A stretch of DNA of 64,000 bases, from positions 907,687-971,686 of the forward strand of contig NZ_CP035425.1 in the NCBI RefSeq assembly GCF_006740685.1, in the 5' to 3' direction. The position numbers were made by a program, and so were the translations under genes. The notes under the pieces are model-generated. The model did no database searches, was not told where the DNA came from, and was given only the letters and a program-made list of their open reading frames with translations. Shown here piece after piece: positions 1 to 64,000 of this stretch. This DNA comes from Candidatus Nitrosopumilus sp. SW. Its GTDB lineage: Archaea > Thermoproteota > Nitrososphaeria > Nitrososphaerales > Nitrosopumilaceae. The number at the start of each line of letters is the position of its first letter. The stretch's first letter is position 1.

Positions 1-2
1 GA

Positions 3-797
3 GAACAACTAGTCGTTGATGTACATAAGGTCTTTTTCACAATGCTTCTCAAACACTCTCTTTTCCATGCAGACCCTCACCCAGGAAACATCTCTGTAAC
101 AGATGATGGAAAACTAATTCTGTATGACTATGGAATGGTAGGTAGAATAAACAATGAAACAAGATACAAACTCATTAGACTATATCTTGCATTAGTTGAA
201 AAAAATCCTCCTAGAGTAGTTAATGCAATGGCAGAACTAGGAATGCTTACTCCTGATTACAATCGTCAAGTAATTGAAAAAGGAATTGAATTATCGATTC
301 GTGCTATGCATGGAAACAAACCTGATGAGATGGAAGTTCAAAGTTTGATGGAACTTGCAAATCAAACTATGAGCAAATTTCCCTTTGTTTTGCCAAAAAA
401 TTTGGCTCTTTACATGAGGATGGCATCAATTATTGAAGGAATCTACAAAACACATAATGTTGATTTCAAATTCGTTAAAGTTCTAAGAAATATACTTCAA
501 GAGGAGAACATGATTCCAAAAGCTTACGTCGAAGAGTTGAAAATTTCATTTGAAAAATTTTCAAAATCAATTGATACTGCATTAAGGTTAGGACCTGAAA
601 TGGAAAGATTTATGGATGAAGCAAAAATTTCTATGCAAAAAAGAAAGCCAATGGTATTTCTTGGTGGTAGTATTTTTTCATCAGCAATTTTTATTGGTTC
701 AGTATTGTTATATCCAACAAATGAAATATTTGGTATGGCTGGAATGATTACTTCTGGTTTGATAATGATGTGTTCCGCAATTTTTAGAAAACACTAG
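3..797 (+). CDS. ABC1/UbiB-family protein kinase-like protein (5' partial)
   Basis: The reading frame is open to the left edge of the window, so only the C-terminal part is present; the ATG at 42 is internal. The ADP-binding/catalytic signature HADPHPGN is encoded at about 66-89, followed by a DYG triplet equivalent to the kinase DFG motif. The C-terminus carries two hydrophobic segments (encoded at about 645-710 and 730-790), as in bacterial UbiB, which anchor the protein in the membrane. The family consists of atypical kinases or ATPases that support quinone-lipid metabolism; in an archaeon that makes menaquinone-type or plastoquinone-like carriers a similar role is plausible but inferred. 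It ends 3 nt from the convergent Hsp20 gene. Confidence 0.88.
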   Translation, partial: EQLVVDVHKVFFTMLLKHSLFHADPHPGNISVTDDGKLILYDYGMVGRINNETRYKLIRLYLALVEKNPPRVVNAMAELGMLTPDYNRQVIEKGIELSIRAMHGNKPDEMEVQSLMELANQTMSKFPFVLPKNLALYMRMASIIEGIYKTHNVDFKFVKVLRNILQEENMIPKAYVEELKISFEKFSKSIDTALRLGPEMERFMDEAKISMQKRKPMVFLGGSIFSSAIFIGSVLLYPTNEIFGMAGMITSGLIMMCSAIFRKH

Positions 798-799
798 TT

Positions 800-1180
800 T
801 TATTCTATTGAGATATCTTTTCCTTTTTTAGTTACAGGAATTATTAGTGTTAAAACACCGTCTTCGTATTTTGCGGAATCTATTTTTTCTTCTCCTTGTT
901 TGATATCAATTGGTAATCGTATTTTTTTATCAATGACATTTGGTCTCTGCTTTGAAATTAATGATTCAGATTCTTTCTCATCTACTTCTTTACATGCTTG
1001 AATTGATAGGATGTCTCCACATAATGTGAGTTTGATGTCTTTTTTTGAGAATCCTGGTATGTCAATAATTACTTTGAGGTTATCTGAACCAAGATACATG
1101 TCAATTGGTGGTAAAACAAATTCATAGAATTCTCGTGATTTGTTTCCGATTTCTTTTATCACTTCTTTTACTAATCCCAT
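800..1180 (-). CDS. hsp20: Small heat shock protein, Hsp20/alpha-crystallin family
   Basis: This 126-residue protein has the alpha-crystallin fold signature: a beta-rich core from about residue 30, the A-x-x-x-x-G-V-L motif near residues 104-111 (AKYEDGVLTL), and a C-terminal I-x-I tripeptide (ISI) that docks into neighbouring dimers during oligomerisation. The family acts as ATP-independent holdases in the cytoplasm. It stands alone between the UbiB-like gene and a small zinc-finger gene, on the same strand as the latter. Confidence 0.9.
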   Translation of the reverse strand: MGLVKEVIKEIGNKSREFYEFVLPPIDMYLGSDNLKVIIDIPGFSKKDIKLTLCGDILSIQACKEVDEKESESLISKQRPNVIDKKIRLPIDIKQGEEKIDSAKYEDGVLTLIIPVTKKGKDISIE

Positions 1181-1244
1181 TTCGTGTTATGTGGCAAATT
1201 TTTGGTTATAAACCTTGAGAGAATTATTGGAAAAACAAAAAAGT

Positions 1245-1367
1245 TTAGGATGATTTTGAGCCTTCTAAAATTCCAGAATCTCCGTGAATTCTATCTATAT
1301 GCTTTGAAAGATCATCTTTACTCTCAAAAATTGATTCACAATAAGGACATGAGTATTCTTCAGCCAT
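1245..1367 (-). CDS. Small C2H2 zinc-finger protein (40 aa)
   Basis: On the minus strand an ATG at 1367 opens a 40-codon frame ending in TAA at 1245. The product is almost only one classical C2H2 finger: Cys7-x2-Cys10-x12-His23-x4-His28, with Phe and Leu at the expected core positions (ESIF...DDLSKH). A TATA-like stretch lies around 1390-1398, about 27 nt upstream of the ATG, so a leaderless transcript is likely. Single-finger proteins of this kind occur in thaumarchaea and may bind nucleic acid or protein; the role is unknown. An overlapping plus-strand frame (1184-1384) is regarded as a shadow. Confidence 0.72.
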   Translation of the reverse strand: MAEEYSCPYCESIFESKDDLSKHIDRIHGDSGILEGSKSS

Positions 1368-1464
1368 ACTTTGAATTATCTTAAGAGGATATTAAACAAT
1401 TCGTAAATTCTAGACCGTGTTTTGATAGATTTTTAATCAATTACTTTCTCTGTTTTGATAACTT

Positions 1465-2046
1465 ATGATTATTGTAATTGAAGGTGGAGATCAAGCAGGA
1501 AAACTAACACAATCAACTATGCTCGAAAAAGCACTAAAAAAAAGGAAAATCAAAACCAAACTGTTTCATTTTCCAGATTATCAAACTCCTATTGGAAAAG
1601 AAATTAGGAAATATCTTGATGGAAAAAGAAAATTTCCACCACAAGTAATTCATTGTCTATTATCTGCAAATAGGTGGGAAAAGTTAGAACAAATCAAAAC
1701 TGCTCAAGAAAAAAATTCCGTTCTTATAATGAATAGATATTATCATTCTAATCTTGTCTATGGTTTGGCAAATGGGATGAAAGAAAAATGGCTTGAGAAT
1801 TTAGATGCGGGACTGCCAAAAGCTGATCTTGTAATTTTACTTGATGTCAGTCAAAAAGAATCCTTTAACAGACAAAAAACCAACCGAGACAAATTTGAAA
1901 AAAATGAAGAATTTTTGAGAAAAATTTCTAAAATCTATAAAAGTACCGCAAAGAAAAAACGTTGGAAAATAATTGATGCTACAAAATCTAAACAAGAAGT
2001 TCATGATGAAATCATGAAAACATTTTCAAAGAAAATAGGATTATGA
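1465..2046 (+). CDS. tmk: Thymidylate kinase (dTMP kinase), eukaryote-like
   Basis: The 193-residue protein should phosphorylate dTMP to dTDP. It starts with a P-loop (EGGDQAGKLTQ, residues 6-16), then FPD near residue 38, the SANRWE motif typical of eukaryotic-type dTMP kinases, and the NRYYHSNLVYG segment corresponding to the DR(Y/W) region. The residue after the P-loop Lys is Leu, where Ser or Thr is usual; Thr follows next. It overlaps the HD-domain gene by 4 nt (ATGA), which in turn overlaps pyrH, so the three are one operon. A TATA-like element lies around 1428-1438. Confidence 0.85.
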   Translation: MIIVIEGGDQAGKLTQSTMLEKALKKRKIKTKLFHFPDYQTPIGKEIRKYLDGKRKFPPQVIHCLLSANRWEKLEQIKTAQEKNSVLIMNRYYHSNLVYGLANGMKEKWLENLDAGLPKADLVILLDVSQKESFNRQKTNRDKFEKNEEFLRKISKIYKSTAKKKRWKIIDATKSKQEVHDEIMKTFSKKIGL

Positions 2047-3278
2047 AAAAAAATTATCTAGACATCATAGATCCGATTCATGATTTCATTCGTGTTTATG
2101 ATCATGAGCTATCCATAATTGACAATCCTATTTTTCAGAGATTAAGGAGAATAAGACAATTATCTGGAGCACATTTGACATACCCTGCAGCACAGCATAC
2201 AAGATTTGAGCACTCTCTTGGGGTCATGCACATTGCTAGTCAGGCTGGGCATGTCCTTAATGAAAAAGGATTTTTCAAATATGATGATATTGAGATTCTT
2301 AGATTAGCTGGTCTCTTACATGATATTGGCCATGGACCATTTTCACATTTATTTGAAGAAATAATTCAAGAAAAGAAAATTTCTCATGAAGACTTTGGTA
2401 AAGAGATTATTCTAAAATCTGAAATCGGTGACATCTTGACAAAAAATGGGTTTGATAAAAAACTTGTAACAAAAATCGCATTTGGTGATTCAAAATTTCA
2501 ATACATGAATGAAATTGTATCAGGGGCTCTTAGTGCAGATATGATGGATTACTTGCTTAGAGATGGTTATTTTACAGGAGCAGAACATGCTAAAATTGAT
2601 CATAAAAGAATTACACAATCCCTCGATGTTCATCAAAAGAAACTTGCTTTAGAACGTTCAGCATTGTATTCTTTTGAATCAATGATGCACTCTAGATATC
2701 AAATGTTCAAAGCAGTTTATTTTCACAAGACAGTAAGAGCAGCTGAAGTAATGTTACTTGAAGCCTTGAGATCTTCAGATGATGAGTTTGGATTCTCCAC
2801 TTTTAATCTTGATGAATTTATCCAACTAACAGATGAATATGTTCTATCCAGTTTGCTTTCATCAAAAACTTCTAAATTAAAACGAGCAAGGAAATTTGCC
2901 CAAGACTATCAAAATAGAAAATTACTAAAATGTGTGTTTGAGAGTATTTTGACAAGTAGAACAAATCTCAAGAAAATAAGAACAGATGAACTAAGATCTG
3001 CCATTTCTAAAAAATCCAAAATTGAAGAAAATGAGATTTTTGTTGATAGTTCAGTAACTCCATCAATTCCACTTGCACCATCTAAAAACGAGTCAAAATC
3101 GGTAATCTTGATTACAAATGAAGGTGGTAAATCTTCGGCAAAGGAGATGCCTATTTCTGAAATTCCGGTGGTTTCAGCAATTTCAGGCTACATGAATATT
3201 CTAAGAATCTATACCCATCAAAAGAATAGAAAAAAAGTTGAAATTGCCGCAAAATCCATCATTGGTGAACTAGAGTGA
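2043..3278 (+). CDS. HD-domain phosphohydrolase, dNTPase/SAMHD1-like
   Basis: This 411-residue protein belongs to the HD metallo-phosphohydrolases. The metal ligands are visible: His57 in RFEHSLG, the HD doublet His93-Asp94 in [12 protein letters not shown], and a later Asp in the [11 protein letters not shown] block (about residue 165). The N-terminal layout ([38 protein letters not shown]) is characteristic of the group containing dGTPases and SAMHD1. It lies between dTMP kinase and UMP kinase with 4-nt overlaps on both sides, which supports a role in nucleotide pool control; substrate specificity cannot be read from the sequence. Confidence 0.85.
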
Positions 3279-3958
3279 AAAAAAGAATCGTAATCAAACT
3301 ATCTGGTAGAGTTTTTGCCATGGACAATGTAAAACTCCTAAAGGACTGGGCTGAATTTCTAGTAAAAATCAGCAAGGTTTGTCAGCCAATAATTATTGCT
3401 GGAGGTGGAAATATTGCTAGACACTACATTAACCACGCAAGATCTTCTGGAGCTGATGAGTCAACACTTGATGAATTGGGAATTGAGATTTCTAGATTAA
3501 ATGCAAAACTGTTGATTTATGCTCTAAAAAATAAAGCATATTCTCATCCTCCAACTACTCTACAAGAAGTTAGACATGCAGTAGATGATGGATTAATTGT
3601 TGTTACTGGAGGCCTTCATCCTGGCCAAAGTACCAATGGAACCGCAGCATTGATTGCAGAAAAAGTAAATGCTGAACAATTTCTTAATGCTACTGATGTT
3701 GATGGGGTTTATGACATGGATCCAAACAAATTCAAAAAAGCAAAAAAATTCAAACGAATTGAATTGAAAAATCTCAAAAATATGTTAGTTCATGAGGATT
3801 CGGTAGCAGGAGGATATGATCTAATGGATATAGTGGCTCTAAAAATTATCGAACGCTCAAAAATTAAAACAAGAATTCTCAAAGCCAGTCCTAAAATTAT
3901 TGAAAAAGCCATTAAAGGTGGTAATTTGGGAACTGAAATAATTATTCCAACAAAATAA
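3275..3958 (+). CDS. pyrH: UMP kinase, archaeal type
   Basis: This 227-residue amino-acid-kinase-fold enzyme converts UMP to UDP. Visible elements are the N-terminal IKLSGRVF loop, the glycine-rich [12 protein letters not shown] segment, and the [15 protein letters not shown] and [10 protein letters not shown] motifs of the nucleotide sites. The GTG start at 3275 overlaps the end of the HD gene by 4 nt. Together with tmk and the HD protein it forms a compact pyrimidine nucleotide operon. Confidence 0.93.
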
Positions 3959-3960
3959 TT

Positions 3961-4311
3961 TTAGGGCTCATTTTGAATTGTAGGTCTAGTTTCAGTCCAT
4001 ATCAGGATCTCTTTTCCAGGATATTCTTCAATTCCCGAATCTCGAAGTTTCTTGTAAATTGCCAAGGCTTCATCTTTTTCTAATGCCTTTGATTGAGCTT
4101 TGGTATATCCATCCTTGTCTACTATAATTGCAACATGTCCTTCTTCTGAATTAACAACTGCTGTGAAATCTTCATCTCCTACAGGTTGGAATTTTCCATC
4201 TACTTTTTTTGTGGTTAAAGTTAACATTCCAAATCCTGCTGCCTCAAACATCTTCATTTGAGATTTTCCTGCTCTCTGTTTGCCCTGTTGCACTGCTTGA
4301 AAATACTGCAC
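3961..4311 (-). CDS. Hypothetical protein (116 aa)
   Basis: Not recognised. The protein is soluble, slightly charged, without Cys, and mixes a beta-rich middle (GFGMLTLTTKKVDGKF, HVAIIVDKDGYT) with a charged helix (KALEKDEALAIYKKLRDSG). A GTG start at 4311 fits a TATA-like TTATTATACC on the minus strand around 4333-4342, about 26 nt upstream, giving a leaderless message. It is convergent with pyrH (2 nt apart) and divergent from the WHy-like gene. Confidence 0.7.
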   Translation of the reverse strand: MQYFQAVQQGKQRAGKSQMKMFEAAGFGMLTLTTKKVDGKFQPVGDEDFTAVVNSEEGHVAIIVDKDGYTKAQSKALEKDEALAIYKKLRDSGIEEYPGKEILIWTETRPTIQNEP

Positions 4312-4381
4312 AAGTTTTCTTCTTCCCCAATGGTATAATAACTATCTCAACATTTAAGAAATCAAAGGAGTTTACAAAATT

Positions 4382-4936
4382 ATGAATCCTAAAATTTTTG
4401 TTGGAATCGCAGTTGCTGCACTTGCTGCAGTATTGGGTGGAATTCTAATTATGGGGCCTTCCATTGATATAGAATCTCCAACATCAACTTCTGGTACTTC
4501 AGATATTCCACAAGTTAGACCTATTGAAATTGAATTAGAAGAAATTGTAGTTTCAAAAATATCAGAGCGTTCTGCAACAATTGATGTTGCATTTGAAATA
4601 AAAAATCCTAATGATCGTTCTATGATTGTCACAACTATGGATTATCAATTGTATGAAACAGGATATTCTCAGTCTGAACAACTTGGAGGAGGACAAATTG
4701 GACACAGGGCTGAAGGAATGGTAGAATTTGGTTCAAATTACTATACTCTACTTGGTGGAAACTCTATCATACTAAGAGATGAAATTGTATTGAAAAATTC
4801 TGGTAATACTCCTGAATTATGGTCTAATTTTGAATCTAATACAAATACTTGGAAAGTTTCAGGTGTTGTATTTTACAATTTGAGTTCTATGACCAGCGGT
4901 CAAGAAAACGAACTCATGTTTGAATTTACTCAATAG
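4382..4936 (+). CDS. Membrane-anchored LEA14/WHy-domain-like protein
   Basis: The 184-residue protein starts with a membrane segment (residues about 4-24), then a Ser/Thr/Pro-rich linker, then a beta-sandwich-like region containing ATIDVAFEIKNPNDRSMIV and a second strand set (GGNSIILRDEIVLKNS). The pattern of a conserved N-P in the first strands is that of the LEA type 2 / WHy fold (water stress and hypersensitive response). Such proteins are found at the archaeal cell surface; function is unknown. The TATA-like box around 4350-4358 is about 27 nt upstream of the ATG. An inverted repeat with a T-rich tail follows the stop. Confidence 0.72.
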   Translation: MNPKIFVGIAVAALAAVLGGILIMGPSIDIESPTSTSGTSDIPQVRPIEIELEEIVVSKISERSATIDVAFEIKNPNDRSMIVTTMDYQLYETGYSQSEQLGGGQIGHRAEGMVEFGSNYYTLLGGNSIILRDEIVLKNSGNTPELWSNFESNTNTWKVSGVVFYNLSSMTSGQENELMFEFTQ

Positions 4937-4945
4937 TATCACAAA

Positions 4946-4972
4946 ATCATAAAATTATGATAATTTGTTTTT
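4946..4972 (+). terminator. Inverted repeat plus T-rich tail
   Basis: ATCATAA (4946-4952) pairs with TTATGAT (4955-4961) and is followed by AATTTGTTTTTA. It lies directly after the WHy-like gene and before the promoter of the 36-residue membrane peptide, as expected for a transcription stop. Confidence 0.45.
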
Positions 4973-4992
4973 AGATGCAAAATATTGGCAAA

Positions 4993-5002
4993 GTTATAAA
5001 AG
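4993..5002 (+). promoter_or_regulatory. Strong TATA-like promoter of the 36-aa membrane peptide
   Basis: GTTATAAAAG is close to the archaeal TATA consensus, and its centre lies about 28 nt before the ATG at 5026, so the message would be leaderless or have only a 1-3 nt leader. Confidence 0.6.
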
Positions 5003-5025
5003 CAATTTCATTGGGATTTTATCAA

Positions 5026-5136
5026 ATGGCAGAAGCAGGAATGGCCGCTTATGGCGCAGCAGCAGGAGTCGCAATTGCACTAGCAGTAGTGTGTTTCGCT
5101 CTTCGTGGTAAAGGACATCCAGAACCACTAGATTAA
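5026..5136 (+). CDS. Tiny single-pass membrane protein (36 aa)
   Basis: An ATG at 5026 and TAA at 5134 define 36 codons. The N-terminal two thirds is an Ala/Gly-rich hydrophobic helix (AAYGAAAGVAIALAVVCFAL) and the C-terminus is short and polar (RGKGHPEPLD), so a single membrane pass is predicted. The codons are richer in G and C than those of most neighbours, like the ammonium transporter gene, and a good TATA box precedes it and a hairpin terminator follows it. This combination suggests a highly expressed monocistronic small protein. No family is recognised; it could be an accessory subunit of a membrane complex. Confidence 0.68.
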   Translation: MAEAGMAAYGAAAGVAIALAVVCFALRGKGHPEPLD

Positions 5137-5140
5137 ACAA

Positions 5141-5157
5141 AAAGGAATTTTTCCTTT
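5141..5157 (+). terminator. Hairpin terminator after the 36-aa gene
   Basis: AAAGGAA (5141-5147) and TTCCTTT (5151-5157) form a perfect 7-bp inverted repeat 4 nt after the stop codon. The arms are separated by only three nucleotides and the region is T-rich. Confidence 0.5.
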
Positions 5158-5179
5158 ACAATATTTTTCATTTATCTAA

Positions 5180-5827
5180 TTAGTCTTGTTTGCCCAATCC
5201 CAACATTTCAGAAAGGGATGTCTGTTTGGTATTTTTCCTCTTTGTAAAACATCTCTCATAATATTGACATTCAGTACATTCTGCAGATGGTTCTAAGATT
5301 GGTGTTTTTTGTTCTTTGAGAAGATTGTTTAGAACACGTACTCTACGTATGGTATCTTCAAACATCTTTTTGTTACGTGTTAATGAAAATGTTGATTCTT
5401 TTCTATCTCCTGTGATGTATACAACCATTCCATCTTCTTTGTCATATATCCACATACATGCATTAAGATACAAAACATCACTTGCATGAGGATTTTCTAA
5501 TTCTTCAGTAGCTGATCTAAATAGAAGAATGGCATCATCTACAATCATATCTGCTTGTCCCCGAAGCTTTAAATCGTTAATTTCGAAATCTCTTGGATTA
5601 CTGCCATATTCTAATTTTCTTAATAATCCTGAAAGAAGCTCATTGAACCCTCTTCTTTCAATTTCTTGAGGATCTACCCTATCATAGTAAGAACGTCTCA
5701 TACATCTGACGACTTCTTGGAGATGAATGGTCTGAAAGTCTTTAGAATCAATATCGATTTCTAATTCATTTCCAATTGATTTTATGGCATTTTGAATAGT
5801 AGTTCGAAAATCTCTATCTCCCATCAT
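5180..5827 (-). CDS. Cas4/Dna2-like iron-sulfur PD-(D/E)XK family protein, degenerate
   Basis: This 215-residue protein has the Cas4-like layout: an N-terminal Cys42 in a VVRCMRRSYYDR motif (equivalent to CPRRxYY), and a C-terminal cluster Cys184-x2-Cys187-x5-Cys193, together the four ligands of a 4Fe-4S cluster. The nuclease core keeps an Asp (Asp93, GQAD) but where E-x-K is expected it reads Leu102-Phe103-Arg104, so the catalytic centre seems lost or altered. There is no CRISPR array or other cas gene in the window. It lies downstream of atpC and a small membrane protein on the same strand. A nucleic-acid-binding or repair role is a guess. Confidence 0.7.
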   Translation of the reverse strand: MMGDRDFRTTIQNAIKSIGNELEIDIDSKDFQTIHLQEVVRCMRRSYYDRVDPQEIERRGFNELLSGLLRKLEYGSNPRDFEINDLKLRGQADMIVDDAILLFRSATEELENPHASDVLYLNACMWIYDKEDGMVVYITGDRKESTFSLTRNKKMFEDTIRRVRVLNNLLKEQKTPILEPSAECTECQYYERCFTKRKNTKQTSLSEMLGLGKQD

Positions 5828-5860
5828 GGTATATCACTTAGATAATTGGATCCTTATAGG

Positions 5861-6097
5861 TTAACTCATAATATTGGTCAAAAATTTTGAGATTTTGCCT
5901 GCAAATGCCAGTGTTACAAAATGTACTCCAAAACCCACTACTGCTCCTATGACTAATTCACCTGCCCAGAAGTAAATTCCCAAAAATAATGCTAAAGGAG
6001 GCAATGAGAATATCATGGCCATAAACGCACTGACCCAAATGGTATTGATTACTGTCTCTGTTGTGATCTCGTTTTTCTTCTTTGGAAATTTTATCAT
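5861..6097 (-). CDS. Small two-helix membrane protein next to atpC
   Basis: This 78-residue protein has a lysine-rich N-terminus and two hydrophobic segments (about residues 20-42 and 46-66) with a short polar C-terminus. It begins 8 nt after the stop of the ATP synthase subunit C gene, so the two are probably co-transcribed. The topology is reminiscent of the small AtpI/AtpZ-type proteins found next to F-type ATPases, but no sequence motif proves this. Confidence 0.65.
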   Translation of the reverse strand: MIKFPKKKNEITTETVINTIWVSAFMAMIFSLPPLALFLGIYFWAGELVIGAVVGFGVHFVTLAFAGKISKFLTNIMS

Positions 6098-6105
6098 TTT
6101 CAGAT

Positions 6106-7140
6106 CTATTCTTCTTCAAGAATCAATTTTGACATAGTTGTTTCTGTAGGGATTTTTTGTTCTACGGCATATGCAATTGCAGCCAAATTCCTTACTTCGA
6201 ATCCTGTTAGTTTTGTGATTCCAATAATTGTTGCAAAACTAAACATTTTGGTAAATGCTCTGGCAGATGAATGATAGATGCTCATCTCAAATGCTCTTTC
6301 AAATTCAGCAACTGCATCTAACTCATTTTCATTTTGTGGAATCATGTCTTTGTATTTGGTTGTGGCAAGCTCATTTAGTGCATCTCTAACTGTACCTACT
6401 GCCATCATTCTTCCTAGAAGTTCTCTTGGAACAGTTGGAGTTTGAGTTACAATCAAATCTTGAATTTGTGATTCTTCTAATCCCCAGAATTTTCCTCTAA
6501 TTACACTGAGAAGATTGTAAAAATCAACATCCATTCCAACAATCTTTATGACATCTCTGTCTCTTGTATTCTTTAGAGCCCGTCCTAACTGTTGGTACAA
6601 AATTTTATCAAAGTATGTGTCAAAGACTTGAATGTTTTTAGTTTCATTGTAAAGTGTTGCAGCCTTTGCAATCTCATCTCCAAATTGAACTGAATTTAGA
6701 CTTGCAACTGCTTCTTCAAGATCTTTTGCAACAAGAGATTTTATGATAACGTCACGTTGTTTAACTAATTCTTCAGCACGAAGATTAATGTGATTTTCAA
6801 TCTCTTCTTGTGATTTTCCTAAAACTTTTCCTTTGAGTATTAATTTTAGATTTGAGATAATGAATTTCATATAATATGCATCAAGAATATCAGAGTCTCC
6901 TGCTGTCTTTGCAATAGAGTAATGAACGTCTGCTAATTGTCCTCTAAGGGCTGATTCGATCCCCTGAGAAGTATATGGTTTTTGAACATCATTAATTGAA
7001 TCACCGTATACTGTATTTTTTATTCTAGTCATAAATTCATCAAGATCTCTTGATTCTGCCAAAGTCTGAAAATCTGCTCTACCGAGTAATTTTCCTCTTT
7101 GACTGTACGACTTTACTGATGCGTAGACGTTTTTGCCCAT
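6106..7140 (-). CDS. atpC: A-type ATP synthase subunit C
   Basis: The 344-residue protein matches the V/A-type subunit C (yeast d) family, the all-helical funnel that couples the central stalk to the membrane rotor. Supporting segments are the N-terminal YASVKSYSQRGKLL, the central DAYYMKFIISNLKLILKG and DTYFDKILYQQLGRAL, and DVDFYNLLSVIRGKFWG, which recur in the internal threefold repeat of the family. It lies about 7 kb from the other ATP synthase genes (I, E, A, B, D, K) and on the minus strand, followed by a small membrane protein. Confidence 0.87.
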   Translation of the reverse strand: MGKNVYASVKSYSQRGKLLGRADFQTLAESRDLDEFMTRIKNTVYGDSINDVQKPYTSQGIESALRGQLADVHYSIAKTAGDSDILDAYYMKFIISNLKLILKGKVLGKSQEEIENHINLRAEELVKQRDVIIKSLVAKDLEEAVASLNSVQFGDEIAKAATLYNETKNIQVFDTYFDKILYQQLGRALKNTRDRDVIKIVGMDVDFYNLLSVIRGKFWGLEESQIQDLIVTQTPTVPRELLGRMMAVGTVRDALNELATTKYKDMIPQNENELDAVAEFERAFEMSIYHSSARAFTKMFSFATIIGITKLTGFEVRNLAAIAYAVEQKIPTETTMSKLILEEE

Positions 7141-7199
7141 TTGAAAATTGTTTATGAGTAACGGATTTTAATGTTTGGCGATCTAAACAGGAACAAATT

Positions 7200-7865
7200 C
7201 TAAGTGATTTTATCAAGAAATTTGATGGCGTCCTCTTTTTCCTGCTTTGAGAGCTCTACAAAAGCTATTAGAATTTCCTTTTGAATTGCCAATGATTCAT
7301 CTGAAATATCTTTCAATTTTGTAAGGTCAAATGGGAGCAATTCTTTGATCTTATTGTCACAAAATGCCTTTACATATTTCTGAAAAATAGAATATGTGAA
7401 TTTAGGACTCTTCTCTAAGAGACTCGATAGTATTTTCTCAAACTCTTTTTCTTCAGATTCTGAATTTGAAAAAAACTCTTTTAGCAAATTTTCTCTGTTC
7501 TTAACATCATTAATTGAAAGGGCTACCAAAATTCCTTTTTTTGTAAGATGATAATATGGAATCCCTTTTTCTTGAAGAGCTTTGGGGCCTCTTTGAAGAG
7601 GTAATCTGCCATCTTCTTCTGCAATTTTCATAGGAAGAAGTATCTCGTCTAGATCTCTGAAAATCCCTGAATAGATATTCTTCCAGGCTATTCCTTGTCT
7701 TTTTGCCATTTTTTGTGAAATCCCTGTTCTAGTTCTTTCAGCTGGATTGGCATCACTTGCAAGAATTCCAATGATTGATCTTTGTCGTTGTGCCTCTCCT
7801 GTTAGTTCTTCTCCTTTGGTCTTGAAGGTATCAAAAATTGCTAGCTTTGTATCTGATTTTCCCAT
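7200..7865 (-). CDS. Hypothetical helical protein, possibly winged-helix
   Basis: Not firmly recognised. The 221-residue protein is rich in helix. An early region (TRTGISQKMAKRQGIAWKNIYSGIFRDLDEILLP) followed by a GIPYYHLTKKGILVALS segment resembles a helix-turn-helix plus wing, where LTxKG is common in archaeal winged-helix regulators. The C-terminal half is charged helices. It is 59 nt upstream of atpC on the same strand and may be co-transcribed with it. Confidence 0.65.
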   Translation of the reverse strand: MGKSDTKLAIFDTFKTKGEELTGEAQRQRSIIGILASDANPAERTRTGISQKMAKRQGIAWKNIYSGIFRDLDEILLPMKIAEEDGRLPLQRGPKALQEKGIPYYHLTKKGILVALSINDVKNRENLLKEFFSNSESEEKEFEKILSSLLEKSPKFTYSIFQKYVKAFCDNKIKELLPFDLTKLKDISDESLAIQKEILIAFVELSKQEKEDAIKFLDKIT

Positions 7866-7964
7866 TTCTTACACCTATAACATAATTTCCATATTTTATG
7901 TTACTATCAGAATATACTGAAATATAATAATTTACTTTTCTAGACATTCTTGAGTCTCCAACCC

Positions 7965-7974
7965 TTAAATAAAA
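7965..7974 (+). promoter_or_regulatory. TATA box of the ammonium transporter gene
   Basis: TTAAATAAAA is centred about 25 nt before the ATG at 7994, which predicts a leaderless transcript. Confidence 0.6.
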
Positions 7975-7993
7975 TCCAATTTCGATAAATTCA

Positions 7994-9559
7994 ATGAATT
8001 CTAGGAACTACAAGTATGCTCTATTACTTGTAGCCGCAGTATCCATCACAGCAGCAGGTGCAATGTCACAGGCATATGCACAAAGTGTTGAAGATGGTAT
8101 GGACGGATATGTAAAAGGAACCAGTGGAATTTACACTGGTAACCCTAACGAATGTTGGTTTGATGATGGCGAAGGTGGCATGCTACCTTGTATGATAGAT
8201 ACAGGTGACACAGCATGGATGCTTACCGCAACATCATTAGTACTCTTCATGTCTCCAGGTGTCGGTTTCTTTTATGGCGGTTTAGCCAGATCAAAGAACA
8301 TCGTCAACGTTCTTGGTATGACTCTCATTGTTATGGGACTCATGTCAGTACAATGGATTCTATGGGGATACTCTCTAGCATTCGCTCCAAACGCTGATGA
8401 AGGCGCCAATATGTATATGGGAAGTCTAGATTATGCTGGATTTAACATGGTTTCAGCTTGGGCACCAATTGGTGAACTAGGCCCATGTCACGATACATGG
8501 TCGGCTGCTTATCAGATGAATGAATTTAAGGAAGGTGACTATTGTAGTCAATCTTGGCCAGGAACTGTTCCTCACCAATTGTTTGCAATGTTCCAAGGAA
8601 CCTTTGCAATTATCACACCAATTCTTATCATTGGTGGATTAATTGACAGAATTAAATTCAGTGCGTTAGTCATATTCGTACTCTTATGGGGTACCTTCGT
8701 TTACGATCCAATTGCACACTGGGTCTGGGGAGGCGGTTTCATAGGAGGAGGTGGATTAGACCTCGATCCAGACTTATCACCAACGTTTGCATTAGACTTT
8801 GCTGGTGGTACTGTAGTACACATTTCTTCAGGATTTGCAGCATTGGCTGGAGCCTTAGTCCTTGGCAGAAGACTTGGATATGGCAAAGTGCCAATGGAGC
8901 CACACAACATCCCAATGGTAGTACTTGGTGCAAGTATTCTCTGGTTCGGATGGTTCGGCTTTAACGCAGGTAGTGAAGTAATGGTAGACGGCATTACCGT
9001 CAGCGCATGGACTGTTACAAATACAGCAACTGGTATGGCCGCAGTTACTTGGGTCTTGATGTCATGGGCACATACAGGAAAACCAAGTATTGTTGGTGCA
9101 GCATCAGGTGCAGTAGCAGGATTGGTAACAATCACTCCAGCTTCAGGTTGGGTAGGTCCAATGGCTGCAATCATTATGGGAATTGCCGCAGGTACAGTTT
9201 GTTATGCATGTGTAGCATTCAAGAATGCAAGAAAGTGGGATGACGCATTAGATGTATGGGGAATACATGGAATGGGTGGTCTTACTGGTGCAATTTTGAC
9301 TGGTACATTAGCAAGTCCTCATGTATGGGATACTGGAGACGGTATTGGTGCATGGACTGGAACTCCAGAAGGAATGGAGCAACAAGCAATCAGTATCATC
9401 GCAGCAGCAGTCTCAATAGGATATGCATTTGGTGTAACCATTGTAATCCTAAAGGTAATGGACGCAGTATGGCCTGGCGGAATCAGAGTCACTCCTAAAG
9501 AAGAGGAGATTGGTCTCGATTTGGCTCAGCACGGCGAAAGAGCATACGTCAACGAATAG
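7994..9559 (+). CDS. amt: Ammonium transporter (Amt/Rh family)
   Basis: This 521-residue membrane protein imports ammonium, the energy and nitrogen source of an ammonia oxidizer. A signal peptide (residues about 8-30, ending AYAQ) precedes an extracytoplasmic N-terminal stretch with two Cys. Amt hallmarks follow in order: SPGVGFFYGGLARSKN, GTFVYDPIAHWVWGGG, DFAGGTVVHISSG with the first pore His, GWFGFNAGS, and DDALDVWGIHGMGG with the second pore His. An additional Cys-containing loop (about residues 158-180, CHDTWSAAY...CSQSW) may form a disulfide. No GlnK gene adjoins. Codon usage is more GC-rich than surrounding genes, consistent with high expression. Confidence 0.96.
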   Translation: MNSRNYKYALLLVAAVSITAAGAMSQAYAQSVEDGMDGYVKGTSGIYTGNPNECWFDDGEGGMLPCMIDTGDTAWMLTATSLVLFMSPGVGFFYGGLARSKNIVNVLGMTLIVMGLMSVQWILWGYSLAFAPNADEGANMYMGSLDYAGFNMVSAWAPIGELGPCHDTWSAAYQMNEFKEGDYCSQSWPGTVPHQLFAMFQGTFAIITPILIIGGLIDRIKFSALVIFVLLWGTFVYDPIAHWVWGGGFIGGGGLDLDPDLSPTFALDFAGGTVVHISSGFAALAGALVLGRRLGYGKVPMEPHNIPMVVLGASILWFGWFGFNAGSEVMVDGITVSAWTVTNTATGMAAVTWVLMSWAHTGKPSIVGAASGAVAGLVTITPASGWVGPMAAIIMGIAAGTVCYACVAFKNARKWDDALDVWGIHGMGGLTGAILTGTLASPHVWDTGDGIGAWTGTPEGMEQQAISIIAAAVSIGYAFGVTIVILKVMDAVWPGGIRVTPKEEEIGLDLAQHGERAYVNE

Positions 9560-9568
9560 AAAAAACCC

Positions 9569-9588
9569 TTTTCTTTTCTTCTTTTTAT
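9569..9588 (+). terminator. T-rich terminator after amt
   Basis: A pyrimidine tract with three T runs (9569-9587) begins 10 nt after the amt stop codon, typical of archaeal oligo-T termination. Confidence 0.5.
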
Positions 9589-9648
9589 TATTCAATCTCT
9601 CTAATCTTTGATTAAGAATTTATAATTTATTTTTCATTATTACATAAG

Positions 9649-9663
9649 TTCATATTATATGAA
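9649..9663. promoter_or_regulatory. 15-bp palindrome in the amt-rhodanese spacer
   Basis: TTCATAT and ATATGAA form perfect 7-bp arms around one central T. Two copies of ACATAAGT (9642-9649 and 9667-9674) flank it. It lies 31 nt upstream of the doubtful small frame at 9695 and could be an operator or part of its promoter. Apart from this and the T-rich terminator, the 412-nt spacer 9560-9971 holds nothing else I can name. Confidence 0.35.
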
Positions 9664-9694
9664 AAACATAAGTACATAGATACGAAGTGATTAC

Positions 9695-9934
9695 ATGAGT
9701 CTTGTTTTAATGAATTCTTGTAGGGGGACTAAATCATTTATTTCTGATAAATCTCATCACCATAGATTTGTAAAAAATAATCATTCAACACGATTATCTA
9801 AAGAAGGACTGAAATTAACAATCCAAAAGGGAACAAAATCTCATAGAATTACTCAAAAACCCAAAGTAGGAATTCCAGTATCTCATAGAATTATCATTGT
9901 AAATAGAGGTACTTTACGCCTAAATTTGCCATAA
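9695..9934 (+). CDS. Possible small basic protein (79 aa), doubtful
   Basis: An ATG-initiated frame of 79 codons fills most of the spacer between amt and the rhodanese gene. The product would be very basic, rich in Lys, Arg, His and Ser, with one Cys; the C-terminal part (KVGIPVSHRIIIVNRGTLRLNLP) looks protein-like. No frame on the opposite strand competes. No family is recognised, and coding status is uncertain. Confidence 0.35.
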   Translation: MSLVLMNSCRGTKSFISDKSHHHRFVKNNHSTRLSKEGLKLTIQKGTKSHRITQKPKVGIPVSHRIIIVNRGTLRLNLP

Positions 9935-9971
9935 ATCAAAGAAATTAATTTGATTATACTAAATTCATTAT

Positions 9972-10748
9972 ATGCTAATCTCATCATCTGAACTCAACTC
10001 AATCTTAGATGATCCAAATCTCATAATAGTTGATACACGTTCTTTCAAAGAATATTCAGAAGGTCATATCCCTGGAGCAGTTCATTTAGACTTGTTTGCA
10101 TTTCATTGGATTGACACATCAAAACAAGGAATTGAGAATTTTAATAATCAATCAAAAACACTATTATCTTTTCTTGGAGTAACTCCTGAAAAAAAAGTCA
10201 TCTTTTATGATTCAGTATCTGGGATGCTTGCAGCTAGAGGAGTATGGATGTTGATGTATTTCTCTCATGAAAATGTCATGATGCTAGATGGAGGAATCAC
10301 AAAGTGGCAAAAAGAAAATCTTGCAATAGAGAAAAAACCAAATGGCTTCAAGCCATCTAATTTTTCAGGCAAAATCAATTCTGAGATAATTTCAGGATTT
10401 GAATATATTCAAGATAATCTTGAAAATCTGAAAATTCTTGATGCTCGCTCGCTTGGAGAATATGATGGTAGTATAGTTCGTGCTGCTCAATCAGGTCATA
10501 TCCCAAATGCCATCAACATTGATTGGAATCAGAATCTCAATGAAGATGGAACTTTCAAGAGTGATGAGGAATTATCAAAAATGTATGATTACCCAAAAGA
10601 CACTGAAATTGTGATATATTGTCAAGGAGCCTATAGGGCAGCCAACTCTTTTTTGGTTCTAAAAAAACTTGGATTCTCAAATGTCAAGGTCTATTTGGGT
10701 TCTTGGGGAGAATGGGGAAATCGATTAGATCTTCCTGTAGAAAATTAA
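9972..10748 (+). CDS. Thiosulfate/3-mercaptopyruvate sulfurtransferase (two rhodanese domains)
   Basis: The 258-residue protein contains two rhodanese domains. The N-terminal one (about residues 5-115) starts with the typical LIIVDTRSFKEYSEGHIPGAVHLD, but has Asp80 where the catalytic Cys would be, so it is the inactive half. The C-terminal one (about 145-255) has the active-site loop Cys217-Gln-Gly-Ala-Tyr-Arg in YCQGAYRA. The family transfers sulfane sulfur to cyanide or thiols in the cytoplasm. It is convergent with the RHH regulator and overlaps it by 4 nt. Confidence 0.9.
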   Translation: MLISSSELNSILDDPNLIIVDTRSFKEYSEGHIPGAVHLDLFAFHWIDTSKQGIENFNNQSKTLLSFLGVTPEKKVIFYDSVSGMLAARGVWMLMYFSHENVMMLDGGITKWQKENLAIEKKPNGFKPSNFSGKINSEIISGFEYIQDNLENLKILDARSLGEYDGSIVRAAQSGHIPNAINIDWNQNLNEDGTFKSDEELSKMYDYPKDTEIVIYCQGAYRAANSFLVLKKLGFSNVKVYLGSWGEWGNRLDLPVEN

Positions 10749-11416
10749 CCCAGAAATATTTTATGAATACTTTCCTTGGTCAAGTGCAACTTGTAGATGT
10801 CGTCATTTTTCAAAACAAAGATTCTGTCATGCATCAAAAACAACTCAATCATGTCTGTGATATCAGAATTCATCAAATCACTTGCTTTGTATGGACAGAA
10901 CATCAAACCAGGCAATCTCGCATTATCATAACTTTGCTCTAGTTTCATGGCATGAGTAAAGGAATTGTTTGCAACATCAGTAATTACAAAATCAACACAG
11001 CATAATGGCTGCCTTTTTGATTCTTTTACAATATTTTGAATTACTCTTCCGCAATATTTTGAACCGTCAGTTCTGTCATGTGGATTATACGGTTTTAGTG
11101 TTCCATTAAACCAATCAAGTTTTGACAGTACTTTTTCTGCATGGTGCTTTGGAGGTGATGCAAATGACTTGAACCATTCTGTATTGCTTGTCATTCTATC
11201 TAGAGATTTTAGAAAATTATTCATTGACTTTTCATCTGAATATATCAACAGATCATGTACATGTGGGGCATCTGTTTTCTTGTCTAACCACTGTTCCACT
11301 GCATCTTTTACAATTGAATTAATTGAGACTCCCATCTGCTCTGCTTTTTTGCCTAAATCCGAATGTGTAGAATCATCAAACCCTCTAACTAGAATATCTT
11401 TTGTCAACGATATCAT
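10745..11416 (-). CDS. Ribbon-helix-helix regulator with Cys-rich C-terminal domain
   Basis: The first about 45 residues match the Arc/MetJ/CopG ribbon-helix-helix fold: a beta strand (DILVRGFD), then helix-turn-helix (STHSDLGKKAEQMGVSINSIVKDAVEQWL). The remaining 175 residues are a domain I do not recognise, with several Cys (KYCGR, PLCCVDF, MFCPYK) and many His. The gene is divergent from the OsmC-nitroreductase pair, and the 82-nt spacer holds two palindromes suited to a dimeric RHH protein; one more half site covers the regulator's own start codon. I infer an autoregulated repressor, perhaps thiol-based redox sensing. Confidence 0.75.
   Translation of the reverse strand: MISLTKDILVRGFDDSTHSDLGKKAEQMGVSINSIVKDAVEQWLDKKTDAPHVHDLLIYSDEKSMNNFLKSLDRMTSNTEWFKSFASPPKHHAEKVLSKLDWFNGTLKPYNPHDRTDGSKYCGRVIQNIVKESKRQPLCCVDFVITDVANNSFTHAMKLEQSYDNARLPGLMFCPYKASDLMNSDITDMIELFLMHDRIFVLKNDDIYKLHLTKESIHKIFLG
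11409..11416. promoter_or_regulatory. GATATCAT half site over the regulator start codon
   Basis: GATATCAT here matches the unit that makes up both palindromes upstream, and the last three bases are the complement of the regulator's ATG. It may be a third, weaker binding site for autoregulation. Confidence 0.4.
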
Positions 11417-11439
11417 TTGTGTGTGAGATTATATAAATT

Positions 11440-11456
11440 ATGATATCATGATATCA
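11440..11456. promoter_or_regulatory. Operator 1: 16-bp perfect palindrome
   Basis: TGATATCATGATATCA at 11441-11456 is self-complementary over all 16 bases and consists of two GATATCA-type units. It sits next to the A/T-rich minus-strand promoter region of the RHH gene. Confidence 0.65.
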
Positions 11457-11476
11457 AATAAAATAAACTTAATATA

Positions 11477-11493
11477 ATGATATCATGATAGCA
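11477..11493. promoter_or_regulatory. Operator 2: same palindrome with one change
   Basis: TGATATCATGATAGCA at 11478-11493 repeats operator 1 with a single mismatch, exactly 37 bp further on and 5 nt before the OsmC ATG. It overlaps the place where transcription of osmC should start (TATA-like AATATAA at about 11471-11477), so binding would block the promoter. Confidence 0.65.
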
Positions 11494-11498
11494 TTAAT

Positions 11499-12062
11499 AT
11501 GAAAACACAAACTCAGACAATTATAAATGGTGTTAATGTCTCTCAACTTTTTGAAACGATTGACAACATCAAAGAAAACAAGAAAATTGCAAAATTCAAT
11601 TTTCGTGCAAAAAACAAATGGATTGATGGAACTGAAAACCAAACAACTGTAAGTGATTTCTATGGTGCATGCAAAACTCACATCAGAGAAACTCCTCATG
11701 TATTTGTAAAAGATGAGCCATTACTTCTCTTGGGAAAAGACAAGGGTGCAAATCCTGTAGAATATTTACTAGCAGGATTGGCTGGATGCATAACTACTAG
11801 TCTAGTTGCACATGCTGCTGCAAGAGGAATCAAAATTGATTCAATTGAATCTACTTTAGAAGGAGATATTGATCTTCATGGATTGTTCCAACTAGATGAA
11901 AGTGTAAATCCTGGATATCAGGGAATCAACATTTCCTTCAAGATAAAATCTGATGCCCCTGAAGAAACTTTGAAGGAATTAGTTGAGCTTGCAAAAAAGG
12001 CCTCCCCTGTTGCAAATACTGTCTCACAACCAACTCCAATCAATGTGAGATTAGATAATTAG
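11499..12062 (+). CDS. OsmC-family protein
   Basis: This 187-residue protein has the OsmC/Ohr fold signature: GANPVEYLLAGLAGCITTSLVAHAAARGIKIDSIES, with the first conserved Cys at residue 97. The second family Cys (usually CPV) is replaced by Ser169 (ASPVANT), so it is not a classical two-Cys hydroperoxide reductase; an alternative partner is Cys58. An N-terminal extension of about 40 residues precedes the domain. It is followed after 5 nt by a nitroreductase gene and controlled by the divergent RHH regulator, which suggests a stress or detoxification role. Confidence 0.87.
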   Translation: MKTQTQTIINGVNVSQLFETIDNIKENKKIAKFNFRAKNKWIDGTENQTTVSDFYGACKTHIRETPHVFVKDEPLLLLGKDKGANPVEYLLAGLAGCITTSLVAHAAARGIKIDSIESTLEGDIDLHGLFQLDESVNPGYQGINISFKIKSDAPEETLKELVELAKKASPVANTVSQPTPINVRLDN

Positions 12063-12067
12063 AGGAA

Positions 12068-12730
12068 GTGATTTTGGTGAGTTCTTTGCAAAAACAAAAT
12101 AACGATGTGACAACAATAAAAGTTATGAAAACTTTTGATGCAATAAAAGAACGTCGCGCAGTAAAGCACTATGATCCAACTCATAAACTCTCTGAAGATG
12201 AGATTGAAAAATTGATGTCTTTGGCAATCTTATCTCCTACTTCATTTAACATGCAAAATTGGAGATTTGTCTTGGTAAAAGACTCTGAAATACGAAAGAA
12301 GATTCGTTCTGCATCTTGGGATCAGGCTCAAGTAACTGATTCCTCATTATTGATGGTTATTTGTGCTGACTTGAAATCTTGGAAAAAAGATCCTGGACAA
12401 TATTGGAAGGATGCTCCAAAGGAAGCTCGTGACTTTTTGGTTCCTGCAATGGGAATGTTTTACGAAGGAAAAGAGCAATTGCAAAGAGATGAAGCAATGA
12501 GGTCTGGTGGTATTGCAGCTCAGACCCTAATGCTTGCAGCCAAAGCCATGGGGTATGATTCAAATCCAATGATAGGATTTGATTCAGAAAAAGTTGCAGA
12601 CCTTATCAATTTGCCTGAAGATCATGTGATAGTTATGATGATGGCAATTGGAAAGCAAATCAAACCTGCTATGCCTAGAGGTGGGCAACTCCCACTAGAC
12701 AAGGTTGTTTTCACAGATAGATTTGATTAG
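12068..12730 (+). CDS. Nitroreductase-family flavoprotein
   Basis: The nitroreductase fold is clear from FDAIKERRAVKHYDP, the FMN phosphate-binding RRA-type segment, LAILSPTSFNMQNWRFVLVKD, and the C-terminal GIAAQTLMLAAKAMGYDSNPMIGFD. These enzymes are FMN-dependent and reduce nitro compounds, quinones or other substrates with NAD(P)H. The GTG at 12068 is preceded closely by GAGGAAG; a GTG at 12077 and an ATG at 12125 (201 aa, the usual family length) are also possible starts. It is the second gene of the OsmC operon. Confidence 0.87.
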   Translation: MILVSSLQKQNNDVTTIKVMKTFDAIKERRAVKHYDPTHKLSEDEIEKLMSLAILSPTSFNMQNWRFVLVKDSEIRKKIRSASWDQAQVTDSSLLMVICADLKSWKKDPGQYWKDAPKEARDFLVPAMGMFYEGKEQLQRDEAMRSGGIAAQTLMLAAKAMGYDSNPMIGFDSEKVADLINLPEDHVIVMMMAIGKQIKPAMPRGGQLPLDKVVFTDRFD

Positions 12731-12803
12731 TGGTACATTCGTGAAATTCTACTATGACTTTAATTAGAATAATGTCCTTTATGGTATATCTGGAGAAACG
12801 AAA

Positions 12804-13583
12804 ATGATGATGGCAATAATCTCTGTGATGTTGGGACTAGCAGTTCTGTTTTCAATTAATGTAGTATTTGATGATGCTTTTGCAACTTTTCGAGAATCTA
12901 GAGATACTGTGAAAATTAGTCAAACAAATGAATATGCAAACTATGTTCACTTTCAACCAGAATGGAAAAGCTATCCTAGAAATCTAATTGTTGATGTAAC
13001 AACAACTTGGGAGCGTGAAGTAATTCCCGGAGAAGAAGAACAATCTGATATTACAAAACACGGAGCAAAACAAAGACAAAATGGTCTACAGTATGTTAAC
13101 AGCAAACCCGTAGTTGCAGTACAATATGATTACAGAGACTGTGAATCCCAGTGGTTTCATTATGCAAAGACTGGCCTTGATTTTATTGGATACAATCTAA
13201 ATTTCTTTAAAAAAGATGCATCTATTCCAAATTCTGCTTATTCAAATGAATCTCAAAAACAAAAACTCCAAAATGGATTTGCTCAATTTGTACCAATCTG
13301 CACGTCTAAAGAATCAACAAACTACGAGTATACGGTATCAGTTAATGATGATACTATAGGATTTGATGTGTATTTTGTTCCATCATATGTTCAACAATGG
13401 TACTATTTCCTATATCCTGAAAACTTTGAACATTATTCTGATAATGGATGTTATGCAAACAACTTCCAAAAATTCTCAGGAGAATGTAGTGGAGTTGATA
13501 AGAATGGTGGATTGTTAATCGTAGTTCCTGATGAATTGTCAAGACCAATGACAAAGATCTCTGTTAATCTTATAGAGACATAA
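12804..13583 (+). CDS. Exported hypothetical protein (259 aa)
   Basis: Not recognised. An N-terminal signal segment (residues about 2-27, ending DAFA) suggests export. The mature part is Tyr/Phe/Asn-rich, beta-like, and contains about five Cys (DC, IC, GC, EC contexts), which could form disulfides outside the cell. It stands alone between the nitroreductase and the 54-residue repeat protein. Confidence 0.7.
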   Translation: MMMAIISVMLGLAVLFSINVVFDDAFATFRESRDTVKISQTNEYANYVHFQPEWKSYPRNLIVDVTTTWEREVIPGEEEQSDITKHGAKQRQNGLQYVNSKPVVAVQYDYRDCESQWFHYAKTGLDFIGYNLNFFKKDASIPNSAYSNESQKQKLQNGFAQFVPICTSKESTNYEYTVSVNDDTIGFDVYFVPSYVQQWYYFLYPENFEHYSDNGCYANNFQKFSGECSGVDKNGGLLIVVPDELSRPMTKISVNLIET

Positions 13584-13621
13584 CCAATCTTAGGAAATTC
13601 TAAACAATCTTTTATGTTAGA

Positions 13622-13637
13622 AATTCTCTAGAGAATT
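13622..13637. promoter_or_regulatory. 16-bp perfect palindrome before the 54-aa gene
   Basis: AATTCTCTAGAGAATT is fully self-complementary and ends 1 nt before the ATG at 13639. A TATA-like TTTATGTT lies at 13611-13618, 26 nt upstream of the ATG, so the palindrome occupies the interval between TATA box and transcription start, the classic place for a repressor site. Confidence 0.5.
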
Positions 13638-13638
13638 C

Positions 13639-13803
13639 ATGGGATTTCTAAAGAAACTCAAAGACACTGCTGAAAAAGGTGTTGAAAAAGGAGCCGACCT
13701 TGGCAAGAAAGGTGTTGAGAAAGGTGCAGAACTTGGAACCAAAGGATATGAGGGAACAAAAGATGCTGCCAAAAAAGGACACGATAAAGCTAAAGGCGAC
13801 TAG
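13639..13803 (+). CDS. Small Lys/Gly-rich repeat protein (54 aa), LEA-like
   Basis: An ATG at 13639 gives 54 codons to TAG at 13801. The product consists of an amphipathic start (GFLKKLKDT) followed by degenerate repeats of the type KGVEKGADLG / KGVEKGAELG / KGYEGTKDAAKKG, without aromatic core or Cys. The composition is that of LEA-like, stress-related hydrophilic proteins; this is a similarity of style, not of proven family. It has its own promoter with a palindromic operator candidate. Confidence 0.68.
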   Translation: MGFLKKLKDTAEKGVEKGADLGKKGVEKGAELGTKGYEGTKDAAKKGHDKAKGD

Positions 13804-13819
13804 ATTCTTTTTTTAAATT

Positions 13820-15919
13820 TTATTTTCTTTTCCAAATGAATTGGTTGTAAATCAACTCTGGTCTAATTTGTCTAAATGGTTGTGAACCGCCATCATACCA
13901 CTTTGTAAAGAATTCATACAAATGCAATCTGAGTGATTGGATGTATACAATTAATCCTTCAATCATCATAATTCCTAAGTTTCCTCCAATTATCATTGCC
14001 CATGCGCCAACTGATTCTGAACCTCCAAGTGAACTAAATGCATTATTTACTGTAAGTAACAGTGCTGCGTGGACCAGTAACATAATTCCAAGTCGAGCAT
14101 AACTGATTGTGTGGGCTAAACTTTCTACTGTCTTACCAAGGAACACTTCCATCACAACATTTGCTGCAGAACCTCCATCTTCTGGATGTCTCTTTGCATG
14201 CATTATTCCTCCAACCATCATCATTGCCATAGATGCAATTACAATTACTACTGCAATTCTTGTAACAATCCAAACTTGTGCCCATTCTCCTAAGAATATT
14301 GTAACCCATGGGACTGCTTCTGTGTGTACTTTGGAATACATGTTCATGACATCATATTGTGAACCAATTGCACACATCATGATAACTACAATACCTCCAT
14401 AGAGTGTGATGTTTGGAATTGCTTCCAAGTACATGACAATCTTGTGACCTTCTTTAGCTAATCTCTTGATTCTAAGAACCATTGCCCAAACAAGGTGGAT
14501 AATTCCAATGAATAATGAAACTTTGAGAATATTGATTACTTGTTCAAATGTTAATTCTGCAACACTGAGAATGCCTACAATCCAACTTACTGAATGTAAA
14601 GCTCCTCCCTCTTCTAACAATCCTTCTAATGGTCCCATATGATCAAGGTGATAACCAAACGCTTCTCCTGCACCTACACCTGCAATAGCTGCTGCTGCAC
14701 CAGAAATAGCAATTAACATTCCCCATCTGGAAAGATTACCTTGTCCTTTGAATTTGAATAACAATCCCATTCCCATTAACAATAAACCATGACCCAAGTC
14801 TGCAAACATCAGTCCGTAGAAAATTGGCCACATCAATGCAATCATTGGTGTAGGGTCTGCTTCTCCTTTTCCTGGAATACCTTGACTTTCTGTAATTACT
14901 TCAAAAGTTCTAACGAATTTTTTATTATCAAATAATGTTGGAATTTGTTCTTTATGTTTAGGATCTGTAATTTCTTCAGTTAGTGAAGTCCATTGTTTTG
15001 TAATGTCTCTGAACTTGTCTTCCATTTTACTTGGAATGAATCCTTGAATAACTGCAAAGTGTTTAGTCCCACCTGGTTTTCTTAAAGTCTCAAGAACGTC
15101 TTTTGCAACAAGTGCTTCTTCGTGTAATACAAGAATATCACGTCTAATCTTTTTCTTAATTCCTGCAATCTGCTTTGCAATTTGTGCCTGTTTTGCTGTA
15201 AGTTCTTTTAGTTTTGCTTCAGCATTAGTATAGGCTTCTGATGGTATCTGTGACATGCCGTCTGGAATGGAAAATGGATTTGCGTTAAAGCCTCTAAGTA
15301 CTTTGAGTGCTTTTTCTGAATCATCAATTCCACAAATTACTAGAATTGCGGCTTTGTCTTTACTTTCTAAATCATATTTGTAAAATGTAATACCTTCTAA
15401 TGCTCTACTAATTTCTTCAAAGTCTTCAGAATTTATCACAAAGAGATTTGTATAGAAATACTTCATCAATCCAAATCCTGAAAGATCAATATTGAGTTTT
15501 TTAGCAACTTCTAAAGTCTCTTTTAATGAACGATATTCTTCAATTCCTCTTTTTGTGTCTGCTTGTTCTTCTAGAAGCTTTGCTGGTTCGTCAATTATTG
15601 ATGGAGCTCTCTTTTGGAGATCATTTACCATATCCTCAATTTCACCAATTTCATAATCCTTCTTTTTGATGATAGTTCCTTTGAACAAAATTTCTAAAAT
15701 TCCTACAGTTGGTGGAACTCCTAGTCCTTTAATCACATCATCAATTGATTGGTAAGTTTTTTGTGCCTCTAAAAGAAGATCATCAATTTCTGGTGTGACT
15801 AGGTCATTTTCAGTATCAATCTTATGAAACCATTCAAACTCTGTTAGTCTAGAAATTGCACTTGGAGACTCACTTCTTGGTAAAATTATGCTTCCAAGTT
15901 TTAGATCGGCTACTACCAA
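13820..15919 (-). CDS. atpI: A-type ATP synthase subunit I (a-like)
   Basis: This 699-residue protein is the membrane stator subunit that forms the proton half-channels. The N-terminal half (about 1-340) is a soluble, helical peripheral-stalk anchor; the C-terminal half has about seven to eight membrane segments, beginning at PTPMIALMWPIFYGLMFADLGHGLLLMGMG, with a conserved EVFLGKTVESLAHTISYARLGIMLLVHA and the C-terminal SLRLHLYEFFTKWYDGG typical of the family. Start TTG at 15919. It is divergent from subunit E and thus forms a second transcription unit of the synthase locus. Confidence 0.94.
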   Translation of the reverse strand: MVVADLKLGSIILPRSESPSAISRLTEFEWFHKIDTENDLVTPEIDDLLLEAQKTYQSIDDVIKGLGVPPTVGILEILFKGTIIKKKDYEIGEIEDMVNDLQKRAPSIIDEPAKLLEEQADTKRGIEEYRSLKETLEVAKKLNIDLSGFGLMKYFYTNLFVINSEDFEEISRALEGITFYKYDLESKDKAAILVICGIDDSEKALKVLRGFNANPFSIPDGMSQIPSEAYTNAEAKLKELTAKQAQIAKQIAGIKKKIRRDILVLHEEALVAKDVLETLRKPGGTKHFAVIQGFIPSKMEDKFRDITKQWTSLTEEITDPKHKEQIPTLFDNKKFVRTFEVITESQGIPGKGEADPTPMIALMWPIFYGLMFADLGHGLLLMGMGLLFKFKGQGNLSRWGMLIAISGAAAAIAGVGAGEAFGYHLDHMGPLEGLLEEGGALHSVSWIVGILSVAELTFEQVINILKVSLFIGIIHLVWAMVLRIKRLAKEGHKIVMYLEAIPNITLYGGIVVIMMCAIGSQYDVMNMYSKVHTEAVPWVTIFLGEWAQVWIVTRIAVVIVIASMAMMMVGGIMHAKRHPEDGGSAANVVMEVFLGKTVESLAHTISYARLGIMLLVHAALLLTVNNAFSSLGGSESVGAWAMIIGGNLGIMMIEGLIVYIQSLRLHLYEFFTKWYDGGSQPFRQIRPELIYNQFIWKRK

Positions 15920-16008
15920 GATAATCCAACAGGAACTCCTTTGATTTTAATATCTTTCTGAAACGCAATTCCCAAACATTAAAATCTATTACGGATTTAC
16001 GCGACTCA

Positions 16009-16605
16009 TTGGCAAATTCTGCTTTAGAAACCACTATTAGCAAAATTCTTGAACAAACTGAGAAATCTGTCATTTCAAATGTTGAATCTGCTCTAAATGA
16101 ATCTCTCAAATCACTTGATGATTCTGTTCCTAAACTTGAACAAGAATTTGACAAAATCATTGCAGATGGAAAAAAAGAAGCCGATAAAATTGAAAAACAG
16201 ATTATGGGAAGTGCCGATATTGAGGCTAGAAATAAGCAATTAATGGCATTAGAAGAAGCAGTCGACAAAGTATTTTCAAAAGCACTTGAACAAATTGCAA
16301 ATGCTGATCGCAGTGGTGATTATTCTAATTTAATTAAAACAATGATTGAAGAAGCAACTCAAATTTTGGGAACTTCAGAAATTACTGTTATTACAAATGC
16401 AAAAGACAAAGATGTAGTTCAATCAACTTTATCTCAATTCTCAGGAGCTGAAATGTCTTCTGATACAATCGATTGTCTTGGTGGAGTTGTTGTAAAATCA
16501 AAAGATGGTGCAATGACATTTGATAATACGATCGATGCAAGAATTGAACGTCTGAAGCCTTTAATAAGGAAAGAGATTGCATCCAAATTCGGGGTAGGAG
16601 AATAA
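16009..16605 (+). CDS. atpE: A-type ATP synthase subunit E
   Basis: The 198-residue protein has an N-terminal coiled coil (about 1-95, many Glu/Lys/Ala) and a globular C-terminal domain with [43 protein letters not shown], the signature of the peripheral-stalk subunit E. Initiation is at TTG 16009; a TATA-like CATTAAAATC is centred about 27 nt upstream. It is the first gene of an E-A-B-D operon and is 1 nt from atpA. Confidence 0.9.
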
Positions 16606-16606
16606 G

Positions 16607-18385
16607 ATGGCAGCTCAAGGTAGAATTGTTTGGGTAAGTGGTCCTGCAGTTAGGGCCGATGGTATGTCTGAAGCAAAGATGTACGAAACAGTAACTGTTG
16701 GAAATTCAAAATTAGTCGGTGAAGTAATTAGATTAACAGGAGATGTAGCATTTATCCAAGTTTATGAATCAACAAGTGGATTAAAACCAGGTGAACCTGT
16801 AGTTGGTACTGGAAACCCACTTAGTGTTTTGTTAGGTCCTGGAATTATTGGACAACTTTATGATGGAATTCAAAGACCACTAAGAGCATTATCTGAAGCT
16901 TCTGGTTCCTTTATCGGAAGAGGTATTACAACTACTCCAGTTGACATGACCAAAAAGTACCACTTTGTTCCATCAGTTAGTAATGGTGATGAAGTTGCAG
17001 CAGGAAATGTAATTGGAACAGTTCAAGAAACTGATCTTATTGAACACTCTATCATGGTTCCACCAGATCACAAAGGTGGAAAAATTGCAAACATTGTATC
17101 TGAAGGAGATTATGATTTAGAAACTGTATTGGCAACAACTGAGAGCGACGGTCAAAACGTTGAACTCAAAATGTATCACAGATGGCCTGTAAGAAAGCCA
17201 CGTCCATACAAGAATAGATACGATCCAACAGTTCCACTACTTACTGGACAACGTGTAATTGATACATTCTTCCCAATTGCAAAAGGAGGAACAGGTTCAA
17301 TCCCAGGAGCATTTGGAACAGGAAAGACAGTTACATTACACCAAATTGCAAAATGGGCAGATTCTCAAGTTGTAGTTTACATCGGTTGTGGTGAGAGAGG
17401 AAATGAAATGACAGAGGTACTAGTCGAGTTCCCACATCTCAAAGACCCACGTAGTGGAAAACCACTTATGGATAGAACTGTACTTGTTGCAAATACTAGT
17501 AACATGCCAGTAGCAGCAAGAGAGGCAAGTATCTACACTGGTGTAACAATTGCAGAATATTATAGAGATATGGGTAAAGACGTTGTACTTGTAGCAGATT
17601 CTACAAGTAGATGGGCAGAAGCACTCAGAGAAATGAGTGGTAGATTAGAAGAGATGCCTGCAGAAGAAGGTTATCCATCATATCTTGCATCAAGATTAGC
17701 AGAATTTTATGAAAGAGCAGGTCGTGTTAGAGCAGCAGGAAGTCCAGACCGTGATGGTTCTGTAACTTTGATTGGTGCTGTTTCACCATCTGGTGGTGAC
17801 TTTACAGAACCAGTTACAACTCACACCATGAGATTTATCAAAACATTCTGGGCTTTGGATGCAAAGCTAGCATACTCTAGACACTATCCATCAATTAACT
17901 GGATGAACAGCTATTCTGGTTATCTTGCAGATATTGCAAAGTGGTGGGGAGAAAACATCAACGAAGATTGGTTAAGTCTTAGAAGTGAAGTTTATGGTGT
18001 CTTACAAAGAGAAGATACACTAAAAGAAATTGTTAGACTCTTAGGACCTGAAGCACTTCCAGATGAAGAAAAATTAATTCTTGAAGTTGCAAGAATGGTA
18101 AAGATTGGTCTATTACAACAAAACTCATTTGATGATGTTGACACTTATTGTAGTCCAGAGAAACAATACAAACTAATGAAATTACTAGTTGACTTTTACA
18201 AGAAAGGCCAACAAGCAATCAAGGAAGGAACTCCTTTGGCTGACATTCGTGCAATGTCAAGTATTACTTCACTTCTCAAAGCTAGAATGGATGTCAAAGA
18301 CGATGAGATGCCAAAACTTGATCAACTAGAAAAAGACATGCAAGAAGAATTCAAATCAATTACAGGAGTGAAAGTATCAAATTGA
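16607..18385 (+). CDS. atpA: A-type ATP synthase catalytic subunit A
   Basis: The 592-residue catalytic subunit binds and synthesises ATP in the A1 head. The P-loop reads GAFGTGKT (family: GPFGSGKT), followed by [17 protein letters not shown] with the catalytic Glu, and [32 protein letters not shown]. The non-homologous insertion (about residues 115-190, [10 protein letters not shown]) that separates A from B subunits is present. It ends in a 4-nt overlap with atpB. Confidence 0.97.
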
Positions 18386-19767
18386 CAGCAGAAGGCGGAG
18401 TCCAATACAGTAAGATTGCAGAAATTAAAGGTCCTCTAGTTATTGTAGATGATGTTGAGAATGCAGCATTTGATGAATTAGTTGAAATTGAAACTACTGA
18501 TGGTGAAAGAAGATTAGGTAAAGTTCTCGAAGTTGGAAACGGTAAAGCAATTGTCCAAGTTTTCGAGGGAACTACTGGATTATCAATTGCCGCAACAAAT
18601 GCAAAGTTTGTAGGTAAAGTTATGGAAATGCCTGTTTCCAGAGAAGTACTTGGTAGAGTCTTTGATGGTTTAGGTAGACCAAAAGATGGACTACCAGATC
18701 CTATTGCTGATAAATTTATTGACATTAACGGTGAACCAATGAACCCAGAACAACGTGAATATCCAAAAGATTTCATTCAAACTGGTGTATCTGTTATTGA
18801 TGGAATGATTACTCTAGTTAGAGGACAGAAACTTCCAATCTTTTCAGGTTCTGGTATGTCACACAATCTCTTAGCCGCCCAAATAGCAAGACAAGCAAGT
18901 GTAATTGGTACACAAGATGATTTTGCTGTAGTCTTTGCAGCAATTGGTGTGCAATACAGTGAAGCAGAATATTTCAGAAGAAGTCTTGAAGAATCTGGCG
19001 CTCTAAAAAGAAGTGTTCTTTTCTTAAACACAGCAGACGATCCTGCAATTGAGAGAATTATTACTCCTCGTGTTGCATTAACAGTTGCTGAATATTTGGC
19101 ATTTGAATTAGGAATGCACGTTCTGGTAATTCTTACTGATATGACAAACTATGCAGAAGCACTCAGAGAGATTAGTGCAGCAAGAGAGGAAGTACCTGGA
19201 AGAAAAGGTTATCCTGGTTATCTTTACACTGACCTTTCAACAATTTATGAAAGAGCAGGAAAACTAAATGGAAAGAAAGGAAGTGTTACACAAGTTCCAA
19301 TCTTGTCAATGCCTTCTGATGATATTACTCACCCAATTCCTGACCTTACTGGTTACATTACTGAAGGACAAATTGTACTTGGTAGAGATTTGTTCAGACA
19401 AGGAGTTTATCCACCAGTAAACATCTTGATGAGTCTCTCAAGACTGATGAAAGACGGTATTGGTGAAGGAAGTACCAGAGCAGATCATGGTGAAATTTCA
19501 AATCAGGTTTATGATGCATACTCTAGAGCACAAGAAGTCAGAGCACTTGCAGGAATTGTAGGTAAAGCAGGACTTACTGAAATTGATTTGAAATACATGG
19601 ATGTAGGTGATGTCTTTGAAAATGAATTCCTCTCACAAGCAACTGATGAGAATAGAACCATTGAAGAAACATTAGGTATCTTATGGAAGATTGTATCCAA
19701 ACTACCAAAGAACGAAATTACAAAAATCAAAGATAAGTACGTAGAACAGTATTACAAGGAAGAGTAA
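18382..19767 (+). CDS. atpB: A-type ATP synthase regulatory subunit B
   Basis: The 461-residue non-catalytic subunit alternates with A in the hexameric head. Family segments include [19 protein letters not shown] where the P-loop is degenerate as expected, [38 protein letters not shown], and the C-terminal [15 protein letters not shown]. It starts at TTG 18382 within the last codons of atpA (TTGA overlap), so translation is coupled. Confidence 0.97.
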
Positions 19768-19771
19768 CAAA

Positions 19772-20401
19772 ATGTCATTTGGACAAAATGTTGCTGCTAC
19801 AAAAATTGAACTTTTCAAATACAAAAAATCTAGTCAAGTAGCCATAATGGTTCAGAAAATTCTAGATGATAAGCGTAAAGTCCTCCTAAAAAACATTGAA
19901 GAGATGATTGAAGAAGCCTCAAAAGCAAGAGGTGGAATCTGGGAACCATTACAAGACATCTATAGTTCTGTTAATGAAGCATATTTGGCATTAGGTTCTT
20001 CAACTGTAGACTCTGTTGCTGAATCCACACCTTCTGTTATGGAAGTAGAAGTAAATGTCAGAAGAGTTGTTGATGTAAAAATTCCTGCACTATCTGTTAC
20101 TGAAAAAGATACAAAATCAATGCCATATGGATTTGCTGATACAAACTCCTCCATCGATAGAGCAGCAAAACAGATCAAAGAACTCTTGCCAAAAATCTGT
20201 AAAGCCGCAGAATATGAAAATTCAATTTTCAGTCTTGCAAAGGCATTAGAGAAGACTCAGAAATTACTTAATGCACTTGAGAATGTCATTATACCTCAAT
20301 ATCAACAAAAAGTGAGATTTATCATTGCAACTCTTGAGGAAAGAGAAAGAGAAGAATTCGCAAAGTTAAAAAAAGTCAAGGCAAAGATGGAGAGTAGATA
20401 A
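19772..20401 (+). CDS. atpD: A-type ATP synthase subunit D (central stalk)
   Basis: The 209-residue protein consists of two long coiled-coil helices (about 1-75 and 130-205) separated by a short globular part, and carries the family pattern ATKIELFKYKKSSQVAIMVQKILDDKRKVLLKNIEEM and LNALENVIIPQYQQKVRFIIATLEEREREEFAKLKKVKAK. It rotates inside the A3B3 head. It begins 4 nt after atpB and is followed by a 43-residue helical protein. Confidence 0.93.
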   Translation: MSFGQNVAATKIELFKYKKSSQVAIMVQKILDDKRKVLLKNIEEMIEEASKARGGIWEPLQDIYSSVNEAYLALGSSTVDSVAESTPSVMEVEVNVRRVVDVKIPALSVTEKDTKSMPYGFADTNSSIDRAAKQIKELLPKICKAAEYENSIFSLAKALEKTQKLLNALENVIIPQYQQKVRFIIATLEEREREEFAKLKKVKAKMESR

Positions 20402-20403
20402 TA

Positions 20404-20535
20404 ATGGGAAAAGAAGAAATCAAAAAAATAATTGAAGATTCTAAACGATCACTAGAAAGCGAGCATGAAAATTTTGCAAAATCTGTAAAAGACGATCTCA
20501 ACTCTTTCAAAAAGAAAGCTTTAGAAAAAATATGA
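20404..20535 (+). CDS. 43-aa charged helical protein in the ATP synthase operon
   Basis: An ATG 2 nt after the atpD stop opens a 43-codon frame to TGA at 20533. The product is one continuous charged amphipathic helix (EEIKKIIEDSKRSLESEHENFAKSVKDDLNSFKKKALEKI) without Cys, Pro or aromatic core apart from two Phe. In A-type synthases the peripheral stalk consists of subunit E with a helical partner H (about 100 residues in other archaea); this could be a minimal H-like helix, but length and sequence do not prove it. Its position between D and K makes co-transcription almost certain. Confidence 0.68.
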   Translation: MGKEEIKKIIEDSKRSLESEHENFAKSVKDDLNSFKKKALEKI

Positions 20536-20550
20536 TCCAATCTCACCATG

Positions 20551-20560
20551 ATTTAAATAT
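20551..20560 (+). promoter_or_regulatory. Internal TATA box before atpK
   Basis: ATTTAAATAT lies about 29 nt before the atpK ATG, so the rotor subunit could be transcribed separately from the operon as a nearly leaderless message. Confidence 0.5.
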
Positions 20561-20567
20561 GGACTTT

Positions 20568-20574
20568 GAGGAGG
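20568..20574 (+). promoter_or_regulatory. Strong Shine-Dalgarno of atpK
   Basis: GAGGAGG ends 10 nt before the ATG at 20585 and is one of the best ribosome binding sites in the window. It would be present only in read-through mRNA, because the internal promoter would start transcription downstream of it. Confidence 0.6.
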
Positions 20575-20584
20575 CACATCATCC

Positions 20585-20893
20585 ATGAAAACTATAGTCT
20601 TGTTACTTATGGCAGCAGCTGTAATTTCTATTTCAGGATCTACTAGTATTGCATATGCCGCAGAAGGAGATGCAGCAGCAAGTTCAGACTCTTTGAAGAT
20701 TCTCGGTGCTGGTCTAGCATTCGGTCTTGCAGCATTTGGCGCTGGTATTGGTCTTGGTCAAGTAGGTGCAGCAGGTCTTGCAGTCATTAGTGAGAACCCA
20801 GCTTTACAATCTAAGGTGTTCATCTTCGTAGGTATGGTCGAATCAATCGCAATCTACGGTATAGTTATGATGTTTATCATCTTAGGACAATAG
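20585..20893 (+). CDS. atpK: A-type ATP synthase rotor subunit K (c)
   Basis: The 102-residue proteolipid has an N-terminal leader (residues 1-26, ending IAYA) followed by one two-helix hairpin. The first helix is GAGLAFGLAAFGAGIGLGQVGAAG, and the second (FIFVGMVESIAIYGIVMMFIIL) carries the ion-binding Glu86 in the VGMVESIAIYG motif. Many copies form the membrane ring, which fits with the extra promoter and strong ribosome binding site. T-rich sequence follows before the convergent pyrI gene. Confidence 0.95.
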   Translation: MKTIVLLLMAAAVISISGSTSIAYAAEGDAAASSDSLKILGAGLAFGLAAFGAGIGLGQVGAAGLAVISENPALQSKVFIFVGMVESIAIYGIVMMFIILGQ

Positions 20894-20928
20894 TCCTAAA
20901 CAACATATTTTTCAATTTTTAAAATTTT

Positions 20929-21390
20929 TTAATAATATTTTAGCTTGTTTACATCTAGCACTCTTGCACAATATCTGCATTTGAGAACCGTTCCTTCTTT
21001 GTCAATTACATCCATGATTGATTCTATGTGCTCAGTACTGTTTGTAATGCAATCTGGATTTGAGCATCGAAATATCTTATCAATCTCGTTTGGAAGTGAT
21101 ACTCTTCTCTTTTCTACCAATTTGTAGTCCTTGATCATATTGATAGTAGCTTTGGGTGCAATTACTGCAATCTTGTTGGTATCGTCATCTTTTAGAAACT
21201 TGTTTTCTACTTTGATGATGTCTTTTTTCTTAAATTTCCCACTTGGGACATTCAAGGCTATGGTAATTAGACTGCCGTCCTTGCCATCTATTCTCAAAGC
21301 ATTGAGTACCTGCAGACCTTTACCTTCATCAATATGGTCAATTACAGTGCCTTCCTTAATTCGTCGAACCATAAGTTCGGACTGTTCCAT
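20929..21390 (-). CDS. pyrI: Aspartate carbamoyltransferase regulatory chain
   Basis: The product (153 aa from ATG 21390; a GTG at 21411 would add 7 residues) has the allosteric nucleotide-binding domain (EGTVIDHIDEGKGLQVLNAL, then GSLITIALNVPSGKFKKKDIIKVENK) and the C-terminal zinc domain with Cys-x4-Cys (CSNPDC) and Cys-x2-Cys (CRYC). It assembles with PyrB and mediates CTP/ATP control of pyrimidine synthesis. The ATG lies 26 nt from a TATATACA element, which favours it as the leaderless start. It is divergent from pyrB. Confidence 0.94.
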   Translation of the reverse strand: MEQSELMVRRIKEGTVIDHIDEGKGLQVLNALRIDGKDGSLITIALNVPSGKFKKKDIIKVENKFLKDDDTNKIAVIAPKATINMIKDYKLVEKRRVSLPNEIDKIFRCSNPDCITNSTEHIESIMDVIDKEGTVLKCRYCARVLDVNKLKYY

Positions 21391-21412
21391 CAGAATACTT
21401 TGTATACCCACC

Positions 21413-21423
21413 TGTATATATCA
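21413..21423. promoter_or_regulatory. TATA element in the pyrI/pyrB divergent spacer
   Basis: TGTATATATCA lies between the two genes. Read on the minus strand it is 23-30 nt upstream of the pyrI ATG at 21390. For pyrB (ATG 21432) it is too close, and the TGTATACC at 21401-21408 is the better TATA candidate. Confidence 0.45.
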
Positions 21424-21431
21424 TTGAGAGC

Positions 21432-22361
21432 ATGAACGAGTTCTACAAAAAAGACATAATTTCAATTAAGGACTATAACAAGGAACAACTCGAAAAAATC
21501 TTTGCATCAACTGATAGAATTATGCAATTGAATCCATCTGATAGGAGAGAAATCTGTAAAGGAATGACATTGGCATATCTGTTCTATGAGCCAAGTACTA
21601 GAACACGTCTAAGTTTTGATTCTGCAATGGCATCAATTGGAGGAAATTCTTTGGGAATTGCTGATACAAATTCTTCATCGACTCAGAAAGGTGAGAGTTT
21701 GGCTGATACTGTTAGGATAATGTCTATTTATTCGGATGTTCTAGTTTTACGACATACATTAGATGGTTCTAGTAGATTCGCAGCTGAAGTTTCAGACAAG
21801 CCTGTAATCAATGCAGGTAGTGGAACTGAAGAGCATCCAACCCAAGCAATTCAAGATTTGTTTACAATCAAAAAAGAAAAGAAAAAGATTGACGGACTAA
21901 AAATTGGAATTGTTGGTGATCTAAAGTATGGAAGAACAGTTTACTCTTTGTTGTATGGATTAGGAAACTATGATGTTGATGTTCGTTTAATTTCTCCAGA
22001 ATCACTACGAATTAGATCTGATTCAACATATGAAATCAAACAGAGATTAGACTATACTGAATCTACAAACATTGAAGAACACATTGATGACTTGGATGTT
22101 CTTTATGTAACAAGAATTCAAAAAGAGAGATTCCCTGATGAAGAAGAATACCTCAAAGTAAAGGGTAGTTATGTTGTAGGATTGGACTTGCTCAAACAAA
22201 TGAAAGATGATAGTATCATTTTACATCCACTTCCAAGAATTGATGAAATCTCAACCGACATTGATAAAACTAAAAATGCAAAATACTTTGAGCAAGCTGA
22301 ATATGGAAAATACACACGTGCTGCATTATTGGGCTTGACATTAAACGAAAACGGCTTTTAG
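21432..22361 (+). CDS. pyrB: Aspartate carbamoyltransferase catalytic chain
   Basis: The 309-residue enzyme joins carbamoyl phosphate and aspartate in the second step of pyrimidine synthesis. The carbamoyl-phosphate motif STRTR is at residues 55-59 (YEPSTRTRLSF), followed by the HPTQAIQDL motif, VGDLKYGRTVYSL at the start of the aspartate domain, and HPLPRIDEI. Length is standard. It is divergent from its regulatory chain pyrI with a 41-nt spacer. Confidence 0.97.
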   Translation: MNEFYKKDIISIKDYNKEQLEKIFASTDRIMQLNPSDRREICKGMTLAYLFYEPSTRTRLSFDSAMASIGGNSLGIADTNSSSTQKGESLADTVRIMSIYSDVLVLRHTLDGSSRFAAEVSDKPVINAGSGTEEHPTQAIQDLFTIKKEKKKIDGLKIGIVGDLKYGRTVYSLLYGLGNYDVDVRLISPESLRIRSDSTYEIKQRLDYTESTNIEEHIDDLDVLYVTRIQKERFPDEEEYLKVKGSYVVGLDLLKQMKDDSIILHPLPRIDEISTDIDKTKNAKYFEQAEYGKYTRAALLGLTLNENGF

Positions 22362-22402
22362 AATCCGTATTCCATATATCTAGAGACGTTTCAACATGAT
22401 TA

Positions 22403-23113
22403 TTGGCTGAAACTAAAGTAATTCCAATTTTTCCCTTGGACTTGGTATTGTTCCCTAGGCAAGAACTTCCTTTGAGAATCTTTGAGCCACGTTACAAGCA
22501 GTTAGTTGATGATTGTATGCTTGGAGATGGTCAATTCGGTGTTTGTTTGATTGATGAAACAAATTCAGTTAATGGCTGGAGCTCTCCAAAGAAAGTGGGT
22601 ACTATTGCAAAAATCACGAAATGTGAAGATGTTGAAATGGATGGATTACAACTCCATATTGAAACCCTAGGACGAAATTCATTTAAAATTAAAAAAATTA
22701 TTCCTCCTTCAATTCCACAACCTGAAAACTATGATCCACTTTCAGTTGAAGGACATCAACTAATCTCAGAGATGCATGAAAAAGTTGGAACTGAAGAAAA
22801 AATGTACATTCAAGCTGAAGTTGAAATGATTCCTGAAATTGATGAGAACATTTCTCTTGAGCAATGGGAAAAACTAGTAGAGATGTGGAAAAAAAAGATT
22901 GTCAAACAAGCATTACCTCAAGTCGTTGAACCTCACTCTTTAGATCATGTTTTAGAGCAATACTATCTTACAACTGACACTCCTACAATTGATTACATCT
23001 ATTCCCTTTCTGCACTTGGAGCAAAAGATCCTAATGATCTACAACCAATACTGGAGGCTACAACAATGGCTGAATTGATTCAAAAAGTTGAAGAATTACT
23101 CACAGTAAAATAG
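22403..23113 (+). CDS. LON-substrate-binding-domain protein
   Basis: The 236-residue protein matches the N-terminal domain of Lon-type proteases without an ATPase or protease part: IPIFPLDLVLFPRQELPLRIFEPRYKQLVDDCMLGDGQFGVCLI is the family signature. Such free-standing LON domains probably act as adaptor or substrate-recognition proteins. Start is TTG 22403, because the ATG at 22396 reaches a stop after four codons. Confidence 0.85.
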   Translation: MAETKVIPIFPLDLVLFPRQELPLRIFEPRYKQLVDDCMLGDGQFGVCLIDETNSVNGWSSPKKVGTIAKITKCEDVEMDGLQLHIETLGRNSFKIKKIIPPSIPQPENYDPLSVEGHQLISEMHEKVGTEEKMYIQAEVEMIPEIDENISLEQWEKLVEMWKKKIVKQALPQVVEPHSLDHVLEQYYLTTDTPTIDYIYSLSALGAKDPNDLQPILEATTMAELIQKVEELLTVK

Positions 23114-23131
23114 CCCCAAGTAAGATTTGAG

Positions 23132-24502
23132 ATGATGTCGATTACAAAATTTTCAATATTGGCATTAGCAGCATGTTTGTTGTTTCCTGCCAGTAGTGTT
23201 TATGGTCATGGATTGGGAATTGATACCATATCATCAGTAAATGTTGCTGGAAAAGAAATCTCAATTTCAGTAGAGATGCCAATGTACTTTGAAAACGAAC
23301 AAGAACAAATTACAATTACTGCAACTGATAAAGAAACAAACGAACCTGCAAAAAATGTTACATTTCTCATTGGATTGTTTCATAGTAATGAGATGATTTT
23401 TAGAAATTACTTTTTCACAGAAAATGGTGTTTTACCAATAAAAATTTCGTCACAAGAAGGAAATGATAATTTTGTAATTAATGGAGAACAAGACTCACTT
23501 TTAGGAGCATATCATGGAACTGAATCATCCCCAATTGAAATTGCAGGCTCTGTTTTTGATTCAGGTGGACTGTACACTTTTGAAATTGAAGTTAGAACAA
23601 TTGATGAGCCTACCAACATCATAGAAGACTCAGGTGCATATCGTGCTGATTTGAGTATTGTTGAGACCAGTTCTCATCCTCAAAAAGATGCTGAAGGAAA
23701 TGATGTGGACTTTAGAATGAAGTCATATTTTGATAAAATCTCAAATTTTCAATATAATCCTGTAGCAAAAAAAGTAACTTTTGAGATGCCTTTTGACTGG
23801 GGTGAGAGCAGCATGTCTCATGTCTCAGTTATACATGAGGAAGTACATTTTCCAAAAGATTTTGTTGAATTTTTATCTCCTAGTTATTCTGGATATGTAA
23901 ATGGAATTGAATTATTCAAATCTTCAGTTTCAGTTGATGATTATACAGAAGATCATGAAAGAATAGTTCATTTTGTTTTGTTACAAGATCATCTTAGATT
24001 TCTGAAAAATGAAATGAAAAAATCAGATGAACCCCTACCTGATAATATTGTATTCACTTTATCCACTAGTGAAAAAACTGCTTTTCCATTAGAAGCTTAT
24101 ACAAAAAGTGAGGACTATAAGGTAAATCTATCATGGGATCCTGCAGATCTTGAACCTGGAGTTGAAACAAATTTTGTTTTTACTATTAGAGATGCAAGAA
24201 CAAATGAACCTTTAAGAAATTCTGATTATACATTTGTAATTATTCAAAATGGTCAAGAGATACACCGTATATCTGGTGTAGCACAAGTTGGCGGTGAATT
24301 TGAAAAATACACATTTGCTGAAGATCAGACAGGACCTACAATAATTAAATTTGAAAACATACGAAATACTGGACAAGAAACTGAATTTGGGATGGTTGTT
24401 GCACCTGAATTTGGTACTATTGCATTACTTGTATTAGTAATTTCTATTGCATCTGTAATCTTTGTTACAAGAAAAAATTCATTTAGATTGCAACTAGCCT
24501 AA
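23132..24502 (+). CDS. Exported surface protein with PEFG-CTERM signal
   Basis: The 456-residue protein has a signal peptide (ending SVYG, mature start near HGLGIDT), a long beta-rich ectodomain, and a C-terminal tripartite sorting signal: PEFG motif (APEFGTIALL), a hydrophobic helix and a basic tail (TRKNSFRLQLA). This is the PEFG-CTERM signal of thaumarchaea, processed by an archaeosortase-type enzyme. The ectodomain is paralogous to the proteins at 32782-34503 and 34745-36295 (shared HGxG start, IxxxxVVHEEVxxPKxF and GYVNGIEL blocks). Confidence 0.82.
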   Translation: MMSITKFSILALAACLLFPASSVYGHGLGIDTISSVNVAGKEISISVEMPMYFENEQEQITITATDKETNEPAKNVTFLIGLFHSNEMIFRNYFFTENGVLPIKISSQEGNDNFVINGEQDSLLGAYHGTESSPIEIAGSVFDSGGLYTFEIEVRTIDEPTNIIEDSGAYRADLSIVETSSHPQKDAEGNDVDFRMKSYFDKISNFQYNPVAKKVTFEMPFDWGESSMSHVSVIHEEVHFPKDFVEFLSPSYSGYVNGIELFKSSVSVDDYTEDHERIVHFVLLQDHLRFLKNEMKKSDEPLPDNIVFTLSTSEKTAFPLEAYTKSEDYKVNLSWDPADLEPGVETNFVFTIRDARTNEPLRNSDYTFVIIQNGQEIHRISGVAQVGGEFEKYTFAEDQTGPTIIKFENIRNTGQETEFGMVVAPEFGTIALLVLVISIASVIFVTRKNSFRLQLA

Positions 24503-24866
24503 CTGTATCCATGTTTTTGTTTATCTGAAAATCTTTTGTCATGGTAGAAACTTTTTCAGCATCTCCATCAATCACAAAAAGCTCCATGCATTTTTCTTTG
24601 TCAATTTTACTGTGAAGATGTGTTGTAATCAAATCCTCAAAGTTGTGAGTTATCCCTGAAACAACATGATCAAACTCATCGTTATGTACTACCAAAAGAA
24701 TTGCATGAATGTTACCTGACAAATCTGATTTTTGTTTTTCTTCTGAAACAAATGCTCTAATTCCTGCCCTAATTGCCTCAGATCTACCTGAGAACCCCAT
24801 ACTTGATTGCAGTTTGTCTAATTCTGATAGAATCTCATCATTTAGGGAAATTGAGACTATGGGCAT
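24483..24866 (-). CDS. NikR-like metal-responsive regulator
   Basis: The 127-residue protein has an N-terminal ribbon-helix-helix (MPIVSISLNDEILSELDKLQSSMGFSGRSEAIRAGIRAFV) and a C-terminal ACT-like domain as in NikR. Candidate metal ligands are His74, His83, His85 and Cys93; E. coli NikR uses His76, His87, His89 and Cys95, so the set is the same but spacing differs (9 rather than 11, and 8 rather than 6). It is divergent from the zinc-type transporter genes, which suggests it controls them; the metal could be Zn or Ni. Its 3' end overlaps the convergent PEFG gene by 20 nt. Confidence 0.83.
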   Translation of the reverse strand: MPIVSISLNDEILSELDKLQSSMGFSGRSEAIRAGIRAFVSEEKQKSDLSGNIHAILLVVHNDEFDHVVSGITHNFEDLITTHLHSKIDKEKCMELFVIDGDAEKVSTMTKDFQINKNMDTVRLVAI

Positions 24867-24927
24867 ATGCCTAATGTTATTAATTATCTTATAAGTTTAG
24901 CAATTAAAATTATTAAGATTTTATAGA

Positions 24928-24939
24928 TTTATTAATAAA
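24928..24939. promoter_or_regulatory. 12-bp palindrome over the znuA promoter
   Basis: TTTATTAATAAA is self-complementary and is centred about 23 nt before the GTG start of znuA, so it overlaps the TATA region. A second palindrome, GGCATATGCC (24862-24871), covers the start codon of the NikR-like gene. Either could be bound by that regulator. Confidence 0.4.
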
Positions 24940-24956
24940 ATTTTGATGAATTATGC

Positions 24957-25877
24957 GTGAACAGGCAAACAAAACTTGCGATAATTGCTATAGCTATAGT
25001 AATTCCATTAAGCTCGCTTGCAGTCTATGGAACTAATCCAAACACCGATTCAACATCTTTTGAGAATTCAAAACTACAAGTTATTTCATCATTTAATCCG
25101 TTACATGAATTCGCACAAAATGTTGGGCAAGACAAAGTTGATGCTATATTACTTGTTCCAGTTGGAGTCGAACCTCATGATTGGGAACCAACAATAAAAG
25201 ATGTACAAAAAATGCAAACATCTGATATGATAATTATTAATGGAATTGGTTTTGAGAACTGGGTTGAGAAACTTGAGGAGAATAACTATCAAGGGACTAT
25301 AGTTGACACAAGTAATGGAATTCTGGTAAAAGACTCTGAGGAAGATGAACATGCAGATGAACATGATCATGAATTAGGAGATCCTCATATTTGGTTAAAC
25401 CCAGTTTATGCAAAAATTCAGGTTCAAAACATTGCAGATGCCTTTTCAAAACATGATCCAGAAAATCAACAACACTATCAATCCAATGCAGAATCGTATA
25501 TTCAAGAACTGGATTTATTGGATTCTCAAATTCGAAATGATTTGTCTAATTGTAGTTCTGATTTTATTGCATTTCATGATGCTTTTTCTTATTTTGCTGA
25601 TGAGTATAATCTGCATCAACATACAATCATTTCTTCAACTGATTCCCATGGGGAAGCTACTGCAAAAACATTAGAAAATGTAATTTCAACAGCTAAAGAA
25701 CATGATATCAAAATAATTTTCAGTGAAGAAACAGTCGATACCAGAACTTCTGAAACCATTGCACATGAAATTGGTGGAAAAGTTTTGGTGTTATCTCCTT
25801 TAGAAGTTGCATCTGAAGGAACATACATTTCTAAAATGAAGCAAAATCTTGAAAATCTGCAGGAGGCCTTGTGTTGA
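24957..25877 (+). CDS. znuA: Zinc-type metal ABC transporter, substrate-binding protein
   Basis: The 306-residue protein belongs to the cluster 9 metal-binding proteins. After an N-terminal membrane signal (residues about 6-24), metal ligands are visible as His74 (VGVEPHDWEP), His144 (GDPHIWLNP), His207 (IAFHDAF) and an acidic residue in SEETVD. Between the first two lies an acidic, His-rich loop (residues about 127-139, EHADEHDHE), typical of zinc-specific members. GTG start at 24957. The next gene overlaps it by 7 nt. Confidence 0.9.
   Translation: MNRQTKLAIIAIAIVIPLSSLAVYGTNPNTDSTSFENSKLQVISSFNPLHEFAQNVGQDKVDAILLVPVGVEPHDWEPTIKDVQKMQTSDMIIINGIGFENWVEKLEENNYQGTIVDTSNGILVKDSEEDEHADEHDHELGDPHIWLNPVYAKIQVQNIADAFSKHDPENQQHYQSNAESYIQELDLLDSQIRNDLSNCSSDFIAFHDAFSYFADEYNLHQHTIISSTDSHGEATAKTLENVISTAKEHDIKIIFSEETVDTRTSETIAHEIGGKVLVLSPLEVASEGTYISKMKQNLENLQEALC
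25861..25866 (+). promoter_or_regulatory. AGGAGG ribosome binding site of znuC
   Basis: A perfect Shine-Dalgarno sits inside the end of znuA, 4 nt before the GTG at 25871 and 7 nt before the TTG at 25874. The spacing would favour the TTG, which is the next codon, so the first residue is uncertain by one position. Confidence 0.6.
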
Positions 25878-26593
25878 AGGTAGTTGAGATTAACAATCTT
25901 TCAGTTCAATATCCTGATGTAAAAGCCCTTGATGACGTTAGTTTTGTGGTTAACCAAGGTGATTTTCTAGGTATAATTGGACCAAATGGTGCTGGAAAAT
26001 CTACTCTTTTTGATTGCATGCTTGGACTCAATACAAAATACAAAGGTAAAATCAAATTTTTTGGTGAAGATATTAGAAATTCTAAAAATCATCTCAAAGA
26101 AATTGGTTATGTTCCTCAAAAACCAATCTTTGAAAAAAATTTTCCTGCAACTGTTAGTGATGTTGTTAGAATGGGATTAAGGAATGAATCTGATGAAAAC
26201 AAAATTAATGAAATTTTACAACAGTTATGGATACATGAACTTCGCAATAGGAGAATAGGTGAATTATCTGGAGGACAATTACAACGAGTCTTTATTGCAA
26301 AAGCTTTGGTAAATAATCCTAAAATTTTGATTTTAGATGAACCTGTGACCGGAATTGATCAACAAAGTATCGAATTATTCTATAGCATCTTACGTGAATT
26401 AAATTCGAAACAAAAGATTACTATTATTTGGTCTTCTCATGATTTGGATGCAGTAAATCAATTAGCAAATCATGTTGCTTGTTTGAATAGAACTTTGTTT
26501 TTTCATGGAGAATCTGAAAAATTCTTTTCTGATGATGAACTTGTCAAACAATATTCTGAAGCATCGATGCAGGAGCATATGCATCATCATTAA
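25871..26593 (+). CDS. znuC: Zinc-type metal ABC transporter, ATP-binding protein
   Basis: The 240-residue ATPase shows the Walker A GPNGAGKST, a Q-loop (YVPQKP), the signature LSGGQLQR, Walker B ILILDEP, and the H-loop His in SSHDLD. The C-terminus is Met/His-rich (MQEHMHHH), perhaps a metal-sensing tail. It overlaps znuA and lies 2 nt from znuB. Confidence 0.94.
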   Translation: MLKVVEINNLSVQYPDVKALDDVSFVVNQGDFLGIIGPNGAGKSTLFDCMLGLNTKYKGKIKFFGEDIRNSKNHLKEIGYVPQKPIFEKNFPATVSDVVRMGLRNESDENKINEILQQLWIHELRNRRIGELSGGQLQRVFIAKALVNNPKILILDEPVTGIDQQSIELFYSILRELNSKQKITIIWSSHDLDAVNQLANHVACLNRTLFFHGESEKFFSDDELVKQYSEASMQEHMHHH

Positions 26594-26595
26594 CC

Positions 26596-27414
26596 ATGTC
26601 TTTTGAAATTCTAACCTATAGTTTTATGCACAGAGCATTAATTTCTGGAATTGCCATTGCAATTCTTTGTTCAGTTGTAGGATTGTTTTTGGTTCTTAGA
26701 CGATATTCTTTGTTTGGTGATGCAATTGCACATTCATCTTTTGGTGGAATTGCATTGGGTCTCTTGGCAGGAGTTTATCCGTTATGGACAGCTTATGGTG
26801 TATCAATTGTCAGTGCTTTAATCATTACAAGAATAAAAGACAGGTTCAATATTTCTGGTGATGCCTCAATTGCAGTGCTTTTGTCTTCAGGCATAGCAGT
26901 TGGGCTCGTAATTATTGGATTGTCTGGCGGATTTACAATTGATATCTTTAGTTTTCTCTTTGGTAGTATTCTACTTGTTAGTGTTGATGATACCATTCTG
27001 GTCCTTGCACTTACTGGCGCAATTCTAATTGTGATATTGGTATTGTATAGACAAATTCTTTATTCAACATTTAATGAAGAACAAGCTAAAGTTAGTGGAA
27101 TTCCTGTAGAGAAAATAAATTATCTAATAGTGTTTATGGCTGGAATTACTGTTGTTACTTCAATTCAACTTGTTGGTGTTTTGTTAATTTCTGCCTTATT
27201 TGTAATTCCAAATGTTTCAGCAATAATGTATGGAAAAGGATTCAAACAAACTGCAATTATTTCGATGAGTTTTTCAATTTTTTCAGTTGTTACAGGAATT
27301 CTAGTCTCATACATTTTTGATATTACTCCTGCTGGAACAATCGTTTTAATTTCAATTGGATTGTTAGCTGGTACTATGGGAATAAAATCTGCTGGATTAC
27401 TTTCTAAGAATTGA
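26596..27414 (+). CDS. znuB: Zinc-type metal ABC transporter, permease
   Basis: The 272-residue membrane protein has about eight hydrophobic helices and matches the ABC-3 permease family: MHRALISGIAIAILCSVVGLFLVLRRYSLFGDAIAHSSFGGIALG near the start, and DITPAGTIVLISIG near the end. It is the third gene of the transporter operon and overlaps the convergent CopC-CopD fusion gene by 11 nt. Confidence 0.93.
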   Translation: MSFEILTYSFMHRALISGIAIAILCSVVGLFLVLRRYSLFGDAIAHSSFGGIALGLLAGVYPLWTAYGVSIVSALIITRIKDRFNISGDASIAVLLSSGIAVGLVIIGLSGGFTIDIFSFLFGSILLVSVDDTILVLALTGAILIVILVLYRQILYSTFNEEQAKVSGIPVEKINYLIVFMAGITVVTSIQLVGVLLISALFVIPNVSAIMYGKGFKQTAIISMSFSIFSVVTGILVSYIFDITPAGTIVLISIGLLAGTMGIKSAGLLSKN

Positions 27415-30187
27415 TCAAATCATTTAATCTTCGTTTATCTTGAATGTTTTTGACATAAAATAGAGATGTAGCAATAATTCCTAATGCGATTAGTGGTGAT
27501 GCAAGTTCTGTATACTTTAATTCAAATTCTCCTGATGATTGAACCTGTGATGCAATAACTGGAATTTCTGTCATCTTTATTGTACCTATTTTACTTGCTT
27601 GTTGTTCTACAAACCAAACATTGTTCTCTCCATCTGATGTCATGAATTGTATAAAAGATGTTTCAGAAGGTACAGGAATTTCAATCAAATTATTATTGTC
27701 AGGATCATATGCACCGATACTGTCTATGGTGTGTTGAGCAAACCATACATTTCCATATTTATCAAATGTCATACCAAATGGTAGTGCTTCGTCATTAGGC
27801 ACAGTAATTCTTTCAAATGTCTCTAAAACTGGATTAAATTTGGTAATTGCCAGGCCTGTGTGCTCTGCAATCCAAATATTTCCTTCATCATCAAAGAGCA
27901 ATGCTTCGGGTCCTTGTAATGGAGGATCGTTTGAAAATTGAGTTATGTGATTATCCTTTGGATCAATGTATCCAATATTTCCTGCACCTGTTGTTGTAAA
28001 CCATACTTTTCCATCTACATCAAGTTCTAAAGCAAATGGCAAATTCTCTTTTCCTGGTAAAATGATTTCTTCAAACTCGTCACTTTCTGGTATGTATTTT
28101 ACAATTCTATCTTTGTTAACAATTGTAACCCAAATATTTCCATCAAAGTCTGCTTTTATGAAAAGTGGAGTGTTATCTGAAATAACAGGATCAAGTTTTG
28201 GAATTGTTTTTGTTGTAATCTCTTTTGTCTGAGGATCTATGAATCCAATTTGATTTCTGGGCGTATCTACAAACCAAATTTTTCCATCTACATCTTGAGT
28301 AAGAAATGTTGTAGTTATTCCATCAAATGAATATGATTTGAATTCTTGAGTTTCAAGTGAAAATTCCCACAAACGTGGGGCTGATGCATCACTTATCCAA
28401 AGTGAGTCTCGTCCATCATACAATGGGAAAAGTGGTTTTGATTCTTCCGGCAACTCGTACTCAATTATTTGTGTTTGAATATCTGATAGTCTTGGTTTTA
28501 CTAGTAAATTCAAAAGCTTTGATTCATTTGCATTCTCAGTTCTTTGTGCTTCAACCTCAACTAACCATTCTCCTGAAAATCCAAATGTTAATTCTCCCTG
28601 AAATTCTATTGGTATGTTCTCGTCTTGTTTTACAATTTCCATTGGAACTTCTATTGGTGAGATGTTCTTTGATGGATTTGATATCTTGACTTTTAATTGA
28701 TCCGAATCATGTAGTGGATTTCCTTCAAAGTCACTAACCTTAACTAGAATTGTGTTTGAACCACTTGAAAATGGTGAAATGTCAATGTCAAATTTTGTAT
28801 TTTCGGTAAATTCTAGTGTTTTGAAACCATAAACAATTTCTTGTGCATCAACTTTTTGAATCTCTCCTGCAGGTAATGTTCCATTTGTAATTAATGCGAC
28901 CACTCCCAAGAGTATGATTCCTAATACCGCATCAACTTTGAGTGATTTTTTTAATTTTTTATGAACAGAAATTTTTCCCGTTTGAAGATTTTTCTCAGCA
29001 TTTTTTTGTAACTTGAATTGGAAAAATCCACCAAACGCAATTATTATTGCTGCAATAGATATCTTTAGAATAATTAATTGACCATAAATTGATTCAGTAA
29101 TTAATCCAATATCACTTTCTAGGAACCACATTAATGTTGGTCCTGTAATTATTACAACTCCTACTGCAATGATAAACGCAATTGAGAATCGTGGAATCAT
29201 TAATAGACTCATCTTTTCTCGCTGTACTTCTTTTAATTGAGAAAATGTTGGCAATAAAATAAAAACAAAATAAATTATTCCGCCAATCCAAACTCCTGAA
29301 ACTAAATTGTGAATATAATCAAGTATCAATGCTGGTGTGTGGCCACTAGCAGCACCATGACCAATCAAACTTGAAGTTGCAATTAATGCAAGCATTACTC
29401 CTAATAGTGGAATTTGATTCTTTTTTGATAGAGACTTGCTTCTATCAAGTCCAAACCAAATTCCTAGTAAAATTATTGTTATGCTCATTCTCAAAATCCA
29501 TGTTATTCCAAAATCCGTCTGAATCGCATCAAGTGGAGAAACTTCTAATCTTACACTTTGTACTGCAATCATCAAAATATTTGAAATGAAAATTAAAACC
29601 AGTCCAATTCCTGTAATTGACATAAACTTTCCATGATGAAAGTTTCCAATTTTGTCTATTTCTTCTCTAATTAGCTGTTTGTTCTGGGTTCCCCAAATTA
29701 TGAGGGATGCAATTACTGCTCCTAAAACAATCGTTTGACCTACTAGTCCTGGAAATCTAGCACCAGCTTCAGGTAAAAATACAAGTTCAGATGGTCTTTC
29801 AACATCTAGTAGCGATGGATCAATTACAACATCACCTACTGCAAACAAAAATGCATCTGGAACAAGGTGTCCGTCTACTTTGGAGAGAACTTTAGTTGAT
29901 ACAGTGTAAACTCCATCTTCTAACGGCGGTGTTGTAATGATAAGAGATGATTCTCCTTCATAGTAACTAGTGTCTTTGTTATCTATCTGATTTCCATTAG
30001 TGTCAAATACTCTGAGTTCACTAAAGTTAATGTCAACTGGTTCTGAAAAGTATACAATTACTTCTGTTGTTCCAGCTGGTGCATTAGATGTAAGACTTGG
30101 AATTGTTTCTTCAGTAAATGGATGTGCTGCTGCAAATGGAACTGAAATAAATGATATTATTAATAAAACAATGAGAAACTTTTGCAT
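27404..30187 (-). CDS. CopC-CopD-beta-propeller fusion protein
   Basis: This 927-residue protein joins three modules. A signal peptide ends at Ala21, leaving His22 as first mature residue, followed by a CopC domain (about 22-125) with the conserved DGH of the second copper ligand region (KVDGHLVPDAFLF). A CopD-type membrane domain with about eight helices follows (about 145-440). The last part (about 590-880) is a six-bladed-propeller-like repeat region of the virginiamycin B lyase/NHL type, with recurrent VDGKIWFVDTPRNQIGFIDP-like units, ending in a C-terminal helix (LIALGIIATSLFYV) and basic tail. CopC/CopD import copper across the membrane; the propeller is probably extracellular. Confidence 0.85.
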   Translation of the reverse strand: MQKFLIVLLIISFISVPFAAAHPFTEETIPSLTSNAPAGTTEVIVYFSEPVDINFSELRVFDTNGNQIDNKDTSYYEGESSLIITTPPLEDGVYTVSTKVLSKVDGHLVPDAFLFAVGDVVIDPSLLDVERPSELVFLPEAGARFPGLVGQTIVLGAVIASLIIWGTQNKQLIREEIDKIGNFHHGKFMSITGIGLVLIFISNILMIAVQSVRLEVSPLDAIQTDFGITWILRMSITIILLGIWFGLDRSKSLSKKNQIPLLGVMLALIATSSLIGHGAASGHTPALILDYIHNLVSGVWIGGIIYFVFILLPTFSQLKEVQREKMSLLMIPRFSIAFIIAVGVVIITGPTLMWFLESDIGLITESIYGQLIILKISIAAIIIAFGGFFQFKLQKNAEKNLQTGKISVHKKLKKSLKVDAVLGIILLGVVALITNGTLPAGEIQKVDAQEIVYGFKTLEFTENTKFDIDISPFSSGSNTILVKVSDFEGNPLHDSDQLKVKISNPSKNISPIEVPMEIVKQDENIPIEFQGELTFGFSGEWLVEVEAQRTENANESKLLNLLVKPRLSDIQTQIIEYELPEESKPLFPLYDGRDSLWISDASAPRLWEFSLETQEFKSYSFDGITTTFLTQDVDGKIWFVDTPRNQIGFIDPQTKEITTKTIPKLDPVISDNTPLFIKADFDGNIWVTIVNKDRIVKYIPESDEFEEIILPGKENLPFALELDVDGKVWFTTTGAGNIGYIDPKDNHITQFSNDPPLQGPEALLFDDEGNIWIAEHTGLAITKFNPVLETFERITVPNDEALPFGMTFDKYGNVWFAQHTIDSIGAYDPDNNNLIEIPVPSETSFIQFMTSDGENNVWFVEQQASKIGTIKMTEIPVIASQVQSSGEFELKYTELASPLIALGIIATSLFYVKNIQDKRRLNDLINS

Positions 30188-30280
30188 TTACTTTTAAGAT
30201 GATTAAAGACAATTTAAACAGTTTTTATGAATTCGAGCTTTGTACCAATTCACGTAAAGATAATAACGTGTAATTATGAA

Positions 30281-30919
30281 ATGATAGCAGTGAAAATAGC
30301 AGTTTTTGGCATTATTGGTTTATTGTTTTCAATTGGTATGATTGCTCCATCATTTGCACATACAACAGTTCATGTTGAACAATATGAAATCGAAGCTGGT
30401 TGGGGAATAGAACCTCCAGTTGTTGGAATTAGAAATGATCTTATTCTCAAAGTAATTGAACGTGGAGAAAAGGAGGGTACTTTTACAGGAATTACAAGTG
30501 CATTCAAGAATGTTGATGTAACTGTAATTTTTGGTGGTGCAACAAAGAAAATTGATATCAACTCTGATCCTAGACCTGGATACTATTTTTCACCCATTAT
30601 ACCAACTAAAACTGGAACTTATCAAGTAGAACTAAAAGGGGAAATTCGTGGAACCACAATTGATATCAAAATCCCTGTTGAAGATGTAGAACCTACTGCA
30701 GTCTTAGATTTTCCCCCTTCAAGTAGTGAAGGTGCTGCAGATGTTGCTGCTCTAAAGAATGCAATTTCATCATTACAACAAGATGTTTCTAAACTAAAGT
30801 CAGGTGAGACTGAAGTAACATCTGATGGTGGTGCAGCATATGACTTTGCAATATTTGGATTATCCATTGCAGGTGCAGCTATAATCTTAGCGATAATTGC
30901 TTTAGTAAAAAGAAAATAG
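30281..30919 (+). CDS. Exported membrane-anchored protein, possible copper-related
   Basis: From ATG 30281 the product is 212 residues (an upstream in-frame ATG at 30227 would add 18 residues before the signal). The signal peptide ends in SFA, leaving His as mature residue 1 (HTTVHVEQYEIEAGW). A beta-sandwich-like domain follows (about 30-140), then an Ala/Ser linker, a short helix (VAALKNAISSLQQDVSKLK) and a C-terminal membrane anchor (FAIFGLSIAGAAIILAIIALV) with basic tail. It is divergent from the CopC-CopD fusion and convergent with plastocyanin, so a copper role is likely by context only. Confidence 0.7.
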   Translation: MIAVKIAVFGIIGLLFSIGMIAPSFAHTTVHVEQYEIEAGWGIEPPVVGIRNDLILKVIERGEKEGTFTGITSAFKNVDVTVIFGGATKKIDINSDPRPGYYFSPIIPTKTGTYQVELKGEIRGTTIDIKIPVEDVEPTAVLDFPPSSSEGAADVAALKNAISSLQQDVSKLKSGETEVTSDGGAAYDFAIFGLSIAGAAIILAIIALVKRK

Positions 30920-30932
30920 AAAAAGAGGATTC

Positions 30933-31796
30933 CTAAAATCTTGGAATTACTCTAGATTTTGCAGTAACTGCTACGATGCTTATGATTGCAACAGCTAGTA
31001 TCATCATTGCAATTGTTCCAAATTCTGGAACAACGTTTGTAAATACTACTTCTTCGCCAATTGGTCCTGTTTTAGGATCATCAATACCATAACCTTGGAA
31101 GGTAACAGTAATGTCTACTGGATCAGAAGAACTTAGTGGTGCTGTTGTATGCATACCTGTGCCATCGTGATGATGTGCGCCTTCATCGTTTAGTACTTCA
31201 TTACCATTTTGTGTAACACTAATGTCGTGATTCACATGTTCTGCACCATCAAATGCAATAGAGATCTCCATTACTTCGCCTGCAGTTGGTGTTGAAGCCC
31301 AAATTGAAACCATTGTACCATCTGATAACATACCTGTTGCGGTTGCATCACCTGATGGCATCATCATTTCATCACCATGATCGTCAGCTTCTTCAGCTCC
31401 TGCTTCTTGTACTATGATCAAACCTTGCATCCAAGGATGTACCATACAGAAGTAAGGTTGTTCACCTACAGTTGTTGGAGTCCACTCAAATGAACTTCCA
31501 GCCATCAATAGACTGGTGTCAAAGACACCATCTGGTCCATCATCTGGAGTTCCTGAAGTGAATGTGTGTGCTGCAGTGTCAGTGTTTGACATGATTACAA
31601 CACCGCCAACATCAACTGTTGCAGTACTTGGAATGTAACATCCATCTGCGGTTTCTTCACAACCTGGTGCACCAGAACCTGATGCTGGGACGATTGTGAC
31701 TTCTGAATGATCTGCATATGCAGCTGGTGTTGTTGCAACTAATCCAGCTACCATAGCAAATAGTACGAAGAAAGAGCAAATTGCTATAGTCTTCAT
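30933..31796 (-). CDS. Plastocyanin-like blue copper protein with PEFG-CTERM anchor
   Basis: The 287-residue protein has a signal peptide (ending AAYA), then a cupredoxin domain (about 30-130) with type 1 copper ligands His77 (AAHTFTSG), Cys117, His120 and Met123 in CMVHPWM. A second beta domain (about 145-245) follows, with a His cluster (GAHHHDGTGMH), and the C-terminus carries the PEFG-CTERM signal (VVPEFGTIAMM, hydrophobic helix, basic tail KSRVIPRF). Multicopper and blue copper proteins are the electron carriers of thaumarchaeal ammonia oxidation. A minus-strand TATA-like TTTTTATG is 26 nt from the ATG. Confidence 0.93.
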   Translation of the reverse strand: MKTIAICSFFVLFAMVAGLVATTPAAYADHSEVTIVPASGSGAPGCEETADGCYIPSTATVDVGGVVIMSNTDTAAHTFTSGTPDDGPDGVFDTSLLMAGSSFEWTPTTVGEQPYFCMVHPWMQGLIIVQEAGAEEADDHGDEMMMPSGDATATGMLSDGTMVSIWASTPTAGEVMEISIAFDGAEHVNHDISVTQNGNEVLNDEGAHHHDGTGMHTTAPLSSSDPVDITVTFQGYGIDDPKTGPIGEEVVFTNVVPEFGTIAMMILAVAIISIVAVTAKSRVIPRF

Positions 31797-31831
31797 TAAA
31801 CAGATTACTTGGTCGGATACATAAAAACCTC

Positions 31832-31846
31832 ACTGGAATTTCCAGT
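31832..31846. promoter_or_regulatory. 15-bp palindrome upstream of plastocyanin gene
   Basis: ACTGGAA and TTCCAGT form 7-bp perfect arms around one base. On the minus strand it follows the CFI-box gene and precedes the plastocyanin TATA box, with a T run just after it. It may be a terminator of the upstream gene, an operator, or both. Confidence 0.4.
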
Positions 31847-31855
31847 AAGTGAATC

Positions 31856-32677
31856 TTAGTTTTTTCTAAACTGGTACAACTTTAGAATTCCAAATATTGG
31901 AATTCCAACATACAATCCAAGATTTAGTAGTACTATAGAGATTCCATATCCTAACATCTCTTGTTCAGAATCAATATCTACATGATTTAGTAATGACAAT
32001 GATGATAACATTGGAGTTAGTGTTACTTTCATAACTTCTTTGAATAATGGTTGTTCTCTTTCAAAGTCTGCAACAGCAGGTGAGAATGAATAGTAAAATT
32101 GATTAAAAGTTGTCATAAATGCAATTCCTGAATTTGTTTTTAGAACCGTATTGTCTCTAAGTTCTCTTAGTTGTTGTACTTGTGGTGCAAGTTCTGAGCC
32201 AAATGTTGCAGTTGCAATGAGACAACCACCATTTTCCGCATTAGGTTTCTCATCTTCTGGTGGTGTGATTGGTTGTGCGTTTGCTTCACCTACTAGAATA
32301 TCAAAAGATACTGTTTCTTTTGGAATTGGTTGGAACAAGATTCCCTCAATTTCAAAGTCCATTGAATACAACCCTTCACCAAGGTTGAACTCTATTGGAA
32401 TTTTTACAGAACCTACAGATGTATGTGTGAGTGGAATTGGGCCAAATACAGTTTCACCCTCTTTTGATACAGATACTGTATAGTCAATATGCTCTTGAAC
32501 TTTTTGAGTTTGTGGATTGATAAAATCTATGTTGATCTTTGTTTGAACGCCTGGCTCAATTTCATCGTATGTTAATTTGACATCCAAAGTATTCTTATCT
32601 GTAGGTAATGTTTGAGTTTCAGCAAATGCTGGAATAATTAAAAGTGGAATAAGAAGTAAAGCAAAAAGAATCTTCAT
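31856..32677 (-). CDS. Exported CFI-box-CTERM protein
   Basis: The 273-residue protein has a signal peptide (ending AFA), an N-terminal beta domain (about 25-130, similar in style to the other surface proteins nearby), and a CFI-box: Gly-Gly-Cys152-Leu-Ile-Ala-Thr-Ala-Thr-Phe-Gly, followed by QLRELRDNTVLKTNSG and a helical segment, then a membrane helix and short basic tail. CFI-box domains are found at C-termini of exported archaeal and bacterial proteins and probably act as sorting or lipid-attachment signals through the Cys. It is 59 nt upstream of the plastocyanin gene, same strand. Confidence 0.8.
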   Translation of the reverse strand: MKILFALLLIPLLIIPAFAETQTLPTDKNTLDVKLTYDEIEPGVQTKINIDFINPQTQKVQEHIDYTVSVSKEGETVFGPIPLTHTSVGSVKIPIEFNLGEGLYSMDFEIEGILFQPIPKETVSFDILVGEANAQPITPPEDEKPNAENGGCLIATATFGSELAPQVQQLRELRDNTVLKTNSGIAFMTTFNQFYYSFSPAVADFEREQPLFKEVMKVTLTPMLSSLSLLNHVDIDSEQEMLGYGISIVLLNLGLYVGIPIFGILKLYQFRKN

Positions 32678-32781
32678 ATTATATTTTCAAAAATGATAAA
32701 TAAAAATCGTACCCTATTACCTTAAAAAAATATCAGGCATAGAAATGCTATACCATCTTTAAATATGGAACTGACGCAATT

Positions 32782-34503
32782 TTGTTATTGTATAACAAGT
32801 TTGCATTATTCATAACAATAATTGGAATTTTCACAATACCTGCGCTAGTCCCTGATGTTTTTGGACATGGCTTAGGAGGAGATCAAGCACCTGCTCTCAC
32901 ATTTGGTGATATGGAAGTAACTGTACGAACACAATTGGATCCTTCCGACATTACTGTAGGTGAAATTGATACTGCTAATATGCAAATTCGTTTCTTTGAT
33001 ACTTTGACTGACACAAATCTTGACAAGGTAACCTATAGAGTTGAAGTTTGGCAAAGTGGTGAGCTTTTAGCAAGAAATCTTTTCTATGATTTAGATGGGA
33101 GACTGGATGTAAAAATTAAACCAAATCCTGTATGTAATGAACTTAAACCTGAAGAATGTACTGTATATGGGGGTTCTGAACACGTTAGTGCACCTGGTGC
33201 ATTGTTTGTTCAGGGCACAGAATGTAATGATGATAACTTAGACATTTGTGCAAGACCTTCTATGACTGGACCAATTTTTGTAAAAGGTGGTTTATATAAA
33301 ATACGGGTTGATATTGAAGCTGCTACTAGTCCCAGAACTGTATTGGCTAATCTACTAAGTTACGAAACTTTTGTTAGTGTTGCTCAAGAACAAAATTTCT
33401 TCATAAAAACTGCAAGTGCTGAAGAAATTCCTGTGGTTGTAAAAACATACTATGACGATGTTGAAAATTTCAAATTTGATCAGTCAGATAATTCAATTTC
33501 ATTTGATATGGCATTTGACTGGAATCCTGATTATATTGATCAAGTCCAAGTTGTTCATGAAGAAGTTAGAGTTCCAAAGACTTTTGCACCCTATGCAGAA
33601 GGTAAACAATTCAAAGGATATGTCAATGGTGTAGAAATTGATCAAAGAGCATTACTAAATGATCCATATTCCTATGATGATACTAACATTGTTCATTTTC
33701 TAATTACTAATCAAGAATTACAGAAAATTAACGAAACATTAGGTGAATCCAACTATAATAATCCGAAAATGGATTTGAAACTTGTTCCACTTAGTTCAGT
33801 AGAAAAACAATCTACTGAATTTTATCTTGTAGATACAACAAACTATGAACCTGTTCCAACAACTGTAAACATCTCATGGGATGGAAGTTATGGTGCAGGT
33901 GATGAAATTCCTTTTGAGATTGCATTCTTTGATGAAAATAGAGACCTTATTCGAGATATGAAATATGTTGTATCCTTTATTGATGAAAATGACAAAGTCT
34001 TAGAGACATTTGTAGGAGATGACCCAAAGATGCCAGGAATTGTAGCTAGTGAGGGAATTGATGTAAAAAAAATCTATGTTCCATCTCAAGGAGTCTATAG
34101 AATTGATGTTAGAGCTTTAGGTACTGGATTATCTTATGATGAGACTTATGCTGGAATTGGTTCAGGAATAATTGAACTTGGACCTAGTATGGGAAAGGTT
34201 ACACCAACACCTGAAGTACAGCCCCCTACAGCGATTCCTGCATGGATTAAGAACAATGCAGAGTGGTGGGCTGCAGGACAAATAGATGATGATTCATTTG
34301 TTCAAGGAATTCAATATTTAGTTAAAGAAAATATTCTAAAGATTCCACCAACATCTCAAGGTCAAGGAACTGGATCTAATGAAATTCCTGCATGGATTAA
34401 GAACAATGCAGAGTGGTGGGCTGCAGGACAAATAGATGATGATTCATTCATTCAAGGAATTCAATTCTTGATTAAAGAAGGAATCATGAGAGTCCAATCA
34501 TAA
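32782..34503 (+). CDS. Exported surface protein with two WW repeats
   Basis: The 573-residue protein starts at TTG 32782, with a TATA-like TTTAAATATG about 24 nt upstream. Signal peptide ends near VFG, with mature HGLGGDQ. The ectodomain is paralogous to that of the 23132 and 34745 genes. It ends not in PEFG but in two tandem copies of a 33-residue motif, [20 protein letters not shown] followed by [14 protein letters not shown], joined by a short linker. The repeat is common on thaumarchaeal exported proteins; its function is unknown. The two copies share 65 identical bp. Confidence 0.8.
34234..34298 (+). repeat. 65-bp direct repeat, copy 1
   Basis: This segment encodes the start of the first WW repeat and is identical base for base with 34384-34448, 150 bp downstream. 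Confidence 0.85.
34384..34448 (+). repeat. 65-bp direct repeat, copy 2
   Basis: Identical to 34234-34298. Similarity continues beyond with a few substitutions. Perfect identity, including third codon positions, points to recent duplication or gene conversion. Confidence 0.85.
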
Positions 34504-34536
34504 GTTTTTAAATAAATTCAGTCAAGTGATAGTGTA

Positions 34537-34743
34537 ATGAAAGACATCAATGATATCATGCCAAAAATTCCTAACATGAGATGGGGAGCTTTGATGAACA
34601 AACCTCCAACCAATGATAAAGTTGAAGAGATGAACAAAATTTTCCCAAGTAATGGTAAATGGCATACTATCTTTGAAGAAAAAGACTCAGTTACAATTGA
34701 TGGAAAAGAAATTCGTAAAAAAGATCCAAACAAGTGGACATAA
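34537..34743 (+). CDS. Small hypothetical protein (68 aa)
   Basis: Not recognised. The product is soluble and Lys/Asn/Pro-rich (KIPNMRWGALMNKPP, SNGKWHTIFEEKDSVTIDGKEIRKKDPNKWT). A TATA-like TTTTAAATAA at about 34506-34515 is 26 nt from the ATG, giving a leaderless start, and the next gene begins 1 nt after its stop, so it is the first gene of a two-gene operon. Confidence 0.68.
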   Translation: MKDINDIMPKIPNMRWGALMNKPPTNDKVEEMNKIFPSNGKWHTIFEEKDSVTIDGKEIRKKDPNKWT

Positions 34744-34744
34744 C

Positions 34745-36295
34745 TTGAAAAATCTATTTCTGTTATTTTTCCTGCCATTGTTGTTTGTATTTACATTTGA
34801 TAGTGCATTTGGTCATGGTGTAGGAAGCGAAACGTTTCCTCCAGTAGATCTTAATGGAAAACAAGTGACTCTCGAAATCTCTTCATCCCAAAGTGATCCT
34901 GAAGAAAATGATGATCAACAGATTTCTATTTCAATGATTGATTTTGATTCTAAAATCACTTTACGTGATGTTACTTTTCATATAAAAGCTGAAAAAGGAA
35001 GCCAATTTCTTTTTGAAAGAGAATTCAAAGCAGATAATGGTTTTCTAGTATTCAATTTTGTTTCAGAAGACAATGATTCTATTACTATTGAGGAAGAAAG
35101 TGAGAGCAATGTATTTGGTTCTTTATTGGGATTGGATAGCAGATTAATTCATGTAAAGGGTCCAAAACTCAGCGAAGGAGGATTATACAAATTTGATATT
35201 AGTATACTTACTGCTGATGGCTATTCAAAAACACTTGAAGAACCATTGATATTCAATGCAGGAATTTCAATTGCTCAAACATCTAGACATGATTTTATTG
35301 ATCCAAATTTTGGAGACCAGAATATTCATGTAGTTACATATTATGACGAAATTTCTGACTTTGAATATGATCCTGATTTAAAAGAAATTAGATACTCTAT
35401 GCCTTTTGAATGGAGTTATACCAACATCAATCAAACATCAGTTGTACATGAAGAACTAGTTATTCCAAAAACCTTTGGTGATTTACTTGTGTCTGGATTT
35501 ACCATGTTTGTTAATGGTGTTCAACTCTCTGATGATGTAACAACAATAGATGATTTTTTTTCTGATGGTCGTATAGTTCATTTCATTATTTACCAAAAAG
35601 AGTTAGTCAATGTTCTTGAAAATGGTGCAAATGATAATGGTATGAATTTTGTAATTAAACCAAACAGAGACTATCCTCATTTGAGTTCAGTTACTGAAAA
35701 TGGACAATTTAGAATTCTTGTATCTTGGGAACCTGAAAATCTCAAATCTAATTCAAATGCAAAAATAATCTTTGATGTAACTGATGTATTCTTGAAAAAT
35801 AAACCTGTTTCAACAAATTATCAATTTTCAGTTACCCAAAACAACAAAATAATTTATCAACAAAGTGGAACTAGCACTGATTCGCGAGAAGAACACAATG
35901 TAGCAGAATTTATGATTCCGCAAGATATCACAGGAATTGTTAATCTGAATTTTTATAATTTAGATAATAATGATCTTGCTAGAACAACTATTCCAATTGT
36001 TATTGATAGAGTTACATCTCAAAAAGAAATTACAATTCCTGATTGGATTAGAAACAATGCATTATGGTGGTCTGAAGAACAAATTGATGACAATACTTTC
36101 GTTCAAGGAATTGAATATCTGATTACAAACAAAATCATTGTAATTCCACCAACACAACAAGAAGATTCAGGATCTCAAGAAATCCCCTCATGGATTAGAA
36201 ACAACGCAGCCTGGTGGGCTGCAGGTCAGATAGATGACCAAACATTTGTTCAGGGATTGGAGTTTTTGATTCAAAAAGGAATCATTCGTGTTTGA
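34745..36295 (+). CDS. Exported surface protein with two WW repeats (paralogue)
   Basis: The frame is open from 34652, but the region before 34745 overlaps the 68-residue gene; TTG 34745, 1 nt after that gene's stop, begins directly with the signal peptide (KNLFLLFFLPLLFVFTFDSAFG), giving 516 aa. The ectodomain is paralogous to the 23132 and 32782 proteins (HGVGSETFPPVDLNGKQVTLEI, QTSVVHEELVIPKTFGDLL, FVNGVQL). The C-terminus has two WW repeats (IPDWIRNNALWWSEEQIDDN and [20 protein letters not shown]). It probably stays at the cell surface. Confidence 0.78.
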   Translation: MKNLFLLFFLPLLFVFTFDSAFGHGVGSETFPPVDLNGKQVTLEISSSQSDPEENDDQQISISMIDFDSKITLRDVTFHIKAEKGSQFLFEREFKADNGFLVFNFVSEDNDSITIEEESESNVFGSLLGLDSRLIHVKGPKLSEGGLYKFDISILTADGYSKTLEEPLIFNAGISIAQTSRHDFIDPNFGDQNIHVVTYYDEISDFEYDPDLKEIRYSMPFEWSYTNINQTSVVHEELVIPKTFGDLLVSGFTMFVNGVQLSDDVTTIDDFFSDGRIVHFIIYQKELVNVLENGANDNGMNFVIKPNRDYPHLSSVTENGQFRILVSWEPENLKSNSNAKIIFDVTDVFLKNKPVSTNYQFSVTQNNKIIYQQSGTSTDSREEHNVAEFMIPQDITGIVNLNFYNLDNNDLARTTIPIVIDRVTSQKEITIPDWIRNNALWWSEEQIDDNTFVQGIEYLITNKIIVIPPTQQEDSGSQEIPSWIRNNAAWWAAGQIDDQTFVQGLEFLIQKGIIRV

Positions 36296-36358
36296 TCCAT
36301 ACTAATTCGAGAAATGAACCAGTCACTTTAAATGAATAATTGACTAAATCATACTACT

Positions 36359-36751
36359 TTGTTCAGACCTGAAACTATACTTGAAAGAAAATCTACGTTA
36401 TTTTCTATTGTAGTTACAGGAGTAGTTGCAATTCTAGCTATACCAATTATAGTTCCTCATTTGTTACATGGTTATCATTTAGCACACATCATATTGCATG
36501 TTGGAGGAATATCTTTAGCAGTATTCATTACTGTTCTTGCAATATTTGCATATTCAAAATTAAGAACAAAACGACTTTTACTTAGTGCAATTGCATTTGC
36601 AAATTTTATTGGAGCAGAAGTTATTTTACTAGTTGATGCAACATGGCCTACACTGTATGACTTTGATATAATGTCTATTGAAGAGATAGGACATTTATTG
36701 ACATTTCTCACATTAGGATTATTAGCATTAGGAGTGTTTAGAAATGACTGA
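36359..36751 (+). CDS. Four-helix membrane protein
   Basis: The 130-residue protein has about four membrane helices (residues 14-34, 42-65, 72-92, 107-127) with several His near helix ends (PHLLHGYHLAHIILHVGG), which could bind metal or heme. Start TTG 36359; a TATA-like CTTTAAATGA is 26 nt upstream. Its end overlaps the winged-helix regulator gene by 8 nt, so the two products are probably functionally linked, for instance as a membrane sensor with its regulator. Confidence 0.68.
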   Translation: MFRPETILERKSTLFSIVVTGVVAILAIPIIVPHLLHGYHLAHIILHVGGISLAVFITVLAIFAYSKLRTKRLLLSAIAFANFIGAEVILLVDATWPTLYDFDIMSIEEIGHLLTFLTLGLLALGVFRND

Positions 36752-37244
36752 TAGGGATTCACAAATTCAAGAAATCATTGAAAAAAATCCAGGAATTCAA
36801 TTCCGTGAAATCATGCGTTCTTCTGGATTAAAGAATGGAGTTCTAAGTCATTATCTAGACAAATTAGAAAAAAATGGAATCATTAAAGCTACTCGTGGTC
36901 CAAGACAAGTAAGATTCTATCCTCCACAAATTACAGAAGACGAATCAATTGTAATCAAGGCATTACGAAAACAAACTCCACGTGATTTGTTACTTGCGCT
37001 AGTCAAAGAAGATGGTTTAGAATTTTCTCAACTCGTAAAAGAAGTAAACAAATCCCCCTCAACTGTTTCATTATACCTATCACAACTAGTTGATGATGGG
37101 TTGGTAGAAACAAAATTCGTTCAACTCAAAAAAAGATATCATATTAAAGTCAGAGACTTGATAGATAAACTAGTTGAAGACTATAGACCAAGCCTACTTG
37201 AAAAGCCAACTTCTGGATTTGAAGACATTGTCAATTCCTTTTAG
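36744..37244 (+). CDS. Tandem winged-helix transcription regulator
   Basis: The 166-residue protein contains two winged-helix domains: residues about 5-60 (IQFREIMRSSGLKNGVLSHYLDKLEKNGIIKATRGPRQVRFYP) and about 85-150 (LEFSQLVKEVNKSPSTVSLYLSQLVDDGLVETKFVQLKKRYHI), as in ArsR/MarR-like archaeal regulators. It overlaps the membrane protein gene upstream and the exported WW-repeat gene downstream, so all three are one translation-coupled unit. Confidence 0.85.
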   Translation: MTDRDSQIQEIIEKNPGIQFREIMRSSGLKNGVLSHYLDKLEKNGIIKATRGPRQVRFYPPQITEDESIVIKALRKQTPRDLLLALVKEDGLEFSQLVKEVNKSPSTVSLYLSQLVDDGLVETKFVQLKKRYHIKVRDLIDKLVEDYRPSLLEKPTSGFEDIVNSF

Positions 37245-38469
37245 GAATTTTCACAAAACTTTACTATTTGGAATCATCTTAACTGTGCTTTTTGTTCCAC
37301 AAATAGCATTTGCTGATGTCTTCATTCCTAAAAGTGAATACACTGGTTACTATGACTATCAAGGTATTTTCACTGTCGTTGGAAATGTAAAAAATCAAAA
37401 TGATTTTGCATTGATTCCAACAATTACAATTTCTGTAATTGACACTGATGATACAAAAATCACTAAAGAATTTGTTCATGTACCAATTCCTACCATGACT
37501 GATATTCCATTTAAAATAAAATTCCCTGAAATACATGGTGCAAATCCTGAACTATTGGAAGCAGAAATGAGTTACACTAAAACTGACAAAGAACGTATCC
37601 CAATTCAAATTATTTATGATAAAACTCTGATCACACATGATGATGGTCATGTTACTGGAAAAATTGAGAATATTGGAAATTATACAGTATACAATCCAAA
37701 AGTATATGCAATTGTTCATGGTTATGAGAAATACATCTTAGATGTTGCTCACAACATTGAACCAATTGAAAAAATTGAACCTGGAGAAATTTTAGATTTC
37801 ACCATTTATCCAGACCCATCTGTTTCTGAACCAGTACGATTCTACTCTTGTTTTGCACCAGTTGACACTACAGTAATTCCTGTTACTGCAAAGAAGAATG
37901 GTGGTGATTTTGATTTTAGATATGACTCAGGTGCATGGTATTCAGCTGCAAAGTTTGATGAATCTGGAACAACAATGACGATTCGTGGATACAACAGTTA
38001 TCCCTTAGAAACATATGCTAACTTTGAATTCTCTCCGATTTCCGGAAATGAAAAATTTTCTGTTACACTTAATGATGAGCCTATAGAATTCATTCAAAGC
38101 ATTGATGATATGGGATTTTGGCATGTTGCATTTACAGTTGAGCCTCAATCTCAAGGAATTTTGAAAATTTCAGGGTTTGAAAAAGGATTGCCCCCAGAAC
38201 TCCCAACAATTCCTGTATGGGTAAAACAAAATGCTGATTGGTGGACAACTCAACAAATCTCTGATTCAGAATTTTTAGAAGGAATTGATTTTCTTTTTGA
38301 AAAACAAATTCTATCTGTTCCTGCACGTGAAACAGTATCAGAATCACAATGGAAAATTCCACAATGGGTACAAAATCCTGCAAGTTGGTGGTATGAAGAA
38401 AAAATTACAGATGAACAATTCTTAAACATAATTGAGAATTTGGTTCAACGAGAAATTATTGTTGTCTAG
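37228..38469 (+). CDS. Exported protein with two WW repeats
   Basis: The frame is open from 37174, but TTG 37228 begins closer to the signal peptide (TLLFGIILTVLFVPQIAFA), giving 413 aa and a 17-nt overlap with the regulator. Mature ADVFIPKSEYTGYYDYQGIFTVVGNVKN starts a beta-rich domain resembling archaeal CARDB-like or FxLYD-like units (PIPTMTDIPFKIKFP), and the C-terminus has two WW repeats (IPVWVKQNADWWTTQQISDS and IPQWVQNPASWWYEEKITDE). It is not clearly paralogous to the HGxG family in its ectodomain. Confidence 0.75.
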   Translation: MSIPFRNFHKTLLFGIILTVLFVPQIAFADVFIPKSEYTGYYDYQGIFTVVGNVKNQNDFALIPTITISVIDTDDTKITKEFVHVPIPTMTDIPFKIKFPEIHGANPELLEAEMSYTKTDKERIPIQIIYDKTLITHDDGHVTGKIENIGNYTVYNPKVYAIVHGYEKYILDVAHNIEPIEKIEPGEILDFTIYPDPSVSEPVRFYSCFAPVDTTVIPVTAKKNGGDFDFRYDSGAWYSAAKFDESGTTMTIRGYNSYPLETYANFEFSPISGNEKFSVTLNDEPIEFIQSIDDMGFWHVAFTVEPQSQGILKISGFEKGLPPELPTIPVWVKQNADWWTTQQISDSEFLEGIDFLFEKQILSVPARETVSESQWKIPQWVQNPASWWYEEKITDEQFLNIIENLVQREIIVV

Positions 38470-38526
38470 TGGTTCATTCAACGAATGTCCCACATTTGTT
38501 TAATAGAAAATCACAATATTCTTTAC

Positions 38527-39150
38527 ATGAAACAAAACAACAAAGTTTTTGGGCTATCTATTGCAGCATTTTTTGCAATTTCTGTTATTGCAATATCTGC
38601 AACACCAACAGCAATGGCAAAATCAGATGCAAATGGCCAACCTGATTTAGTTGCAATATTGACTGCTGTTGATGGTTCTAGTAGTGATCCAAAAGGAAAA
38701 GCAGTGTTTTGGTTTGATGATGATTCAAACCCTACATCAATTAGATATCAAATTATTCTAAATCAAATTGATGTTAATGGTAATGATGGTAAGGGATTAA
38801 GTGAATCATTAGAAAAAGTTCACATTCACTACGCTCCCGATGGGGTTCATCAACCAATGCATCTTTACAACATTTTAGGTCCAGCAGATGATCTGGATGA
38901 TGGAAAGATAGCAGGAAATACACTTTCAGGCGTGTGGGATGAAGCAGATGTTTGGTCAAATTGGAATGAACCTGGAATGCCTATGCATCATTCATCAAAA
39001 CCATTGGATGGAATTAATCCAAACGGTAACACCATTCTTGAAAATTTGTGTACTGGAAATACTGATGTGAACATACACCTTCATGGTGATATTCCTTACA
39101 TTAGAGGAATCATTGTAGCAAACTCTGATGCATGCTCAAATCTTGGATGA
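38527..39150 (+). CDS. Exported CHRD-like domain protein
   Basis: From ATG 38527 the product has 207 residues; an ATG at 38485 would place 14 extra residues before the signal peptide (KVFGLSIAAFFAISVIAISATPTAMA). The mature part matches the CHRD style: KGKAVFWFDDDSNPTSIRYQIILNQID, EKVHIHYAPDGVHQPMHLYNI and NIHLHGDIPYIRGIIV. Clusters of His on neighbouring strands could bind metal. The domain occurs in secreted bacterial and archaeal proteins and in chordin; its function in archaea is unknown. A T-rich terminator follows. Confidence 0.78.
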   Translation: MKQNNKVFGLSIAAFFAISVIAISATPTAMAKSDANGQPDLVAILTAVDGSSSDPKGKAVFWFDDDSNPTSIRYQIILNQIDVNGNDGKGLSESLEKVHIHYAPDGVHQPMHLYNILGPADDLDDGKIAGNTLSGVWDEADVWSNWNEPGMPMHHSSKPLDGINPNGNTILENLCTGNTDVNIHLHGDIPYIRGIIVANSDACSNLG

Positions 39151-39160
39151 TAAATCCATC

Positions 39161-39176
39161 TTTTCTTTTATTTTTT
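39161..39176 (+). terminator. T-rich terminator after the CHRD gene
   Basis: Runs of T (TTTTC, TTTTA, TTTTTT) follow 10 nt after the stop codon and end the surface-protein region before the rhomboid gene. Confidence 0.45.
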
Positions 39177-39246
39177 AAAATTTGAATAATGATTATTCAC
39201 GATTGAAAAATCTTATTATACAAATTTCATTCAAGCTAAACAACAG

Positions 39247-40005
39247 ATGTTACCATTAAGAGATGAAAATCCCCATCCACCAGGATTCAAACCAAAAATT
39301 ACAATTGGACTAATCATACTAAATGTAGTAATTTTCTTTTATGAAGTAGCTATTACTGGTCAGTTTTGGGAATTTTCAAACCAAAATGCTGCATTCATGT
39401 TTTTTGAGTGGGGTGCAGTTCCTAGCTGTGTTACTGGTTTCTCATCAATGATTCAACCCGGAATAGCTTGTCCTGATACTCCATACTTTTCATTATTTAG
39501 CTCAATGTTCATGCATGGTGGTTTAATGCACTTGGGTGGTAACATGTTGTTTTTGTGGATATTTGGTGATAACATTGAACTAAAGTTTGGTAAAGCAAAA
39601 TTTCTTTTAATTTATCTTGGATGGGGTCTTGGTGCAGGATTAGCTCATATTGTAATTGATCCTACAAGTTCTATTCCTGCAGTTGGTGCATCAGGAGCTA
39701 TTTCTGGCATACTTGGTGCATATCTGGCAATGTTTCCAAGAGTTAGAATTACAACATTCCTCATGTTGGGATTCTTTTGGAGAATGATGCACATTCAAGC
39801 AAAATGGTTCTTACCATTTTGGCTGGTATTTCAGAATCTGTTACCATTTTTCATAGGTGGATTTGGTGTTGCAGGAGGTGGTGTTGCATACATGGCTCAC
39901 ATTGGAGGATTTGTAATTGGATTTGCAACAGGATATCTCTACAAAAAAACTCATAGTTCCGAATACACGTATGGTACTCGATACGGATACCGTCCAGACT
40001 ATTGA
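39247..40005 (+). CDS. Rhomboid-family intramembrane serine protease
   Basis: The 252-residue protein has six or seven membrane helices. The catalytic Ser149 is in GASGAISG and the catalytic His218 in AYMAHIGG; the supporting HGGLMHLGGNM motif places His95 and Asn99. Rhomboids cleave membrane proteins within their transmembrane segments. A polar loop (residues 55-80) with two Cys may be disulfide-linked outside. The gene follows the surface-protein region. Confidence 0.94.
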   Translation: MLPLRDENPHPPGFKPKITIGLIILNVVIFFYEVAITGQFWEFSNQNAAFMFFEWGAVPSCVTGFSSMIQPGIACPDTPYFSLFSSMFMHGGLMHLGGNMLFLWIFGDNIELKFGKAKFLLIYLGWGLGAGLAHIVIDPTSSIPAVGASGAISGILGAYLAMFPRVRITTFLMLGFFWRMMHIQAKWFLPFWLVFQNLLPFFIGGFGVAGGGVAYMAHIGGFVIGFATGYLYKKTHSSEYTYGTRYGYRPDY

Positions 40006-40038
40006 AAGCATAAATTCTTGATTCTAGTTTGAGTTTTC

Positions 40039-40215
40039 ATGCCATTGATTACAGTGTCAATGTATCCTGGAAGAACTCAGGAACAAAAAGACGAATACGC
40101 AAAAGCAATCACAAAATCAGCAGTTGAAATTCTAAAAACAAAAGAAAATCATGTAATTGTTGTTTTTGAAGACAATCCAAAAGAAAATTGGTTTTTGGCA
40201 GGAAACCAACTTTAA
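40039..40215 (+). CDS. 4-oxalocrotonate tautomerase-like protein (58 aa)
   Basis: An ATG at 40039 opens a 58-codon frame. After Met removal the product begins with Pro-Leu-Ile-Thr-Val, the hallmark of the tautomerase superfamily with catalytic Pro1. The body (YPGRTQEQKDEYAKAITKSAVEILKTKENHVIVVFEDNPKENWFLAG) matches the length and beta-alpha-beta layout of 4-OT enzymes. The biological substrate is unknown. It stands alone 33 nt after the rhomboid gene. Confidence 0.85.
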   Translation: MPLITVSMYPGRTQEQKDEYAKAITKSAVEILKTKENHVIVVFEDNPKENWFLAGNQL

Positions 40216-40233
40216 TTATTTTTTAAAAAAACT

Positions 40234-40347
40234 TGACTGGATGACTCCTCCTGTCCAGTCACAGGTTGACATACACACTATGGTCGGTATGATTCTATTA
40301 GAACTACTTTGCATAAGAAGGAAATGGTACATTTTGCGATTGTACCA
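40234..40347. other. Spacer with two perfect hairpins
   Basis: Between the tautomerase and nitrilase genes (40216-40387) no credible gene is seen, but two inverted repeats are: TGACTGGA (40234-40241) with TCCAGTCA (40254-40261), and TGGTACA (40325-40331) with TGTACCA (40341-40347). The first is GC-richer than the surroundings. They may belong to a small RNA or to terminator/leader structures. Confidence 0.35.
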
Positions 40348-40387
40348 ATGGTTTATCCTTTTATTGTCATTTGATTATTGATTTGCA

Positions 40388-41194
40388 ATGAAAGCTGCAG
40401 TTGTACAATTCAAAGCATCAACAAACAAAGAAACTAATCTAAAAAAAATTATTTCGTACATTCAAAAAGCAGCTTCAAAAAATGCAACACTATGTGCATT
40501 TCCAGAGTTTATGATGTTTTACACAAATTCAACTCAAACACCAAAACAACTTGCATCTCTATCTGAAACCATTAATGGAAACTTTGTAAAAACCATTGCA
40601 AAAACTGCAAAAGAAAACCACATTCAAGTTATAGGTTCATTTTATGAAAAAAGCAGAAAAAAAGATAGAGTCTATGATACTTCGTTTGTAATTGACACGT
40701 CTGGTAAAGTAATTTCCACGTACAGAAAAATTCATCTCTATGATGCATTGGGTTTTAGAGAATCCGACAAGATGGCATCGGGCTCTAAAATTGCAAAGCC
40801 TGTAAAGACAACACTTGGTAAAGTTGGAATGATGATCTGTTATGATTTACGCTTTCCAGAAATGTCTCGCTCACTTGCAGTTGCAGGTTCAGAAATACTA
40901 GTTGCACCATCAGCCTGGGTAAAAGGCAACATGAAAGAAGAACACTGGATTACAATTAACAAGACACGTGCAATTGAAAATGGTTGTTATGTGCTTGCAC
41001 CTGATCAAGTTGGAAACATTTACTGTGGAAGAAGTCTAGTTGTTGATCCTTATGGGAAAATTTTACTTGATATGAAAAAGAAACAAGGAATAGGATACGT
41101 CAATATTGATTTGAATAAAGTAAAACAAACACGTAAAGTCTTACCATTACTAAAGAATAGAAGAACAGATGTTTATCCTACTTTGAAGGCTTGA
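40388..41194 (+). CDS. Carbon-nitrogen hydrolase (nitrilase superfamily, Nit/omega-amidase-like)
   Basis: The 268-residue enzyme shows the catalytic triad of the superfamily: Glu40 (CAFPEFMM), Lys114 (TYRKIHLYDA) and Cys151 (MMICYDLRFPEMSR). The CYDLRFPE motif and length place it with the Nit1/Nit2 group that repairs deaminated glutathione or hydrolyses omega-amides of dicarboxylates. The cytoplasmic substrate here is not known. It overlaps the convergent zinc-finger gene by 17 nt. Confidence 0.92.
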   Translation: MKAAVVQFKASTNKETNLKKIISYIQKAASKNATLCAFPEFMMFYTNSTQTPKQLASLSETINGNFVKTIAKTAKENHIQVIGSFYEKSRKKDRVYDTSFVIDTSGKVISTYRKIHLYDALGFRESDKMASGSKIAKPVKTTLGKVGMMICYDLRFPEMSRSLAVAGSEILVAPSAWVKGNMKEEHWITINKTRAIENGCYVLAPDQVGNIYCGRSLVVDPYGKILLDMKKKQGIGYVNIDLNKVKQTRKVLPLLKNRRTDVYPTLKA

Positions 41195-41636
41195 CTCTAC
41201 TTTTACAATTGAAATTAGAACATTGTTTGGTCCATTGTTGTTTTCGTGAATAACGAAAAATTATCATTGGCCATTTACAAACATCACAAGGACTCTTTAT
41301 TGCTCTAAGCTTTGCTTTTTGCAGTAAAGGTGATGAAGCTTTGCATCCTCCATAAAAGTTCGAACATCCCATGAATCGTTTTCTTGTTGTTCTTGAACGT
41401 ATTACCATCAGTTCTCCTACTTTACATTGAGGACATGAAACCAACCCGTTTTTTGGAGAGTTTGTTCCAAGAATCATGTATTTTTTGTCTTTTGATGACC
41501 AAGACAGGTATCCGTTACCATCTAAATATTGAATAATCTCTTTTTTGAAGATGTTAGTCTTTGACTTTGTAGTTTTAACTGAATGTCTTACTATTGTCTT
41601 TTTGATCTGTACGGTTTGAAGTTTCTTTGCTGGCAT
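41178..41636 (-). CDS. Topoisomerase-type zinc-finger protein
   Basis: The 152-residue protein has a basic N-terminus and two zinc ribbon units of the topoisomerase I C4 type: CPQCKVGELMVIRSRTTRKRFMGCSNFYGGCKAS (about residues 68-101) and CDVCKWPMIIFRYSRKQQWTKQCSNFNC (about 117-145). In topoisomerases these domains bind single-stranded DNA; as a free-standing protein it may act as a nucleic-acid-binding accessory. The thiolase gene starts divergently 47 nt away. Confidence 0.82.
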   Translation of the reverse strand: MPAKKLQTVQIKKTIVRHSVKTTKSKTNIFKKEIIQYLDGNGYLSWSSKDKKYMILGTNSPKNGLVSCPQCKVGELMVIRSRTTRKRFMGCSNFYGGCKASSPLLQKAKLRAIKSPCDVCKWPMIIFRYSRKQQWTKQCSNFNCKSRVKPSK

Positions 41637-41683
41637 GTTCTATGTTGAATTTACTAAAACGATTTTTATAGGGAATTGGGTCA

Positions 41684-42847
41684 GTGACATTTGTGGAAAA
41701 GGTTTGTGTTCTTGGCGCAGGAAGCACCAAGTATGGAAAATTAGCAGATAGTATCGCTGATATTACTACTCAGGCATCAGTTGCAGCCATAGAAAGTGCC
41801 GGAATTTCACCTAAAGATATCAAAGCATCCTATATCTCAAACGTATTTGGCGTTGCAGACAAGCAGGTACACATTGGTCCTGTCTTGATGAGTAGATTAG
41901 GCATTCCAGATAAACCATCATTAACAATAGAGTCTGCATGTGGAAGTGGCTCTGTATCATTTAGAGAGGCATATGCCAATGTTGCAGCCGGATTTTATGA
42001 TTGTCTTTTAGTTACTGGTGTTGAGAAAGTAACTCATACTGGAACTGAATGGACTACAACTTACTTTGCATATTGTTCAGACTTTTTCTATGAGGGTCAA
42101 GCTGGTGCATCATTTCCAGGATTGTTTGCATCAATGGCAAGAGCTTACATGACAGAATTTAACACAACTGAAGAAGACTTTGCAAGAGTTGCAGTAAAGA
42201 ATCATGATAACGGTGTACTAAATCCAAAAGCTCACATGCAGAAAAAAATTACTATTGATGATGTAATGAATTCTGCAGTAGTTGCAAGTCCACTAAAACT
42301 ATTTGATTGCTGTCCTTTCTCAGATGGAGCAAGTTCTGTAATCTTATGTTCTGAAAAGTTTGCAAAAGAACACGGTGGTGATTATGTTGAATGTATTGGT
42401 TCAGGTCGTGGGGGTTCTCCTGCTGCATTGCAAGGACGTGATCACATGACAACAATTCCAAGTACAAAACTTGCAGCAGCTGATGCATACAAAATGGCAG
42501 GTATTACTGCAAAAGATGTAGACTTTGCAGAAGTACATGATTGTTTTACAATCGCAGAAGTTGTTGATACTGAAGACTTGGGATTCTTTGAAAAAGGAAA
42601 AGGTGTTGAAGCTGTACGTGAAGGTAGAACCTCATTAAATTCTGATATCTCTATTAATCCATCCGGCGGTCTTAAATCAAAAGGACATCCAATTGGAGCT
42701 ACTGGTGTAGGACAAGTAGTTGAAGTGTATGATCAATTAACTGGAAACGCTGGTGCAAGAACTGTTAAAGATGCAAAGATTGGTTTAACTCATAACTTTG
42801 GTGCAACTGGTGCAAGTTGTGCTGTTCATGTTTTCCAGAGTGTGTAA
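41684..42847 (+). CDS. SCPx-type thiolase (acetyl-CoA C-acetyltransferase candidate)
   Basis: The 387-residue protein has thiolase active-site elements: nucleophile Cys86 in TIESACGSGSVSFR, VHDCFTIAEV with catalytic His (SCPx form of NEAF), and GHPIGATGVGQVVE with the second His. The usual C-terminal CxG motif is replaced by NFGATGASC, as in archaeal SCPx-type members. Start GTG 41684, or GTG 41693. It is coupled to a DUF35 gene 1 nt downstream; such pairs channel acetoacetyl-CoA, so roles in the last step of the 3HP/4HB cycle or in mevalonate synthesis are plausible. Confidence 0.9.
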   Translation: MTFVEKVCVLGAGSTKYGKLADSIADITTQASVAAIESAGISPKDIKASYISNVFGVADKQVHIGPVLMSRLGIPDKPSLTIESACGSGSVSFREAYANVAAGFYDCLLVTGVEKVTHTGTEWTTTYFAYCSDFFYEGQAGASFPGLFASMARAYMTEFNTTEEDFARVAVKNHDNGVLNPKAHMQKKITIDDVMNSAVVASPLKLFDCCPFSDGASSVILCSEKFAKEHGGDYVECIGSGRGGSPAALQGRDHMTTIPSTKLAAADAYKMAGITAKDVDFAEVHDCFTIAEVVDTEDLGFFEKGKGVEAVREGRTSLNSDISINPSGGLKSKGHPIGATGVGQVVEVYDQLTGNAGARTVKDAKIGLTHNFGATGASCAVHVFQSV

Positions 42848-42848
42848 A

Positions 42849-43214
42849 ATGTCAATTGAAGAACAAGTAATTGAAAATGCCAAAAATGGTAAACTTCTAA
42901 CTCACAAATGTACTGACTGTGGATATCTTCATTTGTCTACAGCATATTTCTGTAGAGAATGCGGCAGTAAGGGATTTGAAGATGTACTTTTGGACGGTGT
43001 TGGAAAAGTTGCCACATATACCATAATTACTGTGCCTCCTGCTGGTTTTGAGAAATACACCCCATATGCCTTTGTTGTGCTCAAACTAGACAATTCTGAT
43101 TTGAGAATTTCAGGATTTATGGCAGGAATTGCCACCCCCACTGATCTTCCAGTTGGAACTCCTGCAAAAATCACTGGTTTTGATGAAAGAGGAATTATCA
43201 TCGAAAAGCAGTAA
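42849..43214 (+). CDS. DUF35 OB-fold protein, thiolase partner
   Basis: The start is ATG 42849, 1 nt after the thiolase stop (the frame is open further upstream). The 121-residue protein has an N-terminal zinc ribbon (Cys-x2-Cys: CTDCG, then CRECG) and an OB-fold (GVGKVATYTIITVPPAGFEKYTPYAFVVLKLDNSDLRISGFM), the DUF35 architecture. In methanogens a DUF35 protein bridges thiolase and HMG-CoA synthase into one complex; here the HMG-CoA synthase is not adjacent, so direct transfer of that model is inference. Confidence 0.9.
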   Translation: MSIEEQVIENAKNGKLLTHKCTDCGYLHLSTAYFCRECGSKGFEDVLLDGVGKVATYTIITVPPAGFEKYTPYAFVVLKLDNSDLRISGFMAGIATPTDLPVGTPAKITGFDERGIIIEKQ

Positions 43215-43283
43215 AAATATTTGTTTGAATTATTAAAAAAAATCAAAATCGATTTTTAATTATTTTGCATACTGATCCTTTTC

Positions 43284-43445
43284 ATGTCAGTTGAAGTAAC
43301 ATGTGGAAAATGTGGTGAAAAGATCACAAACATGAAGATGTTAAAATCACTAAAAGATGTAATGAATCCTTATAGTGGAAAATGTCCGTCATGTGGACAG
43401 AAACTCTCTACATCCGAGTTTTCATTAGATGTTCAAGAAAAATGA
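43284..43445 (+). CDS. Small zinc-ribbon protein (53 aa)
   Basis: An ATG at 43284 and TGA at 43443 give 53 codons. Two Cys pairs (CGKC near residue 7-10 and CPSC near 34-37) are separated by a basic helical stretch, which is the layout of a zinc ribbon. It lies in the spacer between the DUF35 gene and the large NrdD-like gene, same strand, and may bind nucleic acid; no family name can be given. A T7 run at 43462-43468 follows the stop. Confidence 0.7.
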   Translation: MSVEVTCGKCGEKITNMKMLKSLKDVMNPYSGKCPSCGQKLSTSEFSLDVQEK

Positions 43446-43582
43446 TCTCTAATTCTTGATCTTTTTTTACAATTTTTAAAAATTAGATCCAAAATCTTTC
43501 TATACATTTAGAAAAATGATCAAAACCATTGAAGATTCATACTGTCATAAGTCTTAATTAGTGCTTTTTTTTAGAAAAAGAC

Positions 43583-45754
43583 ATGAAAATGAGTGATGAG
43601 GAATTAGAATTAGATCTAGAAGGTGATCTAGATGCAGATGTTGATGATGATCTAGATGTAGACTTGGATGATGATGATTCAGATTCACCAAAACGCGGTG
43701 GAATTTTACAATCTACGTCAAAACGTGTCAGAATGATCTTCTCTGTAATGGCAAGTCCTAACAGAATTGATATTTTGAGAATTCTAAACTCAAAAGGTCC
43801 TCTAACTTACTCTGAATTAAAATCCCTAGCTGGATTCAAATCAAAAAAAGAGAGTGGAAAATTTGCATACCACTTGAGAAAGTTACTTAGACAATCACTT
43901 GTTGCATTAAACAAATCTGAAAGACGTTACACAATTACAAATCTCGGAAAATTAGTTTTAAGCTTAGCAAGACAAATTGAAGAAAGATCAATTATTGAAA
44001 GTGGAAAGATGTATGTTAGAACATCACACGAATCAATTGAGGAATTTAATTCTCATAAAATTATTCAATCTCTGGTACGTGAGGGCAGCCTCCCACTTGA
44101 ATTAGCACAAAAGATTACTGAAGAAGTTGAAAATAGAATTTACAAGTATCAAACTACCTATCTTACAGGCTCACTTATACGAGAAATGGTAAATTCTGTG
44201 CTACTTGAGCACGGTCATGAGGAATACCGTAACAAGCTTGCACGCCTAGGCTTGCCTGTCTATGATGTCCAAGAAATGATTACTAACTTAGATAATGTTG
44301 GCAATGGTGCTGAAGGCCTCTTGTTTAAAACAGGTCAAAGAGTTTTTGCTGAACACCTTCTTACAAATATCTTACCAAAAGATGTAGCAGATTCTCATCT
44401 CTCTGGTGATCTACACATTGCAAATCCTGGAATCTGGTCAATGATACCTGATACAATATTTGTTAATGTTAAAGAGTTAATCGAAGATGGAATTGATCTT
44501 GGTGGAAAGTATCTTGATGTTTCAAGAATCCCTGCATCAAAAAACCTAGATGACATTACAAGTGCATTGTCTGTTGTAATTTCTCTTCTTTCAAAAGAAG
44601 CTTCACAAGAAATTGTACTTGATGGATTAGTTTCACTGTTCTCAAAACATTCAAAATCACTTCCAGAACTGGAACAAAAACTAACTGCAGCATTTGCAAC
44701 TGCATCTACAACTTCTAAATACAATAAATCAAGTACTAACGTTTCAATTAGATTGCAGTTAGGTTCTGATACAAAAATAATTAATTCAATTATTACTGCA
44801 TACAAAAATTATACAATGCTTACCCCAATTCCAAAAATTGGTTTAATCATAGATAATGAAAAAGGAAAGATCACAGATGTTTCAGCAGCTGCATCAGAAA
44901 TAATTTCCCTTGGTGGAAAAGTAATGTTTGCTAAAGGACAAACATCAAGTTATGGTGTTACCAATGGATTAGCTAAGAATTCTGGACCATTGTCCATTAT
45001 GCTCCAATCAGTATCAATCAATCTTCCAAGATTGGCATTTGAATCAAACAAAGATGAAACTTACTTTAGAGCAAGATTAGCATTGTTGATGAAACCAGCT
45101 TTGTCTTCAATGGCACTAAGAAAGAAAGACATTTCAGACTTGACTAGACGTGGCTTGAATCCAATTTTGGCTAAAAATACACAATATATGCAAAAAAGCA
45201 ATGTTTCTCTTGTAGTTAATTTAGTAGGCCTCAAAGAGGCTGTCTTTAACATCCTTGGATTCCAGGATAATAAGGAAGGACGTGAAATCCTTCATAAGGT
45301 AATTGAGACTGCCGTTGACGTTGGAGCCAAAAAAGGCAAAGAATTAGGCGATCCTGTGGCTATTTGCATGACTGAGACTGACAGTTCCACTCGCTTTGCA
45401 ACCCTTGATGGTGAAAAATATGGTAAGAATTCATCCCTAAACTCAATGGAAGGTGATTCCTACTCTGAAGGAATTACTATTGATGCCTCTGAAGTTACTG
45501 ATTATACTGCTAAGAGTGAACCAATCTCTGAATGTAACAAACTTGCTAAGTTGCTAAACGGAGGCTTGTTTGTAACGCTAAAAATTGGTAAAGATGCAAA
45601 GCCTGCAGAAATCAAAAAGGCAATCGAGAAAACATCTGAACTTACAACCTCCTTCAAACCAGTTCAAGAGATTGCAATCTGTGGTGAATGTGGCTTTAAA
45701 GATGAACCATTTGAAGACAAATGTCCAAAATGCAAGTCTCCATATGTTGTCTGA
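43583..45754 (+). CDS. HTH/ATP-cone/NrdD-like protein lacking the glycyl-radical segment
   Basis: The 723-residue protein has four parts: an acidic Asp-rich N-terminus (about 5-35), an ArsR-like helix-turn-helix with wing (about 45-130, RIDILRILNSKGPLTYSELKSLAG...ERRYTITNLGKLVL), an ATP-cone (about 141-235, VRTSHESIEEFNSHKIIQSLV...LARLGLPVYDVQEMI), and a long NrdD-like barrel region (SHLSGDLHIANPGIWSMIP; SECNKLAKLLNGGLFVTLKIG). It ends with the zinc ribbon of class III reductases (CGECG...CPKCKSPYVV) exactly before the glycyl-radical loop. So catalysis is unlikely. It lies upstream of nrdJ and probably senses nucleotides and regulates transcription; this is inference. Confidence 0.82.
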   Translation: MKMSDEELELDLEGDLDADVDDDLDVDLDDDDSDSPKRGGILQSTSKRVRMIFSVMASPNRIDILRILNSKGPLTYSELKSLAGFKSKKESGKFAYHLRKLLRQSLVALNKSERRYTITNLGKLVLSLARQIEERSIIESGKMYVRTSHESIEEFNSHKIIQSLVREGSLPLELAQKITEEVENRIYKYQTTYLTGSLIREMVNSVLLEHGHEEYRNKLARLGLPVYDVQEMITNLDNVGNGAEGLLFKTGQRVFAEHLLTNILPKDVADSHLSGDLHIANPGIWSMIPDTIFVNVKELIEDGIDLGGKYLDVSRIPASKNLDDITSALSVVISLLSKEASQEIVLDGLVSLFSKHSKSLPELEQKLTAAFATASTTSKYNKSSTNVSIRLQLGSDTKIINSIITAYKNYTMLTPIPKIGLIIDNEKGKITDVSAAASEIISLGGKVMFAKGQTSSYGVTNGLAKNSGPLSIMLQSVSINLPRLAFESNKDETYFRARLALLMKPALSSMALRKKDISDLTRRGLNPILAKNTQYMQKSNVSLVVNLVGLKEAVFNILGFQDNKEGREILHKVIETAVDVGAKKGKELGDPVAICMTETDSSTRFATLDGEKYGKNSSLNSMEGDSYSEGITIDASEVTDYTAKSEPISECNKLAKLLNGGLFVTLKIGKDAKPAEIKKAIEKTSELTTSFKPVQEIAICGECGFKDEPFEDKCPKCKSPYVV

Positions 45755-45916
45755 AATTCATAATTGAAAAACTAGTTACGATCATTTTTGAAAATTTTTT
45801 GATCTGTTTCAGACTTCTGCGATCATCGTCCATTGTGAAAGTTATTCCGTTATGAAGTTCATAGTAGCGTTGTCAATTTTATTGAACCGAACTTTTAGAC
45901 AAAAACTGACAAATCA

Positions 45917-45922
45917 TTTATA
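45917..45922 (+). promoter_or_regulatory. TATA box of nrdJ
   Basis: TTTATA lies 37-42 nt before the ATG at 45959 and only 7 nt before the upstream in-frame TTG (45929), so transcription would begin around 45946 and the TTG could not be translated. A TGATCAT (45930-45936) lies between TATA box and predicted start; TGATCA also occurs upstream of the HTH gene (43517-43522). Confidence 0.5.
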
Positions 45923-45958
45923 CCCGCATTGATCATAACCCTCTACGGGGATATTATA

Positions 45959-48610
45959 ATGGATAATTCACAAATAGAAAATACTATCAATGAGATCCGT
46001 AAGCGCAGTGGCGCAGTAGCGGCTTTCAATAAAGATAAAATTTCAAATGCCATTTTCAGGGCATTGGCTGCCACCTCTAAAGCCGACCGTGGCCTAGCCG
46101 ATCAGTTAGCAGATAATGTTGTTAACAAATTAGTAGAACAAGGATTCACCAGTACTAGAACACCTACCGTTGAAGATATTCAGGATATTGTAGAATCCAC
46201 TTTGATTGACAGTGGTAATAGCGATATTGCAAAAGCCTACATTGTCTATCGTCATGAGAGAAGAAAACTAAGAGACGAAAAAATGAAGGTCCTAAACCTA
46301 AAGGCCCTTGATCCAGTTTCCAAAAAGTTTGACTTGAATTGTCTTAGAGTCTTAGCATCAAGATATCTTTTCAGAAATGGAAAAAATGAGATTATTGAAT
46401 CTCCAACTCAAATGTTTGAGAGAGTTGCAATCCTAGTCGGAATTGGTGACCTCATGTATGATGCACAAGTCTTTGACAAATCTGGAAATACAAAACAAGA
46501 TGTAGAAGAAGCAAAATCATATCTTGAAAAACTAGATGCCTTTGATTACAAGTTCAAAGTTGGAGACTATTTCTTCAACAAATGGCATTTTAGATCACTT
46601 ATCAGCCACTACGTAACCCTTGCAAACAAGGGTCAGATGAAAGTAAGTTTCAAAGAACTTTTGACACTAATTGCGGCAAAGAAACTAGATGTCTATGCAG
46701 ATAAAATCACAGAATACTTTGATCTGATGGTTGCACAAGACTTTTTGCCAAACTCCCCAACAATGATGAACGCAGGTGGAAGACTAGGTCAGCTTTCTGC
46801 ATGCTTTGTACTTGGAATGAATGATGGCATGGAGGAAATCATGAAATCAACTTCTGATGCCGCATTAATCTTCAAGTCTGGTGGTGGAGTTGGAATCAAC
46901 TACTCTGATCTTCGTGAAGAAGGTGATATTGTAGCATCAACATCAGGTGTTGCATCAGGCCCCGTATCATTCATGAACATCATTAACACTGTAACTGAAG
47001 TTGTTAAACAAGGAGGAAAGAGACGTGGTGCAAACATGGGTATAATTGAAGCATGGCATCCAGATGTTGAAAAATTCATTACAAATAAAACAGAACCTGG
47101 TGTTTTAGAAAACTTTAACGTCAGTGTTGGTGTCTGGGAAGACTTTTGGCATGCACTTGTAAACACTAGTGATGGTAACTATGTTTTACGTAGTCCTCGT
47201 GACAAAAAACCAGTTAAAGAAATTAATGCACATCAGTTAATTGACTTGATTGCACTATCTGCATGGAAAAGTGCAGAACCTGGTTTGATCTTCTTTGATC
47301 AAATTAACAAATACAATGTATTTGCAAAAGCAAGACAAGCACCATTACGTGCAACAAATCCATGTGGTGAACAAAGTCTTTACCCATACGAATCTTGCAA
47401 TCTAGGTTCTATCAATTTAGTAAATCTCGTAAAGAGACAAGCAGATGGAAACTATGAATTTGATTGGCAAAGATATGAAGAAACAATCAGAAAGACTACT
47501 AGATTCCTTGATAACATCATTGATGTTAATACCTATCCAGTTCCAGAAATCAATGTAGCATCAAAAGAATCCCGAAGAATTGGATTGGGTGTAATGGGAG
47601 TAGCAGATCTCTTGTACAAACTAAGAATCCCATACAACTCTAAAGAGGGATATGAACTACAATCCAAACTATCTGAAGCCCTAACATACTATTCCATGGA
47701 AGAAAGTGTAGCCCTTGCAAAGTCTCGTGGTGAATTCCCACTATGTTCCAAGACCGAGTATCCTGAAGGAAAGATTCCAGTTGCAGGCTATTATGAAAAG
47801 CCAAAGGAATCTCACTCCTATGAATGGGATGCATTAATTGAGAAAATAAAACAATATGGAATAAGAAACGTCCTAACCACAACAGTGGCCCCCACAGGTA
47901 CCCTGTCAATGATTGCAGACTGTTCAAACGGAATGGAACCTGCATTTGCATTGGTATTTGAAAAGAGAGTTACTGTAGGAAGATTCTTCTACACAAACAA
48001 AATTGTTGAACAAGTCCTAAAAGAAAATAATCTATACACAGATGAAATTCTTGCAAAGATTGCAGACAACTACGGATCATTGAAAGGAATTGAAGAAATT
48101 CCTCAATGGATGCAAGATGTCTTTGTAACTGCAATGGACATTCACTGGTCTGATCACTTGATGGCTCAGGGAGTGTGGCAAGACTGGATTGGAAATGCAA
48201 TTGCAAAAACAATCAACATGCCATATGATGTAACTGCAGAAGATGTAAAATCTGCATATCTGCTAGCACATGAAATTGGTCTCAAAGGTATCACAGTTTA
48301 CCGTGATGGCTCTAGACACAAACAAGTCCTTCACATGACTAGTGATAATGCACAAAAAACATTTGATGTTACACCAAGTGAACATGTAACAAGTTATGTT
48401 ACACAAAACATCACAAACCCATACATCAAATCACAAGTTAATGCTGCACTTGCATTGAAAGTACATGACGAAGAAATCAAAGCTGAACCAATCCAACAAG
48501 AAGAAGTTTCAGAAGATCGTCTATGTCCAACATGTAAGAACAACCTTGTATTTGTAGAAGGTTGCAGCATCTGCATTGAATGTGGATTTAGTGGTTGTAC
48601 TTCTGGATAA
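45959..48610 (+). CDS. nrdJ: Adenosylcobalamin-dependent ribonucleotide reductase (class II)
   Basis: The 883-residue enzyme reduces ribonucleotides to deoxyribonucleotides with a B12-generated thiyl radical. An N-terminal ATP-cone (about residues 10-105) gives allosteric control. Catalytic motifs are SACFVLGMNDGMEEI, the loop GGGVGINYSDLREEGD, and NPCGEQSLYPYESCNLGSINL with the radical Cys, Glu and partner. The C-terminus has a Cys-rich zinc/redox tail (CPTCKNNLVFVEGCSICIECGFSGC). ATG 45959 is preferred over the TTG at 45929 because of the TATA position. Its neighbour upstream is a probable regulator built from another reductase. Confidence 0.96.
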   Translation: MDNSQIENTINEIRKRSGAVAAFNKDKISNAIFRALAATSKADRGLADQLADNVVNKLVEQGFTSTRTPTVEDIQDIVESTLIDSGNSDIAKAYIVYRHERRKLRDEKMKVLNLKALDPVSKKFDLNCLRVLASRYLFRNGKNEIIESPTQMFERVAILVGIGDLMYDAQVFDKSGNTKQDVEEAKSYLEKLDAFDYKFKVGDYFFNKWHFRSLISHYVTLANKGQMKVSFKELLTLIAAKKLDVYADKITEYFDLMVAQDFLPNSPTMMNAGGRLGQLSACFVLGMNDGMEEIMKSTSDAALIFKSGGGVGINYSDLREEGDIVASTSGVASGPVSFMNIINTVTEVVKQGGKRRGANMGIIEAWHPDVEKFITNKTEPGVLENFNVSVGVWEDFWHALVNTSDGNYVLRSPRDKKPVKEINAHQLIDLIALSAWKSAEPGLIFFDQINKYNVFAKARQAPLRATNPCGEQSLYPYESCNLGSINLVNLVKRQADGNYEFDWQRYEETIRKTTRFLDNIIDVNTYPVPEINVASKESRRIGLGVMGVADLLYKLRIPYNSKEGYELQSKLSEALTYYSMEESVALAKSRGEFPLCSKTEYPEGKIPVAGYYEKPKESHSYEWDALIEKIKQYGIRNVLTTTVAPTGTLSMIADCSNGMEPAFALVFEKRVTVGRFFYTNKIVEQVLKENNLYTDEILAKIADNYGSLKGIEEIPQWMQDVFVTAMDIHWSDHLMAQGVWQDWIGNAIAKTINMPYDVTAEDVKSAYLLAHEIGLKGITVYRDGSRHKQVLHMTSDNAQKTFDVTPSEHVTSYVTQNITNPYIKSQVNAALALKVHDEEIKAEPIQQEEVSEDRLCPTCKNNLVFVEGCSICIECGFSGCTSG

Positions 48611-48625
48611 ATACCAGAATCACAA

Positions 48626-48648
48626 CTTTTTTACTTTCTTTTCTTTTT
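48626..48648 (+). terminator. T-rich terminator after nrdJ
   Basis: Four T runs in 23 nt (TTTTTT, TTTC, TTTTC, TTTTTG) begin 16 nt after the nrdJ stop codon. Confidence 0.5.
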
Positions 48649-48656
48649 GAGTTCAT

Positions 48657-49772
48657 ATGGATAAGAAGATTCTAGGCATGGCTGTAGGTGTGGCTGTAGT
48701 TATAGCAATTGCAGCCAGCGTTCTAAGTATTTCTAGTTCTGAAGTTATTCCTCAAAAGACTAATGAGAAAATTGGATTGGTGATAAATTCTCCAAATCAA
48801 TCTGTAACCTTACAAGAACTAGATGAAATCTATGCTACTGCATCTGAATCTGGAATTGGAAGAAGTAATGTCTATCTTTTTTGGAATTTAATTGAACCAG
48901 AACGCGGTGAATACAATTGGCAATATTCTGATGCTTTGATGAGTTTTAATCAAAAAAATAATCTAAAAGTCACACTTTACTTTTCAATAATTAATGGAGA
49001 AACATTAGGACCATTCCCAAATTGGATTGGAAAACCTCCACTTCAATCGCTTGGGGAAGATAGAGTAATCAATGTCCTTGATGCAATTTTATCCCGATAT
49101 GATATTGTTGATACTGTGATTCTTGCAGGAGAAACAGAATCTCAATTCAGATACTATGAACAAAATATTCCTGTTTACAAAGAACTTTTCACCGGAATAT
49201 ATGATGGAGTTAAAGAAAAACATCCTGATGTAAAAATTGGAAATGCATTTGCCTTACACCAAGTTTTGAATAAGAATTTGAGATATATCGTAACTGATTT
49301 GGATGTTGGTGATTTTGTTGCATTCTCTTATTCTCCAGTTGACACAGTTGGCGATATGGTAAAAACTCCACAACAAGCAAAAGAAGAACTAGAACAGATT
49401 ATTGATTTAGCAGGAGATAGGAAGGCTGCTATTTTTGAGATTAGTTGGAGCACATCTGATTTTGTTGGAGGAAGTGAAGAATCTCAAACTGAATTTTTAG
49501 AAAAATCCTTTGAATTTTATACAGAAAATGAATCAGAATTAGAGTTTTTCACCTGGTATAGGCAAAATGACAAGCCTGAAGGAACTTGTGCATTTGAAGC
49601 ACAAGAGATTGGAGAAGACAAGCTTTCAGTAGGAGGTTCAGGTTTTGGCAGTAGTGAACATGTAATTGAGAGACTAAATCATTATGTCTGCAATGCTGGA
49701 TTGTTTGATGAGGATGGTAATCCAAAATCAGGTTGGAATGAATTTAAAAATCAAATCCAGATGACAAACTAA
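48657..49772 (+). CDS. Exported TIM-barrel glycoside-hydrolase-like protein
   Basis: The 371-residue protein has an N-terminal membrane signal (residues 5-25) and a body resembling the clan A glycosidase barrel: IGRSNVYLFWNLIEPERGEYNWQYSDALMSFNQKNNLKVTLYFSI is the usual strand 2-3 region, Glu in ILAGETES would be the acid/base position (strand 4), and Glu in IFEISWSTS the nucleophile position (strand 7). Exact family is not recognised. It would act on a cell-surface or extracellular glycan. It ends 1 nt before nep1. Confidence 0.65.
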   Translation: MDKKILGMAVGVAVVIAIAASVLSISSSEVIPQKTNEKIGLVINSPNQSVTLQELDEIYATASESGIGRSNVYLFWNLIEPERGEYNWQYSDALMSFNQKNNLKVTLYFSIINGETLGPFPNWIGKPPLQSLGEDRVINVLDAILSRYDIVDTVILAGETESQFRYYEQNIPVYKELFTGIYDGVKEKHPDVKIGNAFALHQVLNKNLRYIVTDLDVGDFVAFSYSPVDTVGDMVKTPQQAKEELEQIIDLAGDRKAAIFEISWSTSDFVGGSEESQTEFLEKSFEFYTENESELEFFTWYRQNDKPEGTCAFEAQEIGEDKLSVGGSGFGSSEHVIERLNHYVCNAGLFDEDGNPKSGWNEFKNQIQMTN

Positions 49773-49773
49773 A

Positions 49774-50442
49774 ATGGTTTCCATTATTTTAGCAGAATCT
49801 GCATTAGAACTTGTTCCCTCTGAATTAAAACACCATCCTTCAGTAATTTCACATGCAAGAAAACTAGGAAAATATTCCTCTGAAATTCTATTAGATAACT
49901 CGTGGCATTTTGCAGCAATGAAAGGAATCACCAATGAATTAAAGAGAGGAAGACCTGACCTTGTACACTTTTCAATACTCGAAGCTACGACCATCCCTCT
50001 TTATCTGAAAAACAAAATCAAACTCTACATCCATACAATTGATGATAAAGTGATCTATTTTGGTCAAAATGTTCATGTGCCAAAATCTTATCATAGATTT
50101 GCAGGATTGATTGAAAAATTGTATAAAGAAAAAAAGATTACATCAAACGAAAACACACTACTTGAAATCAAAGACAAAACATTTTCAGAATTAATTGATG
50201 AAATAAATCCATCAAAAGTGATTGGATTTTCTACCAAAGGCACTCAAAATTCATATGAAAAAATTGCAGGAGATATTATTGATGATTATTGCCTTGTATT
50301 TGGTGGATTCCAGAAAGGACATTTTTCAGACTCTATTGAAAAACAATTTACTCAAATGTATTCTGTTGGTGATGAATCCTTTGAAGGCCACACTGTAGTT
50401 GCTAGAATGCTCTATGAGTACGAAAAAACCATTTTTATGTAG
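49774..50442 (+). CDS. nep1: rRNA pseudouridine N1-methyltransferase Nep1
   Basis: The 222-residue SPOUT-class enzyme methylates a pseudouridine in 16S rRNA helix 35 and helps small-subunit assembly. Family motifs are ILLDNSWHFAAMK, GRPDLVHFSILEATTIPLY, LYIHTIDDKVIYFGQNVHVPKSYHRFAGLIEKLY, and the SAM-binding knot region CLVFGGFQKGHFS...SVGDESFEGHTVVARMLYEYE. It is followed by tRNA-Gly and two more translation-related genes. Confidence 0.94.
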   Translation: MVSIILAESALELVPSELKHHPSVISHARKLGKYSSEILLDNSWHFAAMKGITNELKRGRPDLVHFSILEATTIPLYLKNKIKLYIHTIDDKVIYFGQNVHVPKSYHRFAGLIEKLYKEKKITSNENTLLEIKDKTFSELIDEINPSKVIGFSTKGTQNSYEKIAGDIIDDYCLVFGGFQKGHFSDSIEKQFTQMYSVGDESFEGHTVVARMLYEYEKTIFM

Positions 50443-50464
50443 GCATAGAAATTTGCATTTTGTT

Positions 50465-50538
50465 GCAGTCATAGTATAGCCTGGTTAGTATTCGGGGTTT
50501 CCAACCCTGTGACGCGGGTTCGAATCCCGCTGACTGCA
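50465..50538 (+). tRNA. tRNA-Gly (anticodon UCC)
   Basis: A 74-nt cloverleaf: acceptor GCAGTCA pairs with TGACTGC, discriminator A, no encoded CCA. The anticodon arm CGGGG-TTTCCAA-CCCTG has the anticodon TCC at loop positions 3-5, and the T arm GCGGG-TTCGAAT-CCCGC is canonical. No intron. It reads GGA (and wobble GGG) glycine codons. Confidence 0.96.
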
Positions 50539-50572
50539 TTTCTTTGATTCTAATAAGAAGTAATTTTTAGGT

Positions 50573-50893
50573 GTGACTTTAGAAATTATTGTGAAACCTG
50601 CAGTAAGAAAACTTGCAATGGAGAGAATGCAAATTCTAATAAAAAATGCAATTAGTAATGCAAAAACCGATCCTGAACTTTCTCAACGCCAAGCTCTTCT
50701 TGCCCGAAGAATTAGTACTAGACATAAAATTCGAATGCCTTATGAGCTTAGGATGGTTTTCTGCAAAAAATGCAAATCATTCATTGCACCTGGAGTCAAT
50801 TCTAGAATTCGTTTGGGTAGGGCATCTGTCAAGTCGATCAGAATATCTTGCTACTTGTGTGGGCATACGTACCGAAAAATAATATCTCAATGA
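50573..50893 (+). CDS. rnp4: Ribonuclease P protein component 4
   Basis: The 106-residue protein matches the Rpr2/RPP21 family: AMERMQILIKNAISNAKTDPELSQRQALLARRISTRHKIRMPYELRMVFCKKCKSFIAPGVNSRIRLG, and zinc ligands CKKC and CYLCG. It binds the specificity domain of RNase P RNA and takes part in tRNA 5' maturation, in keeping with its place next to a tRNA gene. Start GTG 50573, or GTG 50591. Confidence 0.92.
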   Translation: MTLEIIVKPAVRKLAMERMQILIKNAISNAKTDPELSQRQALLARRISTRHKIRMPYELRMVFCKKCKSFIAPGVNSRIRLGRASVKSIRISCYLCGHTYRKIISQ

Positions 50894-50924
50894 TTTATAA
50901 GACGATTCTCGATTTTTTGTCTTC

Positions 50925-51377
50925 ATGGCAAAGGTATACGATGTACCCGCAGATGTGTTGATAGGAAAACTAGCTGATATTCTAAAAAATGAAGATATTC
51001 CAGCTCCTTCTTGGATTCCATTTGTTAAAACTGGGGCTCATGCTGATAAACCACCACAAAACCGTGATTGGTGGCATACTAGATGTGCATCAATAATGAG
51101 AAAAATTTACCTTAATGGCCCAATTGGAGTTAACGAATTAAGAAAAGATTATGGTGGTGGTAAACCATCTGGTTATGGTGCAGCTCATCACAAAGATGCT
51201 GGTGGCGCAATTATTAGAAACGCAATTCATGGATTAGAAAAATTAGGCTATTTAGAAAAAGTTGAGAAGAAAGGACGTGTAATTTCTAAACAAGGTATGC
51301 AAAAACTTGATAGATTAGCAACAGAAATTCTAAAAGAAATGATTGTTGAAAATCCTCAATTGAAAGTTTACACTTAG
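50925..51377 (+). CDS. rps19e: 30S ribosomal protein S19e
   Basis: The 150-residue protein shows the archaeal/eukaryotic S19e signature: WIPFVKTGAHADKPPQNRDWWHTRCASIMRKIYLNGPIGVNELRKDYGGGKPSGYGAAHHKDAGGAIIRNAIHGLEKLGYLEK. It is a winged-helix protein of the small-subunit head. The PDCD5-type gene follows after 7 nt. Confidence 0.97.
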   Translation: MAKVYDVPADVLIGKLADILKNEDIPAPSWIPFVKTGAHADKPPQNRDWWHTRCASIMRKIYLNGPIGVNELRKDYGGGKPSGYGAAHHKDAGGAIIRNAIHGLEKLGYLEKVEKKGRVISKQGMQKLDRLATEILKEMIVENPQLKVYT

Positions 51378-51384
51378 ATTCAAA

Positions 51385-51666
51385 ATGAGTTTTCCTGAAT
51401 CAGACGATTTACCTAAAGATAATACAAATCACGAACTAGCTGCACAAAAAGAGCATATTCTAAAACAAATTCTAGTCCCTGAAGCAAGAATGAGATTAAA
51501 CAATATCAAAATGGTAAAACCAGAATTGGCCGATCTTGTTGAACAATATTTGATAGGAATGGCTACTCAGGGAAAAATTCCTGGTCAAATTACAGACGAT
51601 CAATTAAAGCAAATTTTACTTTCTACCCAACAACCAAAACGTGATTTTAAGTTCAATCGTGTCTGA
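51385..51666 (+). CDS. DNA-binding protein of the PDCD5 family
   Basis: The 93-residue protein matches the archaeal PDCD5 homologues: the helical core QKEHILKQILVPEARMRLNNIKMVKPELADLVEQYLIGMATQGKIPGQITDDQLKQIL. Archaeal members bind double-stranded DNA or ribosomal/translation partners; the usual neighbour is S19e, as here. The usual N-terminal region is shortened. Confidence 0.92.
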   Translation: MSFPESDDLPKDNTNHELAAQKEHILKQILVPEARMRLNNIKMVKPELADLVEQYLIGMATQGKIPGQITDDQLKQILLSTQQPKRDFKFNRV

Positions 51667-51708
51667 TCCCAGATAAAATATAATTATGGGTAAGCAACCG
51701 GTTATTTT

Positions 51709-52785
51709 ATGAAAGCCGTTGTATACAATGAATATGCACCAGATGATAATTATGCTAAGATCCTTAAAGTCCAGGATATAGACGAACCAAAACCAAAACC
51801 AGATGAGGTAATTTTTACCAATAAAGCATCTGCCCTAAATTATAATGATATTTGGGGAATGAGAGGAGTTCCAGTAGCAGTTCCTCTTCCACATGTTTCA
51901 GGTTCCGATGTAGCTGGAGAAGTAATCGCAGTAGGCGAAGATGTACAAAATTTCAAAGTAGGTGACAGAGTTGTCTCTCACTCTAATTTAGCATGCAGAG
52001 TTTGTAAAGCATGTACTGATGGTAGAGAATTTGACTGTACCAGAAGACAAGTTTGGGGTTTCCAAACTGGACCGCTATGGGGTGCATACTCTGAACAAAT
52101 TCACTTACCAGAAGTCAATGTTTCAAAAATTCCTGACAGTGTTTCATTTGAAGATGCAGCAGCAGCTTCCATGACTCTTCTAACTTCATGGCACATGCTA
52201 GTTGGTAGGGCAAACATTACTCCAGGACAAACAGTACTCATAATGGGTGGTGGTTCTGGTGTCGGAAGCTTTGCAATTCAAATTGCAAAATTATACAACT
52301 GTGATGTAATTGCAACTGCAAGCCCAGACAAATTAGACAAATGTCTAGAACTTGGAGCAGATCATGCAGTAGACCACAGAAAAGACGATTGGCAAAAAGA
52401 AGTCTTTAAAATTTCAAAAGAACTAGCAAAAACAAAAGGAGAAGCACCTGGTATTGATATTGCATTTGATCACATTGGTCAAACTCACTTCAACAAACAA
52501 CTAACCTTACTAAAGTATGGTGCAACTCTTGTTTCATGTGGTGCCACAACAGGTTACGACGCACAAATAGATCTTAGACACATATTCTTCAAAGGAATTA
52601 ACGTCTTAGGTTCAACACAAGGAACAAAAGCTGAACTAGATCAAGGTCTTTACTGGATGGGTCAAGGAAAACTAAAATCCATTGTTGACTCTGTCTATAC
52701 ATTTGAGCAAGCAGCAGAGGCTCACACAAAAATGTTAGAAGGTAAATTCTTTGGCAAAATCTTAATGAAGCCTGAAGGCGCTTAG
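51709..52785 (+). CDS. MDR-family reductase, acryloyl/crotonyl-CoA reductase-like
   Basis: The 358-residue medium-chain dehydrogenase has an N-terminal catalytic domain (ALNYNDIWGMRGVPVAVPLPHVSGSDVAGEVIAVGEDVQNFKVGDRV), four zinc-type Cys (CRVCKAC...FDC), the Rossmann motif GGGSGVGSFAIQIAKL and an adenosine end ATASPDKLDK. The WGAYSEQ segment and overall length fit the crotonyl-CoA carboxylase/reductase-like subgroup, which supplies acryloyl-CoA reductase in the 3HP/4HB cycle of Crenarchaeota. Assignment to that step here is inference. Followed 7 nt later by a CoA-ester lyase gene. Confidence 0.82.
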   Translation: MKAVVYNEYAPDDNYAKILKVQDIDEPKPKPDEVIFTNKASALNYNDIWGMRGVPVAVPLPHVSGSDVAGEVIAVGEDVQNFKVGDRVVSHSNLACRVCKACTDGREFDCTRRQVWGFQTGPLWGAYSEQIHLPEVNVSKIPDSVSFEDAAAASMTLLTSWHMLVGRANITPGQTVLIMGGGSGVGSFAIQIAKLYNCDVIATASPDKLDKCLELGADHAVDHRKDDWQKEVFKISKELAKTKGEAPGIDIAFDHIGQTHFNKQLTLLKYGATLVSCGATTGYDAQIDLRHIFFKGINVLGSTQGTKAELDQGLYWMGQGKLKSIVDSVYTFEQAAEAHTKMLEGKFFGKILMKPEGA

Positions 52786-52792
52786 TCATTTA

Positions 52793-53647
52793 ATGACTCA
52801 GCTCTTCAGAAGTCTCATTTTTGTTCCTGGAAATAATCCTAGATTTCTAGAAAAAGCAAAAAATCTTCAGGCTGATATTGTATGTTTTGACTTAGAGGAT
52901 TCTGTTCCCGATAATGAAAAAACAAATGCCAGAAAGCTAATCAAATCTGCTCTTAAATCTCGAAAATCATATCAATCTTCAATTTTTGTTCGTACAAACT
53001 CTCCCCTATCTGGCAAAATTCCTACTGATCTTAAAGAAATTGTTCAAAAAGGAATTGATGGAATTGTTATTCCTAAAGTTAACAATGAAAAAGAACTGAA
53101 AAAAATCGAAAAAATAATCTCGGGACTGGAGAAAACACGAAAACTAAAACCAATTCAAATAATTCCTTCAATTGAATCTGCTGAAGGTGTTGTAAACACA
53201 TTTCAAATTGCCTCTAGCAGCAAAAGAGTTGTTGCAGTAGTTTTTGGCGTATTTGATCTCCTAAATGATATTGGTGTGGAATATACTAAAGACGCTGAAG
53301 GTGCAAAATATTCTCGAAGAAAAATTCCTATTGATGCACACGCTGCAGGTGTATCTGCAATAGATGCTATCTGGCAAGATCTTAAAGATTCAAAGGGATT
53401 AGAAAAAGATTGTAAAATAGGAAAAAGTTTAGGATATTCGGGAAAAAGCATTATTCATCCAGATCATATTTCTATAACTCACAAATTATTTCATCCAAAC
53501 AAAAGCGAAATTGAATGGGCTGAAAAAGTTTGTAAAACTTACCTTGAATCCACAAAGAAAGGAAAAGGTGCTACCACTGTTGAAGGAAAGATGATTGATG
53601 AAGTTCATTTTAAACAAGCAAAAGCATTACTTGAACTTGTGAAATAA
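52793..53647 (+). CDS. HpcH/HpaI (CitE-like) CoA-ester lyase
   Basis: The 284-residue barrel protein starts LFRSLIFVPGNNPRFLEKAKNLQADIVCFDLEDSVPDNEK, the metal-binding and substrate region of the CitE/malyl-CoA lyase family, followed by IVIPKVNNEKELKKIE, IIPSIESAEGVVN with the conserved Glu, and GKSIIHPDHI near the end. It may cleave malyl-, citramalyl- or similar CoA esters. It forms an operon with the reductase upstream; its 3' end nearly touches the convergent HTH gene. Confidence 0.9.
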   Translation: MTQLFRSLIFVPGNNPRFLEKAKNLQADIVCFDLEDSVPDNEKTNARKLIKSALKSRKSYQSSIFVRTNSPLSGKIPTDLKEIVQKGIDGIVIPKVNNEKELKKIEKIISGLEKTRKLKPIQIIPSIESAEGVVNTFQIASSSKRVVAVVFGVFDLLNDIGVEYTKDAEGAKYSRRKIPIDAHAAGVSAIDAIWQDLKDSKGLEKDCKIGKSLGYSGKSIIHPDHISITHKLFHPNKSEIEWAEKVCKTYLESTKKGKGATTVEGKMIDEVHFKQAKALLELVK

Positions 53648-53648
53648 C

Positions 53649-54260
53649 TCATTCCAAATTTTTAATTATTGACTTCATTGTTGTACTTTTTTCAAATATC
53701 TTTTTAGGCACGATTCCACTGACTATGAGTTTCTCTTTTTTAGCATCTATCAAAATTTCTTGAAAGACACATTGAATTTTTGATATTTTTTTACTTTCAC
53801 TTAGTACCTTTCCTGTCTCTATGAAAAATCCTTTGATTAGAAGGTTTTCTATTTTTCTATATCCTGAAGTTTTAGGAACACCTGACTCTCTTAGGATTTC
53901 TGGTATGGTGTGTTCACTTTTTAGAATTGATATGATCATTTTTCTAGTTTCATCATCTCCAAATATATCTAAAATAAAATGAATTAGTTTTGGATCAAGA
54001 ATGGTTAGATGATAGTTTTCTTTTACTTTTTTTACCTGAATAATTTCTTTTAGGCATTCTTTTTCAAATTCATCAATGTCTAATTCAGAATTTTTTTTAA
54101 TAATTTTTAATAATGTTTGAAAGTGTTCAGCTGAAAGCTTGATTGACATTCCATGTTCTAAAAATAATTCTCGTTCAATTTTTTTTAGCGTATCTACATC
54201 AATTTTTTTCTTGATCTTAGTACGTAGAGATGTTGAAATTAATCTGTCTAATCCCGCCAT
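53649..54260 (-). CDS. Thaumarchaeal HTH regulator (203 aa)
   Basis: The protein has an N-terminal helical segment that looks like a regulatory domain, and a C-terminal winged helix at about 120-165 (IISILKSEHTIPEILRESGVPKTSGYRKIENLLIKGFFIETGK), then a short beta domain. It starts 52 nt from a divergent response regulator, and both share one TATA-like box. It probably controls that promoter region, or acts as the output of the receiver protein; there is no histidine kinase adjacent. Confidence 0.75.
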   Translation of the reverse strand: MAGLDRLISTSLRTKIKKKIDVDTLKKIERELFLEHGMSIKLSAEHFQTLLKIIKKNSELDIDEFEKECLKEIIQVKKVKENYHLTILDPKLIHFILDIFGDDETRKMIISILKSEHTIPEILRESGVPKTSGYRKIENLLIKGFFIETGKVLSESKKISKIQCVFQEILIDAKKEKLIVSGIVPKKIFEKSTTMKSIIKNLE

Positions 54261-54281
54261 ATATGATGTCAGAAGATCTAA

Positions 54282-54289
54282 AATATAAA
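54282..54289. promoter_or_regulatory. Shared divergent TATA box
   Basis: AATATAAA (TTTATATT on the other strand) lies 27 nt from the ATG at 54313 and 25 nt from the minus-strand ATG at 54260. One element could thus direct leaderless transcription in both directions. Confidence 0.5.
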
Positions 54290-54312
54290 GAACTCATTAA
54301 TTTTATGAATTT

Positions 54313-54663
54313 ATGAGCAAATCTGTTATCATCATTGATGATGATGAGGATACTGTTCGATTATTTTCTGAATTTCTTGAAGAAAAAGGAATCAATGTTG
54401 TAGGGAATGGATTTGATGGTGTTACTGCAGTTAAATTATATAAAAAATTGAAACCTGATGTTGCCTTGATCGATCTTAACATGCCTAATGGTTCTGGCTT
54501 TTACGCAATCAAGAAAATTCAAGAATTCCAACCCAAAGCACGAATTATTGCAGTTACAGCTGATACCAGTACAGAAACTGAAGAAAAATTACAAAAACTC
54601 AATGTACCTGTAGTTCAAAAGCCATTCAATATTGAACACATTGTTTCAAGCATAAACGAATAA
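54313..54663 (+). CDS. CheY-like response regulator receiver
   Basis: The 116-residue single-domain receiver has the acidic pocket Asp9-Asp10-Asp11, phospho-acceptor Asp54 (VALIDLNMP), Thr82 (VTAD) and Lys103 (VQKPF). It has no output domain, so it must act through another protein, perhaps the divergent HTH protein. No sensor kinase is in the window. Start ATG 54313 is 27 nt from the shared TATA. Confidence 0.93.
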   Translation: MSKSVIIIDDDEDTVRLFSEFLEEKGINVVGNGFDGVTAVKLYKKLKPDVALIDLNMPNGSGFYAIKKIQEFQPKARIIAVTADTSTETEEKLQKLNVPVVQKPFNIEHIVSSINE

Positions 54664-54721
54664 TTCCCATTTTTGGGATATTTCATATATTGTTATATTA
54701 TAATTCTCATACTTTACACAC

Positions 54722-54865
54722 ATGGCAAAACGAGTAACCGTAATGATTGATGATGACATCGATAAGAAACTTCGACTTCGTCAAGCAAAATTAATTCAAC
54801 AAGAACAAGCCTCCTATAGTTATTCTAAAGTATTGAACGAAACCATTCGTAAAGTCTTAAAATAA
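54722..54865 (+). CDS. Small RHH-like protein (47 aa)
   Basis: An ATG at 54722 gives 47 codons ending at TAA 54863. The product MAKRVTVMIDDDIDKKLRLRQAKLIQQEQASYSYSKVLNETIRKVLK fits a ribbon-helix-helix monomer: strand RVTVMID, helix 1 DIDKKLRLRQAKLIQQ, turn, helix 2 SYSKVLNETIRKVL. A free-standing RHH dimer is the usual CopG-like DNA-binding unit. Target unknown; it may regulate the neighbouring receiver or TPR gene. Confidence 0.75.
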   Translation: MAKRVTVMIDDDIDKKLRLRQAKLIQQEQASYSYSKVLNETIRKVLK

Positions 54866-54927
54866 CTGGGAATTTTCCTTTTTTCAGAATAGATTAAAGA
54901 TAATGAAATTTTATCTAATTATTAGAA

Positions 54928-55638
54928 ATGGTGAATCTCCTAGATCCTAGCAATGTCATTACTAGGATGTTTAATGCAGGAAAATATGAAGAGATGTATA
55001 CCTATTGCAAGGGGTTGCTCGAAAAAATTCCTAATGATATGGTTGCACTTCAAAACATTTGTTTGTCTCTGATTTATCTGGAAAAATATCAAGAGGCGGT
55101 ATCTTATTGTGATAAAGTTCTTGAAATAAAAAAATCTGATACATATGCATTAAAAAATAAAATTTATGCATTAGAAAGTTTAGGCCAATATAAGGAAGTT
55201 CTAAAGTTATGTGAAGAAATTCTTTCCTCTAATCCTACTGATTCGTGGACATTGAATAGTATGGGTTTGTCGTTAAATGAATTGAATCAACACAAAGAGG
55301 CACTTGAATATTATGAAAAATCATTGACAATAGATCCAAACGATGTTACAGCCTTGATGAATAAAGCTATATCTCATAGTCATTTAGGTAATTACAAAAT
55401 TGCTATAGAGTTTTACGATAAAGCACAATTAGTTGATTCTAGCCTCAAAGAAATTCCTCTTGCTAAATCTAAATTATTTGAAAAATTAGGTGACAATGAT
55501 AACGCATTTCTGGCAGCTCAGGGAATTCTTAACAAAGATATGGAAAAAATCAAACAAGCAGCAAAAAAAAATAAATGCTCTTTATTTCATCAAGTTTGTG
55601 AAAATGAATTTGAACAATTAGATTCAAAAAAATCTTAA
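54928..55638 (+). CDS. TPR-repeat protein
   Basis: The 236-residue protein consists of about five tetratricopeptide repeats from residue 10 to 180 (for example ALQNICLSLIYLEKYQEAVSYCDKVLEI, TLNSMGLSLNELNQHKEALEYYEKSLTIDPND and ALMNKAISHSHLGNYKIAIEFYDKAQLV), followed by a charged helix. TPRs are protein-interaction scaffolds; the partner is unknown. It is between the regulator cluster and the riboflavin operon. Confidence 0.9.
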   Translation: MVNLLDPSNVITRMFNAGKYEEMYTYCKGLLEKIPNDMVALQNICLSLIYLEKYQEAVSYCDKVLEIKKSDTYALKNKIYALESLGQYKEVLKLCEEILSSNPTDSWTLNSMGLSLNELNQHKEALEYYEKSLTIDPNDVTALMNKAISHSHLGNYKIAIEFYDKAQLVDSSLKEIPLAKSKLFEKLGDNDNAFLAAQGILNKDMEKIKQAAKKNKCSLFHQVCENEFEQLDSKKS

Positions 55639-55686
55639 ATGAAAATTAACTAAATCATTTTATACGTGAATTTGTAGGTGATTTTG

Positions 55687-56271
55687 ATGTTTACAGGAAT
55701 TGTAGAAGGAATAGGTAAAGTAGAAAAAATTTCTAGAAATACAAAAAATCGTAGTGCAGTACAAATGACTGTAAACTTGGGAAAACATGCAAAAGGATTG
55801 AAAATTGGACAAAGTGTTGCACTAAATGGTGTATGTCTTACTGCAACAAAACTCACTAAATCTAATTGTATTTTTGAAATGATTGAAGAAACTACAAAGA
55901 AAACAGATCTTGGAAATCTTGAAGTTGGAGGAATAGTAAACATTGAACGAAGTTTAAAAGCAGGAGATCGATTAGAAGGCCATTTTGTTTTAGGACATGT
56001 TGATGGTGTGGGAACAATCAAAAAAATTCTAAAAAAACCTAAAGAAGTTCAAGTTTGGTTTGAAGTACCTAAAAAACTAGCAAAATACGTGGTCAAAAAA
56101 GGTTCTATTGCAGTTGATGGAATCAGTTTAACCGTAACTGACATCAAAAAAAATCTAGCTTCAGTTTCACTAATTCCTCATACAATTGAAGTCACAAATT
56201 TTCAAACAAAAAAAGTAGGCGACAAAGTTAATATTGAAACTGACATTCTTGGAAAATACATTCTAAAATAA
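55687..56271 (+). CDS. ribE: Riboflavin synthase, bacterial (trimeric) type
   Basis: The 194-residue enzyme dismutates two 6,7-dimethyl-8-ribityllumazines to riboflavin. Both internal lumazine-binding repeats are visible: FTGIVEGIGKVEKI (start) and FVLGHVDGVGTIKKI (mid), with SVALNGVCLT and SIAVDGISLTV in matching positions. ATG 55687 fits best (a GTG at 55678 is in frame), with AGGTGA at 55675-55680 upstream. Many euryarchaea use an unrelated archaeal riboflavin synthase, so the bacterial type is notable. First gene of the riboflavin cluster. Confidence 0.93.
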   Translation: MFTGIVEGIGKVEKISRNTKNRSAVQMTVNLGKHAKGLKIGQSVALNGVCLTATKLTKSNCIFEMIEETTKKTDLGNLEVGGIVNIERSLKAGDRLEGHFVLGHVDGVGTIKKILKKPKEVQVWFEVPKKLAKYVVKKGSIAVDGISLTVTDIKKNLASVSLIPHTIEVTNFQTKKVGDKVNIETDILGKYILK

Positions 56272-56349
56272 ACCTAATAATCTACTACTTTATTGGTAAT
56301 TACCAATTTTTAAGTAAACTTTATAATCGGTTTGAAGATTTTTTTGTTT

Positions 56350-57015
56350 ATGTCACTTGAAACTGCATTACACTCTCTAAAAAGAGGCGAATTTGTACTC
56401 TTGTTTGATTCTGCTGGACGAGAAAATGAGATTGACATGGTGGTGGCCGCAGAATTTGTAACTCCTGAACATGTTGCACGAATGCGTCAACATGCTGGTG
56501 GATTACTTTGTATTGCAATAGATAATCAATTTGCAAATTCACTTGAACTAAAGTACATGCATGAAATTTTATCTGATTCATCAATTTCTAACAAGGAGAT
56601 GATTATGGGATTAGCTCCTTATGGTGATCACCCAACATTTTCATTATCTGTAAATCATTATCAAACTTATACTGGAATTACTGATAATGATAGATCATTA
56701 ACAATACGAGAAATGGCAAATATTTACAATGTTGAAAATAAACAAAAAAAGTTTGCATCATCTTTTAAAACTCCAGGACATGTTCCTTTACTAATTGCAT
56801 CAAAAGGTTTGTTAGGAGCACGCCAAGGACATACAGAAATGTCTGTTTATCTTGCACAAATTGCAGGTTTGACTCCTGTCACTGCAATTTGTGAAATGAT
56901 GGATGCTGAGACATACACTGCATTATCTGTTGATAAAGCAGAAAAATTTGCAAAACAAAATGGAATTCCATTAATTGATGGAAAAGAACTATTAGAATAC
57001 GCCAAGGTGCATTAA
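56350..57015 (+). CDS. ribB: 3,4-dihydroxy-2-butanone 4-phosphate synthase
   Basis: The 221-residue enzyme makes the four-carbon unit of riboflavin from ribulose 5-phosphate. The metal/substrate motif GRENEIDM (about residues 24-31), RMRQHAGGLLCIAI, and TPGHVPLLIASKGLLGARQGHTEMSVYLAQIAGL are diagnostic. The ATG 56350 is preferred over TTG 56332 because a TATA-like CTTTATAATC lies about 28 nt upstream. It begins the tightly spaced part of the operon. Confidence 0.94.
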   Translation: MSLETALHSLKRGEFVLLFDSAGRENEIDMVVAAEFVTPEHVARMRQHAGGLLCIAIDNQFANSLELKYMHEILSDSSISNKEMIMGLAPYGDHPTFSLSVNHYQTYTGITDNDRSLTIREMANIYNVENKQKKFASSFKTPGHVPLLIASKGLLGARQGHTEMSVYLAQIAGLTPVTAICEMMDAETYTALSVDKAEKFAKQNGIPLIDGKELLEYAKVH

Positions 57016-57017
57016 TT

Positions 57018-57434
57018 TTGAATATTGCTATAGTAGTTTCGGAATTCAATGAGGATGTGACATCTAGGATGCTCTCAGTTGCACAAGAAAAAGCTGATTC
57101 TTTAAAATTGAAAATAATACATACATGTTCTGTTCCTGGTGCATATGATATGCCTATAATAGTTGATTCGTTATTGCAGAAAAGTGATGTTGATGCTGTA
57201 GTTACTTTAGGCGCAATTATCAAGGGGCAAACTAAACACGATGAAGTAATTTCTCATGCTGCTGCTCAAGCACTTACTGATTTATCCATAAAATATCAAA
57301 AACCTGTATCTCTTGGAATATCTGGTCCTGGAATGCAAGAAAGACATGCCCATGCTAGAATTAGGCCTGTGGCTGAACGTGCTGTAGAAGCAGTAGCAAA
57401 AATTTCATCAGAACTTAAAAGGATTCAAAAATGA
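57018..57434 (+). CDS. ribH: 6,7-dimethyl-8-ribityllumazine synthase
   Basis: The 138-residue enzyme shows VSEFNEDVTSRML, the VPGAYDMPIIVDSLL segment, GAIIKGQTKHDEVISHAAAQAL with the catalytic His, and QERHAHARIRPVAERAVEA. It condenses the diamino-uracil and the butanone phosphate. TTG start 57018, 2 nt after ribB; its stop overlaps arfA by 4 nt. Confidence 0.94.
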   Translation: MNIAIVVSEFNEDVTSRMLSVAQEKADSLKLKIIHTCSVPGAYDMPIIVDSLLQKSDVDAVVTLGAIIKGQTKHDEVISHAAAQALTDLSIKYQKPVSLGISGPGMQERHAHARIRPVAERAVEAVAKISSELKRIQK

Positions 57435-58183
57435 TTCAACTAAGTATTTTGAAAATAACCGGATATGGTCCATGGACTTTGACTTTAGGCAGTGACAGAG
57501 AACATGAACTACAAATACTTCAGGCATCTTTGTACAAGCAGGTACAAAAATTATTTTCTGAAAAAAACTGCCTTGTTTTTCTTAATAGATCTGATGAATT
57601 TTTTGTTGTTTCTAATGGTATTGGTTTAGAAGATCACATTCAAATTCAAAAAACACTTGAAAAATCATTTGAAGTACATCTAACAATTTCAATAGGTTTT
57701 GCTGAATCTCCATTTGAAGCAAATTTGAAAGCATATGAAGGAAAGAAAAACAAAATTGTTTTAGATAAAGAACATAATATTTTTGGTTTTGTTAATGAGT
57801 CATCTGACTCTAAAGTTACTATCATGCATTTGGATGTTGATGATTTAACATCTCAAAGAACAACAAATTCTCCATATGAAATTTCTTCAATAATTTTTCA
57901 ATTGTATTCTAAAATGTCAAAATATTTCTTGGAGAAAAATTCTTTGACATTTTTTATGGGAGGTGATAACTTTATGGTTGTTGCAAGTGATGATGGAAAA
58001 AATTCTGTACAGGATTTCATTAATATGATTAAAAATGATGATAAAATTTCTTTGAATTGTGGTATAGGTAATGCTAGTACGTGTAGAGATGCTGTAAAAT
58101 TGGCCACAAAATCTCTTGACACAATTCGTGAAATTCGAGATTCAGGAAAAGAAAAACCTGAAGTTTATGAATTATCATGTTAA
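57431..58183 (+). CDS. arfA: GTP cyclohydrolase III (ArfA)
   Basis: The 250-residue protein begins MIQLSILKITGYGPWTLTLGSDREHELQILQASLYKQV, the signature of archaeal GTP cyclohydrolase III, a duplicated GGDEF-like fold that opens the GTP ring and releases pyrophosphate but leaves the formyl group in place. A second half repeat starts VTIMHLDVDDLT and reaches SLTFFMGGDNFMVVASDD. The next step requires a formamide hydrolase. It overlaps ribH and the amidohydrolase. Confidence 0.93.
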   Translation: MIQLSILKITGYGPWTLTLGSDREHELQILQASLYKQVQKLFSEKNCLVFLNRSDEFFVVSNGIGLEDHIQIQKTLEKSFEVHLTISIGFAESPFEANLKAYEGKKNKIVLDKEHNIFGFVNESSDSKVTIMHLDVDDLTSQRTTNSPYEISSIIFQLYSKMSKYFLEKNSLTFFMGGDNFMVVASDDGKNSVQDFINMIKNDDKISLNCGIGNASTCRDAVKLATKSLDTIREIRDSGKEKPEVYELSC

Positions 58184-59367
58184 TCAAAAACATTAGCATT
58201 CTTTTAGGAAAAGAATTAGATTTTATAACAAAAACAAGTGTTCAAATCCAAAATGGAAAATTCAAACGTATTCAACCTAACATTAAACCAAGTGGCACAG
58301 AAGATTCAATTGATTGTGAAGGTCTCTTACTAATTCCTGGATTCATCAATGCACATACCCACATAGGTGATTCCATTGGAAAGGATGTTACTTTAGATAG
58401 TTCAGTGGATAAAAAAATACATCCTGTTTTTGGTGCAAAATCAAAAATTCTAAAAAATACCCCTCCTGAGAATCTGTCTAATTTTATGAAAAATACTTGT
58501 CACTCTATGCTTCGAAAAGGAATTACCACTTTTGTTGATTTTAGAGAAGGAGGATTAGACGGTGTCATTTTATTAAAAAAAACATTATCTGAAGTTCCTA
58601 TACGATCAATCATCTTGGGTAGATTAGATTTTTACCAAAACTCCACAGAAATTAAAAAAAATCTATCTCTCCCTAAAGAAAAAGCCAAGGAACTACCTCT
58701 AATTCTTCAGAAATGTGATGGTATTGGAATTAGTGGTGCAAATGAGAATAGTAATTCTGTTTTGAATCATTATTCAAAAACTTCAAAGATTAGAGCAATT
58801 CACGCTTCTGAAACAAAACAAAGTGTTTCAAGATCTAAAAGAATGACTGGAAAATCTGAAACAATTCGTGCACTATCTATGAAACCTCATTTCCTTGTTC
58901 ATATGACTCATGCATCAAATAGTGATCTTCATGTAGCGGCAAAAAAAGTCAGAGGAATTGTTATTTGTCCAAGAGCTAATGCCTCCTTAGCTGAAGGAAT
59001 TCCAGACATCCCCCTAATGCAAAAAGCTGGTTGTATACTTGGATTAGGCACAGACAATGTTATGATAAACTCCCCTGATATGTTCCGAGAAATGGACTAT
59101 CTATGGAAAGTTACAATGGGTATTCATAAGAAAAGAATCAATCCAAAAGAAATTCTAAAAATGGCCACAGTAAATGCTGGAAGAATATTGAAAAAAGACA
59201 TTGGTGTTGTTGAGACAAAAAAAATTGCTGACTGTATATTTCTCAATAAGCATGCATTAGATTTAGAACCAATGCATGAACCTTATGCATCAATTGTTCA
59301 TAGAGCATCTGAATCTGCAATTCAAGCAGTAATGGTTGGAGGTAAAATAGTTCATGGAAAAATCTAG
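58177..59367 (+). CDS. Amidohydrolase in the riboflavin operon, ArfB candidate
   Basis: The 396-residue protein is a metal-dependent amidohydrolase of the chlorohydrolase/TRZ type: metal ligands His60-x-His62 (GFINAHTHIGDS), a later His in IRAIHASET and VHMTHAS, and the Asp in GLGTDNVMINSPDMF. It overlaps arfA by 7 nt and arfC by 14 nt. The GTP cyclohydrolase III product needs deformylation by ArfB, which in methanogens is a creatininase-family protein not seen here; an amidohydrolase in this position is an attractive replacement. Deaminase of another intermediate is the alternative. Confidence 0.82.
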   Translation: MLIKNISILLGKELDFITKTSVQIQNGKFKRIQPNIKPSGTEDSIDCEGLLLIPGFINAHTHIGDSIGKDVTLDSSVDKKIHPVFGAKSKILKNTPPENLSNFMKNTCHSMLRKGITTFVDFREGGLDGVILLKKTLSEVPIRSIILGRLDFYQNSTEIKKNLSLPKEKAKELPLILQKCDGIGISGANENSNSVLNHYSKTSKIRAIHASETKQSVSRSKRMTGKSETIRALSMKPHFLVHMTHASNSDLHVAAKKVRGIVICPRANASLAEGIPDIPLMQKAGCILGLGTDNVMINSPDMFREMDYLWKVTMGIHKKRINPKEILKMATVNAGRILKKDIGVVETKKIADCIFLNKHALDLEPMHEPYASIVHRASESAIQAVMVGGKIVHGKI

Positions 59368-60010
59368 ACCTCACATAATTCTAAGTGGAGCAATATCTAT
59401 TGATGGAAAAATTGCAACCAAAGTAAATGATTCTAAACTTTCGTCAAAAGAAGATATTCAAAGACTTCATAAATTACGTTCAAATGTAGATGCAATTCTT
59501 GTTGGAAAAAATACCGTTTCACGTGATAATCCACTTCTAACTGTTCGATATGTTAAAGGAAAAAATCCTACTAGGATCATTTTAGATTCTAAAGGAACCA
59601 TTTCCGAAAAATCAAAAATTCTACAATCTAGCGATAAAGTCCCAACCATAATTGCAGTATCAAAAAAAATTAGTAAAACAAATCTCGAAAAACTACAGAA
59701 ATTTCCTATTGAGATAATTACTGTTGGTAATGATTCTGTTAATCTAAAATTATTATTAAAAAAACTCTCAAAAAAGAAAATCAAGACAATATTAGTTGAA
59801 GGTGGAGGAACCATAAATTGGGAATTTGTTAAGCAGAAACTTTTTGATGAGGTGATAGTAACTCTGTCTCCGTTTTTAATTGGTGGAGAAGATGCAATTT
59901 CTTATTTACGAGGTGCTGGATTTAGCAAGATTTCTAATTCACCAAATCTTAGACTCAAATCAGTTAAGAGGCTCAAAAATCATCTAGTTTTACATTATGA
60001 AAAGCTCTAA
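59354..60010 (+). CDS. arfC: 2,5-diamino-6-ribosylaminopyrimidinone 5'-phosphate reductase (ArfC/RibD C-terminal type)
   Basis: The 218-residue protein is the RibD C-terminal reductase family as a free-standing enzyme: SGAISIDGKIATK, KLRSNVDAILVGKNTVSRDNPLLTVR, and ILVEGGGTINWEFVKQKLFDEVIVTLSPFLIGGEDA. It reduces the ribosyl side chain with NAD(P)H. The ATG is inside the end of the amidohydrolase gene, so translation is coupled. With ribE, ribB, ribH and arfA this covers most of the pathway; only the phosphatase is missing. Confidence 0.94.
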   Translation: MEKSRPHIILSGAISIDGKIATKVNDSKLSSKEDIQRLHKLRSNVDAILVGKNTVSRDNPLLTVRYVKGKNPTRIILDSKGTISEKSKILQSSDKVPTIIAVSKKISKTNLEKLQKFPIEIITVGNDSVNLKLLLKKLSKKKIKTILVEGGGTINWEFVKQKLFDEVIVTLSPFLIGGEDAISYLRGAGFSKISNSPNLRLKSVKRLKNHLVLHYEKL

Positions 60011-60046
60011 GTTCTTATACTTTATTTCGAATACAACTACAAGAAA

Positions 60047-60319
60047 TTGGCAGTAAAAAAGAAAACAACCAAAAGAAAAACTACCACAAAAAAGAAGGCT
60101 GCACCAAAAAAGAAGGCTGCACCAAAAAAGAAGGCTGCACCAAAAAAGAAAGCTACTAAATCAAAAGCAAAGAAACCAGCATTTGGTGGATATGCCATTA
60201 GTTTTGCAGGACGTAAAGAAACCGCTGAACAAATATTTGGTAAAAAACCAATTGCCCCAAGTGAAATGACCAAAAAGATTTGGGCATTTGTAAAATCAAA
60301 AAGCCTTTCTAATCGTTAA
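60047..60319 (+). CDS. Lysine-rich nucleoid-like protein with AAPKKK repeats
   Basis: The 90-residue product starts at TTG 60047. Residues 3-42 are a highly basic histone-H1-like tail (AAPKKK repeated), followed by a compact C-terminal part PAFGGYAISFAGRKETAEQIFGKKPIAPSEMTKKIWAFVKSKSL; the PSEMTKKIWAFVKSKSL stretch resembles the SWIB domain (PSxxTKKIWxYIKxxxL). Architecture, small size and charge suggest DNA compaction. A strong hairpin follows the stop. Confidence 0.75.
   Translation: MAVKKKTTKRKTTTKKKAAPKKKAAPKKKAAPKKKATKSKAKKPAFGGYAISFAGRKETAEQIFGKKPIAPSEMTKKIWAFVKSKSLSNR
60088..60141 (+). repeat. Three perfect 18-bp tandem repeats
   Basis: The unit AAAAAAGAAGGCTGCACC (KKKAAP in a shifted reading) is present three times without change at 60088-60105, 60106-60123 and 60124-60141, and continues as a partial copy to about 60155. 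Copy number variation between strains would be in-frame. Confidence 0.9.
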
Positions 60320-60326
60320 ACCCACT

Positions 60327-60348
60327 TGTTAACGATAAACCGTTAACA
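60327..60348 (+). terminator. 8-bp hairpin after the nucleoid-like gene
   Basis: TGTTAACG (60327-60334) and CGTTAACA (60341-60348) are perfect arms with a 6-nt loop, 7 nt after the stop codon and followed by a T-rich tract. Each arm also contains the palindrome GTTAAC, so an operator for the hemerythrin gene is an alternative reading. Confidence 0.5.
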
Positions 60349-60412
60349 CTTTCTATCTTTTAATTATTTTAAAAAAATAAGATATAGATACTGGAAATAA
60401 TGTAAATTCATC

Positions 60413-60970
60413 ATGTCAACTGCATCACTAAGACGTGATCATGAATTAATTGAAAAAGTTGTCAAAGCAATGGATGCGACTATTTCATTATTAAATGAAA
60501 ATAAAAAAATTCCTGAATCAATTTTACTTCCTGTTATTGATTTTTCAAAAAATTTTACAGATGTTTGTCATCATAGTAAAGAAGAAAATTCTCTATTTCC
60601 TGCATTGGAACAAGCTGGATTGCCAAAAAACATGGGTCCTATTGCAATGATGTTAATAGATCATGAACGTTCTAGAGAAATTGCAGCAAGTATGGAATCT
60701 TCTGCAAAGGAATATCTTTCTTCAGGTGAATCTGCAAAATTAATTTCTGACATGAAACAATATGTAGAACATATCACAGAGCATCTTTGGAAAGAAAATA
60801 ATCGATTGTTTATGATGGCAGAAGCTCGATTACAATATGTTGCACAAAAAGTAGATGGAGAATTAAATGAAATTGAAGCTACAAAACTCAAAGATTTGGG
60901 AAAGACTAGACAACATTATGAAGATCTTGCTGAAAATCTCACCCGAGATGTTGCTGAGCACGGAAATTAG
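60413..60970 (+). CDS. Hemerythrin HHE-domain protein
   Basis: The 185-residue four-helix protein has the iron-ligand pattern of HHE hemerythrin-like proteins: RRDHELIEKV (residue about 10), VCHHSKEENSLFP, IDHERSREI, and HITEHLWKENNRLFMMAE. It should bind a non-heme diiron site for oxygen, nitric oxide or iron handling; NO is a relevant stress in ammonia oxidizers, but substrate is inference. The next gene follows after 2 nt. Confidence 0.9.
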   Translation: MSTASLRRDHELIEKVVKAMDATISLLNENKKIPESILLPVIDFSKNFTDVCHHSKEENSLFPALEQAGLPKNMGPIAMMLIDHERSREIAASMESSAKEYLSSGESAKLISDMKQYVEHITEHLWKENNRLFMMAEARLQYVAQKVDGELNEIEATKLKDLGKTRQHYEDLAENLTRDVAEHGN

Positions 60971-60972
60971 GC

Positions 60973-61278
60973 TTGACAAACAGTAAATTTGGTCAAGTAA
61001 TTGCTGTACGAAAATTTGCAAATGGTGACATTGAATTAGATTTCTATCATGATGATGTGGTTACAGAATATAGATATTCATCTGATCCAAGTCGATTAGG
61101 AAACTTCCCAAAAGAATTGGCTGAAACTTTAGCATCCACTTTATCTACAGATATCTGTATTGAGATTTTCTTTGGAGATGATGGAACCCCTACACATGTA
61201 GAATTAGAAGAGTGTGACGATGAAGATGAAGACGATGAAGAAGAATTTGACGAGGACTTTGTCCCAGAGGAATCATGA
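60973..61278 (+). CDS. Hypothetical protein with acidic tail (101 aa)
   Basis: Not recognised. A TTG start at 60973 follows the hemerythrin stop by 2 nt. A small globular part (SKFGQVIAVRKFANGDIELDFYHDDVVTEYRYSSDPSRLGNFPKELAETLAS) is followed by a continuous Asp/Glu tail. Co-transcription with the hemerythrin gene is likely. Confidence 0.7.
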   Translation: MTNSKFGQVIAVRKFANGDIELDFYHDDVVTEYRYSSDPSRLGNFPKELAETLASTLSTDICIEIFFGDDGTPTHVELEECDDEDEDDEEEFDEDFVPEES

Positions 61279-61400
61279 ACTCTGAATGTAACTCAAAGCT
61301 CAAGGCGTTCCCAAGATCTCTTTGATCTTCACTCAATAATACATGTCATCGAGTGTCCTCGTCACTGTATAATACGCTAAAATTATACTTAAAGGATCCT

Positions 61401-61416
61401 CATAATTTCAATTATG
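61401..61416. repeat. 16-bp inverted repeat after the aldehyde dehydrogenase gene
   Basis: CATAATT (61401-61407) and AATTATG (61410-61416) are separated by 2 nt, immediately beyond the minus-strand stop codon. It may terminate either of the two convergent genes. The rest of the spacer (61279-61400) contains an AAGATC/GATCTT pair at 61313-61318 and 61324-61329, but no gene I can identify. Confidence 0.4.
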
Positions 61417-61421
61417 AAAAA

Positions 61422-62753
61422 TTATTCTACGTAATGGTGATGTGTTAGGTTATCGTAGAATCTAACTGATTTTAGATTTACAAACTCTAACATTCCATAT
61501 CTTGATAATTCTCTTCCAAATCCACTATGTTTAATTCCACCAAAAGGAATTCTTGGATCTGAAATTACTACGTTGTTTACACTAACAATTCCTGATTCAA
61601 TTCTTCTTGACATTTTGTCTGCTTTGGCAAGATCTTTTGTCCAAATACTTGCTCCTAATCCAAATTCACTGTCATTTGCCATCTTGATAGCTTCACTTTC
61701 ATTTTCAACAATTGTTATTGGTGCTACTGGTCCAAACGTTTCTTCTTTTGCGATTCTCATGTCTGGTGTGATGTTTGTCAGAATTGTTGGTTTGTAGAAA
61801 TATCCCTTTCCATCCATCTTTTCTCCTCCTAGTAATACTTCGGCACCTTTTGCCTTTGCATCCTCGACAATTCCTGAAATTGTTTCTAACCCATCTTTGC
61901 TTGATAGTGGCCCAATATCTGTATCAATTGACATTGGATCTCCAACTTTAAGTTGAGATGCTTTTTTGATGAATAATTCAATAAAGTCTTTGGCAATATT
62001 TTTGCCTACAAAGAATCTTTTTGAGGCTACACAACTTTGTCCACAGTTGATAAATCTGCCCTTTACAGCACCCTCAGCTGCTTTTTCTATAATGGCATCA
62101 TCTAATACAATGAAAGGATCACTTCCTCCTAATTCTAAAACACATTTTTTTAGATTCATAGCAGCCCGTTCACCAACTTTTGCTCCTGCATTTGTGCTTC
62201 CAGTAAATGTGACAGCATTAACCTCTGAATCAATGAGATGATTTGCAGAATCTACACTTCCAACTACTGTTGAAAATACTCCTTCAGGTATTCCTGCATC
62301 TGCAAATGCTTTTTCAATTTCAATACCTGATTGCATAGTGACTCTAGATGGTTTCATAACAATCACATTTCCTGCCATCAAACAAGGTGCTGCAAATCTT
62401 AGAGCTTGCCAATATGGAAAGTTCCATGGCATGATAGAACCAATTACTCCTAGTGGTTCAAATGTAAGAAAACTCTTTCTTGCATCTGTGTTTAATACTT
62501 CGTCAGTAAGGAAACTATCTCCATGGTCTGCATAAAATTCTAAAGCCCAAGCACATTTTTCAACTTCACCAATTGATTCTTTTAGTGCCTTACCCATTTC
62601 GCTAGTTGCAATTTTTGCTAACTCTGTTTTGTTTTTCTTTAAATGTTCAACTAAATTGTAAATGTAACTTCTACGTTTTTCATAATCTTTTTTCCATTCA
62701 GGAAATGCTCTTTTTGATTTTCTAACTAATTCAAATACTTGATCTCTATCCAT
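61422..62753 (-). CDS. NAD(P)-dependent aldehyde dehydrogenase
   Basis: The product has the standard ALDH motifs: MPWNFPYWQALRFAAP, VTFTGSTNAGAKVG with the cofactor loop, catalytic Glu in LELGGSDP and catalytic Cys in GQSCVASKR, and EETFGPVAPI. It is close to succinate semialdehyde dehydrogenases. From ATG 62753 the length is 443 aa, but the frame is open upstream and there encodes QITTVNPATGEDITTFSA, the conserved N-terminal ALDH start, although no ATG, GTG or TTG precedes it; ATT 62816 or CTG 62813 would fit. A TATA-like element lies 25 nt from there. In 3HP/4HB metabolism such an enzyme could oxidise a semialdehyde. Confidence 0.9.
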   Translation of the reverse strand: MDRDQVFELVRKSKRAFPEWKKDYEKRRSYIYNLVEHLKKNKTELAKIATSEMGKALKESIGEVEKCAWALEFYADHGDSFLTDEVLNTDARKSFLTFEPLGVIGSIMPWNFPYWQALRFAAPCLMAGNVIVMKPSRVTMQSGIEIEKAFADAGIPEGVFSTVVGSVDSANHLIDSEVNAVTFTGSTNAGAKVGERAAMNLKKCVLELGGSDPFIVLDDAIIEKAAEGAVKGRFINCGQSCVASKRFFVGKNIAKDFIELFIKKASQLKVGDPMSIDTDIGPLSSKDGLETISGIVEDAKAKGAEVLLGGEKMDGKGYFYKPTILTNITPDMRIAKEETFGPVAPITIVENESEAIKMANDSEFGLGASIWTKDLAKADKMSRRIESGIVSVNNVVISDPRIPFGGIKHSGFGRELSRYGMLEFVNLKSVRFYDNLTHHHYVE

Positions 62754-62834
62754 TGCTGAAAATGTAGTGATATCTTCACCTGTTGCAGGATTTACTGTAG
62801 TAATCTGACTCAGAATATTTCAGAATCATTCCTC

Positions 62835-62843
62835 TTATTTATT
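62835..62843 (-). promoter_or_regulatory. TATA-like element of the aldehyde dehydrogenase gene
   Basis: AATAAATAA on the minus strand is centred at about 62839. A transcription start 25 nt downstream would fall at about 62814, on the ATT/CTG codons in front of the conserved NPATGE region and more than 60 nt upstream of the first ATG. Confidence 0.5.
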
Positions 62844-62878
62844 CTAGTAACCTAAAATCCAGTATTTTGGTAATTTAA

Positions 62879-63394
62879 TTAGAAAATCTGTTGCATATCT
62901 TTTTTGATTTCATCAATTTTCTTTTGATATGCCTTTTTTGATTTATCATTCTTTTTTAGATTAAGGACATTTCCACATGAAGGACACTTGAACATTCCTT
63001 CAAGAGCATCCTCAAATGTTACTCTTGGACAGTCTTCATTTCCACAATGGTAAAAATCTGATGCATTTTCATAGTCTAGTCTTTGTTGTAATCTCTCCTC
63101 GATTTTCTTTTTTTGATTTTCAATGAAATGCTCTACTTCTTCTCTCCTAGTTCTCCATCTGTAGACAAACCATCCTTTTCTTTCATCTTTTACTCTGATT
63201 CCTGTAATGAGAGATTTTCCAAAAAGATCATACAGTACTTTTCTTACCATATTGATTCTAAGTCCTGTGGAACTGGCAATTTCTTCATCAGTTGCATCTT
63301 CTGCTTTTAACAATGAACGAGCTACTTTGAGATATTCGTCTCCTCCAATCATTGAAGCAATTCTGACAAAAGGATCTTCGTACTTGTCTACCAA
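62879..63394 (-). CDS. tfe: Transcription factor E (TFIIE-alpha homologue)
   Basis: The 171-residue protein has the N-terminal extended winged helix (VRIASMIGGDEYLKVARSLLKAEDATDEEIASSTGLRINMVRKVLYDLFGKSLITGIRVKDERKGWFVYRWR), a coiled linker, and a C-terminal zinc ribbon (CGNEDCPRVTFEDALEGMFKCPSCG). TFE stabilises open promoter complexes with RNA polymerase. The start TTG 63394 is 26 nt after the trm56 stop, so the two are co-transcribed. Confidence 0.95.
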   Translation of the reverse strand: MVDKYEDPFVRIASMIGGDEYLKVARSLLKAEDATDEEIASSTGLRINMVRKVLYDLFGKSLITGIRVKDERKGWFVYRWRTRREEVEHFIENQKKKIEERLQQRLDYENASDFYHCGNEDCPRVTFEDALEGMFKCPSCGNVLNLKKNDKSKKAYQKKIDEIKKDMQQIF

Positions 63395-63420
63395 CTCTAA
63401 TTTCTCCTGATTTTCTATTA

Positions 63421-63966
63421 TTAATCCCTTGTTTCTTTTACCTGGACATTTTTGCCTGTTTTTGTGGGTATGATCTTCCTCTTTGCATCTGGAAACTCTT
63501 TTTCAAATTGCTGACCTTCTTGAATACGATCTAAGAGTATGGCAAGAGCACTTATCTCAGAATGAGGTTGACTGCCTATCCCCACATTATAATCAGCTAA
63601 TTCATAAATTTCTCTAGGAACCTTTTCAGCCCCAACAACGATTAGCAATTTTTCTTCTCCTCGAATTGTCTCTTGAACATCATTAATTTTCTCACCATAC
63701 ATTGAAAGATGCACTATTTTGAAACCATCCTCTTTTTTCTTTTTGACAATTGGTTTCCAATTTTCTATAAATTCAACTGTAAAATTGCCACCCCATGTTT
63801 CATTAATTTTCCCTAGCGTATCTTTTATCTCTGGGTTGACTTCTGTCATGAAAATTGTTTTTGCACCAAATGCTCTTGAAACTAATGCCACATGAGTCGT
63901 AACACGGTCATCTCTGACTAGTCTTTGTCCAATACGAACAACTTCAATTTCCAAATGTCTTTTCAA
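63421..63966 (-). CDS. trm56: tRNA (cytidine-56 2'-O)-methyltransferase, archaeal Trm56
   Basis: The 181-residue SPOUT enzyme methylates the ribose of C56 in the T-loop of tRNAs. The family start EVVRIGQRLVRDDRVTTHVALVSRAFGAKTIFM is present, and the knot region LLIVVGAEKVPREIYELADYNVGIGSQPHSEISALAILLDRI carries the SAM-binding loop. It is the first gene of the trm56-tfe pair. Confidence 0.94.
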   Translation of the reverse strand: MKRHLEIEVVRIGQRLVRDDRVTTHVALVSRAFGAKTIFMTEVNPEIKDTLGKINETWGGNFTVEFIENWKPIVKKKKEDGFKIVHLSMYGEKINDVQETIRGEEKLLIVVGAEKVPREIYELADYNVGIGSQPHSEISALAILLDRIQEGQQFEKEFPDAKRKIIPTKTGKNVQVKETRD

Positions 63967-64000
63967 CTCCTAAGTTTTTTTCAAATTTGTTTGAATTGTA

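Follow-up and report, generated by a model that had tools for sequence, protein, structure and literature searches.

The window analysed here is the whole stretch of 64,000 nucleotides taken from Candidatus Nitrosopumilus sp. SW, a member of the order Nitrososphaerales. Towards its right-hand part it carries a gene for a 723-residue protein, hereafter REG, and, next downstream on the same strand, nrdJ, which encodes a class II ribonucleotide reductase (RNR). Direct reading places the ATG of nrdJ at 45959, leaving a spacer of 204 nt between the two genes (Table 1). The first-pass annotation, made from the letters alone, had placed REG directly upstream of an nrdJ with an ATP-cone of its own, and this arrangement was confirmed. 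Between thiolase/OB-fold genes and REG lies an open reading frame of 53 residues (43284-43445, + strand) with two CxxC pairs (CGKCGEK...CPSCGQK). In many relatives the C-terminal part of its coding sequence (LSTSEFSLDVQ) can be made out in front of REG, and the ORF matches zinc ribbons at a sub-threshold level only.

Table 1. Features of the REG-nrdJ locus, in coordinates of the window.
Feature	Position	Strand	Basis
TGATCA in GATC cluster upstream of REG	43517..43522		TGATC at this position in 59/101 relatives, TGATCA in 36/101
Conserved core-promoter block of REG, GTCATAAGTCTTAATTAG (Nitrosopumilaceae)	43544..43561	+	GTCA(T/C)AA(G/A)TCTTA in 86/101 relatives
REG open reading frame, 723 aa (winged helix-turn-helix, ATP-cone, catalytically dead NrdD barrel, zinc ribbon)	43583..45754	+	ORF, Pfam, NrdD profile, AlphaFold2/Foldseek
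REG N-terminal tail, residues 1-40, acidic, probably disordered	43583..43702	+	pLDDT <50; variable among relatives (alignment)
REG winged helix-turn-helix, residues 43-126, near-invariant segment GFKSKKESGKFAYHLRKL	43709..43960	+	HTH_20 and DUF7347, conservation
REG ATP-cone, residues 143-215, near-invariant R-T-S instead of KR(D/N)G	44009..44227	+	PF03477, alignments
REG catalytic barrel of NrdD type, residues ~230-690, without the substrate-flap Asn	44270..45652	+	Profile-profile comparison, fold match, residue table
Position of the NrdD catalytic Cys-Cys pair, Gly458-Val459 in REG	44954..44959	+	Joint alignment
REG NrdD-type zinc ribbon, Cys700/703/714/717; protein ends 6 residues on, without glycyl-radical loop	45680..45733	+	Sequence
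REG-nrdJ spacer with several conserved blocks	45755..45958	+	Alignment of relatives
CGATCAT just past the stop codon of REG	45779..45785		Kept in 76/105 relatives
CGATCATCG, containing (C/T)GATCAT	45820..45828		Kept in 70/105 relatives
TATGAAGTTCATA palindrome	45851..45863		TATGAA.TTCATA in 49/105 relatives
Degenerate operator-like copy TTGTCAATTTTATTGAAC, ~30 bp before the TATA box of nrdJ	45870..45887		Matrix score
TGATCA between TATA-like box and nrdJ start	45930..45935		Exact copy in 14/105, close relatives only
nrdJ, class II RNR with its own ATP-cone, only PF02867 reductase in the genome	45959..48610	+	Pfam/NCBIfam, genome search

In Pfam, residues 52-126 of REG match HTH_20 (32.6 bits, cut-off 27) and DUF7347 (40.7 bits, cut-off 27.6), residues 143-215 match the ATP-cone PF03477 (35.2 bits, cut-off 25.8), and residues 472-719 match the NRDD domain above its curated cut-off, with the match reaching as far as profile position 529 out of 562. 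The NCBIfam equivalog model for NrdD, the class III RNR, gives 80 bits, far under its cut-off of 326. When a profile of 42 REG relatives was compared with one of 10 genuine archaeal NrdD proteins, residues 139-723 aligned with a probability of 100 and an E-value of 2e-92, and the best matches of the REG profile among PDB sequences were all class III reductases. The AlphaFold2 model of REG (pLDDT 83.5, pTM 0.74) led Foldseek to the same enzymes, which make up its top 36 PDB matches, with E-values down to 1.5e-20. These profile, sequence and fold matches imply that the whole body of REG, and not its C-terminus alone, is NrdD. Pfam, the profiles and the AlphaFold2/Foldseek results thus agree on the combination that the first-pass annotation had read in these 723 residues, namely a winged helix, an ATP-cone, an NrdD-like barrel and the NrdD zinc ribbon, and the structure prediction and profile comparison with NrdD that it had proposed return a class III fold and full-body homology.

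REG proteins range from 660 to 780 aa. Their most conserved part is the winged helix, with a nearly invariant recognition-helix region, and the barrel drifts in the alignments. The canonical signature of the ATP-cone is KR(D/N)G, the K-R pair of which usually contacts phosphates. This pair is missing from REG, a caveat on nucleotide sensing. At three loci (L167, L173 and L174) the ATP-cone of the adjacent genuine NrdD also has V-R-T-S, so the R-T-S cone of REG may be a variant rather than a dead cone; nucleotide binding by it is inferred. One Nitrosopumilaceae REG (L128, genome G086) of 692 aa retains winged helix, ATP-cone and barrel and ends just before the zinc ribbon.

The equipment for catalysis is lost. 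A joint alignment of the 42 REG and 10 genuine NrdD sequences shows the finger-loop Cys pair in 10/10 NrdD and 0/42 REG, 41 of which have Gly at the first position. The REG of the window has cysteines only at residues 595 and 651 and in the zinc ribbon, in agreement with the earlier remark that none stands at the catalytic position of NrdD. The radical Gly of the RVxGY loop is likewise present in 10/10 NrdD and 0/42 REG. The first Asn of the substrate flap, the one that was checked, occurs in all ten NrdD sequences and does not figure in the residues tabulated for REG; the NxN motif of this flap has been described (PMC11226230). The zinc ribbon is kept in 41/42 REG, L128 being the one that lost it. 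Within the order, the C-terminus of REG follows directly after the ribbon, and the first-pass observation that the chain stops right after CPKCKSPYVV, before the glycyl-radical loop, can be read directly from the sequence. Outside the order, the radical Gly is missing in all 18 full-length REG sequences examined, and many retain a degenerate radical loop; at L178, for instance, the degenerate tail FSRVSAKHLPAPFSNPAQISALSNRVSY compares with the intact WSRVTGYYQAVSGWNKGKVRELQDRHRY in the neighbouring genuine NrdD. In an unrooted tree, REG and genuine NrdD form two groups, except for one very long branch (X_L201).

Its full NrdD fold and zinc ribbon would suit the idea that REG is still a reductase, which obtains its radical or Cys in trans. 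This idea is nearly refuted. Besides the loss of Cys pair, radical Gly and flap Asn described above, neither the Gly_radical domain (PF01228, a model that mainly detects PFL-type loops) nor the activase NrdG (TIGR02491) was found over cut-off in any of 41 genomes, and the hosts are aerobic. No second NrdD was found in the window's genome (complete, 1.5 Mb), which has a single NrdD-like gene. Supply of a radical loop or activase in trans was rejected on these searches together with the single NrdD-like and single PF02867 gene, and two of the findings that the first-pass annotation had named as fatal to its proposal, a glycyl-radical loop joined in trans and an adjacent NrdG, did not turn up in them. 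Some ORFs of ~240-250 aa match NrdG weakly, well below the cut-off, and were interpreted as other radical-SAM proteins. The bacterial regulator NrdR (TIGR00244) was not found over cut-off in any of 61 genomes of the order, and TIGR00244 was not among the NCBIfam matches of REG.

REG is present in 141/151 genomes of the order, in 112/116 good ones and in 46/48 genera. At every locus that extends far enough, bar one, its next gene downstream on the same strand is nrdJ, and this includes 20/20 family representatives (up to 14 families). The same holds at all but one of 40 further loci, contig-end loci aside, and at the sole exception (L221) a nuclease-like ORF occupies the slot after REG. The neighbouring nrdJ genes are of several kinds: with an ATP-cone, without an ATP-cone but with TSCPD, of the PF08471 type, and intein-split. 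An intein with LAGLIDADG domains lies inside the REG-adjacent nrdJ at L121:2365-5811 (-).

The search for REG homologues was limited to the phylum of the window's host, and 20 loci outside the order were examined for neighbours. There, REG stands upstream of a genuine nrdD (L167, L173, L174, L178 and L179), directly upstream of nrdJ (L176) or convergent with nrdJ (L182). At 10/20 of these loci, pyrB or pyrI directly abuts REG in convergent orientation, and 3/20 show no RNR or pyr neighbour. A recurring order is REG, a reductase of any class, pyrB on the opposite strand and pyrI. The neighbourhood survey proposed in the first-pass annotation thus gives a linkage to nrdJ that is near-universal in the order and flanking by nrdD or pyrB elsewhere in the phylum. 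On the simplest reading, REG took its place beside a reductase before the reductase genes now found there arrived. Part of this linkage may be inherited gene order, given that pyrB stands beside REG in other classes as well, and the pyrB/pyrI adjacency hints at a wider role in nucleotide control. At L169, L171, L164, L172 and other loci from non-Nitrososphaeria, convergent pyrB and then pyrI (aspartate carbamoyltransferase) lie downstream of REG. A glutaredoxin-like gene (L178:4236-4598, -) is found between REG and the genuine nrdD at L178.

Since conservation within REG peaks in the winged helix, the DNA target of this domain should be visible. A matrix derived from the upstream regions of f9-type nrdJ genes only has the form TTGTCAA-n5/6-ATTTaAC, which is the inverted repeat GTNAA-N6-TTNAC. 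This palindrome occurs upstream of REG in 18/25 sequences of family f7 and 12/31 of the f9 set, with a spacing of 6 and essentially no other, and upstream of nrdJ in 17/27 of the f9 set. The 498 kb examined from 40 loci contain 20 copies. REG or nrdJ promoters account for 14 of these, the remaining DNA has 0.013 per kb, and the palindrome is ~30-fold commoner at these promoters than in the surrounding DNA. The counts are not independent, because the sequences are related, but families differ in where the palindrome lies, in its spacer and in the letters of its arms. Each of four f9 genomes has a single copy of the extended form TGTNAAN6TTNACA, always in the gap between REG and nrdJ. A survey for second sites with a 19-mer, allowing one mismatch, returned 11 matches in 8 genomes, of which 6 are at REG or nrdJ; the remaining 5 in these genomes are scattered and have nothing in common. 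In f9 REG promoters the palindrome overlaps the TATA-like TTAAATAC, which suits autorepression, an inference. The palindrome was not found in the nrdJ promoters of f7 (Nitrososphaeraceae-like) or around REG outside the order. These absences speak against the regulatory reading, as does a winged helix that hardly changes between families with different candidate sites.

The window's own family has the palindrome in degenerate form only. With the matrix trained on other families, TTGTCAATTTTATTGAAC scores 13.2 against a mean of 4.6 (sd 3.0) for shuffled sequences, and relatives also score at this place of the nrdJ spacer. The promoter block GTCATAAGTCTTAATTAG of REG is strongly conserved, with a spacing unlike that of the palindrome in the sister families. 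A de novo search in the window's family alone revealed no clear motif common to both promoters except GATC; its output consisted of core-promoter, 5'-leader and GATC-palindrome blocks. The first-pass annotation had proposed TGATCA as a site at both promoters (43517 and 45930), with (C/T)GATCAT recurring at 45779, 45820 and 45930, and these coordinates are correct. In the relatives, GATC reaches 17x the expected frequency between positions -150 and -60 of REG; for the spacer the factor is 3.6x. The gap upstream of REG and the REG-nrdJ spacer are among the three GATC-densest intergenic gaps of the window, the other intergenic DNA of which holds 13 GATC against 17.6 expected. This enrichment at both gaps, and not in the other intergenic DNA, makes the TGATCA hint more than chance here. 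Clusters of three GATC are common genome-wide (27 versus 41 for a CTAG control in this genome, 33-103 versus 10-34 in other genomes), and the cluster at the locus is therefore enriched, not unique. The proposed site thus holds locally, but it is not shared by the sister families, which carry GTNAA-N6-TTNAC. As a general operator TGATCA was rejected, there being no enrichment in other families; at best it is a feature of the window's own family. To judge from its occurrence in the alignment, the copy at 45930 is recent. Upstream of REG at two loci (L022 and L080), four TGATCA lie exactly 49 bp apart (-213, -164, -115 and -66), a tandem repeat carrying the site. Nitrosopumilaceae loci show a second, weaker GATC peak (2.8x expected) ~3 kb upstream of REG.

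REG might act at the protein level, as a non-catalytic partner that modulates NrdJ or NrdD, with the winged helix serving protein contacts or the control of its own gene only. Such a role would be in line with the near-constant adjacency to the gene of the enzyme, the homology of the REG body to an RNR subunit, and the restriction of the f7 palindrome to the REG promoter. It remains improbable, however: REG stands beside several NrdJ types and beside NrdD without an obvious common surface, the palindrome does precede nrdJ in much of the f9 set, and few parts of REG are as well conserved as the DNA-binding helix. Somewhat harder still to sustain is a broader regulator of nucleotide metabolism that originally targeted pyrimidine synthesis (pyrB/pyrI) and has only a secondary connection to RNR. 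The convergent pyrB/pyrI genes that abut REG at half of the loci outside the order, and the recurrence of the REG-(RNR)-pyrB-pyrI order, speak for it. Yet pyrB was not seen near REG in 7/20 representatives of the order (some loci being short), all of which have nrdJ; pyrB is convergent to REG; and the palindrome is located at RNR and REG promoters. It is very unlikely that the targets of REG are unrelated genes and that inertia of gene order alone keeps it next to nrdJ. Part of the order (pyrBI) is indeed common across classes, but differing types of reductase fill the slot beside REG, and the extended palindrome is genome-unique and at the REG-nrdJ locus in four genomes.

The presence of REG beside whichever class of reductase, or beside pyrimidine genes, across the phylum makes it the probable regulator, so far missing in archaea, of the supply of DNA building blocks. 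REG is likely to be an NrdD-derived, NrdR-like transcription regulator of reductase genes, with DNA binding, ligand, dimerisation and the sign of regulation inferred. The first-pass proposal of an enzyme turned into an RNR regulator is supported in that all checks run that could have refuted it were favourable (no NrdG, Gly_radical, second NrdD or NrdR, and linkage to nrdJ). A duplicated or displaced NrdD would have shed the catalytic Cys, the substrate flap and the radical loop; what remained, the ATP-cone, the barrel and the zinc ribbon, would form a body that binds nucleotides, with an ArsR-like winged helix at the N-terminus. As a dimer, REG would bind palindromic sites at its own promoter and at that of the adjacent reductase, GTNAA-N6-TTNAC in the sister families and, in the window's family, a degenerate GTCAA site, the GATC cluster or both. 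The most likely outcome would be repression of REG and the reductase genes when (d)ATP signals plentiful dNTPs, as with NrdR in bacteria. There are no binding or expression data, and DNA binding, nucleotide sensing, dimerisation and repression are all inferred. The chances are even that the full history holds, in which an RNR paralogue became the transcription factor of RNR, used the ATP-cone and remnants of the substrate and specificity sites as a dNTP sensor, was retained through exchanges between class III and several kinds of class II enzyme, and provides an ancient NrdR-independent control in the whole phylum.

NrdR is the RNR repressor of bacteria (TIGR00244; PMC9110341, PMC12176259), through which transcriptional control of the sole route to deoxyribonucleotides is known there, and it is described as rare in archaea (PMC9110341). 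Like REG, it joins an ATP-cone to a DNA-binding module, its gene stands beside RNR genes (nrdRJ in Streptomyces), and it has palindromic boxes at RNR promoters and at its own. Unlike REG, it is small and binds DNA through an N-terminal zinc ribbon, whereas REG has a winged helix, a whole dead NrdD barrel and a C-terminal zinc ribbon of the NrdD type; the palindrome linked to REG also differs in sequence from the NrdR boxes. The analogy drawn earlier from zinc ribbon plus ATP-cone is therefore upheld for the NrdR-like role and not for the ribbon, which is NrdD's own structural ribbon and not a DNA-binding one like that of NrdR. With NrdD (PF13597, TIGR02487), REG shares the ATP-cone, barrel, zinc ribbon and overall fold, but it lacks the catalytic Cys pair, glycyl-radical loop and flap Asn and has an additional N-terminal winged helix. 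The ArsR-like and DUF7347 winged-helix regulators of archaea have a similar N-terminal DNA-binding domain, but they are small stand-alone repressors, whereas in REG this domain is fused to an RNR-derived ligand domain. The best reading is that REG works like NrdR without being NrdR, and descends from NrdD without sharing its function.

Few cells in the ocean are as abundant as ammonia-oxidising archaea. If REG is indeed a regulator, it would explain how these archaea sense and set their dNTP supply without NrdR. It would also be a clear case of a metabolic enzyme that became a regulator of its own pathway, with the degenerate radical loops as visible intermediates. No description of REG was found in the literature, as far as open-access papers are concerned. 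A viral contig (L265, IMG/VR IMGVR_UViG_3300006094_000039) has 37% identity to the ATP-cone and the start of the barrel, a weak match at the level of the ATP-cone. Other families of the phylum encode shorter proteins with winged helix and ATP-cone (L185, L186, L187, L188, L189 and L199), in frames of ~540-617 aa without the CxxC of the zinc ribbon, which are perhaps still more reduced forms of REG.
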